From: Marinobacterium stanieri
Lineage (GTDB): Bacteria > Pseudomonadota > Gammaproteobacteria > Pseudomonadales > Balneatricaceae
DNA length: 64,000 nucleotides
Direction: 5' to 3'
Assembly (NCBI RefSeq): GCF_900155945.1
Contig: NZ_FTMN01000003.1
Location: forward strand, 310,001 to 374,000
Made by a program: the position numbers and the translations under genes. How positions within the stretch are numbered: the stretch's first letter is position 1; each line of letters begins with the position of its first letter. Shown piece by piece: positions 1-64,000 of the stretch. Below the pieces are notes generated by a model. It was not told where the DNA came from, made no database searches, and worked only from the letters and a program-made list of their open reading frames with translations.

Positions 1-708
1 TCGAAATGAAGTAGAAAAATTAGCAGCATTTCTGAAGCCTGCCTGGGCCGCAACTTCTTCAATGCTGATCGAATCATTGCGCAGCAGGCGCCTGGCCAAC
101 TCCATGCGTGATTGCCGGATGTACGCTGAGACGGTTGTACCCAGCTGAGCACGAAAGATTCGCAGTAAGCGTTTGTCATGGGTACCCACTGAACGAGCCA
201 GTTCCATCACGCTTGGCGGGTCACTTAAACGGCTCTCAAGAATACGTAAAGCCGCCTGTAACATCACTTCATCCTGGCAAAGGTTCGTATCAGTATCTGT
301 AAGGCCTTTTGAATCAGTGACCTGGAGCGTTCGGCCAAGGTGCACCCTGACACGCGCTACAACTTCCTCTGGCATATAGGGTTTACTGACGAAATCCACC
401 GCCCCTAATTCAAACCCGGACAACCTGTCGTCAATGGACGAAGTAGATGATAAAAAAATAACCGGGATCTCGCGTGTCTCTGGTGATTCTCTCAGCAACC
501 GCAACACCGCTAACCCATCCATTTCCGGCATATACAGGTCCAGAAGAATAAGGTCGGGGGTTACTGCATGTGCACGCTGATACCCTATTCGGGCACTGTT
601 GCTTTGGAACACCTGAAAACCCTGGCTATGCATAAGCCTGACCAATGGACCAAGTCCTTCAGGTTGATCGTCTATCAGTAATACTCTGGGGGCTCGAGCT
701 GAATGCAT
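1..708 (-). CDS. Response regulator with AraC-type DNA-binding domain (3' end beyond left edge)
   Basis: The reading frame opens with ATG at 708 and runs uninterrupted off the left edge, so 236 residues are visible and the last few are missing. Residues 8-125 form a receiver domain: acidic pair D13-D14, phospho-acceptor D57 in LILLDLYMPEMDG, and K109 in VDFVSKPY. Residues about 145-236 form an AraC/XylS-type helix-turn-helix, with VMELARSVGTHDKRLLRIFR and a second helix pair ending in AAQAGFRNAANFSTSFR, the usual end of such domains. It should bind DNA when phosphorylated. No kinase gene is visible on this side, so its partner lies further left or elsewhere. Family assignment is firm; target genes are unknown. 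Confidence 0.9.
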   Translation of the reverse strand, partial: MHSARAPRVLLIDDQPEGLGPLVRLMHSQGFQVFQSNSARIGYQRAHAVTPDLILLDLYMPEMDGLAVLRLLRESPETREIPVIFLSSTSSIDDRLSGFELGAVDFVSKPYMPEEVVARVRVHLGRTLQVTDSKGLTDTDTNLCQDEVMLQAALRILESRLSDPPSVMELARSVGTHDKRLLRIFRAQLGTTVSAYIRQSRMELARRLLRNDSISIEEVAAQAGFRNAANFSTSFR

Positions 709-876
709 TTTCTAGTCCGTTCCAGCATCCGAATATAGCTGCAAATTGTATGATTTACGTACAACCCTGCGCCATGACAGATACATCTTTTATACTCAAA
801 CTTTACAGGCCGGCTCTGAACAGAAAGTCAGTGGCCGGACCAGTTTGGCAATTTTGAACACCTTGGACAAAAAATA

Positions 877-890
877 CCTTTGCGCAAAGG
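877..890. promoter_or_regulatory. 14-bp perfect palindrome, possible operator
   Basis: CCTTTGCGCAAAGG is its own reverse complement and lies in the 243-bp AT-rich gap between the divergently placed ends of the response regulator gene (starts at 708) and a membrane protein gene (ends at 952). It is about 170 bp upstream of the regulator start. Function is inferred from symmetry only. Confidence 0.25.
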
Positions 891-951
891 AATATTTGTT
901 TTGTTTAAACCAACAAAGTAACCAATACGTAAAGTTCAGCAAGATGTAAAT

Positions 952-1416
952 TTACTGGCTGATTTCAAGTTTGAATGGCCGACGACAAAACCGTGCAAGG
1001 TATTGACCATGTTCTTCCATTTCGCTTAACGCTCTGTTGCACAACAGGCTGACGCGCTGGCCGTCATTCATCATAACAACCAGGTTGAACTCATGCCGCT
1101 CCAGAAAGCTTTTAGTCACACAGAAACCGGCGATGTGCTCCAACGGCAACTCCAGTCGAGCAATGGGGAATAAACTGCTCAGATGACGCGTCAATGTACC
1201 CTTGTTCTTGTCTACAAGCAGGTAATGGCGGACACATAGGCTGTGCAACGCCAGGGTGGAGACCAGTGCCCAGCTAAGGATAACGGGAAACTCAGCTGAG
1301 AGCCCCAGATACACCATCAGTATTGATGCAAACAGGAGCGGGATTGCGACAATCCATAGCTTCCGTGTCAACACAAGCTTACTGACATTGGGGGATGACG
1401 ACTGCCAACGACTCAT
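952..1416 (-). CDS. Unrecognised membrane protein, 154 aa
   Basis: I do not recognise a family. Two hydrophobic helices (about residues 20-39 and 43-62) form a hairpin, followed by a soluble C-terminal part of about 90 residues with alternating beta-like strands (HYLLVDKNKGTL, FNLVVMMNDGQRVSLL). The ATG at 1416 is preferred over an upstream in-frame TTG at 1440: a strong AGGGGAGG ribosome site lies about 6 nt ahead of it, and the upstream gene's TGA ends one base before it. It is therefore translationally coupled to the 251-aa protein upstream, which has the same helix-hairpin plus soluble domain layout. The two may be diverged partners in one membrane complex; that is inference. Confidence 0.7.
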   Translation of the reverse strand: MSRWQSSSPNVSKLVLTRKLWIVAIPLLFASILMVYLGLSAEFPVILSWALVSTLALHSLCVRHYLLVDKNKGTLTRHLSSLFPIARLELPLEHIAGFCVTKSFLERHEFNLVVMMNDGQRVSLLCNRALSEMEEHGQYLARFCRRPFKLEISQ

Positions 1417-1417
1417 T

Positions 1418-2173
1418 TCAAACCCCTCCCCTGTTAGCAAGCTGGCTTAGCAGGATACCCAACAACAGAAACAGCGGAAAAGGCAGTGCCAATTTGAGAA
1501 AGACTTTTTGATCACCAATCGGGACATAGCGAGCCTGGGTAGGCACTGCTGATGGGCTTTTGTGTTCTTCCAGACCTGCACTGGATAAAGGCTGTTGTGG
1601 TGCAGGTGAGGCGCAACTGCCAGTCTCCGCGTGCTGCTTGTCTTGCAGCTCAATTTCATTTGGCCACCGGGTCACGCGATCAAACGCCGGCACTGCAAAA
1701 TACCGGTTGATGAAGATGGCTAACTGACGTGTCTGATCAAAGGTGCCAATGGTGTATTTTTGATCGGCAATCTCTAGCAAGCAGCCTTGTGAAAGCTCTG
1801 CGATTGGGGCGACCACTGCACGCTGATTAGTCAAAGGGTCTGCAGACTTAATAGATCGCCTCAAGCCCCACCAGGATTTCTCACGCAGCAACTTGCCATT
1901 GGTGGTATCCAATACCAGATGACGCCGCATCCCCAATGAGATCGTGACTGCGATGATGAGACAGAGCGATGTCACCATGTATATGATCTGCTCCGCACCA
2001 TCCAGCACCACAGACATTAGTAAAGAGCTCAGCAAGCAGATAAGCCCAATGACACCCCAGATAATCCATTTCACCTGCCCTGATGTTCTAAAATAGAACC
2101 GATCACCTGCCCTGCATTTCAGGTGCATACGCGCACCTTTGCTTAACGCGAGATAGTCAGCCTCTAGCGACAT
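1418..2173 (-). CDS. Unrecognised membrane protein, 251 aa
   Basis: First gene of a two-gene unit. Residues about 36-56 and 62-81 are transmembrane; the region 85-170 is soluble and resembles the smaller downstream protein in layout (RHLVLDTTNGKLLRE here, HYLLVDKNKGTLTR there). A polar, proline- and glutamine-rich linker (about 170-220) leads to a third helix at about 226-244. The ATG at 2173 follows AGGGAAGGG. The shared pattern of a helix hairpin followed by a 'membrane-proximal strand-rich domain' suggests a bacterial PH-like fold, but I see no diagnostic motif, so no function is proposed. Confidence 0.7.
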   Translation of the reverse strand: MSLEADYLALSKGARMHLKCRAGDRFYFRTSGQVKWIIWGVIGLICLLSSLLMSVVLDGAEQIIYMVTSLCLIIAVTISLGMRRHLVLDTTNGKLLREKSWWGLRRSIKSADPLTNQRAVVAPIAELSQGCLLEIADQKYTIGTFDQTRQLAIFINRYFAVPAFDRVTRWPNEIELQDKQHAETGSCASPAPQQPLSSAGLEEHKSPSAVPTQARYVPIGDQKVFLKLALPFPLFLLLGILLSQLANRGGV

Positions 2174-2193
2174 AGCCCTTCCCTGAGTCTTTC

Positions 2194-2415
2194 ATGGTAA
2201 TAATTGCATCGCTACCTTATCACAGTGCTCGTGCACTCCGTTGTGTTACCGGCCTATCAACTGCACTGTTGCTGCTCGGACTGGGCTCAACCCTTGGTGG
2301 CCTGGTATTTGATCTGCATGGCTATCAAAGTGCCTTTGGTCTCAGTGCAGCCTTGCTGACAGCGTCAAGCCTGACAGTCGCTTGGTTAGCCTTTAAACAC
2401 AAGCACTCTGCCTGA
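2194..2415 (+). pseudogene. C-terminal remnant of an MFS-type transporter
   Basis: The 73-residue frame reads like the last two helices of a major facilitator protein: ALLLLGLGSTLGGLVFDLHGY followed by AFGLSAALLTASSLTVAWLAF and a short basic tail. A stop codon at 2173-2175 closes the frame only six codons ahead of the ATG, so the other ten helices are absent. Either the rest was deleted or the piece arrived alone. It could conceivably be expressed as a small membrane protein, but no ribosome site precedes the ATG. Confidence 0.5.
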
Positions 2416-2499
2416 TACCCCTCATTACAGGAATAGCGCCAATGGATAATTCACACTTTGATCATTGGCGTTTAGCATTGCTCCTTCTATCCGCCAGAG

Positions 2500-2519
2500 G
2501 CCTTTCACTCTTGAAAGGC
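2500..2519 (+). promoter_or_regulatory. Hairpin in leader of nitronate monooxygenase-like gene
   Basis: GCCTTTCA and TGAAAGGC pair perfectly across a CTCT loop, 38 nt upstream of the ATG at 2557. No T-run follows, so it is not a terminator. It may be an mRNA structure or an operator-like inverted repeat. Confidence 0.3.
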
Positions 2520-2556
2520 TGGCTGGCGCAACAGGATGTAGTTCCAAGGAGTAACA

Positions 2557-3606
2557 ATGGCCAGCCTCACACAGCTCATCAACACACAATTTCCCCTGAT
2601 TCAGTCCCCCATGGCCGGTGTTCAGGGCTGGGAGCTGGCGGCTGCCGTTGCTTCAGCAGGTGGCCTGGGATCACTTCCCTGTGCCATGTTGACCCCTGAG
2701 GGTGTGGAATCTGCGGTAGATGCTTTTCGTCAACGCAGCACTGGCCCTATCAACCTGAATTTCTTCAGTCACACACAACCAGAGCCCGACCAAGAAGTAT
2801 TAGCCAACTGGCTCGACAACTTTCTCCCCTATTACAGCGAACTGGAAGTTGCCGTACCCAAGGGTCCTGCTGGCCCCGGGCGCCAGCCGTTCAACCAGGC
2901 GATGGCCGACGTAGTTACAAGCGTCAAACCCGAGGTGGTGAGCTTCCATTTCGGTTTGCCACACCCAGCCTTACTGGAGCAAGTACGTGCCAGTGGCGCC
3001 AAAGTGCTGTCATCAGCCACAACTCTGGAGGAAGCACTATGGCTGGAAGCTAAGGGTGTGGATGCCATTATTGCGCAGGGGCTTGAAGCCGGCGGGCACC
3101 GTGGCATGTTCCTGACTGAAGATATCACCCAACAATCAGGCACGATGGCACTGCTGCCCCAGATCGTGAATGCCGTTAGCGTTCCCGTGATCGCCGCCGG
3201 TGCTATTGCCGATGCAGCGGGGGTCGCCGCAGCCATGGCTCTGGGTGCCGCTGGTGTGCAGGTCGGCACTGCCTACCTTTTATGTGATGAAGCCACCACC
3301 TCAGCGGTTCACCGTACAGCGTTGCAGTCGGATGCAGCAGCCCACACGGTATTGACCAATCTGTTCAGTGGCCGCCCGGCCCGCGGCATAGTGAATCGAA
3401 TGATTCGCGAGCTGGGGCCCATGAATGAAAGCGCTCCCCGCTTCCCGCTTGCCACCGCAGCCTCCGCGCCTTTGAGAGCTGCCGCTGAAGCCAAAGGGTC
3501 AGGCGACTTTACACCGCTCTGGGCCGGTCAAAACGTTTCCGGCTGCCGAGCAGTGCCTGCAGCCGAGATCACCAAGGCTTTGGCGCAAGGGTTCACACCA
3601 GCTTAA
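2557..3606 (+). CDS. Nitronate monooxygenase family FMN enzyme
   Basis: 349 residues with the TIM-barrel signatures of class I nitronate monooxygenases (2-nitropropane dioxygenase family): QSPMAG at 16-21, GGLGSLP at 35-41, FHFG with H131 (the position of the catalytic base in the family), AQGLEAGGHRG at 173-183, and the phosphate-binding PVIAAGAIADAAG and GAAGVQVGTAYLL segments. Such enzymes oxidise toxic nitronates such as propionate-3-nitronate using FMN and oxygen. AAGGAG lies 6 nt ahead of the ATG. The gene stands alone; its 3' end overlaps the convergent DUF47 gene by 14 bp. Exact substrate cannot be told, since many family members are only NADH:quinone reductases. Confidence 0.9.
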   Translation: MASLTQLINTQFPLIQSPMAGVQGWELAAAVASAGGLGSLPCAMLTPEGVESAVDAFRQRSTGPINLNFFSHTQPEPDQEVLANWLDNFLPYYSELEVAVPKGPAGPGRQPFNQAMADVVTSVKPEVVSFHFGLPHPALLEQVRASGAKVLSSATTLEEALWLEAKGVDAIIAQGLEAGGHRGMFLTEDITQQSGTMALLPQIVNAVSVPVIAAGAIADAAGVAAAMALGAAGVQVGTAYLLCDEATTSAVHRTALQSDAAAHTVLTNLFSGRPARGIVNRMIRELGPMNESAPRFPLATAASAPLRAAAEAKGSGDFTPLWAGQNVSGCRAVPAAEITKALAQGFTPA

Positions 3607-4231
3607 CAAAAATATCGTGCAGCACATTCGCTGCCGAGTGCAGACGCCGTGAACCATCCATCAGGTGATGGTAGATCTCGCGCTTCTTCAACATCTCGGC
3701 AGTGACCTCACCCTGAAACAACTCGGCAAGACTGTGTCGATACAGCCGCTCGATACGACGGTGTGCATGGCGTGCCGAGTGGGCCTCCTTCTCTGCCCCG
3801 GCCGGATAGGTTTCCAGCTGGCGAAATCCACGTTCCAACGCTTCACAACCTTTGAGCATCTCATCCATCACTGCCTGCATATGTTTGTCCGGCTTAACGT
3901 CCAGATCCAGCATCTCATTGATGGTGCTTTTGCAATGGGTAATGATCCAGTCCAGCCCGTCAATCGCGCGGTAGATATCTTCACGGTCAATCGGCGTTGA
4001 GAAGGCACGGTTGAGCTGATGCAAGTTGCGTATCTTCAACGTGTCCGCGGCATGCTCCTCTTCCGTCAGTAGCTCAGCCAGGGCTTCATTGGGCTGCTGC
4101 ATGTACTGATGCAGGTTGGAGATGGTCTCCGTCACCAATGCACTCTGCTCAGCCAGCAGGGTAAAGAAATCGGGCGGCTTGGGAATCACCCTATCGATCA
4201 ACCGCGACAGAAAACCTTCTTTTTGTGCCAT
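3593..4231 (-). CDS. DUF47 PhoU-like protein, phosphate transporter partner
   Basis: 212 residues, all-helical, matching the DUF47/PhoU-related family (TIGR00153 type). Conserved acidic and basic helix faces are visible: EEEHAADTLK near residue 57, HRRIERLYRHSLAELF near 150, and EIYHHLMDGSRRLHSAANVLHDI at the end. In the family the helical bundle binds metal ions and is thought to restrain the neighbouring phosphate carrier. The gene lies 31 bp downstream of a Pit-type transporter on the same strand, the classic arrangement, so the two are likely co-transcribed. Role in phosphate homeostasis is by family and context. Confidence 0.9.
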   Translation of the reverse strand: MAQKEGFLSRLIDRVIPKPPDFFTLLAEQSALVTETISNLHQYMQQPNEALAELLTEEEHAADTLKIRNLHQLNRAFSTPIDREDIYRAIDGLDWIITHCKSTINEMLDLDVKPDKHMQAVMDEMLKGCEALERGFRQLETYPAGAEKEAHSARHAHRRIERLYRHSLAELFQGEVTAEMLKKREIYHHLMDGSRRLHSAANVLHDIFVKLV

Positions 4232-4262
4232 ATCCTTGTGTCCTTCAATGTCGGCCGAACAG

Positions 4263-5303
4263 TTACTGGCCCAGCCCGAATAGACTTACCAGCCCGTAGC
4301 ACAGCATGGCGAGAACTGCGGCACCGGGAATGGTAATCAGCCAGGTGAGTGCGATCTCACGGGCCTTGGTCCAGCGAACCGCGCGGGGGCGTTCCGAAGC
4401 GCCTATCCCCATAATGGAGGATGAAACTACGTGAGTCGTAGATACCGGTGCGCCCACCAGGGAGGCCAGAAAGACCACTCCGGCGGAGGTCAGCTGTGAG
4501 TTCAACGCATGCAGGGGGCGAATCTTATAGATGGCAAATGCCAGAGTACGGACAATTTTCCAGCCACCCAATACGGTGCCCAGCGTGATGGCGGATGCGC
4601 AGAGCATGATGACCCATAGCGGCACTTCAAAGGTATCGATCTGGCCACTCAGCAGCAGACAAAGTGTCAATATGCCCATGCTTTTCTGGGCATCATTGGC
4701 ACCATGGGAAAATGCCAAGCCGGCGGTAGTCAGCCATTGTGCGCCCCTGAGTTCCCGGTTCACCAGAGGGCTGGCGGAGCGCAATAACAGCAGCATCACG
4801 CGCTGCAATACAAAGCCCAACCAGAAGCCCATCAAAGGGGAAAGGATCAGTGCCAGCAGTACTTTAGTCACGCCAGTGAATTCGCCACGCGTCAGTGCTT
4901 CCAGCCCCCAAACCACCTGATCAGGCCCGGCTGATACAACAACAACACCACAGAGCCCACCCACCAAGGCATGAGAAGACGATGACGGAATACCGCGCCA
5001 CCAGGTGATGAAATTCCAGGCCGTTGCTGCAAATAATCCGCATAGCACGACCACAAGCGAAAGCGTATCAGGCAGCTCATCAAGGGTGACAAATTTGCCA
5101 ATGGTATTGGCGACTGCCGTGCCACCCAATACAGGCCCGAGAAAGGTAAACCCGCCCACAATCAATACCGACTGCAGTGGTGTCATTGCCCGTGATGCGA
5201 TGACAGATGCCACCATATTGGAGGCATCATGAAAACCATTGGTAAAATCGAAGAGTACGACCATTAGGCCAGCTAACACTATCAGCAGCCAGACTGTATC
5301 CAT
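4263..5303 (-). CDS. pitA: Low-affinity inorganic phosphate transporter, PiT family
   Basis: 346 residues, about ten hydrophobic helices. Both halves carry the PiT signature: FDFTNGFHDASN near residue 20 and FSHGANDAQKSMG near residue 200, plus SSHALVGG and the C-terminal GAPVSTTHV motif. PiT carriers import metal-phosphate complexes with protons across the inner membrane. The length is shorter than E. coli PitA (499) but usual for the form paired with DUF47. Followed by the DUF47 gene on the same strand. Gene symbol is used in the family sense. Confidence 0.9.
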   Translation of the reverse strand: MDTVWLLIVLAGLMVVLFDFTNGFHDASNMVASVIASRAMTPLQSVLIVGGFTFLGPVLGGTAVANTIGKFVTLDELPDTLSLVVVLCGLFAATAWNFITWWRGIPSSSSHALVGGLCGVVVVSAGPDQVVWGLEALTRGEFTGVTKVLLALILSPLMGFWLGFVLQRVMLLLLRSASPLVNRELRGAQWLTTAGLAFSHGANDAQKSMGILTLCLLLSGQIDTFEVPLWVIMLCASAITLGTVLGGWKIVRTLAFAIYKIRPLHALNSQLTSAGVVFLASLVGAPVSTTHVVSSSIMGIGASERPRAVRWTKAREIALTWLITIPGAAVLAMLCYGLVSLFGLGQ

Positions 5304-5354
5304 TTTATTAGCGTTATCCCTGTACCGTGTAAGGAAATGATAACAGATCTGTCA

Positions 5355-6683
5355 TTATCTAAGTTGAATGCTGACCTGAAGGCCGCCTTCCTGCGCATGG
5401 CCAAATGTCAGGCTGCCAGCATAACTCTCCACGATAGCGGAACAGATCGACAATCCCAGTCCGCTGCCCTCTCCGCTTTGCTCGTCTATCCGTACCCCGC
5501 GCAGCGACATGCGCTGCATGGCTTCCTCCGATACTCCGGCTCCGTCATCACTGATGATCAGGCACCAGGCATCGATATCGGGCGACGGCGGCAGGATTTG
5601 CAAGGACACACAATGGGTGGCGTGTCGCCAGGCGTTATCCAGCAGATTGCCCAGCAATTCCAGCATGTCGTCACGGTCAAACGGCATGGTGCCCTGGGGT
5701 AACTCAGACTGAAACCGGATATCATCGCGACCAATACGCTGCAGCAGCTGCACCAGATGCGTAATTTCTTCCTTTGGATTGAAGTGACGCCCGGGCCCTG
5801 GCGCGCCGGCAATGCGTGCTCGCCTCAGCTCACGCTCAATACGCTGATAGAGCTCCTCATATAGCAACATCAATTGCTGCTTCTGCTCAGGGTCCGGATG
5901 CTGATCTGCCAACCACTGCAATTGCTGCAGCGGCCGTTTGAGTTCATGGGCAAGATTGCCCAGCGCCATGCGTGAACGGCTAATCTGCTGACCTGATTGA
6001 TGTAGCAGTTGCGTGATACTGGTTACCAGCGGCTCCACTTCCCTGGGCACATCAGCCGGCAAGTCGATATCCTCGCCCGCCTGCTGCCGAGCCAATGCCT
6101 GGCGCAAGGGTTCCAGCCGTTGAAAACCTCGCTTGAGTACTCGGCGTTGCTGTAACAGCACAAGGGGGACACTCAGGCCAACCAGCACAATTAACCAGAC
6201 TGCCAGCTGTTCCTGATCATGCTTAAGCTCGGCTATATCCTGAGCCACCCAGAGGGTAAAACGGGTACCCCCGCGCGTGAAGCCCTGTTCCAGCGCCAGC
6301 CAGTGCTGACTCTGCAGGGGACTGGATTCCGCCACTCTGGATTCTCCCGGTGCCTGCAATTCGACTTCGGGATCCAGATCCCACAGCGACCTTGAGCGCA
6401 GATCAACTTCGTCCGCTTTGAGGCGATAATAATGTCCTGACTGAACGCGCTGATAAGCTTGCATGATGGCGCCTTCGCTCAGCTGCCACTGCCCATTCGC
6501 CTCCCGAGAGAGTGCTGCTATCAGGCTTTCGGCATCCGTTTCCAAACGACTGACAACAAAGGATCGGGTCAAATGGGTAACACCAAAATGCACGACCAGC
6601 ATCAAGCCACACAACATTAACAACAGGCTGAACAGCAGTTGGCGTCGAATCCGCCACTCAAGTGAGCGTTGAGAGTTCGGCAT
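5355..6683 (-). CDS. Sensor histidine kinase, QseC/PmrB-like
   Basis: 442 residues. Transmembrane helices at about 15-34 and 161-178 enclose a periplasmic sensor of about 125 residues. The phospho-acceptor is H246 in NLAHELKRP, an unusual H-box with KR in place of the common RTP-type sequence. The ATPase domain has GNLLDNAWRHA (N box), SDDGAGV (G1) and GSGLGL (G2). The ATG follows the response regulator's TAA by one base, so the pair is translationally coupled. It is the last gene of the five-gene PepSY/cytochrome operon and presumably senses a redox, metal or envelope signal handled by those proteins; that link is inference. Confidence 0.93.
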   Translation of the reverse strand: MPNSQRSLEWRIRRQLLFSLLLMLCGLMLVVHFGVTHLTRSFVVSRLETDAESLIAALSREANGQWQLSEGAIMQAYQRVQSGHYYRLKADEVDLRSRSLWDLDPEVELQAPGESRVAESSPLQSQHWLALEQGFTRGGTRFTLWVAQDIAELKHDQEQLAVWLIVLVGLSVPLVLLQQRRVLKRGFQRLEPLRQALARQQAGEDIDLPADVPREVEPLVTSITQLLHQSGQQISRSRMALGNLAHELKRPLQQLQWLADQHPDPEQKQQLMLLYEELYQRIERELRRARIAGAPGPGRHFNPKEEITHLVQLLQRIGRDDIRFQSELPQGTMPFDRDDMLELLGNLLDNAWRHATHCVSLQILPPSPDIDAWCLIISDDGAGVSEEAMQRMSLRGVRIDEQSGEGSGLGLSICSAIVESYAGSLTFGHAQEGGLQVSIQLR

Positions 6684-6684
6684 G

Positions 6685-7362
6685 TTAATGCGTCGCAGCG
6701 GGGGTTGAAGGCAAGCTATAGCCCTGGCCGCGGCGGGTCAGGATCACGTTCTTGCCCAGATACTGGCGCAGGCGATTGATATAAACCTCTATGACATTGC
6801 TGTCACGCAACTGATCTTCTTCATAGACGTGTTCGCTGAGCTGTGTTTTCGACAGGATACGGTCAGGATTAAGCATCAGGTATCGCAACAGACGGAACTC
6901 AACTCCTGTCAGTTGATGCTGTTGCCCCTGCGCATCCAGGACCGTTTGTCGATCAGAATCCAATTGCAAACCGGCTACTTCCAGCAAACTGCTGGCATGG
7001 CCGTGCTGGCGTCGCACCAGTGCTTCCAGCCGGGCCAGCAACTCTTCCGTATGGAAGGGCTTGCCCAAATAGTCATCCGCACCGGCCTTAAGCCCATCGA
7101 CTCGTTCGTGCCAGGCATCACGGGCCGTGAGAATAAGCACCGGAGTGGTACAACCGGCGCTACGCCAGCTCTGCAATACCTGCATGCCCGGTTTTTTCGG
7201 TAGGCCAAGATCCAGCACGATGACATCAAAGGCTTCTTCCAGCCCCATGAACTCGGCATCTACGCCATCTACTGAAACTTCAACTGCAAAGCCTGCACTC
7301 TTCAGCTCAGGCTTTAACCGGTTTACCAGTGCATTGTCATCCTCGACCAGCAACACGCGCAT
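6685..7362 (-). CDS. OmpR/PmrA-family response regulator
   Basis: 225 residues. The receiver has E7-D8-D9, phospho-acceptor D51 in VIVLDLGLP, a TA switch pair in LILTARDAW and K in YLGKPF. The C-terminal winged helix is typical (LTGVEFRLLRYLMLNPDRILS, EVYINRLRQYLG, LTRRGQGYSL). It overlaps no neighbour but lies 2 nt after the upstream PepSY gene and 1 nt before the kinase. The direct-repeat box TTTAAG-N5-TTTAAG at 8574-8590 ahead of the operon is what PmrA/QseB proteins recognise, so it probably controls its own operon. Confidence 0.94.
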   Translation of the reverse strand: MRVLLVEDDNALVNRLKPELKSAGFAVEVSVDGVDAEFMGLEEAFDVIVLDLGLPKKPGMQVLQSWRSAGCTTPVLILTARDAWHERVDGLKAGADDYLGKPFHTEELLARLEALVRRQHGHASSLLEVAGLQLDSDRQTVLDAQGQQHQLTGVEFRLLRYLMLNPDRILSKTQLSEHVYEEDQLRDSNVIEVYINRLRQYLGKNVILTRRGQGYSLPSTPAATH

Positions 7363-7364
7363 GT

Positions 7365-7685
7365 TCAGTCATCCTCAATCTCTTCCTTCAGAATCGCACC
7401 GGTGACCGGATCAAGGTAGAACTCCCTGACATTACCAGCGTCATCCAGTATCTCAATCTCATACACCAGTCGGCCATTTTCATATTCCACCTCCACATCC
7501 AGAAGGTGGCCCGAGAACCGGTCAGGGTTGAGAGCCATCAACTCGGTCAGCGGACGTATTTTGCCCTCCCGAACCAGCTGCATGACTTCGTCCTGATCGA
7601 GATCACGACTGGCTGATGCAGCAAGGGAGAACAGCAAGCCAGAACTCAACGCCAGCACTGATAAATGTCTGGTGAATCTACTCAC
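7365..7685 (-). CDS. Secreted PepSY-domain protein, 106 aa
   Basis: A signal peptide (residues 1-25, ending ASA) is followed by one PepSY domain: LDQDEVMQLVREGKIRPL, then VEYENGRLVYEIEILD and FYLDPVTGAILKEEIEDD. PepSY domains are small periplasmic modules linked with protease inhibition or with heme and metal handling. The gene is third in the operon, between the cytochrome b561 gene (27 bp) and the response regulator gene (2 bp). The very acidic C-terminus could bind cations. Exact role unknown. Confidence 0.85.
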   Translation of the reverse strand: MSRFTRHLSVLALSSGLLFSLAASASRDLDQDEVMQLVREGKIRPLTELMALNPDRFSGHLLDVEVEYENGRLVYEIEILDDAGNVREFYLDPVTGAILKEEIEDD

Positions 7686-7711
7686 GTATACCTCCCTTGA
7701 TATTGTTGCCG

Positions 7712-8245
7712 CTATTCCTGGTCCGTGCCGCTTGCGGGGCGTTTACGCCCGGTGATCATGGCACGCGGCAGGTTTTCGTCATGTTTGAAACTGGCCCAGA
7801 ATACACCGCCCAGGTGTAACACGACCAGCAGCAGCACCAGATTCCCGGCACTTTCATGAACCTCTTCGACCCAGGACTCACCCCAGAAGATATCGGTCCC
7901 CAGCCAGCCACTGAGCGTCAGCGCACACAGAGACACAAGCAGAGCAACGACCATCATGCCCCCGGCCGGATTATGACCGATATGACGGGTTTCACGCCCC
8001 TTGCGGATATCCTGCAGGTAACTGAAAACACGCCCGGGTGAGCGGACAAATTGCGTAAAGCGCGCATAGCGGGGACCCGTAAGCCCCCAGATAATGCGGA
8101 AAGCGACCAGACCTGCCGTAATGTAGCCCATCACTTCATGCAGATCCTGCCATTCATCAGCGCTGATCCAGGCCACCGTAAAACAGATCACCAGCGACCA
8201 GTGAAACACACGGACCAACGGGTCCCAGACTTTTACGGTGACCAT
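7712..8245 (-). CDS. Cytochrome b561 family, di-heme membrane subunit
   Basis: 177 residues with four transmembrane helices. Candidate heme ligands are H15 (RVFHWSLV), the His of DLHEVMGY, and two in the last helix region (VHESAGNL and VVLHLGG). This is the YdhU/b561 type that carries electrons between the quinone pool and a periplasmic partner. It sits 10 bp after one PepSY gene and 27 bp before another, which suggests that the PepSY proteins act with it, perhaps as soluble redox or metal partners. It ends in a basic cytoplasmic tail. Confidence 0.9.
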   Translation of the reverse strand: MVTVKVWDPLVRVFHWSLVICFTVAWISADEWQDLHEVMGYITAGLVAFRIIWGLTGPRYARFTQFVRSPGRVFSYLQDIRKGRETRHIGHNPAGGMMVVALLVSLCALTLSGWLGTDIFWGESWVEEVHESAGNLVLLLVVLHLGGVFWASFKHDENLPRAMITGRKRPASGTDQE

Positions 8246-8255
8246 GGCAACCTCC

Positions 8256-8525
8256 TTAGTCCTCGAGTTCCATTTTTACAATATCGAAACTCTTGGGATC
8301 GAAGTACGCTTCTACGCGGCGGTCTTTCTCGTCGTAGCCGTAAATTTCGTAGCAGCCATCGTCAATTTTGAATTTCTTGATTTCCCAGCCCTTGGCCGCC
8401 ACGGCATCACGGAAGGCCTGCTCAGACTGCCACTCATCTTTAGGGACATCGCATTTGTCACCCGCAAAGGCCGGTGAAGCGATTACGGCGGTGGAAAGCA
8501 GCAGAGAGGTAAGCAGTGTTTTCAT
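8256..8525 (-). CDS. Secreted PepSY-domain protein, 89 aa
   Basis: First gene of the operon. Signal peptide residues 1-21 (ending AFA), mature start GDKCDVPKDEW, then a PepSY domain (FRDAVAAKGWEIKKFKIDDGCYEIYGYDEKDRRVEAYFDP). Two cysteines, C25 and the one in DDGCYE, could form a disulfide. This is the type annotated as 'PepSY protein next to cytochrome b' in other Proteobacteria. An AGGAG ribosome site lies 9 nt ahead of the ATG and is itself part of a stem (8534-8555). Confidence 0.87.
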   Translation of the reverse strand: MKTLLTSLLLSTAVIASPAFAGDKCDVPKDEWQSEQAFRDAVAAKGWEIKKFKIDDGCYEIYGYDEKDRRVEAYFDPKSFDIVKMELED

Positions 8526-8533
8526 CGATCTGA

Positions 8534-8555
8534 CTCCTGTGTTGATTGACAGGAG
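8534..8555 (-). promoter_or_regulatory. Hairpin that pairs with the ribosome site of the first PepSY gene
   Basis: On the coding strand CTCCTGT pairs with ACAGGAG across an 8-nt loop. The second arm contains the AGGAG ribosome site of the gene starting at 8525, so folding would hide it. The stem is only 7 bp; effect on translation is inferred. Confidence 0.35.
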
Positions 8556-8557
8556 CC

Positions 8558-8563
8558 AGAATA
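8558..8563 (-). promoter_or_regulatory. Candidate -10 box of PepSY operon
   Basis: TATTCT on the minus strand, 33 bp ahead of the start codon at 8525. The direct-repeat box at 8574-8590 occupies its -35 region, the layout expected when a bound regulator recruits polymerase to a promoter lacking a good -35. Confidence 0.4.
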
Positions 8564-8573
8564 GAGAAGCGGA

Positions 8574-8590
8574 CTTAAATGAAACTTAAA
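8574..8590 (-). promoter_or_regulatory. PmrA/QseB-type operator
   Basis: On the minus strand TTTAAG-TTTCA-TTTAAG, two identical hexamers 11 bp apart. This fits the YTTAAK-N5-YTTAAK pattern known for PmrA, which QseB also binds. It lies 49 bp upstream of the first PepSY gene, whose operon encodes a regulator of just this family. Confidence is in the match; binding is inferred. Confidence 0.6.
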
Positions 8591-8612
8591 TCGCGAAGGG
8601 GATGTAAATAAA

Positions 8613-9440
8613 TCAGGTGTTCAGATAGATACCCTGCTCGTCCTGACGAATTCGACCGGCTTTCATCAGCTGACCCAGCGCCATCTTGTAGGCCTTTTTA
8701 CTGACACCAAAGGTTTCCTTAATGGCAGCAGGGTCACTCTTGTCTCCCAGCGCACAGAAACCCTCACGGGCTTCCAGATACTGCAAAATTTGCTGTGCCA
8801 GAGGGTCAACACGCCCGTACCCCGGCTTTTCCAGCATTACCGTGATTTTGCCATCTTCACGCACCTGCTTGATAAAGCCCGACAGCTTCTGCCCAACACG
8901 TACTGGACGATGAATATCCTGCTGGTGCAAAAGGCCAGAGGTGCAGTTATCGATAATCACCAGATAACCGATATCGGTACGGCGCCATACCAGCATTTCA
9001 ATCAGCTGTGCCTGCTCGTAAGTCACTTCAGGGTCAAAGTGTTTTTCCAGCTTGGTGGTTGCCGCAATGCGTCCGGTATTGTCCAGATAGAGGAATACCG
9101 TGACGTAATCGCCCTGAGCCAGGCGACGGGTCTGCTCGTTGTAAGGCAGAAACAGATCCTTGGGCAGGCCCCAGTCCAGAAAAGCCCCGACCTCATTCAC
9201 TTCCGCCACTTTCAGATTGGCAAACCGACCCACCTGGGCCCGCGGTCGCTTAGTGGTCGCGATCGGCATGTCATTGGTATCCAGGTAGACAAATACCTGC
9301 AAGCTGTCGCCCAGGCGCGTCCCCTCAGGTACTTCAGACTTGGGCAATAGAATACCGCCCTCGCTGCCACCTTCCAGATAGACACCAAAATCGACTTCAC
9401 GAATTACCTTGAGCTTGTTGAGCTGCCCGGTTTCAACCAT
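8613..9440 (-). CDS. cvfB: S1 RNA-binding protein CvfB
   Basis: 275 residues, matching the CvfB/YitL family: three S1-type OB folds in tandem (about residues 1-65, 68-135, 145-210), then a winged-helix domain (about 215-275, KETFGVSKKAYKMALGQLMKAGRI). Such proteins bind RNA and have been tied to virulence gene control in Staphylococcus. The gene stands alone, between the terminator at 9481-9503 and the PepSY promoter region. Cellular role in gammaproteobacteria is little known. Confidence 0.9.
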   Translation of the reverse strand: MVETGQLNKLKVIREVDFGVYLEGGSEGGILLPKSEVPEGTRLGDSLQVFVYLDTNDMPIATTKRPRAQVGRFANLKVAEVNEVGAFLDWGLPKDLFLPYNEQTRRLAQGDYVTVFLYLDNTGRIAATTKLEKHFDPEVTYEQAQLIEMLVWRRTDIGYLVIIDNCTSGLLHQQDIHRPVRVGQKLSGFIKQVREDGKITVMLEKPGYGRVDPLAQQILQYLEAREGFCALGDKSDPAAIKETFGVSKKAYKMALGQLMKAGRIRQDEQGIYLNT

Positions 9441-9480
9441 TTAACACCCCGATCACTGTCTCTCGCGCTGATGCGCCAAT

Positions 9481-9503
9481 AAAAAAGGCATCCAACGGAT
9501 GCC
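9481..9503 (-). terminator. Rho-independent terminator
   Basis: On the minus strand GGCATCC-GTT-GGATGCC is followed directly by six T. It ends the two-gene unit 9565-10525 and separates it from cvfB. Confidence 0.9.
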
Positions 9504-9564
9504 CTGTACAGTATACCTGAGTAATCTTCCGACCGCGGTGTCCACGAGCGCTTTATTCACCCTC

Positions 9565-9747
9565 TTACCGCTTTTTGCTGGCCTTTTTCCTTTTAAAATA
9601 ATCTTTTACCGGGCGAGGCTTATCAGGTAATGCCTTGGCAAACCGATCACGCATGGCCTCGGCACGCCCCTCCTTTTCCTCATGCTCGCGCTTTTCACGG
9701 TGCTTGCTGCCGGCCGTGGCAAAGTCTATGACCCTGGTATCTGCCAT
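9565..9747 (-). CDS. Small basic protein, 60 aa, unrecognised
   Basis: Highly charged and lysine/arginine rich (KHREKREHEEKEGRAEAM; C-terminus DYFKRKKASKKR) with no hydrophobic core, so probably helical and nucleic-acid or ribosome associated. The ATG at 9747 follows a GGAGAG ribosome site and lies 13 bp after the stop of the 254-aa membrane protein gene. A longer frame opening at 9957 would run wholly inside that gene and is rejected. The base composition of the frame is normal for the region. Function unknown. Confidence 0.65.
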   Translation of the reverse strand: MADTRVIDFATAGSKHREKREHEEKEGRAEAMRDRFAKALPDKPRPVKDYFKRKKASKKR

Positions 9748-9760
9748 TATCACTCTCCGC

Positions 9761-10525
9761 TCATGTATCGCCCTGGGTAATCGATTTATGGGCGTTGTTT
9801 TGCTGCTTTTTGATCTCAAGCGCACGCTGGCGAATGAGTCTGTACATTCGCATGAAGTCCACCTCATTTGAATGCCTTTCCTCGAGCACGTAACGGTCTC
9901 TGCTGCTGCCGAAGCAGAGGCTACGCACGCCGGTTCTTTTCCCCATAATACTGACAAATGTAAGTCCCGCCAGTGGAACCGATGCCCTGTGATACTTCAG
10001 GTGCTTGTATACCGGTAGTTGAACGTATTCACCCCCAACCCTCACAGTGAAACCACCGCTCAGGGCAACTCGCAGATTTACCAGTGCTCGCCACAGGGTT
10101 GGCAGCAAGGTGAGAAACATAAGGGCCAACATCAGCCAGAGACCGACCTCGACCTGATCCAGCCGGGACCACTCATGAAGTTTAACGCCAAGCAGCAGAA
10201 TAACCGGACACAACACAATCAGTGCCAAAACTGCACGCCGGCTATTGTGCAGATAGGAAAACACCACCTCCCCTTGAGGAAACGGCTGCTCAATCAGCGC
10301 CTGTATTTTTTGCCTGTCCCTTTCTCGCCGGGCACTTCTGAGTCCAAACAACCAAACCAGTATCGCGACCGGAGCGGTGACAATGGCGCTGATGTTTAGT
10401 CGAGCTATTAACTGGTTAAGCCATTGGTACGAGTCGGAGCCACCATCAATGACTAAAAACGCAAGGGAGAACGCGACAACCAGCAAAGCCCATACCATGA
10501 GTACACGCATGAGAGACTTCATCAT
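9761..10525 (-). CDS. Unrecognised four-helix membrane protein, 254 aa
   Basis: Hydrophobic helices at about 8-26, 44-64, 94-114 and 124-146, then a cytoplasmic domain of about 100 residues that is strand-rich and basic (FTVRVGGEYVQLPVYKHLKYHRASVPL) and ends in a charged helix. A basic loop (RSARRERDRQK) follows helix 2, consistent with a cytoplasmic position. No family motif is recognised. The gene is followed by the 60-aa basic protein gene and the terminator at 9481-9503, so these two form a unit. Confidence 0.7.
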   Translation of the reverse strand: MMKSLMRVLMVWALLVVAFSLAFLVIDGGSDSYQWLNQLIARLNISAIVTAPVAILVWLFGLRSARRERDRQKIQALIEQPFPQGEVVFSYLHNSRRAVLALIVLCPVILLLGVKLHEWSRLDQVEVGLWLMLALMFLTLLPTLWRALVNLRVALSGGFTVRVGGEYVQLPVYKHLKYHRASVPLAGLTFVSIMGKRTGVRSLCFGSSRDRYVLEERHSNEVDFMRMYRLIRQRALEIKKQQNNAHKSITQGDT

Positions 10526-10645
10526 TTGCTATCTCTCAGTACGTCACTATTCGTGTACAAACGATGTCGTGGAATAGCCATGAATACTTCCTTGTATTCA
10601 AATTTGCATAACGTCAGTGGACTGGTTTCCCTGACCGGTCACCCT

Positions 10646-13600
10646 CTAGTTCTTGCTTAACAGCCTGCCACACTCAGCTGCCGGGAGCGGACGCGAGTAA
10701 TAGTAGCCTTGATATTGATCGCAGCCGTGCGCGTGCAGAAATGCCAGCTGCGCTTCATTCTCGACACCCTCTGCAATGATAGTCAGCCCCAGTATATGGC
10801 CCAGCGAAATGACAGCATGAGCAATAGCAGCATCTTCACTGTCCACATCGATGTCTTTTACAAATGACCGATCAATCTTGAGTTTATCAACCGAGAGCCG
10901 CTTCAGATAAGCCATGCTCGAATAACCGGTGCCGAAGTCATCGATAGACATTTTAACACCCAGCTTGCGCAACCGACTCATGACTTCCAGTGCCTGGTCG
11001 GCTTCTTTAAGCAATATGGACTCCGTGAGTTCCAGCTCAAGATTGGAGGCATCTATGCCTGATTCACGTATCGCCGATGAAACGGCCTCATAGAGGTCAC
11101 CCCGGGTAAACTGGAGAGCCGATATATTGACCGCCATGACAAAGTCAGCGAGGCCAAATTCTTCTTGCCAGGCCTTCAGCTGGCGACAGGCTTCCTGCAA
11201 CACCCGACGACCAATTTCCACGATCAAACCACTGCTTTCTGCCACAGGAATAAATCGGTCCGGCGGGACAATACCAATGTCAGGGTTTTCCCAACGGATC
11301 AGAGCCTCTACCCCAACGATGTGACCACTTTTTATGTCCAGCTGTGGCTGATAATGCAAGACGAACTCGCGACGTTCCAACGCTCGGAGCAGGCTATTAC
11401 GGACCATGATTCGATCCATCACGTCCACATTCATCTTGTTGGTAAAGAACCGGTAGGCATTACGCCCGGCTTCCTTGGCACTGTACATGGCCATATCGGC
11501 CTTTTTCATCAAGCTGTCAAAGCAGGTGCCATCATCGGGGTACATGGCGACACCAATGGAAGCCGAGATTGATACCCTTTGCCCCGCCAAATCGAATGGC
11601 CGCGCCATGGCCGACAACACCTTGGTACAAATGGACGACACGGCGTGCATCTCTATGTCGCCCGTGAGCATGATCAGAAACTCGTCACCGCCCTGACGAC
11701 TCACGGTATCGGTTTCGCGAACGGTTTCCACCAGACGTTCAGCCGCCGCACGGATCAGGTCATCGCCCTGAGTATGACCAAGCGCATCATTGATCGATTT
11801 GAACTGGTCCAGGTCTACAAATAACAAGGCAAAGCGGGCATCAACTTCCCGTTTGGCACGGGTCAGTTCCTGCTCCATACGGTCTCGCGCCAACTGGCGG
11901 TTAGGCAGCTCGGTCAAGGGGTCGTGGTAGGCGAGGAAGTCGATACGCTCCATCGCTTCCTTGTTTTCAGTGATGTCATCTGAAATGCCGATAAAGTGGG
12001 TAATGGCACCTTTGGAATCACGCACGGCACTGGCCGTCAGCCATTGCAGGTAGCGGCTGCCATCCTTGCGTCGGCTCCAGATTTCACCCCGCCAATAGCC
12101 GTCTTCCTCAAGGGCCTTCCAGAAGGAATCGTTAAGGGTTTCGGATTGAAGCCCCGAGCGCAGCACGTCCGGTTTACGCCCGATCACTTCGTCCTGGGTG
12201 TAACCACTCAACTGTGTGAAGGCCGGGTTGGTTGCGATAATGTAGCCCTGAGCGTCCGTAACCGTAATGGCACTGTGACTGTACTCAATGACGCGGGAAG
12301 AAAGGTGCAATGCATCCTGTACCCGCGTCTGCTCTATCACCTGGGTCGTCAAACCTGCCAGCGATTCCACCAGCACCTGGTCAGCGGTCAAAGACAACCC
12401 GGGGCGCTGATAGAAGACCGCGAACACGCCCAGCACCTGCCCTTCTTTAGACAATACGGGCCGGCACCAGCATGAACGGAACCCCGCCGCCTTGACCAGC
12501 CCCAATAACTCCACCCAATCCTGAGCCTGGGTAATATCATCGAGTACTGATGTTTGGACATTGTTTATAGCCGCCTTGAACATGGCGGGCACCCTTTCCA
12601 TGCCCAATGAGGCCAGGGCCTGGGCGAAGCCGGGGTTTAATCGGGGCGCAGCGCCCAGGGTCAATCCTGCCCCGCCAGGTTCAAGCAGGAAAATACTGGC
12701 AAACATCTCCGGATTGATACTTTCCAGACCGGTGGCCAGTGTTGTTAAAACAGCTGACAGTGAATTCCCCTGCGCCAGACTGTGCAAGGTAGCGTTGCTG
12801 GTTTCCTGCAGCAGGTGGTCGCGCCAGGACTCCGTTATATCCTGTACTGTGCCCACTCCCTTGAACAGTTGCCCTTCGTGCTCGGTCTCCAGCTCTGCCT
12901 GCTCATGAACCCATCGGGTTTCCCCATCTACAATGATGCGGTGGCGGATATCATAAGGTGCACCCTGCATCGCATTTGACCAGGCATCACGCACCTCAGC
13001 GACATCCTCAGGATGAACACGCGCTATAAAGCCGGCGTAGTCGATAGGCTGCCCGACTGGAATCCCGAAGATCCGATAGGTTTCATCTGACCACCTCAAC
13101 TCGCCAGTTTCCGCATTCAGAGACCAGCTGCCAATTCTGGCAACCTGCTGAGCTCGTGCAAGCTCACACTCTCGAATGCGCAGCGCCTGTTCTGCTTGCC
13201 TGATTTCACTGATATCAGTCCAGGAAGACTCGATATAGGCACGGCCTTGCAGCTCGATCACACTGGTACTGACCACAACGTTACGATAATGACCGTCACG
13301 ATGTCGGTGACGCGTTTCAAAACTCAACTTGCCGGCTTCGAGGATGCGATCAAATTTTTTGCGGACCTGAATCTCCGTCAGCTCATCAAGATCGAATATG
13401 GTCAGCTCGGAAAACTCATCTCGGCTATAGCCAAGGTTCCGGTAGGCGGCTTCATTGAATTCCAGCATACCGCCCGTCTCGGGATCGACCAGAACAATGG
13501 CATTGCCAGCCAGATTAACAATGGTCTCCAGCATGCTCTGGCGTTCCCGCAGCGACTCCCTGACGGTATTCAGCTTGGAGATATCACGGGCAACCCCGAG

Positions 13601-14032
13601 GACGCCCAAACGTTGCCCCTCTGCGTCTCTTAAAGGCGATTTGATGGTTTCAAACAGACCGATATAGCCATTGCTGGCAAAGGTCAGCCATTCCTCATTG
13701 ATGCTGGCTTTACCATTGGCGACGGAGCTCAGGTCGTGTTTACGGAAGAAGTCTGCCAGCTCGGAGTCGACAAAGTCATAGTCCGTTTTCCCCAGAATCT
13801 GCTGGCGGGAAGCGCCGAAAAAACGCTCAAAAGCGGCATTGCAAAACAGGTAAACACCGTCGTTGTCTTTCAGCCAGACAAGATCAGGTATGGCATCCAG
13901 CAGGTCTTGCAGGACACCCTCGGTCGAGTTGAACACCAGATGTTCCAAACTACGTATCAAATCCTCACTCCGGCTTGAGGCCTGAGTGTCAGCAGTCAGT
14001 GGTTTGGGTTTGCGTTTGTTACTGGAAGTCAT
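10646..14032 (-). CDS. PAS/GAF/GGDEF/EAL cyclic-di-GMP signalling protein
   Basis: 1128 residues without transmembrane segments. Three PAS domains (about 40-150, 155-275, 285-400) are followed by a GAF domain (about 405-570), a fourth PAS (about 580-695), GGDEF (motif intact near residue 780, with an RETD I-site five residues before it) and EAL (EALIRW near 908, DDFGTGYSSMAYLK intact). It can in principle both make and degrade c-di-GMP; the I-site allows feedback inhibition of the cyclase. The ATG at 14032 has a GCAGGAT ribosome site; an upstream in-frame GTG at 14098 has none. No adjacent partner gene. Confidence 0.93.
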   Translation of the reverse strand: MTSSNKRKPKPLTADTQASSRSEDLIRSLEHLVFNSTEGVLQDLLDAIPDLVWLKDNDGVYLFCNAAFERFFGASRQQILGKTDYDFVDSELADFFRKHDLSSVANGKASINEEWLTFASNGYIGLFETIKSPLRDAEGQRLGVLGVARDISKLNTVRESLRERQSMLETIVNLAGNAIVLVDPETGGMLEFNEAAYRNLGYSRDEFSELTIFDLDELTEIQVRKKFDRILEAGKLSFETRHRHRDGHYRNVVVSTSVIELQGRAYIESSWTDISEIRQAEQALRIRECELARAQQVARIGSWSLNAETGELRWSDETYRIFGIPVGQPIDYAGFIARVHPEDVAEVRDAWSNAMQGAPYDIRHRIIVDGETRWVHEQAELETEHEGQLFKGVGTVQDITESWRDHLLQETSNATLHSLAQGNSLSAVLTTLATGLESINPEMFASIFLLEPGGAGLTLGAAPRLNPGFAQALASLGMERVPAMFKAAINNVQTSVLDDITQAQDWVELLGLVKAAGFRSCWCRPVLSKEGQVLGVFAVFYQRPGLSLTADQVLVESLAGLTTQVIEQTRVQDALHLSSRVIEYSHSAITVTDAQGYIIATNPAFTQLSGYTQDEVIGRKPDVLRSGLQSETLNDSFWKALEEDGYWRGEIWSRRKDGSRYLQWLTASAVRDSKGAITHFIGISDDITENKEAMERIDFLAYHDPLTELPNRQLARDRMEQELTRAKREVDARFALLFVDLDQFKSINDALGHTQGDDLIRAAAERLVETVRETDTVSRQGGDEFLIMLTGDIEMHAVSSICTKVLSAMARPFDLAGQRVSISASIGVAMYPDDGTCFDSLMKKADMAMYSAKEAGRNAYRFFTNKMNVDVMDRIMVRNSLLRALERREFVLHYQPQLDIKSGHIVGVEALIRWENPDIGIVPPDRFIPVAESSGLIVEIGRRVLQEACRQLKAWQEEFGLADFVMAVNISALQFTRGDLYEAVSSAIRESGIDASNLELELTESILLKEADQALEVMSRLRKLGVKMSIDDFGTGYSSMAYLKRLSVDKLKIDRSFVKDIDVDSEDAAIAHAVISLGHILGLTIIAEGVENEAQLAFLHAHGCDQYQGYYYSRPLPAAECGRLLSKN

Positions 14033-14275
14033 GCTCAATCCTGCATCCCGAGATACGACCATGCCGGCGTATGGACACACTATGACTTCCATTTTCACAG
14101 AGGGTGGGGAACCCCATGCCGACTTGAAAGTTATATTAGTTGCTTTGGAACAATTAAAGAAGTCGTCTTAGGTCGAGTGATTGTACGCAAGAGACAAGGA
14201 TAAACCGACGTGGTCTTAGTCAGCGGTATCGAGCAAGAGGAAAGAGGCAGAAGACTGTTATTCAAGAAGGGGAAG

Positions 14276-14299
14276 GCATGGCCCGCTATCGGGCCATGC
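14276..14299 (-). terminator. Terminator of ppsA
   Basis: GCATGGCCCG and CGGGCCATGC form a perfect 10-bp stem with a 4-nt loop, 16 bp beyond the ppsA stop. On the minus strand a pyrimidine-rich TTCCCCTTCTT follows. Confidence 0.75.
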
Positions 14300-14314
14300 G
14301 CATGGTTCACTCGA

Positions 14315-16726
14315 TCAGGCCTTTTCTTCGTTGGCCAGGAAGAACCAGGTATCCAGAACCGAATCCGGGTTCAGGGAAACGCTGTTGATCCCCTGCTCCA
14401 TTAGCCAGCGCGCCAGATCAGGATGATCAGACGGGCCCTGACCGCAAATACCGACGTATTTGCCCTGCTTGCGGCAGGCCTCAATCGCCATTGCCAGCAG
14501 GCGTTTGACCGCTTCATTACGCTCATCAAACAGGTGGGCAATAATGCCGGAGTCCCGGTCCAGACCCAATGTCAGCTGCGTCAGGTCGTTGGAACCGATG
14601 GAGAAACCATCGAAGTATTCCAGGAACTGGTCTGCCAGCAGTGCGTTGGACGGAATCTCACACATCATGATGAGACGCAGACCATTTTCACCACGCTTGA
14701 GACCGTTATCCGCCAGCAGTTCAACGACCTGCTTGGCTTCGCCCGGGGTACGGACGAACGGCATCATCACTTCCACATTGGTCAGCTTCATTTCGTCACG
14801 CACGCGCTTGATGGCGCGGCATTCCAGCTCGAAGCAGTCACGGAAGTTATCGGAGATGTAGCGCGCCGCACCACGGAAGCCCAGCATGGGGTTCTCTTCG
14901 CTCGGCTCGTAACGATCACCACCGATCAGGTGTCCGTACTCGTTTGACTTGAAGTCAGACATGCGCACGATCACCTTCTTCGGATAGAAGGCAGCCGCCA
15001 GCGTAGAGATACCTTCCACCAGCTTGTCGACATAGAAATCGACCGGAGATGCATAACCACCGATACGGCGTTCGATCACCTGCTTGGTGTCACGCGGCTG
15101 ATCATCAAAGTTCAGCAGCGCTTTGGGGTGCACACCGATCATGCGGTTGATGATGAATTCCAAGCGCGCCAGACCAACACCGGCATTGGGCAGGGACTGG
15201 AAGTCAAACGCGCGATCCGGGTTACCTACGTTCATCATGATTTCGAACGGCAGGCTCGGCATGGATTCAACACTGTTGCTCTGATGCTCGAACGCCAGCT
15301 CGCCTTGATAGACGCGACCCGTATCACCTTCGGCGCAGGATACGGTGACCAGCTGGCCATCGTTCAGCTTTTCGGTGGCATCGCCGCAGCCGACAATCGC
15401 CGGAATACCCAACTCACGGGCAATAATAGCCGCGTGGCAAGTACGTCCACCGCGGTTGGTAACAATGGCAGCAGCACGCTTCATGACCGGTTCCCAGTCC
15501 GGGTCAGTCATATCGGTTACCAGCACATCACCCGGCTGGACTTCGTGCATCTGATCCAGACCGCTGACCACACGTACCGGGCCAGAGCCGATACGATGGC
15601 CAATGGAACGACCTTCAACCAGTTCCTTGCCCTTCTCTTTCAGCAGGTAGCGCTCAATCACGGTACCCTTGCTCTGGCTCTGAACGGTTTCAGGACGCGC
15701 CTGAACCACGTACAGCAAGCCGTCATCACCATCTTTGGCCCACTCGATATCCATCGGACGGCCGTAATGTTTCTCGATGATCACAGCGATGCGCGCCAGC
15801 TCTTCTACATCAGCATCACTGATGGAGAACTGGTTGCGATCAGCCTTGGCGACATCAACGGTCTCAACCGCATTGCCGGCACTGCCGTCTTCGGTGTAGA
15901 CCATTTTGATCGCTTTGGAGCCCAGGGTACGGCGCAAAATAGCCGGGGCGCCCTGCGCCAGAGTCGGCTTGTAAACGTAAAATTCGTCCGGGTTTACGGA
16001 ACCCTGCACCACGGTTTCACCCAGGCCGTAAGCGGAGGTAATGAACACCACATGGTTGAAACCTGATTCGGTATCCATGGTGAACATGACACCGGAAGAG
16101 CCGGTTTCAGAACGCACCATGCGCTGAATGCCGGCAGACAGGGCAACTTCGGCGTGGGTAAAGCCCTTGTGCACACGATAGGAAATGGCGCGGTCGTTGT
16201 AGAGGGATGCAAACACTTCCTTGATGGCGTGTTTTACATTTTCCAGGCCACGAATGTTCAGGAAGGTTTCCTGCTGGCCTGCAAAGGAAGCATCGGGCAA
16301 ATCTTCTGCGGTTGCAGATGAACGTACGGCAACGGAAATATCATCGCCCTCGCTCATTTCTGCCCAGGCATCGTTGATCGCCTGATCCAGCTCGGGCTGG
16401 AATTCGGCATCCATGATCCACTGTCGGATCTGGCTACCGGTTTCAATCAGTGCACGGGTATCATCCGCATCCAGTTCGTCCAGCGCCTTGTTGATACGAT
16501 CAGCAAGACCGCTTTGCGCCAGAAAGTCACGATAGGCAAGCGCGGTGGTGGCAAAACCGCCGGGTACTCGCACCCCGGCATCACTAAGCTGGTGAATCAT
16601 TTCACCCAAAGATGCATTCTTGCCGCCGACTTTGTCGACATCTCCCATGCCCGCCTGTTCAAGGCGCAGTACATAATCCTGCAAAGCCAGTTCTCCTGAG
16701 TCTGAGCCGTTTGACGTAAGGATCAT
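14315..16726 (-). CDS. ppsA: Phosphoenolpyruvate synthase
   Basis: 803 residues, near the usual 790-800. Makes PEP from pyruvate and ATP for gluconeogenesis. Domains in order: ATP-grasp-like nucleotide domain ([10 protein letters not shown] near 35; [22 protein letters not shown]), swivelling phosphohistidine domain ([21 protein letters not shown], catalytic His), and C-terminal PEP/pyruvate barrel ([37 protein letters not shown]). It is divergent from ppsR, whose product switches it on and off. Downstream of the lactate and propionate routes also coded in this window, it commits their pyruvate to sugar synthesis. Confidence 0.97.
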
Positions 16727-16778
16727 TCTTATTATTCAGTCTGAGAGCCGGATAATACTGCAGATAAATCAAAAAATC

Positions 16779-16791
16779 TTGGCCTGGCCAA
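16779..16791. promoter_or_regulatory. Palindrome in ppsA-ppsR intergenic region
   Basis: TTGGCCTGGCCAA is symmetric about its central T and lies 53 bp from the ppsA start and 100 bp from the ppsR start, a good place for an operator serving both genes. No known regulator is assigned. Confidence 0.35.
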
Positions 16792-16843
16792 AATGTAATT
16801 TAACTACAAGAACGGGACGGTTTTTTTCTGCTAAAGTAGCCCC

Positions 16844-16857
16844 CCTGCCATGGCAGG
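16844..16857. promoter_or_regulatory. Second palindrome, ppsR leader
   Basis: CCTGCCATGGCAGG is a perfect 14-bp palindrome about 34 bp ahead of the ppsR ATG. It can be an operator or a short mRNA stem. Confidence 0.3.
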
Positions 16858-16869
16858 AGAACACCCAAG

Positions 16870-16879
16870 TTGTCGACAA
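16870..16879. promoter_or_regulatory. TTGTCGACAA site in ppsR leader
   Basis: The same 10-bp palindrome forms the core of the operator ahead of the prp operon at 40049-40060. Here it ends 11 bp before the ppsR ATG, overlapping the ribosome-site region. A shared regulator is possible but the motif is short and similar cores also occur inside genes. Confidence 0.25.
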
Positions 16880-16890
16880 TCGAGGTAGGT

Positions 16891-17709
16891 ATGAAACGCA
16901 CGGCTTTCTTTATTTCAGATGGCACAGGCATTACGGCTGAAACCCTGGGGAACAGCCTGCTTTCGCAGTTTGAAGATATTACATTTGACAAGATAACCCT
17001 GCCGTATGTCGACACTGTCCAAAAAGCGCAACAGGTTGTAGACCGTATAAATCGCCAGGGCGAAATAGACGGTAAGCCACCCATTGTACTCGATACCATC
17101 GTCAATGATGAAATACGTGATCTGCTGGCCAGCTGTAACGGCTTCAAAATCGACGTTTTTTCAACTTTCTTGAAGCCGCTGGAATCAGAGCTGGAAACCC
17201 ACTCCTCCTACTCCGTAGGCAAATCACACGCGATCAATGAGATGGAGCGCTACAAAGACCGTATCGATTCCGTCAACTTTGCGCTGGATAACGATGATGG
17301 TGCGCGTACCCGTCAATACAATCAGGCCGACATTATTCTGGTAGGTGTATCCCGTTGCGGTAAAACACCGACCTGTCTCTATATGGCACTGCAATTCGGT
17401 ATTCGCGCAGCCAACTACCCGCTAACAGAGGAAGACATGGAGGCCAACCGCTTGCCGGAAATTCTGCAGCAGCATCGCCACAAGCTGTACGGTCTGACCA
17501 TCGATCCCTTCCAGCTGGCCGCTATTCGTCACGAACGCCGCGCCAACAGTCGTTACGCGTCACTGGATCAGTGTGACTTCGAGGTGCGTACGGTCGAGCG
17601 TCTGTTTACCAAGGAAAATGTGGATTGCATCAATACTACCAACTTCTCCATTGAAGAAATTGCGACCCGCATCATCAATGAAACGGGCCTTAAGCGCCGT
17701 ATCAGCTGA
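16891..17709 (+). CDS. ppsR: PEP synthase regulatory kinase/phosphorylase
   Basis: 272 residues (E. coli PpsR 277). The DUF299 protein inactivates PpsA by ADP-dependent threonine phosphorylation and reactivates it by Pi-dependent removal. Visible: N-terminal [16 protein letters not shown]-loop [10 protein letters not shown] near residue 155, and the C-terminal STEEIA-type end ([11 protein letters not shown]). ATG at 16891 follows GAGGTAGGT; an in-frame TTG at 16870 lies inside a palindrome and is rejected. Divergent to its target ppsA, as is usual. Confidence 0.96.
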
Positions 17710-18075
17710 TCATTCAGTCGGTGTAAACATCGACAGATCCAGCTCAACGGCCGGGCCCAGCCAATAGGCATGATCGGTATGATCCTTGTAGTCATCACCG
17801 GTCAGGCCGTGAACGAGCACACTCAGGTCACCCCGCTGTTCATCCAGCCAGGGGATAAACGCATCAAAGTCACGGGTGCCAAACAGAACCTGTACACTCC
17901 AGCGAGTATGCGGACCTACGTTTTTTTGGTGGATACGCCCGACTTTTAAACCGAACTCTTCCGCAGAGCGGGCACATAACTGCTCGACGCGTGGCAAGGT
18001 GTCCTGATCAAAATAGATATGAGCGTGGTAAGCCTTCAGGCAATTCACCGGAAAGCGCGGGGATGGTCTGGACAT
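17710..18075 (-). CDS. DOPA 4,5-dioxygenase-like protein
   Basis: 121 residues of the DOPA dioxygenase-like family. Visible features: an early AYHAHIYFD with paired histidines, a middle VGPHTRWSVQVLF, and LVHGLTGDDYKDHTDHAYWLG with several more histidines that could bind iron. The start codon lies 71 bp from the divergent efpL side. It abuts the ppsR stop (convergent, no gap). Fungal and plant homologues cleave L-DOPA, but bacterial members are mostly untested, so substrate is open. Confidence 0.85.
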   Translation of the reverse strand: MSRPSPRFPVNCLKAYHAHIYFDQDTLPRVEQLCARSAEEFGLKVGRIHQKNVGPHTRWSVQVLFGTRDFDAFIPWLDEQRGDLSVLVHGLTGDDYKDHTDHAYWLGPAVELDLSMFTPTE

Positions 18076-18227
18076 GACGCATACTCACCTGGGTAGATTG
18101 GATACCTCCGAGTGTACGTTCGCCGGAGGCATCGGCACAACCAGTCATGCTGGAATCTGTGCCGTCCGCCGGTTTTCACCTAGAATACCCTTTTTCTAAC
18201 CTGTACCTGTGTATGGAGTACTTCATT

Positions 18228-18794
18228 ATGCCGAAAGCGGCTGATGTTAAACGTGGCAACCTGGTCGAAATCAATGGGCACTACATGCTGGTCCAGCAAA
18301 TTGATGTTTCCAGCCCAACCGCCCGCGGTGCCAAAACACTCTATCGTATCCGCTTTAACAAACTGCCCGGTGGTGGCAAGTACGAAGAGAGCTTTACCGG
18401 CGATGACATGATCAAGGACGCTCTGCTGGAGCGCCGCAAAGTCTCTTACCTGTATAAAGAAGACGACCTCTATACCTTCATGGACACTGAGGACTACTCC
18501 CAGTACATGCTGAACGCGGATGCCATTGAAGCCCAACTGCCTTACTTGATGGATGGTATGGACAACATCATGGCACTGTTGGTCGACGGCGAGATCCTGA
18601 CCATCGAAATGCCTGCCACCGTCGTTATGGAAATCGTTGAAACTGTCCCCGGAATGAAAGCAGCCAGCGCCACCGGCCGAACCAAGCCGGCCAGGTTTGC
18701 CACCGGCCTGGAACTGCAGGTACCGGAATACCTGGAAGCCGGTGAACAGGTGAAAATTAACACCGAAACAGGCAAGTTTTTATCACGCGCTTAA
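18228..18794 (+). CDS. efpL: Elongation factor P-like protein EfpL (YeiP)
   Basis: 188 residues (E. coli YeiP 190). Three beta-barrel domains: N-terminal KOW-like (2-65), middle and C-terminal OB folds. The loop SSPTARGAKTLYRI carries R33 at the tip instead of the lysine modified in canonical EF-P, the mark of this subfamily. EfpL binds ribosomes stalled on certain proline-containing motifs. Start chosen at ATG 18228: GGAG lies 9 nt ahead, and the residues before it are not conserved. Confidence 0.95.
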   Translation: MPKAADVKRGNLVEINGHYMLVQQIDVSSPTARGAKTLYRIRFNKLPGGGKYEESFTGDDMIKDALLERRKVSYLYKEDDLYTFMDTEDYSQYMLNADAIEAQLPYLMDGMDNIMALLVDGEILTIEMPATVVMEIVETVPGMKAASATGRTKPARFATGLELQVPEYLEAGEQVKINTETGKFLSRA

Positions 18795-18873
18795 GCGCCA
18801 ACTTGAGAATGCGCCCCGTTTGGCTTTAAAATCCTAGTCTTACAGAGCTGCCAATGTGTTACAGAATTCCCCA

Positions 18874-19794
18874 ATGACAAAAATACGCTGTATCGAAGAG
18901 CTCGTTCAGGAGTTCAAGGAGCAACGTCCTATTCGAGGCGGCTCACTGATCATCACCATCTACGGTGATGCCATTGCGCCGCGCGGGGGAACCGTCTGGC
19001 TTGGCAGCCTGATCAATTTGCTGGAGCCTCTGGGGCTGAACCAGCGTCTGGTGCGCACCTCAATCTTCCGTCTGACCAAAGATGGCTGGCTAACGTCTAC
19101 CCAGATTGGTCGACGCAGCTATTACAGCCTCACCGATTCCGGTCGCCGCCGTTTTGAAAGCGCCTTCCGCCGTATCTATGCCAAGTTGTATCCTGAATGG
19201 GATGGTAAATGGGACATGATCCTTGCCAACCAGCTGGATAACGAATTGCGCAAGGTATTGAAGAAAGAGCTTGAGTGGCAGGGGTTCGGCAATATCGCCC
19301 CCAGCATCATGGCTCACCCGATGGCCGATGAGCTTGAGTTGACGAACACTCTGCAAGAACTCTGTGTGCAGAACGAAGTGATCCATATGAAGTCTGAGCT
19401 GGTCGGCACCCAGACATCGGAGTCGCTGAAAGAGCTGGTCCATGAATGCTGGAACCTGCAGCAACTGGCTGAAGACTATCAGCAGTTCCTGGACCGGTTC
19501 CGACCGATTCTGCGGGCGATCAAGTCGACCGACGAGCTGGAGCCCGAACAGTGTTTCCAGCTGCGCACCCTGCTGATTCACCACTATCGACGTCTGCTGT
19601 TGCGGGACCCGCTATTACCGGAAAAACTGCTGCCTGCTGACTGGGCTGGCACCTCAGCCCGTGTGCTGTGCCGCAATATCTACCGCCTGATCTACAATAA
19701 GGCGGATGAATGGCTGTCACACACTCAGGAAACCGCAGATGGCCCCCTGCCAGAACCTTCGCCCCGCTTTTACAAGCGTTTCGGCGGGCTCTGA
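18874..19794 (+). CDS. paaX: PaaX-family transcriptional repressor
   Basis: 306 residues. N-terminal winged helix (about 20-85, with IYGDAIAPRGGTVWLGSLI and VRTSIFRLTKDGWL) and the conserved central GKWDMILA and C-terminal LIHHYRRLLLRDPLLPEKLLPADWAG segments of PaaX. PaaX represses phenylacetate catabolic genes and lets go when it binds phenylacetyl-CoA. A GTG at 18856 in the same frame is an alternative start; neither has a clear ribosome site. Followed at 27 bp by the DUF2889 gene, and then by convergent paaY. The paa catabolic genes themselves are not in this window. Confidence 0.92.
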   Translation: MTKIRCIEELVQEFKEQRPIRGGSLIITIYGDAIAPRGGTVWLGSLINLLEPLGLNQRLVRTSIFRLTKDGWLTSTQIGRRSYYSLTDSGRRRFESAFRRIYAKLYPEWDGKWDMILANQLDNELRKVLKKELEWQGFGNIAPSIMAHPMADELELTNTLQELCVQNEVIHMKSELVGTQTSESLKELVHECWNLQQLAEDYQQFLDRFRPILRAIKSTDELEPEQCFQLRTLLIHHYRRLLLRDPLLPEKLLPADWAGTSARVLCRNIYRLIYNKADEWLSHTQETADGPLPEPSPRFYKRFGGL

Positions 19795-19821
19795 TCCACT
19801 TGAAGCCCAAGAGAGAACACC

Positions 19822-20382
19822 ATGCCTCTTTCAACTCCTGTCCAGCGTGAGCTGCTGCATACCCGTCATGTAACCTGCAACGGTTACAAACGCAGTGATG
19901 GCCTTTGGGATATTGAAGGCGAACTGGTCGATATCAAAAGCTTTGATCTTGAGGTTGCAGAGCGTAACAACGGCCTGATTCCTGCCGGTGAACCCCTGCA
20001 CAAGATGTCACTGCGCATGACCATCGACTACGATCTCAACATCCACGATGTTGAGGCATGCATGGACTACACGCCTTTCCGTTACTGCCCTCAGGTTGCG
20101 GACAATTTCCGCAGACTGATCGGGCACCGTATTGCACCGGGATTCACCCGACTGACGCGTGAACTATTGGGTGGCACACAAGGGTGTACCCACCTGTTGG
20201 AAATGCTGGGCGTGTTGGCGACGACGGCCTACCAGACCACTCACCATGAGCGCGAAAAGCGTGAAGATTTTGGTGCCAAGGGTGATAATCCGCCACCAAT
20301 GCTGAATACCTGTCACGCCTTCGATACCAAAGGGCCGGTCGTTAAACAATATTGGCCCCAGTTCCACGAAGACGAAAACTGA
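19822..20382 (+). CDS. DUF2889 protein
   Basis: 186 residues matching DUF2889: N-terminal LLHTRHVTCNGYKRSDGLWDIE, then MSLRMTIDYDLNIHDVEACMDYTPF and GCTHLLEMLGVLATTAYQT. Conserved Cys and His (C46-type in EACMDYTPFRYC, GCTHL) hint at a metal or catalytic site, but no activity is known to me. AGAGA lies ahead of the ATG. It is co-directional with paaX and next to paaY; the family is often found near aromatic-acid CoA genes, so a role there is inferred. Confidence 0.85.
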   Translation: MPLSTPVQRELLHTRHVTCNGYKRSDGLWDIEGELVDIKSFDLEVAERNNGLIPAGEPLHKMSLRMTIDYDLNIHDVEACMDYTPFRYCPQVADNFRRLIGHRIAPGFTRLTRELLGGTQGCTHLLEMLGVLATTAYQTTHHEREKREDFGAKGDNPPPMLNTCHAFDTKGPVVKQYWPQFHEDEN

Positions 20383-20387
20383 TAGCT

Positions 20388-20422
20388 GGCCCGAGCGGGA
20401 CAACGAACATCCAGCTCGGGCC
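20388..20422. terminator. Stem-loop between convergent DUF2889 and paaY genes
   Basis: GGCCCGAGC and GCTCGGGCC pair perfectly across a 17-nt loop in the 54-bp gap between two converging stops. No T-run, so a weak terminator or 3' stabiliser. Confidence 0.4.
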
Positions 20423-20436
20423 TGACCTTACCGACT

Positions 20437-21054
20437 TCAGGCGTCGCCACTCTTCTGTTTGGCCTGGTACAGCGGAATGACTTCGTCATCAAAGCTTAAA
20501 CGCTTTCGGTCCGGCTCCACTTCGGTCAGTGCTTCTACTTCCTGCATGGTATTGAGACTGCGAACCGCCAGGTCCTGGTACTGCTGAGTGCCCTTGGATT
20601 TCCAGGCAATCTCCTCTTCTCCCAGCTCACGAATGATCCGAGCCGGTGAACCTGCAACCAGTGAACGGTCCGGAACCTCAAACTTCGCTTTTACAAACGC
20701 CATAGCCGCAACAATGGATGACTCACCCACAACCGCACCATCCATAATCACCGCATTCATACCCACCAGTGCATTTCGCTTGACGACGCATCCGTGTAAT
20801 ACAGCACCATGGCCGATATGCCCGTCCTCTTCCACAATGGTGTCGGTGCCCGGGAACCCGTGCATGACACAGGTATCCTGAATATTGGCGCCTTCCTTCA
20901 GAACCAGGCGGCCAAAATCACCGCGCAGACAGGCCGCGGGGCCAACGTAGCAGCGCGGACCAATAATCACGTCACCAATCAAGACAGCAGAAGGATGAAC
21001 ATAGGCGGTGGGATCAATCACCGGGGTAATGCCGTCGATGGAATACACTTTCAT
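20437..21054 (-). CDS. paaY: PaaY, gamma-carbonic anhydrase-like thioesterase
   Basis: 205 residues with the left-handed beta-helix hexapeptide repeats of the gamma-class family ([43 protein letters not shown]). Three metal-ligand histidines are visible (CVMHGF, DGHIGHG). PaaY hydrolyses stray CoA thioesters formed during phenylacetate breakdown. The C-terminal extension ([29 protein letters not shown]) fits PaaY rather than CaiE or YrdA. Convergent with the paaX-DUF2889 unit. Confidence 0.92.
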
Positions 21055-21122
21055 GTTGGGTCTCCAGAGTTGTTTTTATATGCATCTTTTCTAACACAGC
21101 CTGAGTGTGCAAGCCAGCTAAT

Positions 21123-21152
21123 GTGATACACAATAAATTTATTTATTATATT
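21123..21152 (+). promoter_or_regulatory. Candidate promoter of sRNA-like unit
   Basis: GTGATA (four of six to -35), an 18-bp spacer and TATATT (five of six to -10) on the plus strand. A transcript would begin near 21159 and reach the strong terminator at 21273-21300. The region is very AT-rich, so chance matches are likely. Confidence 0.35.
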
Positions 21153-21158
21153 TAGTGT

Positions 21159-21300
21159 ATCTCTTTTTGGCGATTATGCTATTCTGAACGCATGCAGTCG
21201 AAATACGATTTCAATTGCACTCCCATCCGGCACGTCCCAGGACGAGCCCAGAGTAACACTTTGCCCTTATATGGCAGGCTCGTCAGAGCCTGCCTTTTTT
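21159..21300 (+). ncRNA. Possible small RNA, about 140 nt
   Basis: A canonical terminator at 21273-21300 has no coding gene on its strand upstream: the nearest plus-strand gene ends at 20382, with a minus-strand gene between. A promoter-like sequence lies about 145 bp upstream of its end. Another short stem GAAAT-ACG-ATTTC lies at 21199-21211. I do not recognise the RNA family. The rest of the 617-bp gap (21055-21671) holds a low-complexity AT stretch (21460-21530), an operator-like site and a duplicated segment, each listed separately. Confidence 0.4.
21273..21300 (+). terminator. Strong rho-independent terminator
   Basis: GGCAGGCTC-GTCA-GAGCCTGCC followed by six T and then ATAT. Stem of 9 bp, GC rich, no mismatch. 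Confidence 0.92.
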
Positions 21301-21434
21301 ATATCTGTTTACCAGCGCCTCTCAGGCAGCGAAGACAAACCCAGGTACTTCCTTCACGCCTGTTCCAGATCGCCTTGAACTCCTACATACCCGTTCATTG
21401 CAGCCCGACACTCCCCCCCCGCCCAAACCAAAAG

Positions 21435-21445
21435 TGGTTGGACCA
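21435..21445. promoter_or_regulatory. FadR/LldR-type operator TGGTTGGACCA
   Basis: Matches TNGTNNNACNA, the generic site of the FadR subfamily of GntR regulators, and is symmetric TGGT/ACCA. It lies 227 bp ahead of the NRAMP-like transporter gene. The likely binder is the LldR-like protein coded at 23241-23969. Confidence 0.45.
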
Positions 21446-21624
21446 GTTATTACCAAAAAGATATAAGGCAAAATGAAATTAAAGCCTTATAAATCAATTA
21501 TTTAAAATCATACAAATTTCAAGCATCTCCGATCGCTTGCCGGACTCCTGGCGCTGAATTAGCTTAGCTGCCGCAATCGAGCCATGGCTGTACGTCCCCG
21601 TAACTCAGGGCCTCGCTGACAGCT

Positions 21625-21684
21625 TGAAACGGACTCAGATGCATATAAGAATCTATAAGAGACAGCTATGTATGAAACGGACTC
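21625..21684 (+). repeat. Direct duplication TGAAACGGACTC around a mosaic-end-like segment
   Basis: TGAAACGGACTC occurs at 21625-21636 and again at 21673-21684, 48 bp apart. Between the copies are AGATGCATATAAGA (21637-21650) and TATAAGAGACAG (21654-21665); the latter equals the inner 12 bases of the Tn5 mosaic end, the former matches its outer part at 12 of 14. This may be chance, an old transposition scar or a library artefact. Confidence 0.5.
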
Positions 21685-22982
21685 CATCCTTGCCGCTCGC
21701 ACCAGCGGCTAAACCCTCCTGGCTAAACAACCTCAGTGTTCTTGGACCTGGTCTGCTGTTTGCGGCCACCAGTGTAGGTACTTCTCACCTGGTGCAATCG
21801 ACCCGAGCCGGGGCGCTCTACGGCCTTGCGCTCCTGCTGATTGTCATTGTCGCCAATGCCGTCAAATATCCCGCTTTTCGTTTTGCCAGTGACTACCTGC
21901 CTGCAACAGGCGTAACGCTGCTTGAAGCCTACCGCCGCCAGGGTCGCTGGGTATTGTGCGTGTATTTCTTTATTACGCTGAGTTCCCTGCTGTTCGCAGT
22001 ATCAGCATTGGCCCTGATGTCTGCGGGGCTGATCAAGGTCGTATTCGCCCTTACACTCCCGACACATTGGATGGCGCTGGGCCTGATTGCTGTCACCTCG
22101 GCGATTCTCGTGATCGGCCACTACAACACCCTGGAGCGCGTTACCAAGGTATTGGTCGTGGTCATGATGGCGTGCACCCTCTTTGCCACTGCGACTGTGA
22201 TACCGGAGATATCCTGGAGTGAAGGCGTGCAATGGCTGCCGACTGAGCTTGATGTTGTCGGCCTGATGTTTGTGGCCGCCCTTATCGGCTGGATGCCCGT
22301 TCCTCTGGATGCGTCCGTATGGCAATCACTCTGGGCCAAAGCCAAGGCAGAAAACAGCGAACATCCTCCGACCCTTGCCCAGAGTCGTTTTGACTTTAAC
22401 CTCAGCTTTGGCGGCACACTGCTGTTGGCGGTGTGCTTCATGCTGCTGGGCGCAGGCTTGATGCATGACAAGGGTATAGAACTGCAATCCGGTTCAGCCG
22501 CATTTTCGGCTCAGCTCATCAGCCTTTATCAAGCCGTATTCGGCAGCAGTGCAGGACCCGTGATCGGTATTGCCGCCCTGGCAATCATCTATTCCAGCCT
22601 GTTGGCAATTATGGATGCCTTCCCGCGCGCGCTATCCTCACTGCACCGTCGCTGGCTGGATATCCCGGAAGACCAGGACGACCACAAGCTTACCGAGTCT
22701 GATCCTTTCTACATTGGCACTCTGGTGTTGATGGCTGCCGGCGCGGCGCTGACCTATCAGTTCTTTATGACATCACTGACAAGCCTGATCGATATGGCGG
22801 CCACCATTGCTTTCATCACCGCTCCTCTGATCGCCTACCTGAACCACCGGGCAATCCGATCAGACTTCGTGCCTGCGGACTGTCGTCCCGGCAAGCTGAT
22901 GACACTGTATAGTCGCTTTTCCATTGCCGTCATGATCAGTTTTGCCTGCTCTTATCTCTATCTGAGATTCTGGGTGTCTTGA
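21672..22982 (+). CDS. NRAMP-related transporter lacking metal-binding motifs
   Basis: 436 residues, about eleven hydrophobic helices, NRAMP/LeuT-fold family by its start (LGPGLLFAATSVGTSHLVQSTRAG) and general layout. In true NRAMPs helix 1 carries DPGN and helix 6 carries MPH, the metal ligands. Here the helix 1 position reads VGTSH and the helix 6 region reads GWMPVPLDASVW, so both are replaced. It is thus unlikely to carry Mn or Fe. It is followed by an LldR-like regulator and an L-lactate dehydrogenase in the place where a lactate permease would be expected. ATG at 21672 is chosen; an in-frame TTG at 21624 lies in a duplicated segment. Substrate inferred as a small organic acid, low certainty. 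Confidence 0.8.
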   Translation: MKRTPSLPLAPAAKPSWLNNLSVLGPGLLFAATSVGTSHLVQSTRAGALYGLALLLIVIVANAVKYPAFRFASDYLPATGVTLLEAYRRQGRWVLCVYFFITLSSLLFAVSALALMSAGLIKVVFALTLPTHWMALGLIAVTSAILVIGHYNTLERVTKVLVVVMMACTLFATATVIPEISWSEGVQWLPTELDVVGLMFVAALIGWMPVPLDASVWQSLWAKAKAENSEHPPTLAQSRFDFNLSFGGTLLLAVCFMLLGAGLMHDKGIELQSGSAAFSAQLISLYQAVFGSSAGPVIGIAALAIIYSSLLAIMDAFPRALSSLHRRWLDIPEDQDDHKLTESDPFYIGTLVLMAAGAALTYQFFMTSLTSLIDMAATIAFITAPLIAYLNHRAIRSDFVPADCRPGKLMTLYSRFSIAVMISFACSYLYLRFWVS

Positions 22983-22996
22983 TAGCAGCCTGACAC

Positions 22997-23052
22997 AGTC
23001 CGGTGATCCCCGGGATCACCGGGATCACCGGGATCACCGGGATCACCGGACT
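22997..23052. repeat. Four tandem GGGATCACC units closed into a hairpin
   Basis: GGGATCACC occurs four times head to tail at 23012-23047. An inverted arm AGTCCGGTGATCCC (22997-23010) pairs perfectly with the last unit plus flank, GGGATCACCGGACT (23039-23052), leaving 28 nt as loop; it can also pair with any inner unit in a shifted register. It begins 14 bp beyond the transporter stop. Copy number probably varies between strains by slippage. It may act as an mRNA 3' stabiliser or weak terminator. Confidence 0.8.
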
Positions 23053-23072
23053 ATACGATCAAACCCCAAAAT

Positions 23073-23083
23073 TGGCCCCACCA
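23073..23083. promoter_or_regulatory. LldR-type operator TGGCCCCACCA
   Basis: One mismatch to TNGTNNNACNA, set in the longer near-palindrome AATTGGCCCCACCAGTT. It is 158 bp ahead of the GntR-family gene at 23241 and precedes an AT-rich stretch (23085-23150) that may hold the promoter. Suits autoregulation by that gene's product. Confidence 0.4.
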
Positions 23084-23240
23084 GTTTTCAGCATAATTCT
23101 TCTACACAAATTCAGATTTAAATTAAATTATTCAATTAGTTACAAGAGTAAATCAGGGCTTACCTGGTTTCTGGATTGCCACAAAGATACAACTATGGCT
23201 AGATTCGCTTCTCACCATTAACCTGGATACATTCGCCCCC

Positions 23241-23969
23241 ATGACCGCCTCCCAGTCCCTGCCAGAGCTTGTTGCACGCCAGATAGAAGCCATGATCCTG
23301 GATGGCCGGCTCAAGGCAGGCGGCCGCCTCCCATCCGAGCGACACCTGGTGGAAAAGCTGCATGTATCACGCAACACCTTGCGAGAAGCGTTGAAGACCC
23401 TGCGCACTCGAGGCGTCATAGAATCGCGTCGCGGCAGTGGCCATTACGTCTGTAATTTTCGTGAAATGCAGCCACAGGTACAGCCGATGGATCCAGGCTC
23501 ACCCCTGCAGCAGCTTCTGAAAAACCATCCGCAAACACTTGAATCCCTTCTGGAAGTGCGCCGGTTACTCGAAGGAGAAGCTGCGTACCTGGCGGCGCAG
23601 CGCGCGACCGAAGAGGACCTGCGTGAGCTCACGACTGTCTATCATGCACTGGTCGAGGAACAGCCGGAAAAAGACAGCGCCTCTGCCCATGCCGAGCGTG
23701 ACATGCGCTTTCATCATGCAGTCTACGCAGCCGCCCACAACCCTATTCTGCTACTGGCGCTTAACAGTATTCGCGATCTGATGATGAGCTTTGTGTTCAA
23801 TACATCTGATCAGCTCTATTTCAAGGCTTCAATCAAAAGCCAGCTACGAACCCAGCATCGCCGTATCTACCGTGCCATAGCCCAGCGCCAGCCGGCTGCT
23901 GCCCGCCGTGCCGCCAGAGCCCATATCGATGCCGTAGCCGAAAGCCTGAACACGCAAACTTCGCCGTAA
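23241..23969 (+). CDS. LldR-like GntR/FCD transcriptional regulator
   Basis: 242 residues. Winged helix at about 8-75 (GRLPSERHLVEKLHVSRNTLREALKTL), then an FCD all-helical effector domain with metal-ligand residues (RDMRFHHAVYAAAHN and the late HRRIYRAI). Followed 18 bp later by the lactate dehydrogenase gene, which makes L-lactate or a similar hydroxy acid the likely effector. Both operator-like sites (21435, 23073) fit this subfamily. Related proteins include LldR and GlcC, so glycolate is an alternative. Confidence 0.88.
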   Translation: MTASQSLPELVARQIEAMILDGRLKAGGRLPSERHLVEKLHVSRNTLREALKTLRTRGVIESRRGSGHYVCNFREMQPQVQPMDPGSPLQQLLKNHPQTLESLLEVRRLLEGEAAYLAAQRATEEDLRELTTVYHALVEEQPEKDSASAHAERDMRFHHAVYAAAHNPILLLALNSIRDLMMSFVFNTSDQLYFKASIKSQLRTQHRRIYRAIAQRQPAAARRAARAHIDAVAESLNTQTSP

Positions 23970-23987
23970 AACAATAAGGAAATTGCC

Positions 23988-25172
23988 ATGCCCAAACTGT
24001 CGCAGTGCCACAATATTGCCGACCTTCGCAAACGTGCCAAACGCAAGCTGCCAGCTCCCATGTTTCATTACATTGACGGCGGTGCTGACGATGAGTGGAG
24101 CATGCGGCGCAACACTGAGGCGTTCGATGATTACGAACTGATGCCCAACTATTTGCGCAATGTCGATAATATCGACCTGAAGACCCGGGTTTTGGGTACT
24201 GAGCTGGAGCTGCCCTTTTTCCTGTCGCCAACCGGCATGTCACGGCTCTTTCACCACGACAAGGAACTGGGTGCCTGCCGCGCAGCTGACAATTTCGGTA
24301 CTCTCTACAGCCTGTCGACCATGGCCACCACCAGTCTGGAAGATGTCGCCGCTGCGACAGCCGGGCCCAAGATGTTCCAGATCTACATACTCAAGGATCG
24401 AGAGCTGACCCGTGAGTTCGTGCAACGCTGCAAAACCAGCGGATACCAGGCCCTTTGCCTGACGGTTGATACGCCGCTTGCCGGCAACCGAGAACGTGAT
24501 TTGTATAACGGCATGACCATGCCACCAAAGATCACGCCGCGTAACTTTTTCAGCTATGGCACCAGTTTCGAGTGGCTGTACAACCTCACCCGCGATTCCG
24601 ACTTCCGTCTTGCTAATGTGGTCCACCGTGTCGATGCACTGGACAAGGGAGCCATGGCACTGATTGATTATGTGAACAGCCAGTTCGACCGGACCGTTAC
24701 CTGGGAAGATGCCGCCTGGCTCGCCGAACAGTGGGATGGCCCCTTTGTTATCAAGGGGATTCAATCGCCGGCAGATGCCCAGCGCGCTGTCGAGATCGGT
24801 GCTACTGCACTTATGGTGTCAAACCATGGCGGCCGCCAGCTGGAAAGCGCCCCGGCCCCCGTTGACTGTATAGCGCCCATCCGGGATGTCATTGGCAACC
24901 AACTGGAGTTGATCGTGGATGGTGGTATTCGTCGCGGCACCCATGTCATCAAGGCTTTGGCTCAGGGTGCCGATGCCTGCTCAATCGGCCGTCCGTACCT
25001 TTACGGGCTGGCATCAGGTGGCCAGCAAGGTGTTGAGCGCGCTCTAACCCTGTTAAAGACTGAAATCGAACGCTCACTTGCCTTAATGGGGGTTAACTCC
25101 GTAACCGATCTCGGCCCCGAACATTTCAAGTACCTGCCGCAACGTTACCAGGACTCCTCTATCCAGAACTGA
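23988..25172 (+). CDS. lldD: FMN-dependent L-lactate dehydrogenase
   Basis: 394 residues of the alpha-hydroxy-acid oxidase family. FHYIDGGADDE near the start, K256 (FVIKGI), catalytic H280 and R283 in SNHGGRQL, and the FMN phosphate site VDGGIRRGTHV and SIGRPYLYGL are all present. It oxidises L-lactate to pyruvate and passes electrons to the quinone pool. AAGGAAATTGCC precedes the ATG. Same operon as the LldR-like regulator. The closest alternatives are glycolate or mandelate oxidation; the gene context favours lactate. Confidence 0.88.
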   Translation: MPKLSQCHNIADLRKRAKRKLPAPMFHYIDGGADDEWSMRRNTEAFDDYELMPNYLRNVDNIDLKTRVLGTELELPFFLSPTGMSRLFHHDKELGACRAADNFGTLYSLSTMATTSLEDVAAATAGPKMFQIYILKDRELTREFVQRCKTSGYQALCLTVDTPLAGNRERDLYNGMTMPPKITPRNFFSYGTSFEWLYNLTRDSDFRLANVVHRVDALDKGAMALIDYVNSQFDRTVTWEDAAWLAEQWDGPFVIKGIQSPADAQRAVEIGATALMVSNHGGRQLESAPAPVDCIAPIRDVIGNQLELIVDGGIRRGTHVIKALAQGADACSIGRPYLYGLASGGQQGVERALTLLKTEIERSLALMGVNSVTDLGPEHFKYLPQRYQDSSIQN

Positions 25173-25350
25173 GCTGATTAGAACCGCTCCGTAGCAAAGG
25201 CAGCCGTTCGCCGGTCACGCACCGGCAACGACTGCCCCTTCCTCAAACGTCCCTCTGGTTTTTATTGCAACGCTCAATTCATCAAGCCACCATTCACCCT
25301 GGCCCCGGTTCGGGCTAAGCTGCCCCCACGCACCTGATGAGGACATAATC

Positions 25351-25896
25351 ATGTTGATCCACCCCGATAAATCCTGCCTGCTCGTCATTGATATTCAGGA
25401 AAAGATGGCACCCGTGATCCACCAGGCCGATGAAGTCATCGACAACTGCCGCTGGCTGATTGAAATTGCCAACCGCCTTGAAGTACCGGTCCTGGCGACC
25501 GAGCAATACCCTCAAGGACTGGGCTATACCCTGCCGCAACTGCGTCAGCTAATTGCCGAGGAAAACATCCTCGAAAAGATCCATTTTTCAGCCATGTCGG
25601 ATGCCGAACCCAACCGTGTGATCAATAGCGGCAAACATAATCAGGTTATTCTGGTCGGCATGGAAACCCATGTATGTGTACTGCAAACCGCCATTGAGTT
25701 GAAACAGCAGGCACGCGAAGTCTATGTTGTCGAGGACTGCGTCTCTTCTCGCAAGCCTGCCGATCGTGCGGCCGCACTGGAACGTTTCCGTCACTGTGGC
25801 ATCCATGTCGTAACCCGTGAAATGGTCGCATTTGAATGGTTACGCCGTGCTGGCACTGATACCTTCCGGGACATCAGCAAATCCTACCTGCGCTAG
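25351..25896 (+). CDS. Isochorismatase-family hydrolase
   Basis: 181 residues. Catalytic triad visible: D in LLVIDIQEKM, K in EKIHFSA, C in GMETHVCVLQT. This is the YcaC/nicotinamidase-related group of cysteine hydrolases; no isochorismate-specific partner is near, so the substrate (amide or nitrile-like) is open. GAGGA precedes the ATG. An imperfect stem-loop at 25199-25242 after lldD separates it from the lactate genes, and the 40-bp palindrome separates it from aacS. Confidence 0.87.
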   Translation: MLIHPDKSCLLVIDIQEKMAPVIHQADEVIDNCRWLIEIANRLEVPVLATEQYPQGLGYTLPQLRQLIAEENILEKIHFSAMSDAEPNRVINSGKHNQVILVGMETHVCVLQTAIELKQQAREVYVVEDCVSSRKPADRAAALERFRHCGIHVVTREMVAFEWLRRAGTDTFRDISKSYLR

Positions 25897-25940
25897 CAAA
25901 TATCAGTATTTTCCCTAGGTCCTCTTGACTCCCCTCTCCA

Positions 25941-25980
25941 TATCGATGAAAGTTTACGTAAACGTAAACTTTCATCGATA
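25941..25980. promoter_or_regulatory. 40-bp perfect palindrome, candidate LiuR operator
   Basis: Arms TATCGATGAAAGTTTACG and its exact complement flank TAAA. The core AGTTTACGTAAACGTAAACT contains repeated TTTACG/CGTAAA half-sites, which resemble, from memory, the sites of LiuR, the MerR-type regulator of leucine degradation genes; aacS is a common member of that regulon. It ends 64 bp before the aacS ATG. No T-run follows, so it is not a standard terminator for the preceding gene. Confidence 0.55.
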
Positions 25981-26044
25981 GACAAGCGTTTCGCTATCTA
26001 ACGCCACTATTCTCACGAATAAGAACGACAGACAGGAGAGGTCG

Positions 26045-27994
<1,950 letters not shown>

Positions 27995-28005
27995 AGCGCA
28001 GAAAC

Positions 28006-28032
28006 ACAAGAGCCCCAAAACGGGGCTCTTGT
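28006..28032. terminator. Bidirectional terminator after aacS
   Basis: ACAAGAGCCCC and GGGGCTCTTGT pair perfectly (11 bp) across AAAAC, just beyond the aacS stop and one base before the stop of the converging cytochrome gene. Confidence 0.8.
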
Positions 28033-28350
28033 TCACTCAAAACGGTAGTATTCCTGGTTTAACCAGGCAGCAACATCTGCCACCTCATCCGGAAACCAGC
28101 CTACATCAAGGTTGGTATTACAGCCTTCCACGTAGGCTTCCAATGCGGCAATACTGCTGACCTTACGGTCATTACGCTGGTAAAAGGATGCCTGATGACA
28201 GGTTTCACAGTTGGCATCGGTATAGTGCTGGCCTTTGATCGTGCGCTCAATTGCCACATCCTGATACAGCTGCTGACCCATTTCCGGGTCTGCGGCCAAT
28301 GCCGAGGTTGCTGTCAGCGCCAGCACACCGGCCCATCTGCTTATTTTCAT
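28033..28350 (-). CDS. Small periplasmic c-type cytochrome
   Basis: 105 residues: signal peptide 1-20 (ending ALA), then one heme site CETCH preceded by YTDANCE. A distal methionine is not obvious; M25 (DPEMGQQLY) is too early. Ends in a helix DEVADVAAWLNQEYYRFE, as in class I cytochromes c. It begins 17 bp after the dsbD stop and may be co-transcribed; DsbD keeps apocytochrome cysteines reduced for heme attachment. Electron partners unknown. Confidence 0.85.
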   Translation of the reverse strand: MKISRWAGVLALTATSALAADPEMGQQLYQDVAIERTIKGQHYTDANCETCHQASFYQRNDRKVSSIAALEAYVEGCNTNLDVGWFPDEVADVAAWLNQEYYRFE

Positions 28351-28367
28351 ACACCTGCCCCAGAGCG

Positions 28368-30212
28368 TTACTGTTGAACGTAACCCACCTGAGCAATGAA
28401 GTCGTCCGGATCAATCACCCCGATCAAGGTTAACTCAGGCCTGATTTCACCATCTGCGTCATAAAAAATCAGTGCGGGCGGTCCAATTATGGAAAAGCGT
28501 TTGTACAGCGCTTTCGCTTCAGCATCGTTGGACGTTACGTCCAGCTTAATCAGTTTGAATGGTGCAAGCGACTGCTGTACCCCTGCATCACTGAAGGTAA
28601 CATAGTCCAATTCAATGCAACTGATGCACCAGTCGGCATAAAAATCGAGCATGACCGGCTGATTATTGGCTTTTGCCTGTGCCAGCAGGCGGTCCAGATC
28701 GGCTTGAGTGCTGACCATCTCGAAAGGCAATTTCTGGCTTTCAACACTTTGCGCCTGTACACCCATCACACCCTGCAACGGATAGAGAAGGCTCTTGCCG
28801 CCAGAGAGAACACCGACCAGCAATGCGCCTCCATAGAGCAACATGATGACACCAACACCTTTCCAGAAACGGTGCCAACCACTGGTCTCATGCTGCAGGC
28901 GATCCAGCGCCTTGAGATATACCGCACTGATGATGAGGATCAACGCCAGCAAGAGCATGGTGATTTCGGTCGCCAGAATACGGTCGAGCATCCACACGGC
29001 CATTAGCAACAGTACTACGCCAAATCCGGCCTTTACGCCTTCCATCCAGGCGCCGGCACGAGGCAGTAGCTTGCCTGCCGATGCACCCACCAGCAGCAGC
29101 GGAACCCCCATACCCATGGACAAGGAAAACAGCGCAGCCCCGCCCAACACCGGATCGCCACTTTGACCGATGTAGATCAGCGCCCCCGCCAGAGGTGCCG
29201 CCATACACGGCCCGACAATCAAGGCGGACAACACACCCATGATGGCAACACCGGCCAGGGTGCCGCCTTTCTGATTATGACTCAGCTTGCTCAAACGAGT
29301 CTGCAGTCCGCTGGGCAGTTGCAGGTCATAAAATCCGAACATGGCGAACGCCAGCAGCACAAACAAGCCACTGAAAGTACCGATAACCCAGGGGTTCTGC
29401 AGCGCCGCCTGAAGGTTGGCGCCAAACAGCCCGGCCAAGACACCGGCCACCGTGTAAGTCAGAGCCATTGCCAACACATAGACAAGCGAAAGCAGGAAGC
29501 CATGCAGGGTACTGGCTTTATGCCCCTGCCCTGCAATCAGGCTGGACAGGATAGGAATCATCGGCAGCACACAGGGCGTTAGCGACAGAGCCAGACCCGC
29601 CAGGAAGAATGCCCCCAGCATCAGTGTCCAGCTATCACTGGCCAGCAGACTGGCAAAGCGGTCCTGTTCGCTTGCCGGCAGCACAGGATTGCTTGCCTCA
29701 GTCGGAGCATTGGCTTGAGTATCTCCAGCCTGTTCAGGCCAGCTCAAACCTGCCGCAAGTGGCAGATCATCCACATCTACGGTTTTGGTGACAGGCGGGT
29801 AACAGACACCCCCTTCCCAGCAGCCCTGATAGGTTACCTGCAGCTGTGCTTGCTCACTGGCATCCTCTGCACGCCCGAGCAGCAAATCAACCTGCGCCTC
29901 GTTATGGTAAACCTCTACCCGACCGAAAAGCGGGTCGTCCTTCATGTCACCGGAAATATCACGGCGCTCTACCAGCTCAACACCATCCGGCGGAGTCACC
30001 TCTATGCGCTCACGGTAAAGGTAATAATCCGGCTGAACTTCCCATACCAGGCGGGTAATACCCTCCGCTGGCACCTCAACACGCAGGCGAAAAGCGTCTT
30101 CAACGTCCAAGGGACCATCATTGCTCGCACCCGAGCCAAACAGGCTTGCCGCAGCAGGCCCTGAAAACAGGCTTAGCAATATTAGAGGCATTAAAAACAG
30201 GCGTATAAACAA
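28368..30212 (-). CDS. dsbD: Thiol:disulfide interchange protein DsbD
   Basis: 614 residues; carries reducing power from cytoplasmic thioredoxin to the periplasm. Signal peptide 1-21; alpha domain with the redox pair C131/C137 (YQGCWEGGVCYPP); eight-helix domain with C214 (TPCVLPM) and C336 (GPCMAAP); thioredoxin-like gamma domain with C529-x-x-C532 (DWCISC). TTG at 30212 is chosen as start: AAGGA lies 8 nt ahead and the signal peptide begins there. Earlier in-frame codons would add 41 residues without a signal character. The linker 160-180 is long and Ala/Pro rich. Confidence 0.94.
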   Translation of the reverse strand: MFIRLFLMPLILLSLFSGPAAASLFGSGASNDGPLDVEDAFRLRVEVPAEGITRLVWEVQPDYYLYRERIEVTPPDGVELVERRDISGDMKDDPLFGRVEVYHNEAQVDLLLGRAEDASEQAQLQVTYQGCWEGGVCYPPVTKTVDVDDLPLAAGLSWPEQAGDTQANAPTEASNPVLPASEQDRFASLLASDSWTLMLGAFFLAGLALSLTPCVLPMIPILSSLIAGQGHKASTLHGFLLSLVYVLAMALTYTVAGVLAGLFGANLQAALQNPWVIGTFSGLFVLLAFAMFGFYDLQLPSGLQTRLSKLSHNQKGGTLAGVAIMGVLSALIVGPCMAAPLAGALIYIGQSGDPVLGGAALFSLSMGMGVPLLLVGASAGKLLPRAGAWMEGVKAGFGVVLLLMAVWMLDRILATEITMLLLALILIISAVYLKALDRLQHETSGWHRFWKGVGVIMLLYGGALLVGVLSGGKSLLYPLQGVMGVQAQSVESQKLPFEMVSTQADLDRLLAQAKANNQPVMLDFYADWCISCIELDYVTFSDAGVQQSLAPFKLIKLDVTSNDAEAKALYKRFSIIGPPALIFYDADGEIRPELTLIGVIDPDDFIAQVGYVQQ

Positions 30213-30431
30213 GCTGGTTTTCCTTATCCTGACACTAACACTCACTCTGTGACCCGACAGCTGGCAAATCGTTCTGCCTGCCTTGAATAAGTTTACCACC
30301 TCCATTGCCCTGAAACCGCCCGGTACTAACACCAACAGGCACTTATAACCAAAGCATTGATGTGGTAAAACAGAATTAATCGGCTCACAAGAAGCCGGTC
30401 TCAGCTACCAAGCCGCTGTCAGGACAATACG

Positions 30432-31499
30432 ATGACCGATACACGTGTAGAAGATCTTAATATCGAATCCAATGTTCGCCTGGTTACCCCGGAAGAACTC
30501 AAGGCCAAAATGCCCATCACGGAAGCAGCCGCCGCAACCGTTATGGAAGGCCGCCAGGTAATCAAGGACATTCTGGACCGCAAGGACAAGCGTCTGTTTG
30601 TTGTTGTCGGCCCCTGCTCCATCCATGACCCGGAAGCCGCTCTGGCATATGGCCGCAAGCTCAAGGCCCTGGCGGACGAGGTTAAGGACAGTCTGTATCT
30701 GGTTATGCGTGTCTATTTTGAAAAGCCCCGTACAACCGTGGGCTGGAAAGGCCTGATTAATGATCCGCATCTGAACGACTCCTTCGACATCGAAGAAGGC
30801 CTGCATATTTCCCGTAAGCTGCTGATTGACCTGTCAGAGATGGGTCTGCCGCTGGCCACTGAGGCACTGGACCCGATTTCTCCCCAGTACATGCAGGATC
30901 TGATCAGCTGGTCTGCTATCGGCGCACGTACCACTGAATCCCAGACGCACCGTGAAATGTCCTCCGGCCTGTCTTGTGCGGTCGGCTTCAAGAACGGTAC
31001 CGATGGCGGTCTGGACGTTGCTGTGAATGCGATGAAGTCCGTTAGCCACCCGCACAACTTCCTGGGTATCAACGGTAATGGCGAAGTTTCCATGGTCCGC
31101 ACCCGTGGTAACGCTTACGGCCATGTTGTACTTCGTGGCGGTAACGGCAAGCCCAACTATGATTCTGTCAGCGTTAAACTGTGCGAACAGGCACTGGAAA
31201 AAGCCGGACAGCAGAGCAACATCATGGTTGACTGCAGCCACGCCAACTCCAACAAGGACCCTGCCCTGCAGCCGCTGGTTGCAGAGAACGTTTCCAACCA
31301 GATTCTGGAAGGCAACAAATCCATTGTCGGCCTGATGATCGAAAGCAACCTGGAATGGGGCAATCAATCCATTCCTGATGATCTGTCACAGCTGAAATAC
31401 GGTGTATCGGTTACCGATGCCTGCATCGATTGGGATGCAACCGAAACCTGCCTGCGTGATATGGCTGACCGCCTGAAATCACCGCTGGCCAGCCGCTAA
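30432..31499 (+). CDS. DAHP synthase, class I
   Basis: 355 residues; condenses PEP and erythrose-4-phosphate, the first step of the shikimate pathway. Matches the AroF/AroG/AroH type: VVVGPCSIHD, MRVYFEKPRTTVGWKGL, ARTTESQTHREMSSGLS, GFKNGTDGG, IMVDCSHANSNK (metal His). Which aromatic amino acid inhibits it cannot be told with confidence, so no symbol is given. Divergent to dsbD, with a 219-bp gap in which I see nothing diagnostic. Confidence 0.95.
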   Translation: MTDTRVEDLNIESNVRLVTPEELKAKMPITEAAAATVMEGRQVIKDILDRKDKRLFVVVGPCSIHDPEAALAYGRKLKALADEVKDSLYLVMRVYFEKPRTTVGWKGLINDPHLNDSFDIEEGLHISRKLLIDLSEMGLPLATEALDPISPQYMQDLISWSAIGARTTESQTHREMSSGLSCAVGFKNGTDGGLDVAVNAMKSVSHPHNFLGINGNGEVSMVRTRGNAYGHVVLRGGNGKPNYDSVSVKLCEQALEKAGQQSNIMVDCSHANSNKDPALQPLVAENVSNQILEGNKSIVGLMIESNLEWGNQSIPDDLSQLKYGVSVTDACIDWDATETCLRDMADRLKSPLASR

Positions 31500-31506
31500 A
31501 ACCGGC

Positions 31507-31535
31507 TGCGGAGTCCTGAGCTTCAGGACTCCGCA
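31507..31535. terminator. Stem-loop at convergent ends of DAHP synthase and diguanylate cyclase genes
   Basis: TGCGGAGTCCTGA and TCAGGACTCCGCA form a perfect 13-bp stem with a 3-nt loop. It overlaps the stop of the converging gene at 31523. A T-rich run (CTCTTCTTTTTC) follows on the plus strand. Confidence 0.7.
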
Positions 31536-32911
31536 ATCACCTCTTCTTTTTCACCTGCAGCTTCCAGCGCCTTTTTCTCTCGTTTTCGCTCATACATGCG
31601 GGCGTCTGCAAGATTCATCAATTCATCAGCGGTCTGCACTTCAGTCGGGAAAATGGCATAGCCCACACTGGCAGAAATAGTGATTTCGATATCATCAATC
31701 TTGAATGGCTCCGCCATCAAAGCCTCGAACTTGCCAGCCAGCTTGCCTGCACCCTCTCCACCCATAGAAGGCAACAGAAGAATAAATTCATCTCCCCCGT
31801 TGCGCGCCAACGAGTCTGACTGACGCACCTGCATCCGTAGCCTTTTAGCTGCTTGCCTCAGCAGCTCATCACCCACATGGTGACCGTGCGTATCGTTCAC
31901 TTCCTTGAAGTGGTTCAAGTCGATGAACAGTAATGCAAAGCCCTGACCGGTGCGGGGATGCAGGGCAGCCAGCTGCTCCATTTTATGCATCAGAGAGCGG
32001 CGATTATCACAGCCCGTCAGCGAGTCAGTGAGCGACTGTGTCAGCGCAAAGCGATAAAGCTGATACATGATGATCAAGGCAAGGCACAGAAACAAAGGCA
32101 ACGCCCAGGACAGGACTCTGAGCCAAACCAGTGATATACGGGTATCGGTTGCCTGCGATGCCGCTATCACCCAGGACCCATCGGGGAAATAGATCTCAAG
32201 CTTGGCAAGTGCGTCAGAAAAAGTATCTTCACGACCAAAGAAGAGCTCGCCCTGCCCCCCTGCTCCATCCTTGCCACGAATGGCAATGGCAAACTCACCG
32301 ATCTGCTCGGAAAGCCCAACACTTTCCAGCAAACCGTCGTAATCAATAACAACCGAAGACAACCCCCAATATCGAGAGTCTGCGCCATCAAGAGTGAAGA
32401 TGGGTGTGCGTCCGATAAGACCACGTCCACCCTGCACCAGATTGACAGGCCCGGCCAACGTCATCTCCCCGGTTTTCATCGCTCTTTCAACAGCAGGCCA
32501 TTGAGAAGAAACCTTGCGATAATCCAGACCCAACGCTTTTTCGTTACCGGACAACGGGAAAACGAACCGAATCACGTTATCAGGCGCCAGGCCTATGTTG
32601 CGAACCAGGGGAGCTTCCTTGACGATCTCTTTGGAGATGTCATACCAGCGCTGCATATCCTCTTGAGGATTGACCGCGATATAAGTACTGAGCGTGGATG
32701 ATAGATACAGGACTGAATTGATACGGCTTTCCAGCTCGGCCCGTTTCTGCGACAGCATACCTACGGCTTCAACCTGCTGTATCTGTGTGACACGCTGCTC
32801 TGCTTGTCGGACAACATAGCCGCCGAGTAACAACAGGCAAAGTGTGAGTGCTGCGATCAGCGAGTAAGCGATAGCCGGGGACGGGCCAGTGCGGATTAGC
32901 TTACGGACCAT
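31523..32911 (-). CDS. Membrane diguanylate cyclase with periplasmic sensor
   Basis: 462 residues. Transmembrane helix at about 13-33, a periplasmic CHASE-like sensor (about 45-255, ending SWVIAASQATDTR), second helix at about 265-288, and a GGDEF domain (motif intact near residue 372). An RQSD inhibitory site lies five residues ahead of it. No EAL domain, so it only makes c-di-GMP. Single gene. In this window it adds to the GGDEF/EAL protein at 10646 and the PilZ receptor at 60908. Confidence 0.92.
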   Translation of the reverse strand: MVRKLIRTGPSPAIAYSLIAALTLCLLLLGGYVVRQAEQRVTQIQQVEAVGMLSQKRAELESRINSVLYLSSTLSTYIAVNPQEDMQRWYDISKEIVKEAPLVRNIGLAPDNVIRFVFPLSGNEKALGLDYRKVSSQWPAVERAMKTGEMTLAGPVNLVQGGRGLIGRTPIFTLDGADSRYWGLSSVVIDYDGLLESVGLSEQIGEFAIAIRGKDGAGGQGELFFGREDTFSDALAKLEIYFPDGSWVIAASQATDTRISLVWLRVLSWALPLFLCLALIIMYQLYRFALTQSLTDSLTGCDNRRSLMHKMEQLAALHPRTGQGFALLFIDLNHFKEVNDTHGHHVGDELLRQAAKRLRMQVRQSDSLARNGGDEFILLLPSMGGEGAGKLAGKFEALMAEPFKIDDIEITISASVGYAIFPTEVQTADELMNLADARMYERKREKKALEAAGEKEEVIAES

Positions 32912-33004
32912 TGGGTATAATCACTCAATCGGTACAATTCCTGTATCAGTTTACGCTATCAGGTCCTTTGCTGTCCGTAAAAATAAACACTTATGACATA
33001 AAGT

Positions 33005-33032
33005 AGCAGGCCCGGCATGTGCCGGGCCTGCT
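33005..33032 (-). terminator. Stem-loop beyond prpF, end of prp operon
   Basis: AGCAGGCCCGGCA and TGCCGGGCCTGCT pair perfectly, 26 bp beyond the prpF stop. On the minus strand TACTTTATG follows, a poor T-run. Confidence 0.65.
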
Positions 33033-33057
33033 CCAGTCACGCTACAAAGCGGTCTGA

Positions 33058-34236
33058 TTAGAAGGTATCACCCGGTACTCGCACGGTACCTTCCATCAGG
33101 ACACGAGCACTGCGACTCATAACGGCTTTTTTAGCCGTCCATTCACCCTGAAGTTCTTCGGCAGCTGCACCGACTTTCAAGGTGCCAGAAGGATGGCCAA
33201 AGGTCACCGCATCACGCGGGCCGCCCCCCGCCGCCAAATTAACCAGAGTCCCCGGCACAGCCGCCGCCGTCGCAATCGCAACCGAGGCTGTTCCCATCAT
33301 GGCATGGTGCAGCTTACCCATGGACAAGGCACGTACACAGACATCGATGTCATTTACACTGATCTGCTTGCCGCTGGAGGCTTCATAGTCAGTCGCCGGC
33401 GCTACAAAGGCAATTTTAGGCGTGTGCTGACGCGCAACAGCCTCTTCAATGTCCTTGATCAGGCCCATCTTGACGGCACCGTAGGCACGCATGGTTTCGA
33501 AACGTGCCAGAGCTTCTGCGTTGCCGTTGATGTCTTTCTGCAGTTCGGTCCCGGTATAACCGATATCGGCCGCATTAACGAAAATAGTCGGGATACCGGC
33601 GTTGATCATGGTCGCCTTGAAAGTACCTACTCCTGGTACTTCCAGATCATCGACCAGATTACCGGTAGGGAACATGGAGCCCTCACCATCGGCCGGGTCC
33701 ATGAACTCGATCACCACTTCGGCGGCCGGGAAAGTAACACCATCCAGTTCGAAATCACCGGTTTCCTGCACCTCACCATTGGTGATCGGCACATGAGCGA
33801 TAATCGTTTTCTGGATATTCTTCTGCCAGATGCGAACGGTGCAGATACCGTTCTCAGGGATACGATCCGCATCAACCAGGCCACCACTGATGGCGAACGC
33901 TCCCACAGCGGCAGTCAGGTTGCCACAGTTGCCTGACCAGTCCACGAACGCCTTGTTGATCGCTACCTGACCAAACAGGTAGTCAACATCGTGATCGGGC
34001 TGAGTACTTTTATCGAGAATGACGGTCTTGGAGGTAGACGATGTAGCACCGCCCATACCGTCGATCTGCTGACCATAGGGATCGGGGCTGCCGATCACAC
34101 GCATCAGCAGTTTGTCACGGGCTTCACCGGGCTCCTGACAGGCTTCCGGCAGGTCCTCACGACGGAAGAAAACGCCTTTACTGGTACCGCCACGGATATA
34201 GGTGGCCGGTACTTTGATCTGGGGAACACTGGACAT
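33058..34236 (-). CDS. prpF: 2-methylaconitate cis-trans isomerase PrpF
   Basis: 392 residues, full length. Diaminopimelate-epimerase-like fold with N-terminal VPATYIRGGTSKGVFFRREDLP, DPYGQQIDGMGGATSSTSKT, SGNCGNL (active cysteine) and late GHPSGTL. It converts the trans-2-methylaconitate formed by AcnD to the cis isomer used by aconitase. Last gene of the operon, separated from acnD by 236 bp that carry a GTTGCC/GGCAAC stem and the direct repeat CCATGGACGG twice. Confidence 0.96.
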   Translation of the reverse strand: MSSVPQIKVPATYIRGGTSKGVFFRREDLPEACQEPGEARDKLLMRVIGSPDPYGQQIDGMGGATSSTSKTVILDKSTQPDHDVDYLFGQVAINKAFVDWSGNCGNLTAAVGAFAISGGLVDADRIPENGICTVRIWQKNIQKTIIAHVPITNGEVQETGDFELDGVTFPAAEVVIEFMDPADGEGSMFPTGNLVDDLEVPGVGTFKATMINAGIPTIFVNAADIGYTGTELQKDINGNAEALARFETMRAYGAVKMGLIKDIEEAVARQHTPKIAFVAPATDYEASSGKQISVNDIDVCVRALSMGKLHHAMMGTASVAIATAAAVPGTLVNLAAGGGPRDAVTFGHPSGTLKVGAAAEELQGEWTAKKAVMSRSARVLMEGTVRVPGDTF

Positions 34237-34472
34237 GTAAATGCTCCAAAAATAAGTCGGTTACCGGATACAGAAGAGCCAAAAGGAACTTAAAGACGGG
34301 ACGGGGTGTGGCTGCAGCGGACCGTCTGTTGCCATGGACGGCAACAACGAGCCCCATGGACGGGTTTACGGCGTGTCCGATGCAGTTACATCCCGGCACG
34401 GTAGCTGCACCTGCTCCGGGAAATACCCGAGCCAGCAGTGCCGGCCCGGGGTATATCAGTGGAATTGCGGAA

Positions 34473-37088
34473 TCAGGCAGCGCCTTCAGCCTGCAGGAAC
34501 TCCTTGGCGAAACGCTGCAGAACACCACCGTACTTGTAGGTTTCCACCTCCGCAGCAGTATCCAGACGGCAGATTACCGGCACTTCAACGGATTCACCGT
34601 TGGCACGGTTCACTACCAGCGTCAGCTCAGCACCTGGTGCGATCTCACCTTTCACATCGTAGGTCTCGGTACCGTCGATGTTATAAGTGTGGCGAGTCTC
34701 GCCTTCCTTGAACTGCATCGGCAGTACGCCCATGCCGACCAGGTTGGTGCGGTGGATACGCTCGAAGCCTTCAGCCACAATCGCTTCCACACCGGCAAGA
34801 CGAACACCCTTGGCGGCCCAGTCACGTGACGAGCCCTGACCGTAGTCAGCACCGGCAACAATGATCAGGTTCTGCTTACGATTCATGTAGGCTTCGATCA
34901 CTTCCCACATGCGCATCTGCTGACCTTCCGGCTCCAGGCGCGCCAGGGAGCCCTGAATCACCTCACCGTTGTCATCACGACACATTTCGTTCAACAGTTT
35001 CGGGTTGGCGAAGGTTGCACGCTGAGCTGTCAGGTGGTCACCACGGTGAGTCGCGTAGGAGTTGAAGTCCTCCTCCGGCAGGCCCATCTTGGCCAGGTAT
35101 TCACCGGCTGCAGAGCTGGCCAGAATAGCGTTGGACGGTGACAGGTGGTCGGTCGTGATGTTGTCACCCAGTACCGCCAGCGGACGCATGCCCGTCAGGG
35201 TACGTTCACCGGCCAGCGCACCTTCCCAGTACGGCGGACGACGGATGTAAGTGGACATTTCACGCCAGTCGTACAGCGGGCTTTCCGCTTCTTCAACCTG
35301 ACCCAGGTCGAACATCGGGATGTAGACCTGCTTGAACTGTTCCGGCTTAACGCTTTCCTTGACGATCGCATCGATCTCTTCGTCCGACGGCCACAGATCC
35401 TTCAGGGTAACGGGGTTACCGTTCTGATCGGTGCCCAGCACATCCTTCTCGATGTCGAAACGCACGGTACCAGCGATGGCGTAAGCGACAACCAGCGGCG
35501 GAGACGCCAGGAACGCCTGTTTGGCGTACGGGTGGATACGGCCATCGAAGTTACGGTTACCGGACAGTACGGCAGTTGCGTACAGGTCGCGATCGATGAT
35601 TTCCTGCTGGATCTTCGGATCCAGAGCGCCAGACATGCCGTTACAGGTGGTGCAGGCATAAGCGACGATACCGAAGCCCAGCTTTTCAAGCTCCGGCAAC
35701 AGGCCCGCTTCTTCCAGATACAGACGCGCAACCTTGGAGCCCGGTGCAAATGATGATTTCACCCAGGGCTTACGGATCAGACCCAGCTCGTTAGCCTTCT
35801 TGGCTACCAGGCCGGCTGCGACCACGTTGCGCGGGTTGGACGTATTGGTACAAGACGTAATCGCGGCGATGATGACGGCGCCATCAGGCAGCAGGCCTTC
35901 TTCCTCTTCCTTGCGCGCGGCAGCCAGCATGTCTTCATCGGCAATACCGCGATCATGCAGTGCAGACGTCGGCAGACGACGGTGCGGGTTGGACGGACCT
36001 GCCAGGTTACGCTCAACAGAGGACAGATCGAAAGTCAGTACACGTTCGTATTCTGCCGTTTTCAGGTCATCAGCCCAAAGGCCGGTTTCCTTGGCGTACT
36101 GTTCAACCAGAGCAACCTGCTCAGGTTCACGGCCAGTCAGCTTCAGGTAGTCGATGGTCTGGCCATCGATGTAGAACATCGCCGCAGTGGCACCGTATTC
36201 CGGTGTCATGTTGGAGATAGTGGCACGGTCACCAATGGTCAGGCTGTCGGCACCTTCGCCGAAGAATTCCAGATAAGCACCGACCACACGCTCCTTACGC
36301 AGGAACTCGGTGATCGCCAGTACAATGTCGGTTGCAGTGATGCCCGGTTTGCGCTCACCAGTCAGCTCAACACCCACGATATCCGGCAGACGCATCATGG
36401 AAGGATGGCCCAGCATAACGGTTTCCGCTTCCAGGCCACCTACACCGATAGCGATAACACCCAGCGCATCTACGTGCGGTGTATGGGAATCGGTACCGAC
36501 ACAGGTATCCGGGAAAGCTACACCATCACGCGCCTGGATCACCGGAGACATTTTCTCCAGGTTGATCTGGTGCATGATGCCGTTACCCGCCGGGATTACA
36601 TCGACATTTTTGAACGCAGTCTTGGTCCAGTCGATGAAGTGGAAACGGTCTTCGTTACGACGGTCTTCAATGGCACGGTTTTTATCGAACGCATCCGGGT
36701 CAAAGCCCGGCGCTTCAACGGCCAGAGAGTGGTCAACAATCAGCTGAGTCGGTACGACCGGGTTTACTTTTGCCGGGTCACCGCCCTTTTCAGCAATCGC
36801 ATCACGCAGACCCGCCAGGTCCACCAGAGCCGTCTGACCCAGGATGTCATGGCAAACTACACGTGCCGGATACCAGGGGAAATCCAGGTCGCGCTTGCGC
36901 TCGATCAGCTGCTTCAGCGAATCGGTCAGGGCTTCCGGGGCACAGCGGCGTACCAGCTGCTCAGCCAGTACACGTGAAGTGTACGGCAGTTTGGCGTAGG
37001 CACCGGGCTCGATTGCTTCAACTGCCGCGCGGGTGTCGAAGTAATCCAGGTCGGTACCGTTCAAAGATTTACGAAATTCAGTATTCAT
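34473..37088 (-). CDS. acnD: Fe/S-dependent 2-methylisocitrate dehydratase AcnD
   Basis: 871 residues, typical of AcnD rather than AcnA (about 890-910). The 4Fe-4S cysteines appear in ITSCTNTSNPRN and ACTTCNGMSG. Other aconitase marks: GTDSHTPHVDALGVIAIGVGG, the SGNRNF region, and GADYGQGSSRDWAAKGV at the C-terminal swivel domain. Acts with PrpF to dehydrate 2-methylcitrate. Third step gene in the operon. Ribosome site is weak; ATG at 37088 gives the conserved start MNTEFRKSL. Confidence 0.96.
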   Translation of the reverse strand: MNTEFRKSLNGTDLDYFDTRAAVEAIEPGAYAKLPYTSRVLAEQLVRRCAPEALTDSLKQLIERKRDLDFPWYPARVVCHDILGQTALVDLAGLRDAIAEKGGDPAKVNPVVPTQLIVDHSLAVEAPGFDPDAFDKNRAIEDRRNEDRFHFIDWTKTAFKNVDVIPAGNGIMHQINLEKMSPVIQARDGVAFPDTCVGTDSHTPHVDALGVIAIGVGGLEAETVMLGHPSMMRLPDIVGVELTGERKPGITATDIVLAITEFLRKERVVGAYLEFFGEGADSLTIGDRATISNMTPEYGATAAMFYIDGQTIDYLKLTGREPEQVALVEQYAKETGLWADDLKTAEYERVLTFDLSSVERNLAGPSNPHRRLPTSALHDRGIADEDMLAAARKEEEEGLLPDGAVIIAAITSCTNTSNPRNVVAAGLVAKKANELGLIRKPWVKSSFAPGSKVARLYLEEAGLLPELEKLGFGIVAYACTTCNGMSGALDPKIQQEIIDRDLYATAVLSGNRNFDGRIHPYAKQAFLASPPLVVAYAIAGTVRFDIEKDVLGTDQNGNPVTLKDLWPSDEEIDAIVKESVKPEQFKQVYIPMFDLGQVEEAESPLYDWREMSTYIRRPPYWEGALAGERTLTGMRPLAVLGDNITTDHLSPSNAILASSAAGEYLAKMGLPEEDFNSYATHRGDHLTAQRATFANPKLLNEMCRDDNGEVIQGSLARLEPEGQQMRMWEVIEAYMNRKQNLIIVAGADYGQGSSRDWAAKGVRLAGVEAIVAEGFERIHRTNLVGMGVLPMQFKEGETRHTYNIDGTETYDVKGEIAPGAELTLVVNRANGESVEVPVICRLDTAAEVETYKYGGVLQRFAKEFLQAEGAA

Positions 37089-37170
37089 GGCGTCGGGAGT
37101 CCATCGAGTAGGTGTTCATTGACGCGGGCCTGGGAGCGCAGTGCGCTTAGCCTTTATCCCGAGGAGCGAT

Positions 37171-37195
37171 GGGTGCGGCCTCTTCGACCGCACCC
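37171..37195 (-). promoter_or_regulatory. Intercistronic hairpin between prpC and acnD
   Basis: GGGTGCGG and CCGCACCC pair across a 9-nt loop, 9 bp beyond the prpC stop. It is the only marked structure in the 115-bp gap and may protect the prpC mRNA end or reduce acnD readthrough. Confidence 0.45.
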
Positions 37196-37203
37196 CGCAG
37201 CGA

Positions 37204-38334
37204 TCAGGCGCGATCTTCGATCGCAACCCATTCGGCCGATTCCGGACCAGAGTAGTCAGCGGACGGACGGATAATACGGTTGTTGGCACGCTGCTCCATC
37301 ACGTGAGCAGTCCAGCCGGCTACGCGCGAACATACGAAGATCGGCGTGAACAACTCGGTCGGAATACCCATGAAGTGGTAAGCAGAGGCATGGAAGAAGT
37401 CAGCGTTACAGAACAGTTTCTTCTCGCGCCACATCACCGCTTCAACACGCTCGGAAACCGGATACAGAACGGTGTCACCCACCTGCTCTGCCAGTTTCTC
37501 CGACCACTCCTTGATGATCGCGTTACGCGGATCGGAGTCACGGTAGATCGCGTGGCCGAAGCCCATGATCTTGTCTTTGCGCGCCAGCATGCCCATGATC
37601 GCTTCTTCAGCTTCATCAGCCGATTTCCACTGTTCAATCATGGCCATGGCAGCTTCGTTGGCACCACCGTGCAGCGGGCCACGCAGGGAACCGATTGCAC
37701 CGGTCACACAGCTGTGAATATCAGACAGAGTGGAAGCACAGACACGTGCAGTGAAGGTTGAGGCGTTAAATTCATGCTCGGCGTACAGAATCAGCGACGC
37801 ATGCATTACTTTAACGTGCAGCGGATCCGGCTTCTTGTCATGCAGAGTCCACAGGAAGTGCTCACCGATAGAGTCAGCGTCGGTCTCGGTGTTGATACGT
37901 TTGCCGTTATGGGCAAAGTTGTACCAGTAGTTGATGATCGACGGGAACACGGCCAGCATACGGTCGATATGATCGTGCTGCTCGGAGAAATCCTGTTCTG
38001 TTTCCAGGTTACCCAGCATGGAGCAACCGGTACGCATAACGTCCATCGGATGCGCATCTTTCGGGATCTGTTCCAGCACCACTTTCAGGGCTTCAGGCAG
38101 ACCACGCATCCCTTTGAGCTTGGCTTTGTACGCATCCAGTTCTGCCTGGTTCGGCAGCTTGCCGTACAGCAGCAGGTAAGCAACTTCTTCAAACTGCGCC
38201 TTGTCAGCCAGTTCCTTGATGTCGTAACCACGGTAGGTCAGACCGGCACCTGTTTTACCTACAGTACAAAGTGCGGTTTCGCCTGCTGACTGTCCTCGCA
38301 GACCTGCGCCACCGAGTTTCTTTGCTTCTGCCAT
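37204..38334 (-). CDS. prpC: 2-methylcitrate synthase
   Basis: 376 residues. Condenses propionyl-CoA with oxaloacetate. Citrate-synthase family motifs: AGLTYRGYDIKELAD, HEFNASTFTARVCAST (active His), LHGGANEAAM, GFGHAIYRDSDPRN. The short N-terminus (starts near residue 50 of GltA-type enzymes) and the sequence type fit PrpC rather than GltA. AGGAGTGACAG lies ahead of the ATG. Position between prpB and acnD is the usual one. Confidence 0.96.
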   Translation of the reverse strand: MAEAKKLGGAGLRGQSAGETALCTVGKTGAGLTYRGYDIKELADKAQFEEVAYLLLYGKLPNQAELDAYKAKLKGMRGLPEALKVVLEQIPKDAHPMDVMRTGCSMLGNLETEQDFSEQHDHIDRMLAVFPSIINYWYNFAHNGKRINTETDADSIGEHFLWTLHDKKPDPLHVKVMHASLILYAEHEFNASTFTARVCASTLSDIHSCVTGAIGSLRGPLHGGANEAAMAMIEQWKSADEAEEAIMGMLARKDKIMGFGHAIYRDSDPRNAIIKEWSEKLAEQVGDTVLYPVSERVEAVMWREKKLFCNADFFHASAYHFMGIPTELFTPIFVCSRVAGWTAHVMEQRANNRIIRPSADYSGPESAEWVAIEDRA

Positions 38335-38417
38335 CTGTCACTCCTTAATCTGTTGCCGGGAGGCCAGGCCTCCCTGTACCAGTTTTCTCGATCCGCTATG
38401 CGGATGATGACTTATAT

Positions 38418-39311
38418 TTATTTGTTTTTGCCTTCCTGAAAGAGGGCGTCCAGCTTCTGCTCGAAGTCGTGGTAGTTAAGGAAATCGTAGAGTTCCATGC
38501 GTGTCTGCATGCTGTCGACAACGGCCTTCTGGTCGCCGTCATTGAGCAGATGCTCATATACATTCAAGGCTGCCTTGTTGGCCGCACGGAAGGCGGACAG
38601 CGGGTACAGCACCATGGTTGCACCGGCCTCGGACAGCTCAGAGGTGTTGAACAGCGGCGTGGCACCAAACTCGGTGATATTGGCCAGCAGGTGAGCACCG
38701 TTGATGCCGTTAGAGAAAGCACGGTAATCGTCCAGAGTGTGCACGGCTTCGGCGAAGATACCGTCAGCGCCAGCTTCCAGACATGCCTGGGCGCGCTCGA
38801 CGGCTGCGTTCAGACCTTCCATCTGGAAGGCATCGGTACGCGCCATGACGAAGAAGTCACCATCGGTTTTGGCATCAACGGCAGCCTTTACACGGTCAAC
38901 CATCTCTTCCAGAGAGACGATTTCCTTATTCGGGCGGTGACCACAACGCTTCTGGGCAACCTGGTCTTCAATATGAACGGCAGCTGCACCGCCCTTTTCC
39001 ATTTCCTTGATGGTGCGGGCAATGTTAAAAGCACCACCCCAACCGGTATCGATATCAACCATCAGCGGGGTATCAACAGCGCTGGTGATACGGCGTACAT
39101 CTTCGACCACGTCATTCATGGAGGTCATGCCCAGATCCGGCAGACCGTAAGATGCATTGGCAACGCCACCGCCTGACAGGTAAATCGCCTTGTGGCCAAC
39201 ACGGGTTGCCATCATTGCGTTGTAGGCATTGACCGTACCTACGATCTGCAGTGGATTGCTGTCAGCCAGTGCTTTGCGGAAACGTCCGCCTGCAGTCAGT
39301 TTTTCAGCCAT
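38418..39311 (-). CDS. prpB: Methylisocitrate lyase
   Basis: 297 residues. Splits 2-methylisocitrate to pyruvate and succinate. Active-site loop [10 protein letters not shown] with C123, metal-binding VDIDTGWGG and HIEDQ are present. It lacks the extra segments of isocitrate lyase. It overlaps the end of the prpR gene by 8 bp and precedes prpC by 83 bp. The pyruvate it yields can be taken to PEP by PpsA coded in this window. Confidence 0.97.
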
Positions 39312-40026
39312 GTTTATCCCCTTCCGGTTTGTTATCGGTATCCAGCTTGGCTTCTATATTGCGACGTGCCGCACTGATATGTCGGCGCATCAGCATTTCG
39401 GCCAACTCCTCATCGCGCGCCTCGATCGCATCGATGATTTGTCGGTGTTCCTTGAGTGCCCGCTTGGGGCGGGAGCTGGAAACACTGAATTGATAGCGGT
39501 ACATGCGTACCAGGTGGTAAAGATCGTCGCCCAGCAGCTCCAGCAATTTGGAGTTTTTGCTGCCCTGAACAATGCGGTAGTGAAAATCCAGGTCGCCCTC
39601 TTTCTGGAAGTAGGAGCGGCCCTCACGCTGTTCTACAGATGCTTCATGCTCATCCAACAGGCGCTTGAGGCTTTCGATCTCTTCATCCGTCATGTTCTGA
39701 GCAGCCTGTCGGCAAGCCATGCCTTCCAGGGCTTCACGGACGCGGTAGATCTCAATCAACTCATGGGCGGACAGTTGAACGACTCGTGCTCCCACATGCG
39801 CCTTGCGCTCTACCAGGCGCCAGCCCTCAAGGCGGCGAATGGCCTCACGCAAGGGGCCACGACTGATGCCATAGGTGCGTGCCAGTTCAGGCTCGCTGAT
39901 CTTGTGACCCGGCGGGATTTCACCCTTTACGATGGCGGTCACGATCTGCTGACATACACGGTCTGCAAGGGTTCGAGTTTCGGGTTCAAGCGGCACTACT
40001 TTGCGCTGCCCTGTCTGCTCTTTCAC
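39304..40026 (-). CDS. GntR/FCD regulator of the methylcitrate operon
   Basis: About 240 residues. Winged helix ([42 protein letters not shown]) and FCD domain ([37 protein letters not shown]). First gene of the prp operon, overlapping prpB. The frame stays open to a TTG at 40059, but that codon lies in the operator and only about 8 nt from the inferred transcript start, so GTG at 40026 (or 40044) is preferred; neither has an ideal ribosome site. Probably a repressor released by 2-methylcitrate or propionyl-CoA, as inferred from position. Confidence 0.88.
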
Positions 40027-40048
40027 GTCCTGTTCGATCCTCACCAAG

Positions 40049-40060
40049 ATTGTCGACAAT
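40049..40060. promoter_or_regulatory. prp operator 1, ATTGTCGACAAT
   Basis: Perfect 12-bp palindrome immediately downstream of the inferred transcription start of the prp operon. FadR-subfamily regulators use sites of this size. Bound protein here would block polymerase escape. Confidence 0.6.
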
Positions 40061-40073
40061 GTTCAATGAAGCA

Positions 40074-40102
40074 ACGATACCGCTGCTAAACTTGAGCGTC
40101 AA
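40074..40102 (-). promoter_or_regulatory. Sigma-70 promoter of prp operon
   Basis: On the minus strand TTGACG (40102-40097), a 17-bp spacer and TATCGT (40079-40074). Start of transcription is expected near 40067. The two operators lie on either side of it. Confidence 0.6.
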
Positions 40103-40120
40103 CATGGCTGAATGGAAAAA

Positions 40121-40137
40121 TTGTCGACATCCGACAA
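40121..40137. promoter_or_regulatory. prp operator 2, TTGTCG-N5-CGACAA
   Basis: Inverted repeat sharing the TTGTCG half of operator 1, about 75 bp (seven helical turns) from it, upstream of the -35. The pair suits looping or independent repression; the neighbouring hydrolase gene ends at 40156. Confidence 0.5.
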
Positions 40138-40155
40138 AAGTCTAGGGGGATTCCC

Positions 40156-41022
40156 TCAGTGTTGTTCAAGGTACCGCTGCAGCTCTTCGTTCATGCTGCG
40201 CGCGATCTGCCTGGGCTTCTGAAATGGCAAGGAATGATCAGTACCCGAGACCATAAAGTAGTGCCAGTTCGGGAGCCGCTCAGCCAGCCCAAGATGGTAC
40301 TGATGCATTAAATCGACACTTTGTCCGCCGATAAAACTGCTGACATCTCCCTGCGCAGCCACCAGCTGCTCGCGATCGATTCGGTTGATTGCATCGGTAA
40401 CGGCATCCAGCGCAAAGGCAAAGCCTTCGGGCCTGCGTCCCAATCGTTTTACGGCAACCGCCTGTACCTGAGGTGATACGCGTCGATTCGGGGAAATGGT
40501 ATCCAGAAACTGGACAATGCCCCGCTCATGATCCGTATCGCGCAGGTGCACGGCTGCTTCCGAATAACGCTGACGCAGTTGCACGGTGGTCGTCCAGTCG
40601 GGTCGGTCGAGCACCGCGGACTCCAGCAGAAACTGCTTGCCGACCCGATCAGGATAGCGCTGCTTCAATAGCATGCTGACGAGCCCGCCCAGGGAATAAC
40701 CGGCCAGATCGAACTGCCACCAGGCCAGGTGATCCAGCAACGACGCCATGTCACTGACCAGCTCCTCTACCTTGAAGGCATACTCTTTCCGGTCAGGAAA
40801 GTGGCTATCACCGGCACCACGCAGGTCCGGCACCAGAATTTCGTGCCAATGCGCCAGGTATGCCGTGAGCAGATGCCAGGTATCAGCACCGGCGACACCG
40901 GCGCCGTGCACAAGCAGTAAGCGCCGACCGGGAGCGACGTCCGGATTACGGTACAGGCGATAGCACAGAGACTGGTCCGGCAGCGCCAGTCGATGCTCTG
41001 AAATCTGACAAGGGTGTTTCAT
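40156..41022 (-). CDS. Alpha/beta hydrolase
   Basis: 288 residues. Fold marks: oxyanion region LLLVHGAGVAG, DLRGAGDS, nucleophile elbow GYSLGG (Ser), and the late GTDHSLPF with the catalytic His. Resembles the MenH/hydrolase group with a helical cap; substrate unknown. ATG at 41022 is chosen because GAGG lies 6 nt ahead; an in-frame TTG at 41034 includes that ribosome site. It stands between pabB (divergent) and the prp promoter region, with no clear tie to either. Confidence 0.85.
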   Translation of the reverse strand: MKHPCQISEHRLALPDQSLCYRLYRNPDVAPGRRLLLVHGAGVAGADTWHLLTAYLAHWHEILVPDLRGAGDSHFPDRKEYAFKVEELVSDMASLLDHLAWWQFDLAGYSLGGLVSMLLKQRYPDRVGKQFLLESAVLDRPDWTTTVQLRQRYSEAAVHLRDTDHERGIVQFLDTISPNRRVSPQVQAVAVKRLGRRPEGFAFALDAVTDAINRIDREQLVAAQGDVSSFIGGQSVDLMHQYHLGLAERLPNWHYFMVSGTDHSLPFQKPRQIARSMNEELQRYLEQH

Positions 41023-41124
41023 AATGATCCTCAAAAAGGGTTACCCCATTAATTATAACGGGTTAGAGGGTCGCGATTCCCGGTATGTACAGGGTAAAAT
41101 GCGCATTTTGAAGAGGCGTGACGG

Positions 41125-42498
41125 GTGATACAGCAACAGGCACTGGATAATCGGCTGAATGCACACGAGGTATTGGAGCGCGTTCGTCCTCTGGGCCACC
41201 CCGTCTTATTGGACAGCAGTCAGCCAGAGGCCATCACCGGACGCTATGACATCATCGCCGCAGGCCCCGACCGCGTCGTTTCCATGTCTGCTGCCGGCTT
41301 GAGCTGCCGCGACAGCAACGGTCAGCCGTTGCAACTGGACCCAAGTCAGCCTCCCTTCGCCTGCCTGCAACAATTGCTTGATGAACTGGGCACACCGGAG
41401 CCACTATCTGACAGCCCTTTTAATGCGGGACTGATGGGTATTTTCGGCTACGATCTTGGCCGTGCTATCGAGCAGCTTCCCGAGCACGCACAGGCAGATA
41501 TCGATTACCCCTGGCTTCTGGTGGGTCGCTACCTCTGGGCAGTTGTCATCGACCATGTCGACAATAGTCGTCGATTGATCTGGCACCCCTTGGCTAATGA
41601 CGTCATTGACCAGGTAAAAAGCCTGCTGGTTTCTCCGGCATGCAACAACTCCGCCCCGGACAGATTCGCACTTACACAACCCTTTGCAAGCAACCTGAGC
41701 GCTGATCAATATCGCCAGGCGCTGGAAAAAATCGACGACTATATCCATGCCGGCGATTGCTATCAGATCAACTTTGCCCAACGCTTCCAGGCTCAGTACC
41801 AGGGCGACCCCTGGCACGCCTATAAACGCTTGCGCAGACAGGCGACAACACCCCACGCAGCCTACATGGAGTCACCCGAAGGTGCGATTCTGTCCCTGTC
41901 ACCTGAAAGATTCCTGTTTGTGGATAGCGATGGGCAAGTGGAAACACGCCCCATCAAGGGAACACGCCCGCGTGGCAAAACCGCTGAGGAAGATGCAGCA
42001 TTGGCGCAGGAATTGAGCAATGCCGAGAAAGATCGCGCCGAAAACCTGATGATCGTTGACCTGTTGCGCAACGATATCAGCCGCAACTGCGCCCCAGGCA
42101 GTGTCGATGTTCCAGAGCTTTTCAGCATCGAGAGCTACCCCAATGTGCACCATTTGGTCAGCAGTGTCTGCGGCACACTCAAGCCCGGCACAACGGCACT
42201 TAACCTGCTCAGGGATGCCTTCCCCGGCGGCTCTATCACCGGTGCTCCCAAGATTCGTGCCATGGAAATCATTGACGAGCTGGAACCTCAGCGTCGCTCG
42301 GTATACTGCGGCTCTATAGGGTATATCAGCTGCTGCGGACGCATGGATACAAGCATCACCATTCGTACGCTGCTGTGCCAGGAAGGCGAGATTTACTGCT
42401 GGGCCGGCGGTGGAATTGTCGCCGACTCAGTAATTGAGGAAGAGTATCAGGAAACCTTCAATAAGGTTAATAACCTGCTCCACGGGCTGGGTAATTAA
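41125..42498 (+). CDS. pabB: Aminodeoxychorismate synthase component I
   Basis: 457 residues; with PabA it makes aminodeoxychorismate for folate. Chorismate-binding domain marks: HAGDCYQINFAQRF, LSLSPERFL, ETRPIKGTRPRGKTAEED (the PIKGT lysine separates PabB from anthranilate synthase PIAGT), EKDRAENLMIVDLLRNDISR, PGGSITGAPKIRAMEII. GTG at 41125 has GAGG 8 nt ahead. Convergent with the M23 peptidase gene, overlapping by 4 bp. Confidence 0.95.
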   Translation: MIQQQALDNRLNAHEVLERVRPLGHPVLLDSSQPEAITGRYDIIAAGPDRVVSMSAAGLSCRDSNGQPLQLDPSQPPFACLQQLLDELGTPEPLSDSPFNAGLMGIFGYDLGRAIEQLPEHAQADIDYPWLLVGRYLWAVVIDHVDNSRRLIWHPLANDVIDQVKSLLVSPACNNSAPDRFALTQPFASNLSADQYRQALEKIDDYIHAGDCYQINFAQRFQAQYQGDPWHAYKRLRRQATTPHAAYMESPEGAILSLSPERFLFVDSDGQVETRPIKGTRPRGKTAEEDAALAQELSNAEKDRAENLMIVDLLRNDISRNCAPGSVDVPELFSIESYPNVHHLVSSVCGTLKPGTTALNLLRDAFPGGSITGAPKIRAMEIIDELEPQRRSVYCGSIGYISCCGRMDTSITIRTLLCQEGEIYCWAGGGIVADSVIEEEYQETFNKVNNLLHGLGN

Positions 42499-43733
42499 CC
42501 CTGCCCCTGCTTATTCATCTGCGCAAGCAGGCGATCCCGCAGGGAATCAAACGCCAGACGGTCGGCCTGATTAACCCCTTCTGCGACAGGTATGGCAGCC
42601 TTCATGGCATCCACCGGACGACCATTGATATGCAGCTCGTAATGCAGGTGCGCGCCGGTTGAACGGCCCGAGTTACCCGAAAGCGCTATCTTTTGGCCAC
42701 GACTCACGGTCTGCCCCTTGCTTACCAGCGCCTTGCTCAGGTGCAGGAAGCGAGTTTTATACTTCTGCCCATGCTCAATCACAATGTACAAACCGGCATA
42801 GGGATGTTTGGTAACGCGCGTCACCACCCCATCGCCCGTCGCCAGTATCGGCGTGCCTATGGGCGTAGCAAAGTCGGTACCATTATGCGGACGCACACGG
42901 CCTGTCACCGGATGTTTGCGGAAGGGATTGAAGCGGGAGCTCAAACGGTATCGACCTTTGGTCGGGTAACGCATGAACGCACGGGCCAGGCTGTCACCAT
43001 TGAGGTCAAAATACTGACCCTCAAAGTTGAATGCCGTCAGCTCGCGTGAGCGATTCAGGATACGCAGCCCTTCCAGGCGGGTATTACCCGTTGCTTCACC
43101 CTCAATGTACTGCTTGGCACGCACAACCTGGAAACTGTCGCCGGCACGCAGGTCTCGTCGAAAGTTAAGCTTGTCCTGAAGCAGTGCTGAAACCTTCTGG
43201 ATCTCCGAAGCCGTCAGTCCGGCGCGCTTGGCGGACACATAGAAGCTGCCGTTAATATCACCAGCTACCACTTCCTCTTTCCATTCACCTTCAACACGCA
43301 CTTCGCTGTATTCAAAGGTTTCTTCCCCTGCTCGAGAGAACACAACCTGATGCGCAGGACTGAAACGCAGCTCCAGCTGATCAAGCTGCCCTTCGTAGAG
43401 CCAGAAGCTCAATTGGTCTCCCGGCTTCAGTGTATCGAGCGCCAGGATGGATACATCACTTTCCAGCACCTGATACATGGCTGCCTGCCCCACATCGAGC
43501 ATGTCGAAAATGGTGCTGAGCGTATCGCCGCGCTGAATTGTGTAGGTAAAGTCCGGCACACGAACATCAACCCGGCTCAGTGATTCCGGGCTTTCCAGCT
43601 CGCTGTCCGGCAATGCCTGAATAGGCAGCTTAAGATCAGAATGCAGAGGCTGATATGAAAAGGCACCAAGCGTCAAAGCCACGGCCGGCAGGAAGACACC
43701 CAACATTAATGGCTTGCGCAGAAACCTCTTCAT
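42495..43733 (-). CDS. LysM/M23 murein endopeptidase, MepM-like
   Basis: 412 residues. An N-terminal membrane anchor or signal (about 8-28), LysM-like segment (YTIQRGDTLSTIFDMLDV), an OapA-type linker domain, then the lysostaphin-type M23 domain with zinc ligands visible in HNGTDFATPIGTP and HLHYELHINGRPVD. It cleaves peptidoglycan cross-links during growth. Length and layout fit E. coli MepM (440). The gene precedes nothing on its strand; thrH lies 17 bp upstream. Confidence 0.9.
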   Translation of the reverse strand: MKRFLRKPLMLGVFLPAVALTLGAFSYQPLHSDLKLPIQALPDSELESPESLSRVDVRVPDFTYTIQRGDTLSTIFDMLDVGQAAMYQVLESDVSILALDTLKPGDQLSFWLYEGQLDQLELRFSPAHQVVFSRAGEETFEYSEVRVEGEWKEEVVAGDINGSFYVSAKRAGLTASEIQKVSALLQDKLNFRRDLRAGDSFQVVRAKQYIEGEATGNTRLEGLRILNRSRELTAFNFEGQYFDLNGDSLARAFMRYPTKGRYRLSSRFNPFRKHPVTGRVRPHNGTDFATPIGTPILATGDGVVTRVTKHPYAGLYIVIEHGQKYKTRFLHLSKALVSKGQTVSRGQKIALSGNSGRSTGAHLHYELHINGRPVDAMKAAIPVAEGVNQADRLAFDSLRDRLLAQMNKQGQG

Positions 43734-43750
43734 ACCTACCTCACGTACAC

Positions 43751-44368
43751 TTAGATTTTCAGATCACGGGCGCTTGCATCAACAAACGCCTGCTTGAGAT
43801 CGCTGAATGTCTGTACAGCCGGGAACTGAGGAAACTCCTCAATTACGTTCTGCGGTGCATGGAACAGAATACCGGACTCAGCCTGAGCCAGCATGGTGGT
43901 GTCGTTGTAGGAGTCACCGGCCGCAATCACACGGTAGTTCAGCAACTGGAAAGCACGTACTGACTGACGCTTGGGGTCACGCTGACGCAGCGTGTAGTCA
44001 GTGATACGACCTTCTTCGTTCACTTCAAGCTTGTGGCACAGCAGTGTGGGGTAACCCAGCTGCTTCATCAGGGGTGCCGCGAATTCATAGAAGGTATCGG
44101 ACAGAATCACTACCTGGAAGCGTTCACGCAACCAGTCGATGAAGTCACGTGCACCTTCCAGCGGGGCCAGGCGGCTGATGGTATCCTGAATCTGCGGCAG
44201 GGTCAGACCATGCTCATCCAGAATACGCAGGCGCTGCTTCATCAGGACGTCGTAATCGGGAATATCCCGGGTTGTGGCTTTAAGCTCCTCGATACCGGTT
44301 TCTTCTGCAAATGCAATCCAGATCTCGGGGATTAGAACACCTTCCAGGTCAAGACAAGCCAGTTCCAC
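43751..44368 (-). CDS. thrH: Phosphoserine phosphatase / homoserine phosphotransferase ThrH
   Basis: 205 residues of the HAD superfamily, close to Pseudomonas ThrH. DLEGVLIPE (note DxE in place of the common DxD), LSDTFYEFA, late lysine region HKLEVNEEG and AAGDSYNDTTML. ThrH removes phosphate from phosphoserine and can pass it to homoserine. It could be co-transcribed with the M23 gene 17 bp downstream. Confidence 0.94.
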   Translation of the reverse strand: MELACLDLEGVLIPEIWIAFAEETGIEELKATTRDIPDYDVLMKQRLRILDEHGLTLPQIQDTISRLAPLEGARDFIDWLRERFQVVILSDTFYEFAAPLMKQLGYPTLLCHKLEVNEEGRITDYTLRQRDPKRQSVRAFQLLNYRVIAAGDSYNDTTMLAQAESGILFHAPQNVIEEFPQFPAVQTFSDLKQAFVDASARDLKI

Positions 44369-44429
44369 GCGGACGCCTCCAGTAAGTAAATATTAGTGCG
44401 CCACAATTTACCTTGTCGTATCAAGGCTT

Positions 44430-45422
<993 letters not shown>

Positions 45423-45501
45423 TTATAAATCAAGCTTCAATATAACATTATAGAATAAACAAGCAACCAACCCTTTTCCTCAATGAAGTCAATCACCTGG
45501 C

Positions 45502-46599
45502 TCAGGCTCGATTCTTCAGACGACGATTTTCTTCCTCCAGCGCAGCAATACGTTTTTCCATGGTTGCCAGGCTGGATTGGCTTTTTTGCAGCTGGTCTTC
45601 AGAGCTTTGCAACTGGCTACGCAGTTGCTGCTCGCGCTTGGACGATTCGGCCGTGAGCGCTTCAAGCCGGGCAGCGACCTTGTCACGCGCCTGCTCACCT
45701 TCCAGCACCTGTTTTTCAAGTCGTTTGACCTTGTTACGCTCGGCCAGCAGCTGAGAGCTCAATTGTGCCTGCTCTTTATTCTGCTGAACGTCTTCGGACT
45801 TCAACCGGCCCAGCTCATCACTGGTCAGTTTTAATTGAGTGGTAAGCGTATCGATTTTGGCATCACGCTTGCCCAATTGGCTCTCTACACCCGACAGCTG
45901 ACGCGACAGGTCTGCTTCCGCGCGCCCGCTTTCATCCCGCAGCTTATCCAGGGCATTACGGTAATGACGCGTATCCACTTCAGCCTTGGCAATCGCCTCC
46001 AGGCTGTAGCGCTTTTCATCCTTGAGGCGCTGCTCAAATACTTTCTGCGCATCCTGATGTGTTTTTTGCAGTTGCGCCAACTCCTGACAGACATTGGCAT
46101 GCATCTGGGCAGTACGCTGATGCTCATTGCGTTCCTGAGACAAATCCTGTTTCAGGGATTCAATCTCTTTTTCGCGCGCACTGGCACGATCCTGTAGCGC
46201 TTCAAAGCGACGTTCGAGTTCGCCATAACGCTTCTCGAGCTCGCTAATTTCGCCACGGGACTCACGCAGGGCATCATCACAGGCTTTAGCCTGGGCTTCC
46301 TCCGGCTGCACGCGGATCTGCTGGATCAGATTGGCACGATCTGTTGCTTCATCAACAGCGGCTTGCCACAAACGCGCCATCATCGCCTGAACCGACTCAG
46401 GCACTTCTCCCGCAATGGGAGAGCGCGGGGTGCCTAATCGATTACCCAACCCTTTGCGCCATTCCGACAGCAGCTCTTCTGCTTCAGCAATATCGTTCAG
46501 GCGACATTGATCGAGCAGGAACTCCGGTTCAGGGTTACGCCCCGCCGCCAACATCGCATCAGCGGCTGCGAAGAACTGCGCTTTCTGTGGGTTATCCAT
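45502..46599 (-). CDS. KfrA-like coiled-coil protein
   Basis: 365 residues. Residues 1-50 (FFAAADAMLAAGRNPEPEFLL, AEAEELLSEWRKGL) resemble the N-terminal DNA-binding domain of plasmid KfrA proteins; residues about 110-365 are one long coiled coil of heptads rich in Glu, Lys, Gln and Leu (ISELEKRYGELERRFEAL; IAALEEENRRLKNRA). KfrA forms elongated dimers that bind DNA and organise plasmids. The gene follows rluC by 5 bp, so it is co-transcribed with it. A chromosomal nucleoid or partition role is possible but unproven. Confidence 0.75.
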   Translation of the reverse strand: MDNPQKAQFFAAADAMLAAGRNPEPEFLLDQCRLNDIAEAEELLSEWRKGLGNRLGTPRSPIAGEVPESVQAMMARLWQAAVDEATDRANLIQQIRVQPEEAQAKACDDALRESRGEISELEKRYGELERRFEALQDRASAREKEIESLKQDLSQERNEHQRTAQMHANVCQELAQLQKTHQDAQKVFEQRLKDEKRYSLEAIAKAEVDTRHYRNALDKLRDESGRAEADLSRQLSGVESQLGKRDAKIDTLTTQLKLTSDELGRLKSEDVQQNKEQAQLSSQLLAERNKVKRLEKQVLEGEQARDKVAARLEALTAESSKREQQLRSQLQSSEDQLQKSQSSLATMEKRIAALEEENRRLKNRA

Positions 46600-46604
46600 G
46601 GCAT

Positions 46605-47579
46605 TTACTCCTCACCGGCAAAACGATCAGCCAAAGCTGACAACCGCTTTTCTGTCTCTGCGTCCATTGGAGCAGAAACGCTAAGCTGCTCGCCATCCGG
46701 CAGCTCGACTTCAAGCCGGGCCGCATGCAGCATCAAGCGCTTGATGCCCAACTGGCGAAAATGTTCATTATCAGCATCCGGCGTATATTTCACATCACCC
46801 ACGATGGGATGACCTGCATACTGTGTATGTACGCGTATCTGATGTGTACGTCCGGTTAACGGCCGCGCTTCAATCAGCGTGGCAGCATCCTGAAAACGAC
46901 GCAATACCTGAAAACGGGTAACCGACGGCTTGCCATCCGGGTTCACCTTGACCATGCGTTCACCGGATTTAAGCTCATACCGAAGCAAGGGCGCATCGAT
47001 GGCCTGCTTGCGTTTTTCCCAACGCCCAACAACAAGGGCGTGATAGATCTTGTTGACCTTACGCTGTCGCAGCGCATCATGAAGATAGCGGAGCATACTG
47101 CGCTTCTTGGCCACCATAATGCAGCCGGACGTATCGCGGTCCAACCGGTGCACCAGCTCCAGGAAACGGCTCTTGGGCCGAATCTGGCGCAAGGCTTCGA
47201 TCATGCCAAGACTGACGCCACTACCGCCATGCACGGCAAGACCGGAAGGCTTGTTAATCACCACAAGGCTATCGGACTCATACACAATAGCCTGTTCCAG
47301 ATGTTCAGCCAGGCTTGCACTCACTGGCGCAGACTCACCACGCTCAGGAATACGAACGGGGGGAATACGAACCAGATCACCTGCATTGATACGGGTATCG
47401 GGTTTCACCCGTTTTTTGTTGACACGGATCTCACCCTTGCGAAGGATGCGGTAAATAAGACTTTTCGGAGCGCCTTTAAGCTGGGTGCGCAGGAAGTTGT
47501 CGATCCTTTGTCCTTCCTGGTCCGGATCAACTTCTACAAAACGGACCTGTTGCGCTTTTTGCTGCGTTTTTTGCGTCAT
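46605..47579 (-). CDS. rluC: 23S rRNA pseudouridine synthase RluC
   Basis: 324 residues. S4 RNA-binding domain (about 15-75: [28 protein letters not shown]) and a pseudouridine synthase domain with the catalytic [15 protein letters not shown] motif and RTHQIRVH. RluC modifies positions 955, 2504 and 2580 of 23S rRNA. Divergent to rne, which is the usual place in gammaproteobacteria. Confidence 0.95.
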
Positions 47580-47599
47580 ACAGAGAAAATGACTCTTAA

Positions 47600-47628
47600 T
47601 TGATGCCTTCTGGGTTAGCTGTTATATT
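47600..47628 (+). promoter_or_regulatory. Strong sigma-70 promoter of rne
   Basis: TTGATG, a 17-bp spacer and TATATT. Start expected near 47635, giving a leader of about 400 nt. Confidence 0.7.
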
Positions 47629-47634
47629 CTACCG

Positions 47635-48033
47635 ATGCCGCAGGCGGTTGGCTTTAGTAAATTTCAATTCCTGCAGACGGCCCCTCCAGTTACCCGGACT
47701 TGAGGCCGCGCAAGGCCCGAATTGCGGCATAGATTAAATACCGTGAAACCAATTTTTCACGTAACGCTTTCACGACCTTCGTTAGACAGAAGGTTCAGTT
47801 GGAGGTGAAGACGCACGCTGACCCGGAACCTGCTCGCGTTCAAACTGCAGCAGCAACAGCCATAGACAATAACGACATAGGTCTGCGTTTCCTTCACTGA
47901 CGATTTAGAGCTACTGGGCCGATTGCCAGGTAGCCGGTGGTGTACCGATTAACCACCCATCCAAAGACTGGACATTGATTCCCTCCCTGGCGACCAGGGC
48001 GAGAAGCGTTGCGTTTATGAGAACGCACACAAC
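47635..48033 (+). promoter_or_regulatory. Long structured 5' leader of rne
   Basis: This 454-bp gap (47580-48033) carries no gene. Stem-loops are visible: CGTGAAA/TTTCACG (47742-47761), CCCTGG/CCAGGG (47985-47999) and TGCGTT/AACGCA (48010-48027) ending 6 nt ahead of the rne ATG, with the only purine-rich TGAGAA in its loop or arm. In E. coli the rne leader lets RNase E cut and limit its own mRNA; the same role is inferred here although the sequence is not recognisably the enteric element. A six-codon frame ATG 48017-TGA 48037 overlaps the rne start. Confidence 0.6.
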
Positions 48034-51000
48034 ATGAAAAGAATGCTGATCAACGCAACTCAACCTGAAGAGTTGCGCGTAGCGCTGGTCGATGGCCAGC
48101 GTCTGTTTGATCTGGATATCGAATCCGATAGCCGCGAACAGAAAAAAGCCAATATCTATAAAGGACGCATCACCCGCGTCGAACCCAGCCTCGAAGCCGC
48201 TTTTGTTGACTTTGGTGCCGAACGCCACGGCTTTCTGCCGCTTAAAGAGATCTCCCGCGAGTATTTCTGCAAGCAGCCCGAACGCGGCCAGCGCCCGAAC
48301 ATCAAGGAAGTTGTCAAGGAAGGCACCGAAGTTATTGTTCAGGTTGATAAAGAAGAGCGTGGCAACAAGGGTGCTGCACTGACCACCTTTATCAGTCTGG
48401 CCGGTCGCTATCTCGTCCTGATGCCCAACAACCCGCGTGCCGGTGGTATCTCACGCCGCATTGAAGGTGATGACCGCACCCAGCTTAAAGAAGCCCTGTC
48501 CGGCGTGAACATCCCGGACGGCATGGGTGCCATTGTCCGCACAGCCGGCATTGGTCGCAGCTCTGAAGAACTGCAGTGGGACCTGGATTACCTGATCACG
48601 CTATGGGATGCCATCAAGGCCGTAAACGAGCGCCCTGCTCCCTTCCTGGTGTACCAGGAAAGCAACGTGGTAATCCGTGCCATCCGTGACTACTTGCGCG
48701 CCGATATTGGCGAAGTACTGATCGACAACCCCAGCGTTTACGATCAGGCACAGATGTTTGTGCAGCAGGTCATGCCCAGCTATGAGAACCGCATCAAGCT
48801 GTACAAAGAGCAGACTCCGCTGTTCAACCGTTTCCAGATCGAAAGCCAGATCGAAACCGCTTTCGAGCGCGAAGTAAAACTGCCGTCTGGCGGTTCAATT
48901 GTGATTGATCCGACCGAAGCACTGGTATCCATCGATATCAACTCCGCACGCGCAACCCGCGGCGGCGACATCGAAGAAACCGCTCTGCAGACAAACCTTG
49001 AAGCGGCAGACGAGATCGCGCGCCAACTGCGCCTGCGTGATATCGGCGGCCTGATCGTGATCGATTTCATCGACATGACGCCTATCAAGAACCAGCGCGA
49101 AGTCGAAAACCGCCTGCGTGATGCCCTCAAGCTGGACCGTGCCCGCGTCCAGATGGGTCGCATTTCCCGCTTCGGCCTGCTGGAAATGTCACGCCAGCGC
49201 CTGCGCCCGTCACTGGCTGAATCCCGTGGCAGCGTATGTCCGCGCTGTAACGGCCAGGGCAGCATCCGTGATACCGAATCCCTGGCACTGTCTATCCTGC
49301 GCCTGATCGAAGAGGAGTCCTCCAAGGACCGCACCGCTCAGATCCGCGCGATTCTGCCTGTTACGGTTGCCACCTACCTGCTCAATGAGAAGCGTCACGA
49401 AGTTCATAACATTGAACTGCGCCACCAGGTCCGTGCCGTTATTGTTCCCAACCCCAACATGGAAACCCCTCACTATGAGGTGGTTCGCCTGCGTGACGAC
49501 CACACCGTCACCACTACTCAGGATGTGAGCTACACCCTCCAGCCTGAGCAGGAACCGGAACAGGTCGAAGCATCCAAGCCTGCAGCACCCAAGCGCGAAC
49601 AGGCTGCCGTTAAAGCCGTTGTACCGCCGACACGTGCACCCAAGTCAACCGAGATTGAAGCAGAACCGGCTCCTGCCAAGGAGACTCCGGTCGAAGCCAA
49701 GGCACCGGTTGCCGCTACACCTTCCTTCGGTGAACGCATCCTGTCTGCTCTGCGCGGCCTTTTCGGGGGTGGTGAAACCAGCCAGCCGGAAAAAGAGCAG
49801 CCGAAACAGCAGGACAAAAAACCGGCCTCGTCTTCTGATGATAAGCCGCGCGACAAGGGTGATCGCAACGATAAGCGCAGCAACCGTGGTGACCGACGCT
49901 CCCGTCGCCGCGACACCGGTGACCGCCGCCGCAAGCAGCCTGAGCGTCGTGACAAGGATGAAATCATCACCGTTGAGCGCGAACAGAACCTGCCTGCCAT
50001 CGGTGAAACCGAGCAACCTGAGAAAAAAGAAGGCTCCGGCCGTCGTCGTCGCCGTCGTCGCAACCGTGACGAAGCCAGCGACAAGACACAGTCCCAGACC
50101 GAGCAGAACCGCAGTGAAAAACCTGCTGACGCCGAAACCGGCAACAAACAAAATGCCGAGCAGGATCAACAGAATGAAAGCCGCGGACGCGGACGTGGCC
50201 GTCGCCGTCGCAACTCTGAAGAGCGCACAGCAAAACGCACACCTCTTCCGGATGCCATGCGCGATGAAGCCGCCGAGACTGAAATCCAGGCCCTGCTGGC
50301 AGAAAGCAAAATCACCAATGAAACGCTTGGTGCAACTGCCGATTCTGTCGAAGCTACTGCTGGCGAAGTGACTGTAAGCGAGGAAACCAAAGCCGCGCCC
50401 GCTACAGCCGAAGCCGGCCAGAGCGATACTGCACAAACCGGCACCGACGCTACAGCCACTGAAGCAACCGCTGAAGCACCGGCTACAGAAACCACTGACA
50501 CGCCAGCTGAAGACACTCTGCCCGCATCAGCCAAGGCCTCTGAAAGCGCTGCAGAAGCAGCCAACTCTGATGTTACAAACTCAGAGAACGTAGACTCAGA
50601 GGCATCCGATAAGGATGCAGGCTCAGCCGAGCAGAACAGTGAGGAAACAGCCGAAGCACCGAGCAAGCCCAAACGTCGTCGCAGCCGTCGTCCATCTCGC
50701 AACAAGTCTGCCGATACAGCCAAGAAGGATGATAAAGACGCAACAACCAAGGACGAAGAGGCACCGGCAAGCGAAAGTGACGACTCCAACAAGCCTGAAG
50801 CTGAAGCCCAGCCTGAAACCCGGGCAGAAGAGCCAGGCAAGCAGGCTGATGCTGAAAGCACAGAAGCTGCCACTGCAACTGAAACCATTGAGGCCAGTGA
50901 TAAGGCCACCGAAGCTGAAAAGCAGCCTGAGCAGACTGCTGTAGCCCCGGAAGCCGCAAGCGCTGAACAGAAAGCTGAAGCAGCATCTGCTGATGCCTCT

Positions 51001-51243
51001 GAGAACACGCCTGCTAAAGCAGCCGTTGATACCTCTGAGAGCAAAACAGCCACAGCTGCCGATTCCTCTACTGAGGAAGTATCAGCCACTGCCGCTGAAA
51101 CCCAACCAGCAGAAACAGCCACCGCTGAGCCTGAAACTGCTGCTGAGACAGAGCCCAAGCCTCGTCGTCGCAGCCGCCGTGCACCTAACGATCCTCGTGA
51201 AGTGCGTCGTCGTCAGACCCAGGCTGACTCAGATGCTTCATAA
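48034..51243 (+). CDS. rne: Ribonuclease E
   Basis: 1069 residues; main endoribonuclease and scaffold of the RNA degradosome. Catalytic half about 1-520: S1 domain ([20 protein letters not shown]), metal ligands D301 and D344 ([16 protein letters not shown]), Zn-link C402-x-x-C405. The tail is disordered: a membrane-binding amphipathic helix candidate at about 567-580 ([16 protein letters not shown]), two arginine-rich RNA-binding blocks (near 670 [10 protein letters not shown] and 715 [10 protein letters not shown]), then about 300 residues rich in Ala, Glu, Thr and Ser with two more basic patches. ATG has no good ribosome site outside the leader hairpin. Confidence 0.97.
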
Positions 51244-51296
51244 GTAATGGCTGATGCATTCTGTCGGGCCCGGCAACGGACCTGAACAGATGCTCA

Positions 51297-51334
51297 TAAA
51301 AAAACCGCATCCCTCACGGGTATGCGGTTTTTTT
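51297..51334. terminator. Bidirectional terminator between rne and murB
   Basis: AAAAACCGCATCCC and GGGTATGCGGTTTTTTT form a stem with one bulged T; T-run on the plus strand, A-run on the other side gives a T-run on the minus strand. Confidence 0.9.
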
Positions 51335-51401
51335 GTTTAAGCACCTTTGCTTTAGCAGCTTTAGTCCGGAACCTTTATTTCAACATCAAGGCAAACTGTA
51401 G

Positions 51402-52424
51402 TCAGGGATAAAAACGCGGCTCAGGCTCCAGCTCAACGCCAAAACGGTCCAGCACAGCCTCTCTGATAGAGCTGGAGAAGCGTTCAACGTCAGCACGACG
51501 TGCACCACCCCAGTTCACAAGTACAAGCGCCTGTCGGGGATAGGTGCCTACAGAGCCGTCTCGCGCGCCTTTCAAGCCACAGCGATCGATTAGCCAGCCT
51601 GCTGCCAGCTTCCAACGGCCATCAGCTTCAGGAAATGCCACCAGATCAGGATAGTCAGCGCGGATTCGCTCATAAACCGCCGAGTGCACCAGAGGGTTCT
51701 TGAAGAAGCTACCGGCATTACCCAGCTCCGCAGGGTCGGGCAACTTGCTACGCCGTACTCGGCACACAGCATCAAACACATCCAGCGGACCTGGCGCATC
51801 AATTCCAGATAGCGCTTCTCGCAAACCACCGTAATCCAGCTGCAAGTCAGGTGTTTTATTAAGCACCAACTCGACTGCCGTGATGATGTAACGCCCCGGC
51901 TCGCCCGATTTGAAAATACTGTCACGATAACCAAAGCGGCACTCGGCGTTACTCAGTTGCCGAATCGACTGATCCTGACGATCAAACACCTCTACCGCAC
52001 GCAAACGGTCTTTCAACTCGACACCATAGGCGCCAATATTCTGAATAGGAGCGGCACCCACGGTGCCCGGGATCAACGCCAGGTTTTCAAGACCAAAGTA
52101 GCCAGACTCAAGGGTCCTGGCGACTGTCTGGTGCCAGTTCTCACCAGCCCCAACCTTTAACACAACCTCAGCATCCTGCTCAGCCATCAACTCCCACCCC
52201 CTGATGGCAATATGCGCCACCACACCGGGCAAGTCGTCAGCCAATACAAGATTACTGCCACCACCCAGCACCAGCAAAGGAGCAGCTTCTTGCTTGAGCC
52301 AGGATTCAAGCTCAGACAGTTGCTCAATAGAGGTTACGTCCAGAAAACGCCCAGCGCGCGCCGGCAAACCGAGCGTATTACACTGTGCAAGACTGATATC
52401 GAACTGGAAAGGTAGCGAGGTCAA
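51402..52424 (-). CDS. murB: UDP-N-acetylenolpyruvoylglucosamine reductase
   Basis: 340 residues; reduces UDP-GlcNAc-enolpyruvate to UDP-MurNAc with FAD and NADPH. FAD-binding marks LLVLGGGSNLVLADD and IPGTVGAAPIQNIGAYG; catalytic GNAGSFFKNP (Ser). Type I MurB by length. Start is TTG at 52424, overlapping the phosphatase stop as TTGA. Last gene of the eight-gene envelope block. Confidence 0.96.
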   Translation of the reverse strand: MTSLPFQFDISLAQCNTLGLPARAGRFLDVTSIEQLSELESWLKQEAAPLLVLGGGSNLVLADDLPGVVAHIAIRGWELMAEQDAEVVLKVGAGENWHQTVARTLESGYFGLENLALIPGTVGAAPIQNIGAYGVELKDRLRAVEVFDRQDQSIRQLSNAECRFGYRDSIFKSGEPGRYIITAVELVLNKTPDLQLDYGGLREALSGIDAPGPLDVFDAVCRVRRSKLPDPAELGNAGSFFKNPLVHSAVYERIRADYPDLVAFPEADGRWKLAAGWLIDRCGLKGARDGSVGTYPRQALVLVNWGGARRADVERFSSSIREAVLDRFGVELEPEPRFYP

Positions 52425-52909
52425 ATGCCCTGCTCCCGCTGCACATGCCTCAACAATCCTTCACTGGCCGCTTCGACCAGGTCCAGCACCTCATCAAATC
52501 CGGCCTCGCCGGAGGTGTAATAGGGATCCGGCACTTCACGTGTCCGCTGCCCCTCGGCAAAATCAAGAAACAGCCCCAGATGCCCTTTATACCCCCGGGG
52601 ACAGCGAACGCGCAGATCCCTGAGATTGGCATCATCCATTGCCAGAATAAAATCAAAGCGGGAGAAGTCTTCATCATCTACCGCTCTCGCCCTCAAGTGC
52701 TCCAGCGAATAGCCTCTGCGACGTGCTGCAGCCTGGGTGCGCGGATCAGGCGCCTTACCCACATGGTAGGCGGCAGTGCCGGCAGAATCGATCTGAAACC
52801 TTTCCGCCAGACCCAGCTGCTCTATCCTGTTTTCAAACACGCCATGCGCCGTAGGTGAGCGGCAGATATTGCCCAGGCAAACGAATAAAATCCGGACCGG
52901 CTCGCTCAT
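52421..52909 (-). CDS. Low-molecular-weight protein tyrosine phosphatase
   Basis: 162 residues. P-loop CLGNICRS with C11 and R17, and the general acid region VPDPYYTSG. ATG at 52909 gives the family start (MSEPVRILFVCLGNICRS); a frame opening at 53023 would lie inside kdsB. No tyrosine kinase gene is near. Its position between kdsB and murB is common in related bacteria. Confidence 0.93.
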   Translation of the reverse strand: MSEPVRILFVCLGNICRSPTAHGVFENRIEQLGLAERFQIDSAGTAAYHVGKAPDPRTQAAARRRGYSLEHLRARAVDDEDFSRFDFILAMDDANLRDLRVRCPRGYKGHLGLFLDFAEGQRTREVPDPYYTSGEAGFDEVLDLVEAASEGLLRHVQREQGI

Positions 52910-52910
52910 A

Positions 52911-53684
52911 TTACTCGCCCTGCCCCTGCGCCATGATCGCGGCAATACGTGCCAGATCTTCCGGCGTATCAACGCCCGCGGGCGGTATCTGATCAGCGAC
53001 CGCAACGTGGATACCAACACCATTCCAGAGCGCGCGAAGCTGTTCCAGGCACTCGGTCAACTCCAGCGGCGCCGGCGACCAACGCACAAAGTCATTCAAC
53101 ATCTTCACCCGGTAGGCATAGAGGCCGATATGACGCTGCCAGTCAAAGCCCTCAGGTATTTCATCGGTCACACCCTGCATGAACGCATCACGCGGCCAGG
53201 GCATGGGGGCACGACTGAAATACATGGCCATGCCGCGAGTGTCGGTTACCACCTTGACGACGTTGGGGTTCATCAAGGACTCGACGGTCTCAATCGGCTC
53301 GGACAGGGTCGCGATACCCGCTTCCGGCATCGCCATCAGGTTATGTGCGACCTGATTAATGATGCGTGGCGGCACCATGGGCTCGTCGCCCTGAACATTC
53401 ACCACTATATCGTCACTGTAATACCCCAATGTCTGCACCACTTCCTGCAGACGATCTGTGCCGGAGGGATGATCTGAGGAGGTCATGCATACTTCCGCAC
53501 CGAACCCCCTGGCCACATCGGCAATTCGCTGATCATCCGTGGCAACAACAACCCGCACAGCCTCACTTTCACAGGCACGCTCGTAGACATGCTGCAACAT
53601 GGGCTTGCCATTGAGATCGGCCAGGGGCTTGCCCGGAAAGCGGCTTGAAGCATAACGGGCCGGGATAATGACGCTGAAACTCAT
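52911..53684 (-). CDS. kdsB: CMP-KDO synthetase
   Basis: 257 residues; activates KDO with CTP for lipopolysaccharide. [16 protein letters not shown] nucleotide loop, [28 protein letters not shown] and the acidic IGLYAYR segment. ATG overlaps the trm112 stop as ATGA. Confidence 0.96.
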
Positions 53685-53878
53685 GACGGCTTATGCTCCT
53701 TGAGCTTTTCATCGGCCGTGAGCTGACGGGCTTCGGATTCCAGCATCACGGGAATATCATCCCGAATCGGATAGGCTAGGCCACTGGCGCGGCAGATCAA
53801 CTCATTGGTTTCCCGGTTCCATTCCAGAGGGGCTTTGGAAACAGGGCAGACCAGAATATCAAGTAGCTTGGGATCCAT
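53681..53878 (-). CDS. Trm112-family small protein (YcaR type)
   Basis: 65 residues: [20 protein letters not shown], then [21 protein letters not shown]. The zinc-knuckle cysteines of eukaryotic Trm112 are only partly kept (C11 and C29). It is conserved between lpxK and kdsB across gammaproteobacteria. Function unknown; overlaps both neighbours. Confidence 0.92.
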
Positions 53879-54905
53879 TGTGCTTATCCATCAGTTGGGC
53901 CGAGCGAGCGGCCAGTTGCTTCAGTAATGCGGACAGGAAATCAGGCTCCAGACAGGCTTCTACCGGCAGCGCCCATGCCTGAGCTGGAGGTTGTTCCATA
54001 CATTTTACAGCATCCTTCTCTGTCATTATCACCGGTAACTCGGGCTCAAATGTGAGCTGCTCTGGCTCATAGTGTGCATGGTCCGCGAAGGGGTGCTCTA
54101 TTACGTCAAACCCCAGAGTATTAAGGGTATCAAAAAAACGTTGTGGGTGGCCGATGCCGGCCACTGCATGTACCTTACGCCCGCCTGACCAGTTTGCCGG
54201 CGCCACTGCCCCCTTACCCTGCAGTGACCAGAGTTCGCCGGGCTGCAGCTGCATGGCAACAGGGACATTCGCCAGTGGCGGCAATGACAGCAGTTGTGTC
54301 GGGACCTGGCCGTTAAACACAACCCAATCCACCTCCTCAAGGCGCTCGGGCGGCTCACGCAACGGCCCCTCAGGCAGGCATCGCGCATTACCCAGGCCTC
54401 GGGCAGCATCAATCACGGCAATCTCGATATCGCGCGGCATGGCGTAGTGCTGCAAGCCATCATCACTGATCAGCACATCACAGTCGTGCTGTTCCAGTAA
54501 TGCATTGGCTGCCGCCATACGATTGGGGTCGATAAACAGAGGTGCGCCGGTGCGCCGCACAATCAGACAAGGCTCATCACCTCCGTGCTCGGGAACAGTA
54601 TCCGCTTGTACGGAGAAAGGATAATAAGGCGCCTGGGTACCGTAGCCACGACTGACTACACCAGGTGTATAGCCCGCCTGCCTCAGGTGTTCGATTAACG
54701 CAATAACAAGCGGGGTTTTACCGGTTCCACCGACAGTGATGTTACCCACTACGATAACCGGCACTGGCAGCGGGCTCGGATCAATTTGATATTGGCGCTG
54801 ACGACGACAGCGCCGGGTTACCAGCAACTTGAAAAGCGCAGACAAGGGACGCAGGAGTTTGAGCCAGGCCGCGTTACGGTACCAGGCATCGGCCAGAACA
54901 CTCAC
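53859..54905 (-). CDS. lpxK: Lipid A 4'-kinase LpxK
   Basis: 348 residues; phosphorylates the lipid A disaccharide at 4'. N-terminal membrane-associated helix, Walker [28 protein letters not shown] and the late [12 protein letters not shown] start at 54905 overlaps the exbD stop as GTGA. Confidence 0.95.
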
Positions 54906-55324
54906 TCCCTGGCAGCCTGCTGCGTCGTAATACTCAGTGCGGAAAAGCCCAGATCCCCTGCCACATCCATCACACGCACAACGGCCTGATGCTGTGCTTG
55001 TGCATCAGCCGTTATAACAAAGGGCATATCACGGGCATCACCGGCCACTTTGAGGATACCTCGCCTCAGCGTCAGGGACTCGTTGTTTACCAGGGGTGCG
55101 TCATTAATCGAGTACTGGCCATCTGCGCCGATTAACACTTCAATACTTTTCGGCTCTTCAACAGGAGACTCAGCACTCGACGCTTCCGGCAAGCTGATGC
55201 TCAGATGAGATTCACGGGTAAAGGTGGTCGTTATCATGAAGAAGATCAGCAACAGAAAAACCACATCAATAAGTGGCGTCAAATTGATGTTAATTTCTTC
55301 ACGTCTTTGGCGTTGGAATTTCAC
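54902..55324 (-). CDS. ExbD/TolR-family transport protein
   Basis: 140 residues. Single N-terminal helix (about 15-35) with the conserved aspartate in NLTPLIDVVFLLLIFFM; periplasmic domain after it. Works with the MotA/TolQ/ExbB-type partner coded 15 bp upstream, turning proton flow into motion for outer-membrane energy transfer. In Pseudomonas-like genomes this pair sits with comEC and lpxK and its client is not known. Confidence 0.92.
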   Translation of the reverse strand: MKFQRQRREEININLTPLIDVVFLLLIFFMITTTFTRESHLSISLPEASSAESPVEEPKSIEVLIGADGQYSINDAPLVNNESLTLRRGILKVAGDARDMPFVITADAQAQHQAVVRVMDVAGDLGFSALSITTQQAARE

Positions 55325-55339
55325 GTTATGCCTCCGACA

Positions 55340-55960
55340 TCAGTGGATGTCGACCTCACGATCGCCATGAATCGCTTCAACCAGTTTGACCGACTCCTGC
55401 TCCATGGTCAGAACAAGCGTATCGATACGGCGCTGGAAATAGCGATGCATCACCAAAGCGGGAATCGCAACCGACAGGCCCGCGGCAGTTGTGATCAGCG
55501 CCTCTGAAATCCCGCCAGCCAGAATAGCGGCATTTCCGGTCCCCTGCGCCATGATCTCCAGAAACACCTTGATCATGCCAATCACGGTACCCAGAAGGCC
55601 CAATAGAGGCGTAACTGCAGCCACAGTTCCCAGTGGATTGAGGAAGCGCTCGAGGTCATGAATAACATGGGAGGCTTCTTCCTGAATACTCTCCTTCATG
55701 ATGTCACGGCCATGTCGCGAGTTATTCAGTCCTGCCACGATGATGCGCCCCAAAGGACTGGAGCTGCGAATAACTTTCAAACGCTCTGCAGTCATGGTGC
55801 CGCTGCGCGTCAGTTCCCAAACTTCTGCCAGCAGGCCTCTGGGCGTAACCAGCTGAGGACGCAATACCATCAAGCGGTTGGCGCAGATCGCCAGGGCCAG
55901 AATGGAGCAAGCTACAATTGGCAGCATCAACCAGCCACCGGCAAAAAGTACTTCAAACAC
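55340..55960 (-). CDS. MotA/TolQ/ExbB-family proton channel protein
   Basis: 206 residues. Three helices: about 8-28, 113-135 (TPLLGLLGTVIGMIKVF) and 150-172 (AGGISEALITTAAGLSVAIPALV). The long cytoplasmic loop between the first two is typical. Forms the channel with the ExbD-type protein downstream. Confidence 0.93.
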   Translation of the reverse strand: MFEVLFAGGWLMLPIVACSILALAICANRLMVLRPQLVTPRGLLAEVWELTRSGTMTAERLKVIRSSSPLGRIIVAGLNNSRHGRDIMKESIQEEASHVIHDLERFLNPLGTVAAVTPLLGLLGTVIGMIKVFLEIMAQGTGNAAILAGGISEALITTAAGLSVAIPALVMHRYFQRRIDTLVLTMEQESVKLVEAIHGDREVDIH

Positions 55961-56022
55961 CTGTCGTCACCTCCTGTAGATCGCGCTAACTGTAGCACAG
56001 CCCCCAAACCAGGAGTAGCGGG

Positions 56023-58260
56023 TTAACCAGCTGTCCAATAACGCTTTTTTGTTTGCCTGTGCTGGCTCAATAAACAGCCGTCCGCATTAGCAGACAGAGT
56101 AATTGCTCCCGCATTGCCGGTCTCTATCCAGGGTATATTGTGCGCTCCAAGACGCTGCAGAACCTCGGGGTGCGGATGCCCGAAATGGTTGGCAAAACCG
56201 GCACTTATCAGCACCCGCCTTGGCTGTACCTGTTCAAGCAGCTCAGTACTGGTGGAATCGCGACTGCCATGATGACCCGCAATCAACCAGGTGTGTGGCT
56301 GTACACGACCGGCTGACAACAAACGATACTCGCCACTGTGGCCCAGATCCCCCGTCAGCAGCAGACTGCATTTCTCATTACGCACACTAAGTACGCAGGA
56401 GCGCTCGTTGGATGCCAGCGCCTCTGTCGAGCCTGAATACGCAGGTAATACCCTGAACTCGGTACCACCCATTACCCAGCGCTGATCTACACAGGCAATA
56501 CTGCCCTTACGCTGCTCAGGCTCACCGGCCAACAACCGATCAACCTGCACTTCTCGCAGCAGCGCTTCATAGCCGCCGCTGTGGTCCATATCATCATGGC
56601 TTAATATCAGTGTATGCAGCTGATTTATCCCTTCTGCCCTCAGATAGGGCGCGATCGCGTAATCAAACGCAGCACCACCAGAGCGATAGCCAGGCCCGGT
56701 ATCGTAAAGCACGTTGCCAGCAGCTGTTTTCACTAACACGGCCTGCCCCTGACCAACATCGAACACCAGCGCTTCAAAACGCCCATTCTCCAGCGGAGTC
56801 TGTTTAACCCACAACAACGGCAGAAAGGCGACACAGACAAGCAGCCGATACAGCCACCCTAACGGCAGGAGTGCACAGCACCCTATCAACAATGAAAGAA
56901 GCACGCGCCCGGCATCGGGTTTAATTGTGGTCATGTAAAGCCCTGCCGCATCCGCTGCCCACTCTAGCCCTTGCCAATACTGTGCAATAAAAGCCTCAAC
57001 ATGACCTCGAAGAGCAGGCAGGGATACGGCCAGCGGCAATACCAGGGGCAGTACCCACACCACCATCGTCAACAGCGGCACGGCAATCAGGTTAACTAGA
57101 ATCCCCAACGGGTTGAACTGCTGAAAATACAGCACCGTGATGGGGAGCATGCCCAAAAACAACGACAGTTGAATTTTGGCCCAGGCTGCCGGCATGTCAG
57201 TCCAGCGCTTAACTGATGCACCCGACTGACTGGCCAGAATAATCAACGCCACTGCCGTAAACGACAGCCAGGTGCCTGCCTCCAAAACAGCCAACGGCTG
57301 GATACTGACGACCACAACCAGTGCCCAACGCCAACGTTGCCATGCTGTCAGTTGCAATAAGCGCCAGCTTCCTAATACAAACACCAGCATCATCAGCCAG
57401 GCTCGCTGCACCGGCAATCCCCAGCCGGCCAACCATGCATAGACCGTCACCAGCGCAACCACAAACACCAGGGGCAAGACACGGATACAGGCCCGGTTAC
57501 CCGTCACTCCGGCACAAACAGCAGCCGCGAGCCGCCCCAAAAACCACGCAAAACCGGCGACCACAGCCACATGCAGACCACTGACAACCATGAGATGTGC
57601 CGTACCCGTGATCCTGAGCACCTCCCTTTCTCGATCAGTGAATGCAACGCGCTCGCCCAGCACCAATGCCGTCAACGTCCCCGCGGCGGTTCGATCATAG
57701 TGTTCCGTAAGGTGATCTCTCAACATCTGCCGCCACTGCCAGGGGCCCGGCGCCGAAGGCTTCAACTCAACCCATTCACGCACATATCCGCGGGCATCCA
57801 GCCCGCTGGCCAAATAGTGACGCTCCAGATCATAAGCCTCAGGGTTATATAATCCTCGTGGCGGTTTCAGCCGCGCACGCACAACGACCTGATCACCCGT
57901 CCTCAGCTCAACGTCTGATTCATAATCACTAAGCTTGACCTTACGTAACCGGATTGCGGCCTGTGAGTCGGTTAAAACCTGAGAAATACCAAGCACAAAC
58001 TGAAGGCGACCATTGCGTGAAACCGGCAGACCTACAACCTCCCCTGAAAGAGTCACATCAATTCGGGGCTGGTCGAGTCGGTGATGCAACTGCCAGGCAC
58101 CATAACTGCTGGCAATACACACGCCCAACACCAGAGTCAAAAGAGAGTTGCGCCAGCGGCGCCAAAGACAGCCCAAGGCCAGTATTAAGGCCAGCAGCAG
58201 CGCATATTGCAGGGACGGCAGGATAGCCGGAAGCATTATTCCAGCCAAATAAGTGATCAT
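56023..58260 (-). CDS. comEC: ComEC/Rec2 DNA uptake channel
   Basis: 745 residues, full length. N-terminal helices and OB-like periplasmic domain (about 60-190), the Competence domain with some eight helices (VLGERVAFTDREREVLRITGTAHLMVVSGLHVAVVAG region), and a C-terminal metallo-beta-lactamase-like domain with HDDMDHSGG and AGHHGSRDST. It imports single-stranded DNA in transformation. Other uptake genes are not in this window. Confidence 0.94.
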   Translation of the reverse strand: MITYLAGIMLPAILPSLQYALLLALILALGCLWRRWRNSLLTLVLGVCIASSYGAWQLHHRLDQPRIDVTLSGEVVGLPVSRNGRLQFVLGISQVLTDSQAAIRLRKVKLSDYESDVELRTGDQVVVRARLKPPRGLYNPEAYDLERHYLASGLDARGYVREWVELKPSAPGPWQWRQMLRDHLTEHYDRTAAGTLTALVLGERVAFTDREREVLRITGTAHLMVVSGLHVAVVAGFAWFLGRLAAAVCAGVTGNRACIRVLPLVFVVALVTVYAWLAGWGLPVQRAWLMMLVFVLGSWRLLQLTAWQRWRWALVVVVSIQPLAVLEAGTWLSFTAVALIILASQSGASVKRWTDMPAAWAKIQLSLFLGMLPITVLYFQQFNPLGILVNLIAVPLLTMVVWVLPLVLPLAVSLPALRGHVEAFIAQYWQGLEWAADAAGLYMTTIKPDAGRVLLSLLIGCCALLPLGWLYRLLVCVAFLPLLWVKQTPLENGRFEALVFDVGQGQAVLVKTAAGNVLYDTGPGYRSGGAAFDYAIAPYLRAEGINQLHTLILSHDDMDHSGGYEALLREVQVDRLLAGEPEQRKGSIACVDQRWVMGGTEFRVLPAYSGSTEALASNERSCVLSVRNEKCSLLLTGDLGHSGEYRLLSAGRVQPHTWLIAGHHGSRDSTSTELLEQVQPRRVLISAGFANHFGHPHPEVLQRLGAHNIPWIETGNAGAITLSANADGCLLSQHRQTKKRYWTAG

Positions 58261-58341
58261 CCTTGATCCTTAGTGTTGGATTAACGACTTTCAGGCGGCA
58301 TAATGTCGCCACCCACTGATAGCTGACGTCACGATGTTTCC

Positions 58342-58884
58342 ATGCCGCGCAAGCTGATCCGTAAATACATGCCCGACGAGCGCACATTGCGCAGCCATCG
58401 ACACCTCAGCTGGTTAGGTCGACATCTTCACGACCCTAACTTATGGCATCTGACGCGCAAATCCGTTGCGCGTGCATTTCTGGTCGGCATTATGTGCGCC
58501 TTTATGCCCATCCCCGGGCAAATGGTCGTTGCCGCCGTATTAGCCGTATGGGTTTCCAGCAACCTGCCGATCTCAGTCGGCCTGGTCTGGATCACCAACC
58601 CACTGACCATGCCACCGATCTTCTATGTTTGTTATCGACTTGGCTTGTGGGTATTGGGTGAAGAAAGCAGCCTGGGTCAGTCACATGCATGGTCATTGCA
58701 GACCATTCAGGCAGAGATTTCATCCATCTGGTGGCCACTGTTAACCGGTAGTGCTATCTGCGCCGTTGTGTTCGGCCTTCTGGGGTATGTCGCCATCAGC
58801 CGATTCTGGATCTGGCATGTCAATCGGAGCTGGCGAAAGCGCATCGAACAGCGTCATCAGCGCAATCACCATAACGGCCGCTAA
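58342..58884 (+). CDS. DUF2062 membrane protein
   Basis: 180 residues. [19 protein letters not shown] start and the [41 protein letters not shown] motifs define DUF2062. Three to four helices; basic C-terminus. Function unknown. Divergent from comEC, overlapping the convergent lolD end by 4 bp. Confidence 0.9.
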
Positions 58885-59561
58885 ACGGCCTTGAGTTCAC
58901 CGTCCACAAGCTCCAGTGTTCGGTCCATTTTCTGCGCCAGACCCAGGTCATGGGTCACCATGATAAACGCAGTCCCCAACTCCGCATTCAGCCGGTCCAG
59001 ATAGGACTGCACATCAGCCGCCGTATGACGATCCAGATTACCTGTCGGCTCATCCATAAGCACACAGGCGGGATCATTCACCAATGCACGGGCGATGGCG
59101 ACGCGTTGGCGCTCGCCACCGCTCAACTGGGAAGGTTTGTGGCTTAAGCGATGCTCCAGACCAACCTGTACAAGCAATGCTTCAGCACGCTTTCGGGCCG
59201 CTTCAGTACCTACCTTGGCCAGCAGCTGGGGCATGGCAACGTTCTCGAGGGCTGAAAACTCATGCAGAAGATGATGGAACTGGTAGACAAAGCCCAGCGC
59301 CTGATTGCGAAGACTTGATCGCTTACGCTCACTGATTGAATAGAGCGATTCCCCGGTAACACTGACCTCGCCGCTATCGGGCTTATCCAACCCGCCAAGT
59401 ATATTCAGCAAGGTACTTTTGCCACTGCCGGAACTGCCCAGAATGGCAACACGTTCGCCAGGCTGGACATGGAAATCGACGCCCTTGAGGATCTCAAAAG
59501 ACTTGCCACCCTCCTGAAACCCCTTGCGGATCGCTTCAGCCAGCAATACTGGTTCACTCAT
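58881..59561 (-). CDS. lolD: Lipoprotein-releasing ATPase LolD
   Basis: 226 residues. Walker [14 protein letters not shown]-loop FVYQFHHLL with the LolD-type hydrophobic stretch, signature [15 protein letters not shown], Walker [14 protein letters not shown]-loop MVTHD. Drives release of lipoproteins from the inner membrane. Overlaps the permease gene end by 8 bp. Confidence 0.96.
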
Positions 59562-60804
59562 AACGCAATGCCTCTGCCGGTTGAGTACGCGACGCCCTCC
59601 ATGCGGGATAAAGCGTGGCCAGGAAACTAATGGAGAATGCAGCCAGGGTAATCATGCCCACATCGGACCAGAGCAGCTCGGAAGGCAAATAGCTGATGAA
59701 ATACACATCGGCTGACAGGAACTCTATACCCAGCACCTGCTCAATCCAGGCAACCAGGTCCGTAACTGTCAGCGCCAGAGTCACACCCAGCAACACACCC
59801 AGCGCCGTTCCGATCAGACCGATCAGAATACCCTGAACCATAAACACCCGCAGGATGGTGGCCGGCGTTGCGCCCATGGTTCTCAGGATGGCGATATCCG
59901 CCTGCTTGTCTGTCACCACCATGACCAGCGTCGAGACAATATTGAAGGCCGCCACAAAAACAATCAGCAGCAGCAACAAGGCGATCATCCGCTTCTCCAT
60001 CTGGATGGCCTGAAACAGGTTGCCATGGGTACGCGTCCAATCACTGACATAAAGCGGCTCGGATTGCGCAGAAGCGACTTCACGCGCCAGTCTGGGGGCC
60101 TGGAACAAGTCATCAAATTTCAAACGCAAGCCATCTACACGACCCGTGCTCATACGCTTGATGCGGGCTGCATCCGCGATATGAATGTAGGCAAGGTTGG
60201 AATCCAGCTCGGCACCCACTGAAAAGATGCCACTGACCTGAAAGCGCTTGAGCCTGGGAACCACACCGGCAACACTGATCGAAGCCTCAGGGAGCACCAG
60301 GGTGACCTTATCGCCGACCGTTACACCAAGGAAACGCGCCAACAGCTCACCCAGTACGATGCGATATTCACCACCATCAAGCTGGCTAAGGTCACCTTCC
60401 TGCATATGACGCTGAATGATAGATACCTGCGCCTCAAGTGCGGGATCAATACCGTTGACCAGTACACCCTGGACACGACCACGGCTGGTCAGCATGCCTT
60501 GTGCCTGGATATAGGGAGCAGCCCCCTCAACACCCGGTGCCGTCTCAACCGAAGCCTGCAGGCTCTGCCAGTTCTCCAGCCCCTGATCGCCGTAGGCGTT
60601 CAAGGTGGCATGCGGCACCATGCCCAGTATGCGCTGACGTAATTCACGGTCGAAACCGTTCATAACCGAGAGCACGAGAATGAGAGCCGCGACACCCAGC
60701 ATCAAGCCCAGGATCGAAACCAGCGAAATAAAGGATATGAAATGATTGCCACGCTTGGCAGCGGTGTACCTGAGCCCGACAAATAATGATAGTGGTCTGA
60801 ACAT
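59554..60804 (-). CDS. lolC: Lipoprotein-releasing permease LolC/LolE
   Basis: 416 residues. N-terminal helix (about 25-48, [25 protein letters not shown]), large periplasmic domain (about 50-260) and three C-terminal helices (272-295, 317-345, 377-402). [18 protein letters not shown] is the conserved early segment. Only one permease gene accompanies lolD here; a second may lie elsewhere, or the protein may act as a LolF-like homodimer. Confidence 0.93.
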
Positions 60805-60907
60805 GGGGCAGGATTAAACCATAGTTAGCACCACAGCTCTAACAGAATTGCGTGTTTGTTGCGTATACTGACAGCAGTGATTCCAAATGGAGACGAGGAG
60901 ACTCAGC

Positions 60908-61480
60908 GTGACCGAAAGGCGTCAGTTCTACCGAATCGACCACCCGGTGATTATTGAACACCAGTGCATCAGCGATGCCGAGATTCAACAGTCAGGTCGG
61001 CCCGATCAGTTTGAGGTCTCACCCTTCTTCCTTTTGCAGGCACAGCTTCGTGACCTGGAAGCTGAATCCAATCACTGCCTGCATCGCCTCGGAGAACAGT
61101 CTCCAGCAGCCGAAGCCTGCTTTCGTGTGCTGAATCGCAAGATCGACCTGATAGCCAATACACTCTCTACCGATACCTTCAGCCTTGAACAGGGCGAGCC
61201 TCAGTACATCAACCTGAGTGAAGGTGGTCTCAATTTTACCCGCACTGCACCACTGGAAGCGGGACAGGCACTGGCACTCAAACTGGTTTTCACTGAGTCT
61301 CGCCTCGGGTTACTTCTTTATGCCCGCGTCATGCGCTGCTCAGCGATTGAAGCCGGGAATGAATATGAAATCGGGGTCGAATTTCTGCGCATGCCCGAGA
61401 GCTGCCGCACCCAGCTGGCCCGCCTGATTCTGGAAGCCCAGGCAAAGAAACGTCAGCACGCACAGGATAGCCTTTCATGA
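60908..61480 (+). CDS. PilZ-domain c-di-GMP receptor
   Basis: 190 residues. The two c-di-GMP motifs are split: RRQFYRID near the start (RxxxR) and NLSEGGLNF near residue 105 (NxSxxG), separated by about 95 residues of helical sequence (LLQAQLRDLEAESNHCLHRL). Beta-barrel strands continue to residue 175. GTG at 60908 has AGGAG 8 nt ahead; an in-frame ATG at 60887 has none. Overlaps the next gene by 4 bp. Probably reads c-di-GMP made by cyclases such as those at 10646 and 31523. Confidence 0.85.
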   Translation: MTERRQFYRIDHPVIIEHQCISDAEIQQSGRPDQFEVSPFFLLQAQLRDLEAESNHCLHRLGEQSPAAEACFRVLNRKIDLIANTLSTDTFSLEQGEPQYINLSEGGLNFTRTAPLEAGQALALKLVFTESRLGLLLYARVMRCSAIEAGNEYEIGVEFLRMPESCRTQLARLILEAQAKKRQHAQDSLS

Positions 61481-61788
61481 GCCAGAAGCCGCTTGATACC
61501 CCCTACCCCCGCCTATATCTGCTGGCTACAGGTGTTGGCTTCATAGGTCTGATCGCCTGGTTTTTTGCCGGACGGGAGCTGGGAATACTGGACTGGGCCA
61601 GCGAACTGGTGCCGGAATCCCACGCAGGCGCTGGCCTGATGCTGGGAATTATGCTGATGATGCTGCCGGGCTTTTTCCTGTGGAAGCTCTACAACCGCTG
61701 GATTGAAAAGCGACTTCAGGTAAAAGGCAAACACCTTGAAGATGACGTTTACCTGCCGCCAAAGACACGCACAAAAAAGCCGGACTGA
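61477..61788 (+). CDS. Small two-helix membrane protein, 103 aa
   Basis: Helices at about 12-30 and 48-66, then a basic tail (RWIEKRLQVKG, PKTRTKKPD). Not recognised. Coupled to the PilZ gene by a 4-bp overlap. The IS element inserted 4 bp after its TGA, inside what was its terminator, so the gene itself is intact; the duplicated target includes its last codon and stop. Confidence 0.75.
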   Translation: MSQKPLDTPYPRLYLLATGVGFIGLIAWFFAGRELGILDWASELVPESHAGAGLMLGIMLMMLPGFFLWKLYNRWIEKRLQVKGKHLEDDVYLPPKTRTKKPD

Positions 61789-61792
61789 GTCC
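61775..61792 (+). terminator. Left half of terminator split by the IS
   Basis: AAAAGCCGGAC here and GTCCGGCTTTT at 63072-63082 are exact complements. With one 10-bp target copy removed they rejoin as a stem with a 2-nt loop and A/T-runs on both sides, a bidirectional terminator between the PilZ unit and sthA. Confidence 0.85.
61783..61792. repeat. Target-site duplication, left copy
   Basis: GACTGAGTCC, identical to 63066-63075. Ten bases fits the IS4 family. Confidence 0.95.
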
Positions 61793-61807
61793 CACTGCTG
61801 TCCCATA
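61793..61807. repeat. IS left inverted repeat
   Basis: CACTGCTGTCCCATA; pairs base for base with the right end. Confidence 0.95.
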
Positions 61808-61890
61808 AATGGCAGCAAATGAGAAAGCCTGAATCCAAGTGAGTAAAATGAGAGTGCGACCAAACACTCTACTCACAAAGGATTCAGGCT

Positions 61891-63042
61891 TTGTCTCATC
61901 ATAACACCGCGTTTCATCAGTTGCTCCAGCCTTTGTCCAGACATGATTTTGAGCGAACGGCCCGTGAGCATCATGTGGGGCAAAAGCTCCGTTCAGCTTC
62001 ACGCTGGGATCAGTTCATTGGCATTGCGATGTCCCAGATTTCTGGCCGACAAAGTCTTCGCGACATCGAGTCTAGCCTCGCCAGTCAGCGGCATAAACTC
62101 TACCACCTCGGAGCCAAGCCGATTGCTCGCTCAACCCTCGCCCGCCTCAATGAGCAGCAGCCTGCCGAGCTCTATGAGGCCGTTTTTTATAAGCTCTTGC
62201 AACGCTGTTCTGTGCGTTCAAATGCGCATAAATTTCGCTTCAAAAATCCACTTTATTCACTCGATGCCAGCACCATCGATCTGTCATTGAATATTTTCCC
62301 CTGGGCAAAAATCCATCAGTCAAAAGCCGGTGTAAAGCTGCATACCGGCCTGAACAACGCCAGCTTAATTCCCGAGTTCGTTGCGCTCAGTGATGGACGG
62401 GAAGGCGATTTGATTCAGGGGCGCCAGTTCACCTTCCCGGCAGGCAGTATCGTGGCTTTTGATAAGGGCTATGTTGATTACCGCTGGTATGGAGAGCTGA
62501 CAAAACAAAAGGTTAGCTTTGTCACGCGACTGAGACCCAAAGCTGTTTATCAGGTGCAGAAATCGAATCCAGTACGTGCCAAGACGTCGGTTGAGTACGA
62601 TCAAGTGATTGAGCTGAGCAGTCAGCACGCGCAAAAACAGGGCGCACCCACGCTTCGATTGGTGGGGTATAACTGCCCGGAAAGCGGTAAACACTTCCGC
62701 TTTATCACCAACAACTTCAAGCTGGCCGCGATGACGATTGCGGCGATCTATAAGGATCGTTGGCAGGTGGAACTCTTCTTCAAAGCGCTCAAGCAAAACC
62801 TGAAGATAAAGGCGTTTTTAGGTAACAGTAAGAATGCTGTGCTGACGCAGATCTGGATCGCCATGATCTGCTATCTACTGCTCTCGTTTGCTCGCCACAG
62901 CGCCCGGCAAGGCTGGAGCGTACAACGCATAATGCGAACACTTCAGGTGAGCTTGTTCGAACGCATGCCCCTTTGGGCGCTGCTTAATCCTCCTCCATTA
63001 AAGCCAGAAAAAAGGGACCCTCAAATGAGGATCCCTTTATGA
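61891..63042 (+). CDS. IS4-family transposase
   Basis: 383 residues. N-terminal DUF4372-like helical part (HHNTAFHQLLQPLSRHDFERTAREHH), then the DDE domain: first Asp in SLDASTIDLSL, second in VAFDKGYVDY, Glu in the Y-(2)-R-(3)-E-(6)-K signature YKDRWQVELFFKALK. No frameshift. Its last codons overlap a hairpin at 63011-63038. Confidence 0.96.
   Translation: MSHHNTAFHQLLQPLSRHDFERTAREHHVGQKLRSASRWDQFIGIAMSQISGRQSLRDIESSLASQRHKLYHLGAKPIARSTLARLNEQQPAELYEAVFYKLLQRCSVRSNAHKFRFKNPLYSLDASTIDLSLNIFPWAKIHQSKAGVKLHTGLNNASLIPEFVALSDGREGDLIQGRQFTFPAGSIVAFDKGYVDYRWYGELTKQKVSFVTRLRPKAVYQVQKSNPVRAKTSVEYDQVIELSSQHAQKQGAPTLRLVGYNCPESGKHFRFITNNFKLAAMTIAAIYKDRWQVELFFKALKQNLKIKAFLGNSKNAVLTQIWIAMICYLLLSFARHSARQGWSVQRIMRTLQVSLFERMPLWALLNPPPLKPEKRDPQMRIPL
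63005..63038 (-). terminator. IS-borne terminator facing inwards from the right
   Basis: On the minus strand AAAGGGA-TCCTCA-TT-TGAGGG-TCCCTTT forms an almost perfect hairpin followed by six T (63014 down to 63008). It would stop transcripts entering the element from sthA. Confidence 0.7.
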
Positions 63043-63050
63043 TCAAAAAC

Positions 63051-63065
63051 TATGGGACAGCAGTG
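63051..63065. repeat. IS right inverted repeat
   Basis: TATGGGACAGCAGTG, exact complement of the left end. Confidence 0.95.
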
Positions 63066-63075
63066 GACTGAGTCC
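63066..63075. repeat. Target-site duplication, right copy
   Basis: GACTGAGTCC. Confidence 0.95.
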
Positions 63076-63082
63076 GGCTTTT
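63072..63082 (-). terminator. Right half of split terminator
   Basis: GTCCGGCTTTT, complement of AAAAGCCGGAC at 61775-61785. Alone it cannot fold, so sthA has lost its native terminator. Confidence 0.8.
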
Positions 63083-63103
63083 AAGTAGGCGCTTTCCTGA
63101 ATC

Positions 63104-64000
63104 TTAGAGGTTGGAGATACGATTCAGGCCCGAGATGGCCGCTACGCGGTAGGCTTCTGCCATGGTCGGGTAGTTGAAGGTGGTATTGACGAAGTACTTA
63201 AGCGTATTCGCCTCACCTTCCTGACTCATGATTGCCTGGCCAATATGGATGATCTCTGAAGCCTGGTCACCGAAGCAGTGAATACCGAGAATCTGTAAGG
63301 TTTCGCGGTGGAACAGGATCTTCAGCATACCGACCGGCTCACCCGAGATCTGGGCACGTGCAGTATCCTTGAAAAAGGCCTGCCCTGCCTCATAGGGAAC
63401 ACACTCAGCGGTCAACTCTTCTTCTGTTTTACCAATGGAGCTGATTTCCGGGATGGTGTAGATACCGGTCGGGACATCATTGATATAACGGAAGTCATCT
63501 TCAGACAGCATGTCGGCAGATGCAGAGCGACCCTGGTCAAGCGCTGCAGAGGCCAGGCTCGGCCAGCCAATCACATCACCTACTGCATATACACCTTCAG
63601 CTTCGGTGCGGTAGTGCTCATCCACCTGCAACTGGCCACGGCTATTGGCTTCCAGACCGATTTTATCCAGCCCCAGCCCTTTGGTATTGCCTGAACGGCC
63701 ATTACACCAGAGGAAAGCATCCGCACGCAGCTTTTTGCCTGACTTCATCGTCATGGTCACGCCATGGTCATCACCAATAACCGATTCATAATCTTCGTTA
63801 TGGCGGATCTTCACGGCGTTATTACGCAGGTGATAGCTCAGGGCATCAGAGATCTCATCATCCAGGAAAGACAGCAGGCGATCACGGGTATCGATCAGAT
63901 CCACTTTCACACCCAGGCCACTGAAGATGGAAGCATACTCACAGCCGATAACACCTGCACCGTAAATAACCAGTGTACGCGGGGTGTGGCTCAGCTTGAG
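63104..64000 (-). CDS. sthA: Soluble pyridine nucleotide transhydrogenase (5' part beyond right edge)
   Basis: The last 299 residues of about 464 are visible and the frame is open to the edge. NAD(P)-binding fold [23 protein letters not shown]-contacting [21 protein letters not shown], interface segment [18 protein letters not shown] and C-terminal dimer domain [37 protein letters not shown]. SthA re-oxidises NADPH with NAD+. It lacks the CxxxxC redox pair typical of related reductases, which would lie outside the window. Converges on the PilZ unit; its terminator is split by the IS. Confidence 0.96.

Follow-up and report, generated by a model that had tools for sequence, protein, structure and literature searches.

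The five-gene operon found in the window, a stretch of 64,000 nucleotides from the marine bacterium Marinobacterium stanieri, consists of two modules, a PepSYa-cytochrome b561 pair and a PepSYb-response regulator-histidine kinase set (PepSYb-RR-HK), and is best read as a BqsQRS/DbfQRS-type (SK1-Orf1) operon that acquired the PepSY_2-cytochrome b561 pair as an output and not as a sensor, a reading that we hold to be probable, with some reserve. A known kind of envelope- or metal-sensing switch, with a small periplasmic helper described from other bacteria, would here be joined to a recurrent pair of a small protein and a membrane cytochrome, and two look-alike roles would be separated, with one PepSY protein belonging to the kinase and the other to the cytochrome.

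ORF calling placed all five predicted genes on the minus strand in the order given by the initial annotation, and their Pfam families agreed with it (Table 1). PepSYa matched PepSY_2 (2.5e-29) and no other family, lipocalins included; the cytochrome (CYT) matched Ni_hydr_CYTB, prokaryotic cytochrome b561 (2.3e-27), and not PepSY_TM; PepSYb matched PepSY (8.3e-10), so that the two PepSY proteins do differ, as had been stated; the regulator matched Response_reg and Trans_reg_C and the kinase HATPase_c. The five genes fill positions 8525-5355 with gaps, in transcription order from PepSYa to the kinase, of 10, 26, 2 and 1 nt, and this tight spacing suggests that they are cotranscribed. A scan of 5200-8800 for sigma-70-like promoters gave none.

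Table 1. Features of the operon and its upstream region (positions in the window).
Feature	Position	Strand	Description
PepSYa	8256..8525	-	89 aa, PepSY_2, apparent signal peptide
CYT, cytochrome b561 (Ni_hydr_CYTB)	7712..8245	-	177 aa
PepSYb, Orf1/DbfQ/BqsQ-like, predicted secreted	7365..7685	-	106 aa, GTG start
OmpR/PmrA-class response regulator	6685..7362	-	closest solved relative P. aeruginosa CarR/BqsR
SK1-class sensor histidine kinase	5355..6683	-	SGHYY ... RSRSLWD, periplasmic domain
Perfect BqsR/PmrA-class box TTAAG-N6-TTAAG	8574..8589	-	48 nt upstream of PepSYa start

The kinase module is, by its sequences, a further member of the already known SK1-Orf1 / BqsS-DbfS system. SK1 kinase motifs have been defined as variants of SGVYWQ and RSRSLWD (Meyer 2010, PMC2909971), and the periplasmic domain of the window kinase, aligned with its relatives and with three Pseudomonas kinases, carries SGHYYR and RSRSLWD and so falls among the SK1 kinases. 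The BqsS-type ExxE motif is absent from its first periplasmic helix, which reads RLETDAESL and keeps a Glu at the position of the key ligand Glu48, with Thr at that of Glu45 and Ser at that of Asn49, in a register set through the P. otitidis kinase with PaBqsS itself outside the alignment. The regulator scored 185, 185 and 177 bits against the NCBIfam PmrA, PhoP and QseB models, whose cut-offs are 330-345. Its initial description as PmrA/QseB-type is thus right in that these models score about equally, PhoP among them, but all scores lie far below the cut-offs and the best solved relative is CarR/BqsR. The name 'quorum-sensing QseBC' was rejected for the system because the kinase and the regulator score far below the QseBC model cut-offs.

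PepSYb lies directly upstream of the regulator and resembles the protein that Pseudomonas encodes at the BqsQ position. By gene arrangement its place matches that of Orf1 in SK1 systems, and we infer that Orf1 is itself a PepSY protein, a word that PMC2909971 does not use. The available part of PMC12714742 describes that the PepSY protein DbfQ of V. cholerae binds the kinase sensor domain, with the charged DbfQ-DbfS contacts R84-D62 and K102-E69, and pushes the kinase to the phosphatase state. By analogy with DbfQ, PepSYb would sit on the kinase sensor domain in the periplasm and set its kinase/phosphatase balance. The earlier proposal that the PepSY proteins signal to the kinase is therefore supported for PepSYb, which is of a known accessory type (Orf1 by position, and DbfQ), and less so for PepSYa, which goes with the cytochrome.

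According to the loci collected, PepSYa is found with the cytochrome across Proteobacteria. Of 80 close PepSYa loci, 77 have the cytochrome as the gene that follows PepSYa, and a cytochrome is adjacent in 22/30 loci of a broader PepSY_2 draw. An SK1 kinase lies nearby in 4 of the 80 close loci, while 28 of them (a raw count) have some regulator and kinase no more than about 4 kb away from the pair and the other 52 do not; three kinases and two regulators tested from such neighbourhoods had QseC, QseB or PmrA as best models, below the cut-offs. No fusion ORF matching both the PepSYa and cytochrome profiles was found in the collected loci (these 80 included, plus 36 further loci), nor did the longer frames examined contain a cytochrome match within the same ORF; such a fusion would have spoken strongly for a complex of the two proteins. 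Among the 28 genes called behind pairs, the four tested with Pfam had no common function; an EptA-family gene follows one pair and a sulfatase-family gene another. Our literature search found no described function for the recurrent PepSY_2-b561 pair and no paper naming both 'PepSY' and 'b561'. The initial statement that such a gene set has no described function is right only in part, since an operon that combines Orf1-RR-SK1 with a membrane cytochrome b, there with SHP/DHC rather than PepSYa, had already been reported (Meyer 2010, PMC2909971).

Both proteins of the pair carry conserved residues. PepSYa begins with an apparent signal peptide ending in AFA (judged by eye), and its Cys25, Trp32, Cys58, Tyr59 and Glu60 are invariant across its relatives. 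Tyr62 is near-invariant, being Tyr in 80/81 PepSYa accompanied by a cytochrome and D, D, Y and H in four without one; both D cases come from a single genus (genomes G003 and G005) and may represent one event. In the cytochrome, His15, His36, His91, His130 and His144 are invariant in an alignment of 59 rows. Its predicted structure is a helix bundle, for which the sequence search gave no solved relative at E 1 and the fold search no match below 0.001, with the hydrogenase-1 cytochrome b ranked fourth. Solved relatives by sequence were likewise lacking below 0.04 for PepSYa and PepSYb. The model of PepSYa has a PepSY-like fold (mean pLDDT 87.9) without a Foldseek match below E 0.001; a second structure comparison placed the CD1622 lipoprotein, YpmB and YpeB at the top (Z 7.1-7.5), UipA lower (Z 5.6) and FoxB lower still, in a weak alignment (Z 4.3, 67 residues, rmsd 3.0), all within a range of Z where a common arrangement alone may explain the likeness. 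The PepSY_TM reductases FoxB and CrpH (PMC13038864) share with the pair a PepSY fold and His-ligated hemes in transmembrane helices, but are single polypeptides, whereas the window has two separate proteins and a cytochrome of the Ni_hydr_CYTB and not the PepSY_TM family. The pair might be a split, two-subunit metal reductase of PepSY_TM-like kind, in which the diheme cytochrome would pass electrons from quinol on to a metal bound to PepSYa and the Fe2+ (or Cu+) so formed would be read, in this genus, by the PepSYb-tuned BqsS-like kinase, so that the operon would make and read its own signal; we regard this as distinctly improbable.

The complete five-gene order is present in 6/8 genomes of the genus, M. 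sediminicola, M. alkalitolerans, M. iners and M. weihaiense being among these six, and is therefore not due to chance; it was not found outside Marinobacterium. Conservation of the order, on which the initial annotation had made its proposal depend, thus exists but within one genus only, which counts in part against that proposal. In G003 the operon reads PepSYa-PepSYb-RR-HK with no cytochrome, and its PepSYa has lost Tyr62, Tyr74 and Lys53. In G005 the kinase module has neither PepSYa nor a cytochrome beside it, and PepSYa lies on another contig with a decayed cytochrome stub (the copy also collected as locus L118, M. halophilum). The persistence of PepSYa without an intact cytochrome in these two genomes speaks against the view of the pair as output only.

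The G003 arrangement also fits a role of PepSYa as a second kinase modulator like PA2659 (BqsP), the cytochrome being a bystander, as does the presence of two PepSY genes before BqsRS in P. aeruginosa reported in the available part of PMC12714742. We consider this very unlikely, because both PepSY proteins at the bqs-like loci of the three Pseudomonas species, including the one at the BqsP position, score with the PepSYb and not the PepSYa profile, PepSYa accompanies the cytochrome across Proteobacteria, the G003 protein has lost the three residues named above and, in the same part of PMC12714742, PA2659 is not predicted to bind BqsS. Nor do the data favor the joint sensing device of both PepSY proteins that was initially proposed, a single redox or metal loop in which the cytochrome would set the redox or Fe2+/Fe3+ state and PepSYa and PepSYb would relay it to the kinase. 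The tight operon, its order in the genus, the regulator and kinase near 28 of the 80 pairs and the binding of and stimulation by Fe2+ of P. aeruginosa BqsS (as far as PMC12666569 was available) are consistent with such a loop, although the 52 pairs without these neighbours, the presence of an SK1 kinase at only four of the 80 loci, the kinase module of G003 and G005, which lacks an intact cytochrome, and a V. cholerae reporter unchanged by iron (PMC12714742, available part) argue against it, and on balance we find it unlikely.

The trees point to module exchange in the history of the operon. In four relatives (L040-L043) the same PepSYb-RR-HK stands behind CYT-SHP-DHC, with SHP and DHC present in all four; PepSYa therefore stands in the place of SHP/DHC. 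In the cytochrome tree, the window CYT groups with five PepSYa-linked cytochromes from non-SK1 loci (10 rows, 97/89) and the SHP-linked cytochromes form a group of their own (98/98), whereas the regulators of both operon types fall in one group of 14 (98/96), in a tree that holds a single Pseudomonas row and is flagged for long branches at some of its pair-linked rows. Since the cytochromes split by partner and the regulators do not, the modules were exchanged. An origin from an SHP operon that lost SHP/DHC, gained PepSYa and retained its own cytochrome was rejected because in the tree the window cytochrome sides with cytochromes of PepSYa pairs from loci that lack an SK1 kinase.

The upstream region points to control by the operon's own regulator, which by sequence is of the BqsR/CarR group with a putative TTAAG-N6-TTAAG operator. 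The perfect box occurs once in the window against 0.03 expected and three times in the whole genome; the TTAAG half-site fits PmrA too. Among the five-gene operons it is perfect in the window and M. alkalitolerans, has one mismatch in M. weihaiense and two in M. sediminicola, and is displaced to 92-93 nt upstream, with one mismatch, in M. iners and genome G007; the relatives with CYT-SHP-DHC have it with at most one mismatch in 3/4 and with two in the fourth. Perfect boxes also lie 49-54 nt upstream of pairs in M. ramblicola, M. lacunae, M. lutimaris and M. mangrovicola, at loci where no SK1 kinase is present. When up to one mismatch is allowed, the box precedes PepSYa in 41 of the 80 loci versus 28/1309 control ORFs, and in the broader draw only 1/22 cytochrome-linked PepSY_2 genes, the window itself; the regulatory link is therefore not general, and the view that a BqsR-class box controls the pair as a rule, strong in the first sample, was rejected when not reproduced in the second. 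A variant, TTCAG-N6-GTCAG, defined post hoc after inspecting the first-sample counts, was found there at 16 loci versus 9/1309 controls. In the broader draw it precedes 3/22 genes with and 6/8 without an adjacent cytochrome, against a high control count (15/128) that is probably due to divergent genes sharing the region.

A further perfect box in the same genome lies in the region upstream of dgkA and, together with the EptA- and sulfatase-family genes, hints at genes for envelope lipids. These hints would suit a repair pair like LcoA-BcnA, in which a small carrier in the periplasm would quench radicals of the envelope under cationic-peptide stress and be re-reduced by the cytochrome. The available part of PMC9113575 describes the same layout, a small secreted protein gene beside that of a b561, with stress induction. 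The small protein there is a YceI-type lipocalin, a family that PepSYa does not match, and two-component genes are not mentioned in that part. As this box lies some 205 nt away from the start of dgkA and precedes a divergent gene as well, and the genes behind pairs have no common function, we think such a repair role doubtful.

In the preferred reading, that of an SK1-Orf1 operon with an acquired output, the phosphorylated regulator would bind TTAAG-N6-TTAAG and turn on the whole operon, a positive autoregulation suggested by the box and by DbfR/BqsR. The cytochrome, to judge by its His residues of heme-binding type and by the genes it is linked to, could carry quinol electrons to the periplasmic face, where PepSYa, as the linkage of their genes suggests, may be its partner or substrate carrier, and the two would form a co-regulated electron-transfer output. 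The PepSY_2-b561 pair may thus be a testable redox output of PmrA/QseB/BqsR-class regulators in at least some lineages.

Compared with known systems, the window shares with DbfQRS of V. cholerae and BqsPQRS/CarRS of P. aeruginosa a PepSY gene directly before the regulator and kinase, and with the latter also a regulator closest to CarR/BqsR, the BqsR box and RSRSLWD, a motif carried by the kinases that three further Pseudomonas species encode at bqs-like loci. It differs from both in its cytochrome, which is absent from these operons as described in the available text, and from BqsPQRS in that its extra PepSY protein is PepSY_2 and not PepSYb-type. The SHP operon (PMC2909971) likewise combines an SK1 kinase, an Orf1-like protein and a regulator with a membrane cytochrome b that has two heme sites, but the window has a PepSY_2 protein instead of SHP and DHC (no cytochrome c was found by Pfam among its five genes) and a cytochrome of a separate tree group. 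SHP-DHC and PepSYa may be two alternatives that accompany one type of cytochrome next to one type of switch.

The order PepSYa, cytochrome b561 (CYT), PepSYb, response regulator (RR) and histidine kinase (HK) proposed in the initial annotation was confirmed from the ORFs, and the two PepSY proteins differ in their best Pfam family. The five genes are separated, in order, by 10, 26, 2 and 1 nt. According to Pfam, they are preceded by a CvfB-like S1 protein and followed by a PHO4 transporter and a DUF47 protein, neighbours that do not look like part of the set. A profile scan of one genome per species placed the closest named relatives of PepSYa in Marinobacterium. The tight clustering, families, motif classes, upstream box, linkage and module exchange described here are all read from sequence.

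Genes of the five-gene cluster, with positions in the window
Gene	Position	Strand	Pfam
PepSYa	8525-8256	-	PepSY_2
CYT, cytochrome b561	8245-7712	-	Ni_hydr_CYTB
PepSYb	7685-7365	-	PepSY (best)
Response regulator (RR)	7362-6685	-	
Histidine kinase (HK)	6683-5355	-	

The last three genes form a switch that is already known. Meyer and colleagues describe a kinase class, SK1, defined by variants of SGVYWQ and RSRSLWD, report the periplasmic accessory protein Orf1 as always associated with it and place it inside an SHP cytochrome operon in 15 of 74 cases (PMC2909971). The window kinase carries SGHYYR...RSRSLWD, and the alignment showed close variants in relatives and in three Pseudomonas kinases at bqs-like loci. 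The best solved relative of the regulator is the P. aeruginosa CarR receiver domain (8gc6, 5.2e-42), and it also matches the CarR DNA-binding domain (9yfa, 1.8e-26). In three Pseudomonas genomes, both the regulator-adjacent PepSY protein and an extra one before it scored with the PepSYb profile, and neither PepSY protein of these bqs-like loci scored with the PepSYa profile. In V. cholerae, DbfQ is reported to bind the DbfS sensor domain (Kd 30 nM), a shift of DbfS to phosphatase being inferred there, and PA2658, not PA2659, is the predicted BqsS binder in P. aeruginosa (PMC12714742). We infer that Orf1 is a PepSYb-type protein. SK1-Orf1, DbfSQ and BqsSQ therefore look like a single system, with the window containing a member. 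Regarding its signal, Glu48 is described as the key Fe2+ ligand of PaBqsS, assisted by Glu45 and Asn49 (PMC12666569). The window kinase keeps Glu at the Glu48 position, with Thr for Glu45 and Ser for Asn49, in a register taken from P. otitidis, not PaBqsS. A V. cholerae reporter is described as unchanged by iron (PMC12714742), and iron sensing by the window kinase is possible, if unsupported. A second PepSY-RR-HK module (ORFs 4727-5122 and 5802-7184, RR between) lies elsewhere in the same genome (L081, G000:C7:74000-85000) and in another genome of the genus (L091); its kinase has RSRS without RSRSLWD. A relative, G021, has three PepSYb-RR-HK modules (L042, L083, L084), whose kinases carry RSRSLWD or YSRSLWD.

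The first two genes form a pair found mostly without this switch. A PepSYa profile of 10 sequences, every one cytochrome-linked, found 398 relatives among 84,980 species, each represented by a single genome. Among the best 80 of these 398, the cytochrome was the next gene in 77 loci (66 directly, 11 with PepSYa beneath an overlapping frame) and linked by an automatic rule in 76; only L118 (a decayed stub), L143 and L170 lacked an intact next-gene cytochrome. A second, separate draw took 398 genomes from the phylum. A PepSY_2 match was present in 85 of them, and a cytochrome adjoined the PepSY_2 gene in 22 of the 30 best-scoring loci, window and one congener included. No PepSYa-cytochrome fusion was found in the 80 best loci or in 36 examined from the second draw. 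An SK1 kinase occurred in 4 of the 80 loci, with flanks of at most 6 kb covered on either side; all four belong to Marinobacterium and have the five-gene order. An uncontrolled count placed RR plus HK of any matching kind no more than about 4 kb away in 28 of the 80. Of these neighbours, the three kinases and two regulators that were scored had QseC, QseB or PmrA as best models, below cut-offs, and nine pair-linked regulators grouped apart from SK1 regulators in the regulator tree (100/100). Furthermore, of 81 PepSYa sequences with a cytochrome, 80 keep Tyr at position 62, where L118, L079, L143 and L170, which lack one, have D, D, Y and H respectively; with four such cases, two from this genus, the pattern is only suggestive of a tie between PepSYa function and the cytochrome. 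All 59 cytochrome rows keep His15, 36, 91, 130 and 144, which fits the putative heme ligands of a diheme b561 and one additional His. PepSYa is predicted to fold into a sheet of four strands with a single main helix on it (pLDDT 96-99, starting at residue 31), with middling likeness to YpmB, YpeB and UipA and weaker likeness to FoxB in structure comparison.

The five-gene order, which the initial annotation took to suggest a redox- or cation-linked sensing loop in the periplasm, is kept by six of eight genomes from the genus and was absent from the loci examined of 30 other relatives, a count that excludes second-best matches without a locus. Within the genus, G003 lacks a cytochrome between its two PepSY genes, giving PepSYa-PepSYb-RR-HK, and G005 has PepSYb-RR-HK with its PepSYa on another contig; judged by its coordinates, this is the L118 copy of Marinobacterium halophilum, with only a short decayed cytochrome stub behind it (after 6270), away from the kinase module. 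Four relatives carry CYT-SHP-DHC-PepSYb-RR-HK instead, SHP and DHC being cytochromes c, and one genome (G011) has this operon plus a separate PepSYa-CYT pair. In one of these operons (L040), Pfam places the two c-type cytochromes in DUF1924 and DHC; DUF1924 may be SHP, because it is the only family matched by the one-heme cytochrome that occupies the SHP position (7726-8118). In the cytochrome tree, a set of 10 rows (97/89) intermixes the five five-gene cytochromes with five whose pairs have no SK1 kinase, four of these from Marinobacterium and one from a Marinobacter MAG, and the SHP-linked cytochromes cluster together (98/98); the regulators of both operon types share one group of 14 (98/96) in theirs. 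Judging from sequence, one type of switch has thus become linked to one type of cytochrome with either of two different periplasmic partners.

The cluster is preceded by a perfect copy of the reported BqsR binding site, TTAAG-N6-TTAAG (PMC4682146), at 8574-8589, 48 nt before PepSYa. It is the only one in 64 kb (0.03 expected) and one of three in the whole genome. The others lie about 205 nt upstream of dgkA (diacylglycerol kinase, ORF 2932-3309), with a divergent gene on the other side (L092, G000:C17), and near 3724 before a gene run (ORFs up to 10035) that ends in another RR-HK pair (L093, G000:C8). The dgkA region may be another target, one connected with the turnover of envelope lipids. 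The TTAAG half-site also resembles the PmrA box, so a different regulator may act on the box where no SK1 kinase lies nearby. In G002, G003, G005 and G006 a perfect box also precedes a regulator at a distance of about 4 kb, and in G011 one stands just before a regulator. Additionally, perfect boxes stand 49-54 nt upstream of pairs without SK1 kinase in the locus in four Marinobacterium species. Allowing one mismatch within 150 nt upstream, the box was found in 41 of 80 loci (16 perfect) versus 28 of 1309 control ORFs (5 perfect), shuffled versions of those stretches predicting 0.24 of 80; by genus label, 12 of 23 have it ("MAG" and higher-rank labels excluded). A variant defined after the fact, TTCAG-N6-GTCAG, occurs in 16 other loci, mainly Alphaproteobacteria. 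In the second sample, the window was the only one of 22 cytochrome-linked loci with the TTAAG box (up to one mismatch; control 2/128), and the variant was present in three further ones (control 15/128) and in 6 of 8 PepSY_2 loci without adjacent cytochrome. L101, L250, L251, L253, L256 and L258, PepSY_2 loci of this last kind, have the variant as a perfect direct repeat upstream. This sample does not bear out a general regulation of the pair by the box. We read the regulatory link as real, though not universal: it applies to this genus and its surroundings and to some lineages beyond. At loci with the variant, it may concern the PepSY_2 gene and not the cytochrome.

Lastly, the initial annotation's statement that no function was described for such a set is only partly right: the switch is known, and neither the five-gene order nor the PepSY_2-b561 pair as a unit was found described in a literature search mostly outside subscription papers (weak evidence of absence). 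No paper covered by that search mentions PepSY together with b561. Titles and abstract openings under PF13670, PepSY_2 or DUF2874 included none on the pair. By analogy with DbfQ, PepSYb would restrain the kinase, and the regulator, as DbfR and the box suggest, would positively autoregulate the operon. Quinol electrons could pass via the cytochrome to a periplasmic acceptor, as the SHP operon and other b561 cytochromes would suggest, with PepSYa as a candidate electron partner; reported PepSY_TM metal reductases (PMC13038864) and the LcoA-BcnA radical-quenching pair (PMC9113575) offer analogies for the chemistry. As in DbfQRS and BqsQRS, a PepSY helper, here PepSYb, stands beside regulator and kinase; whereas the SHP operon relatives combine SHP-DHC with CYT and PepSYb-RR-HK, the window has PepSYa in their place.
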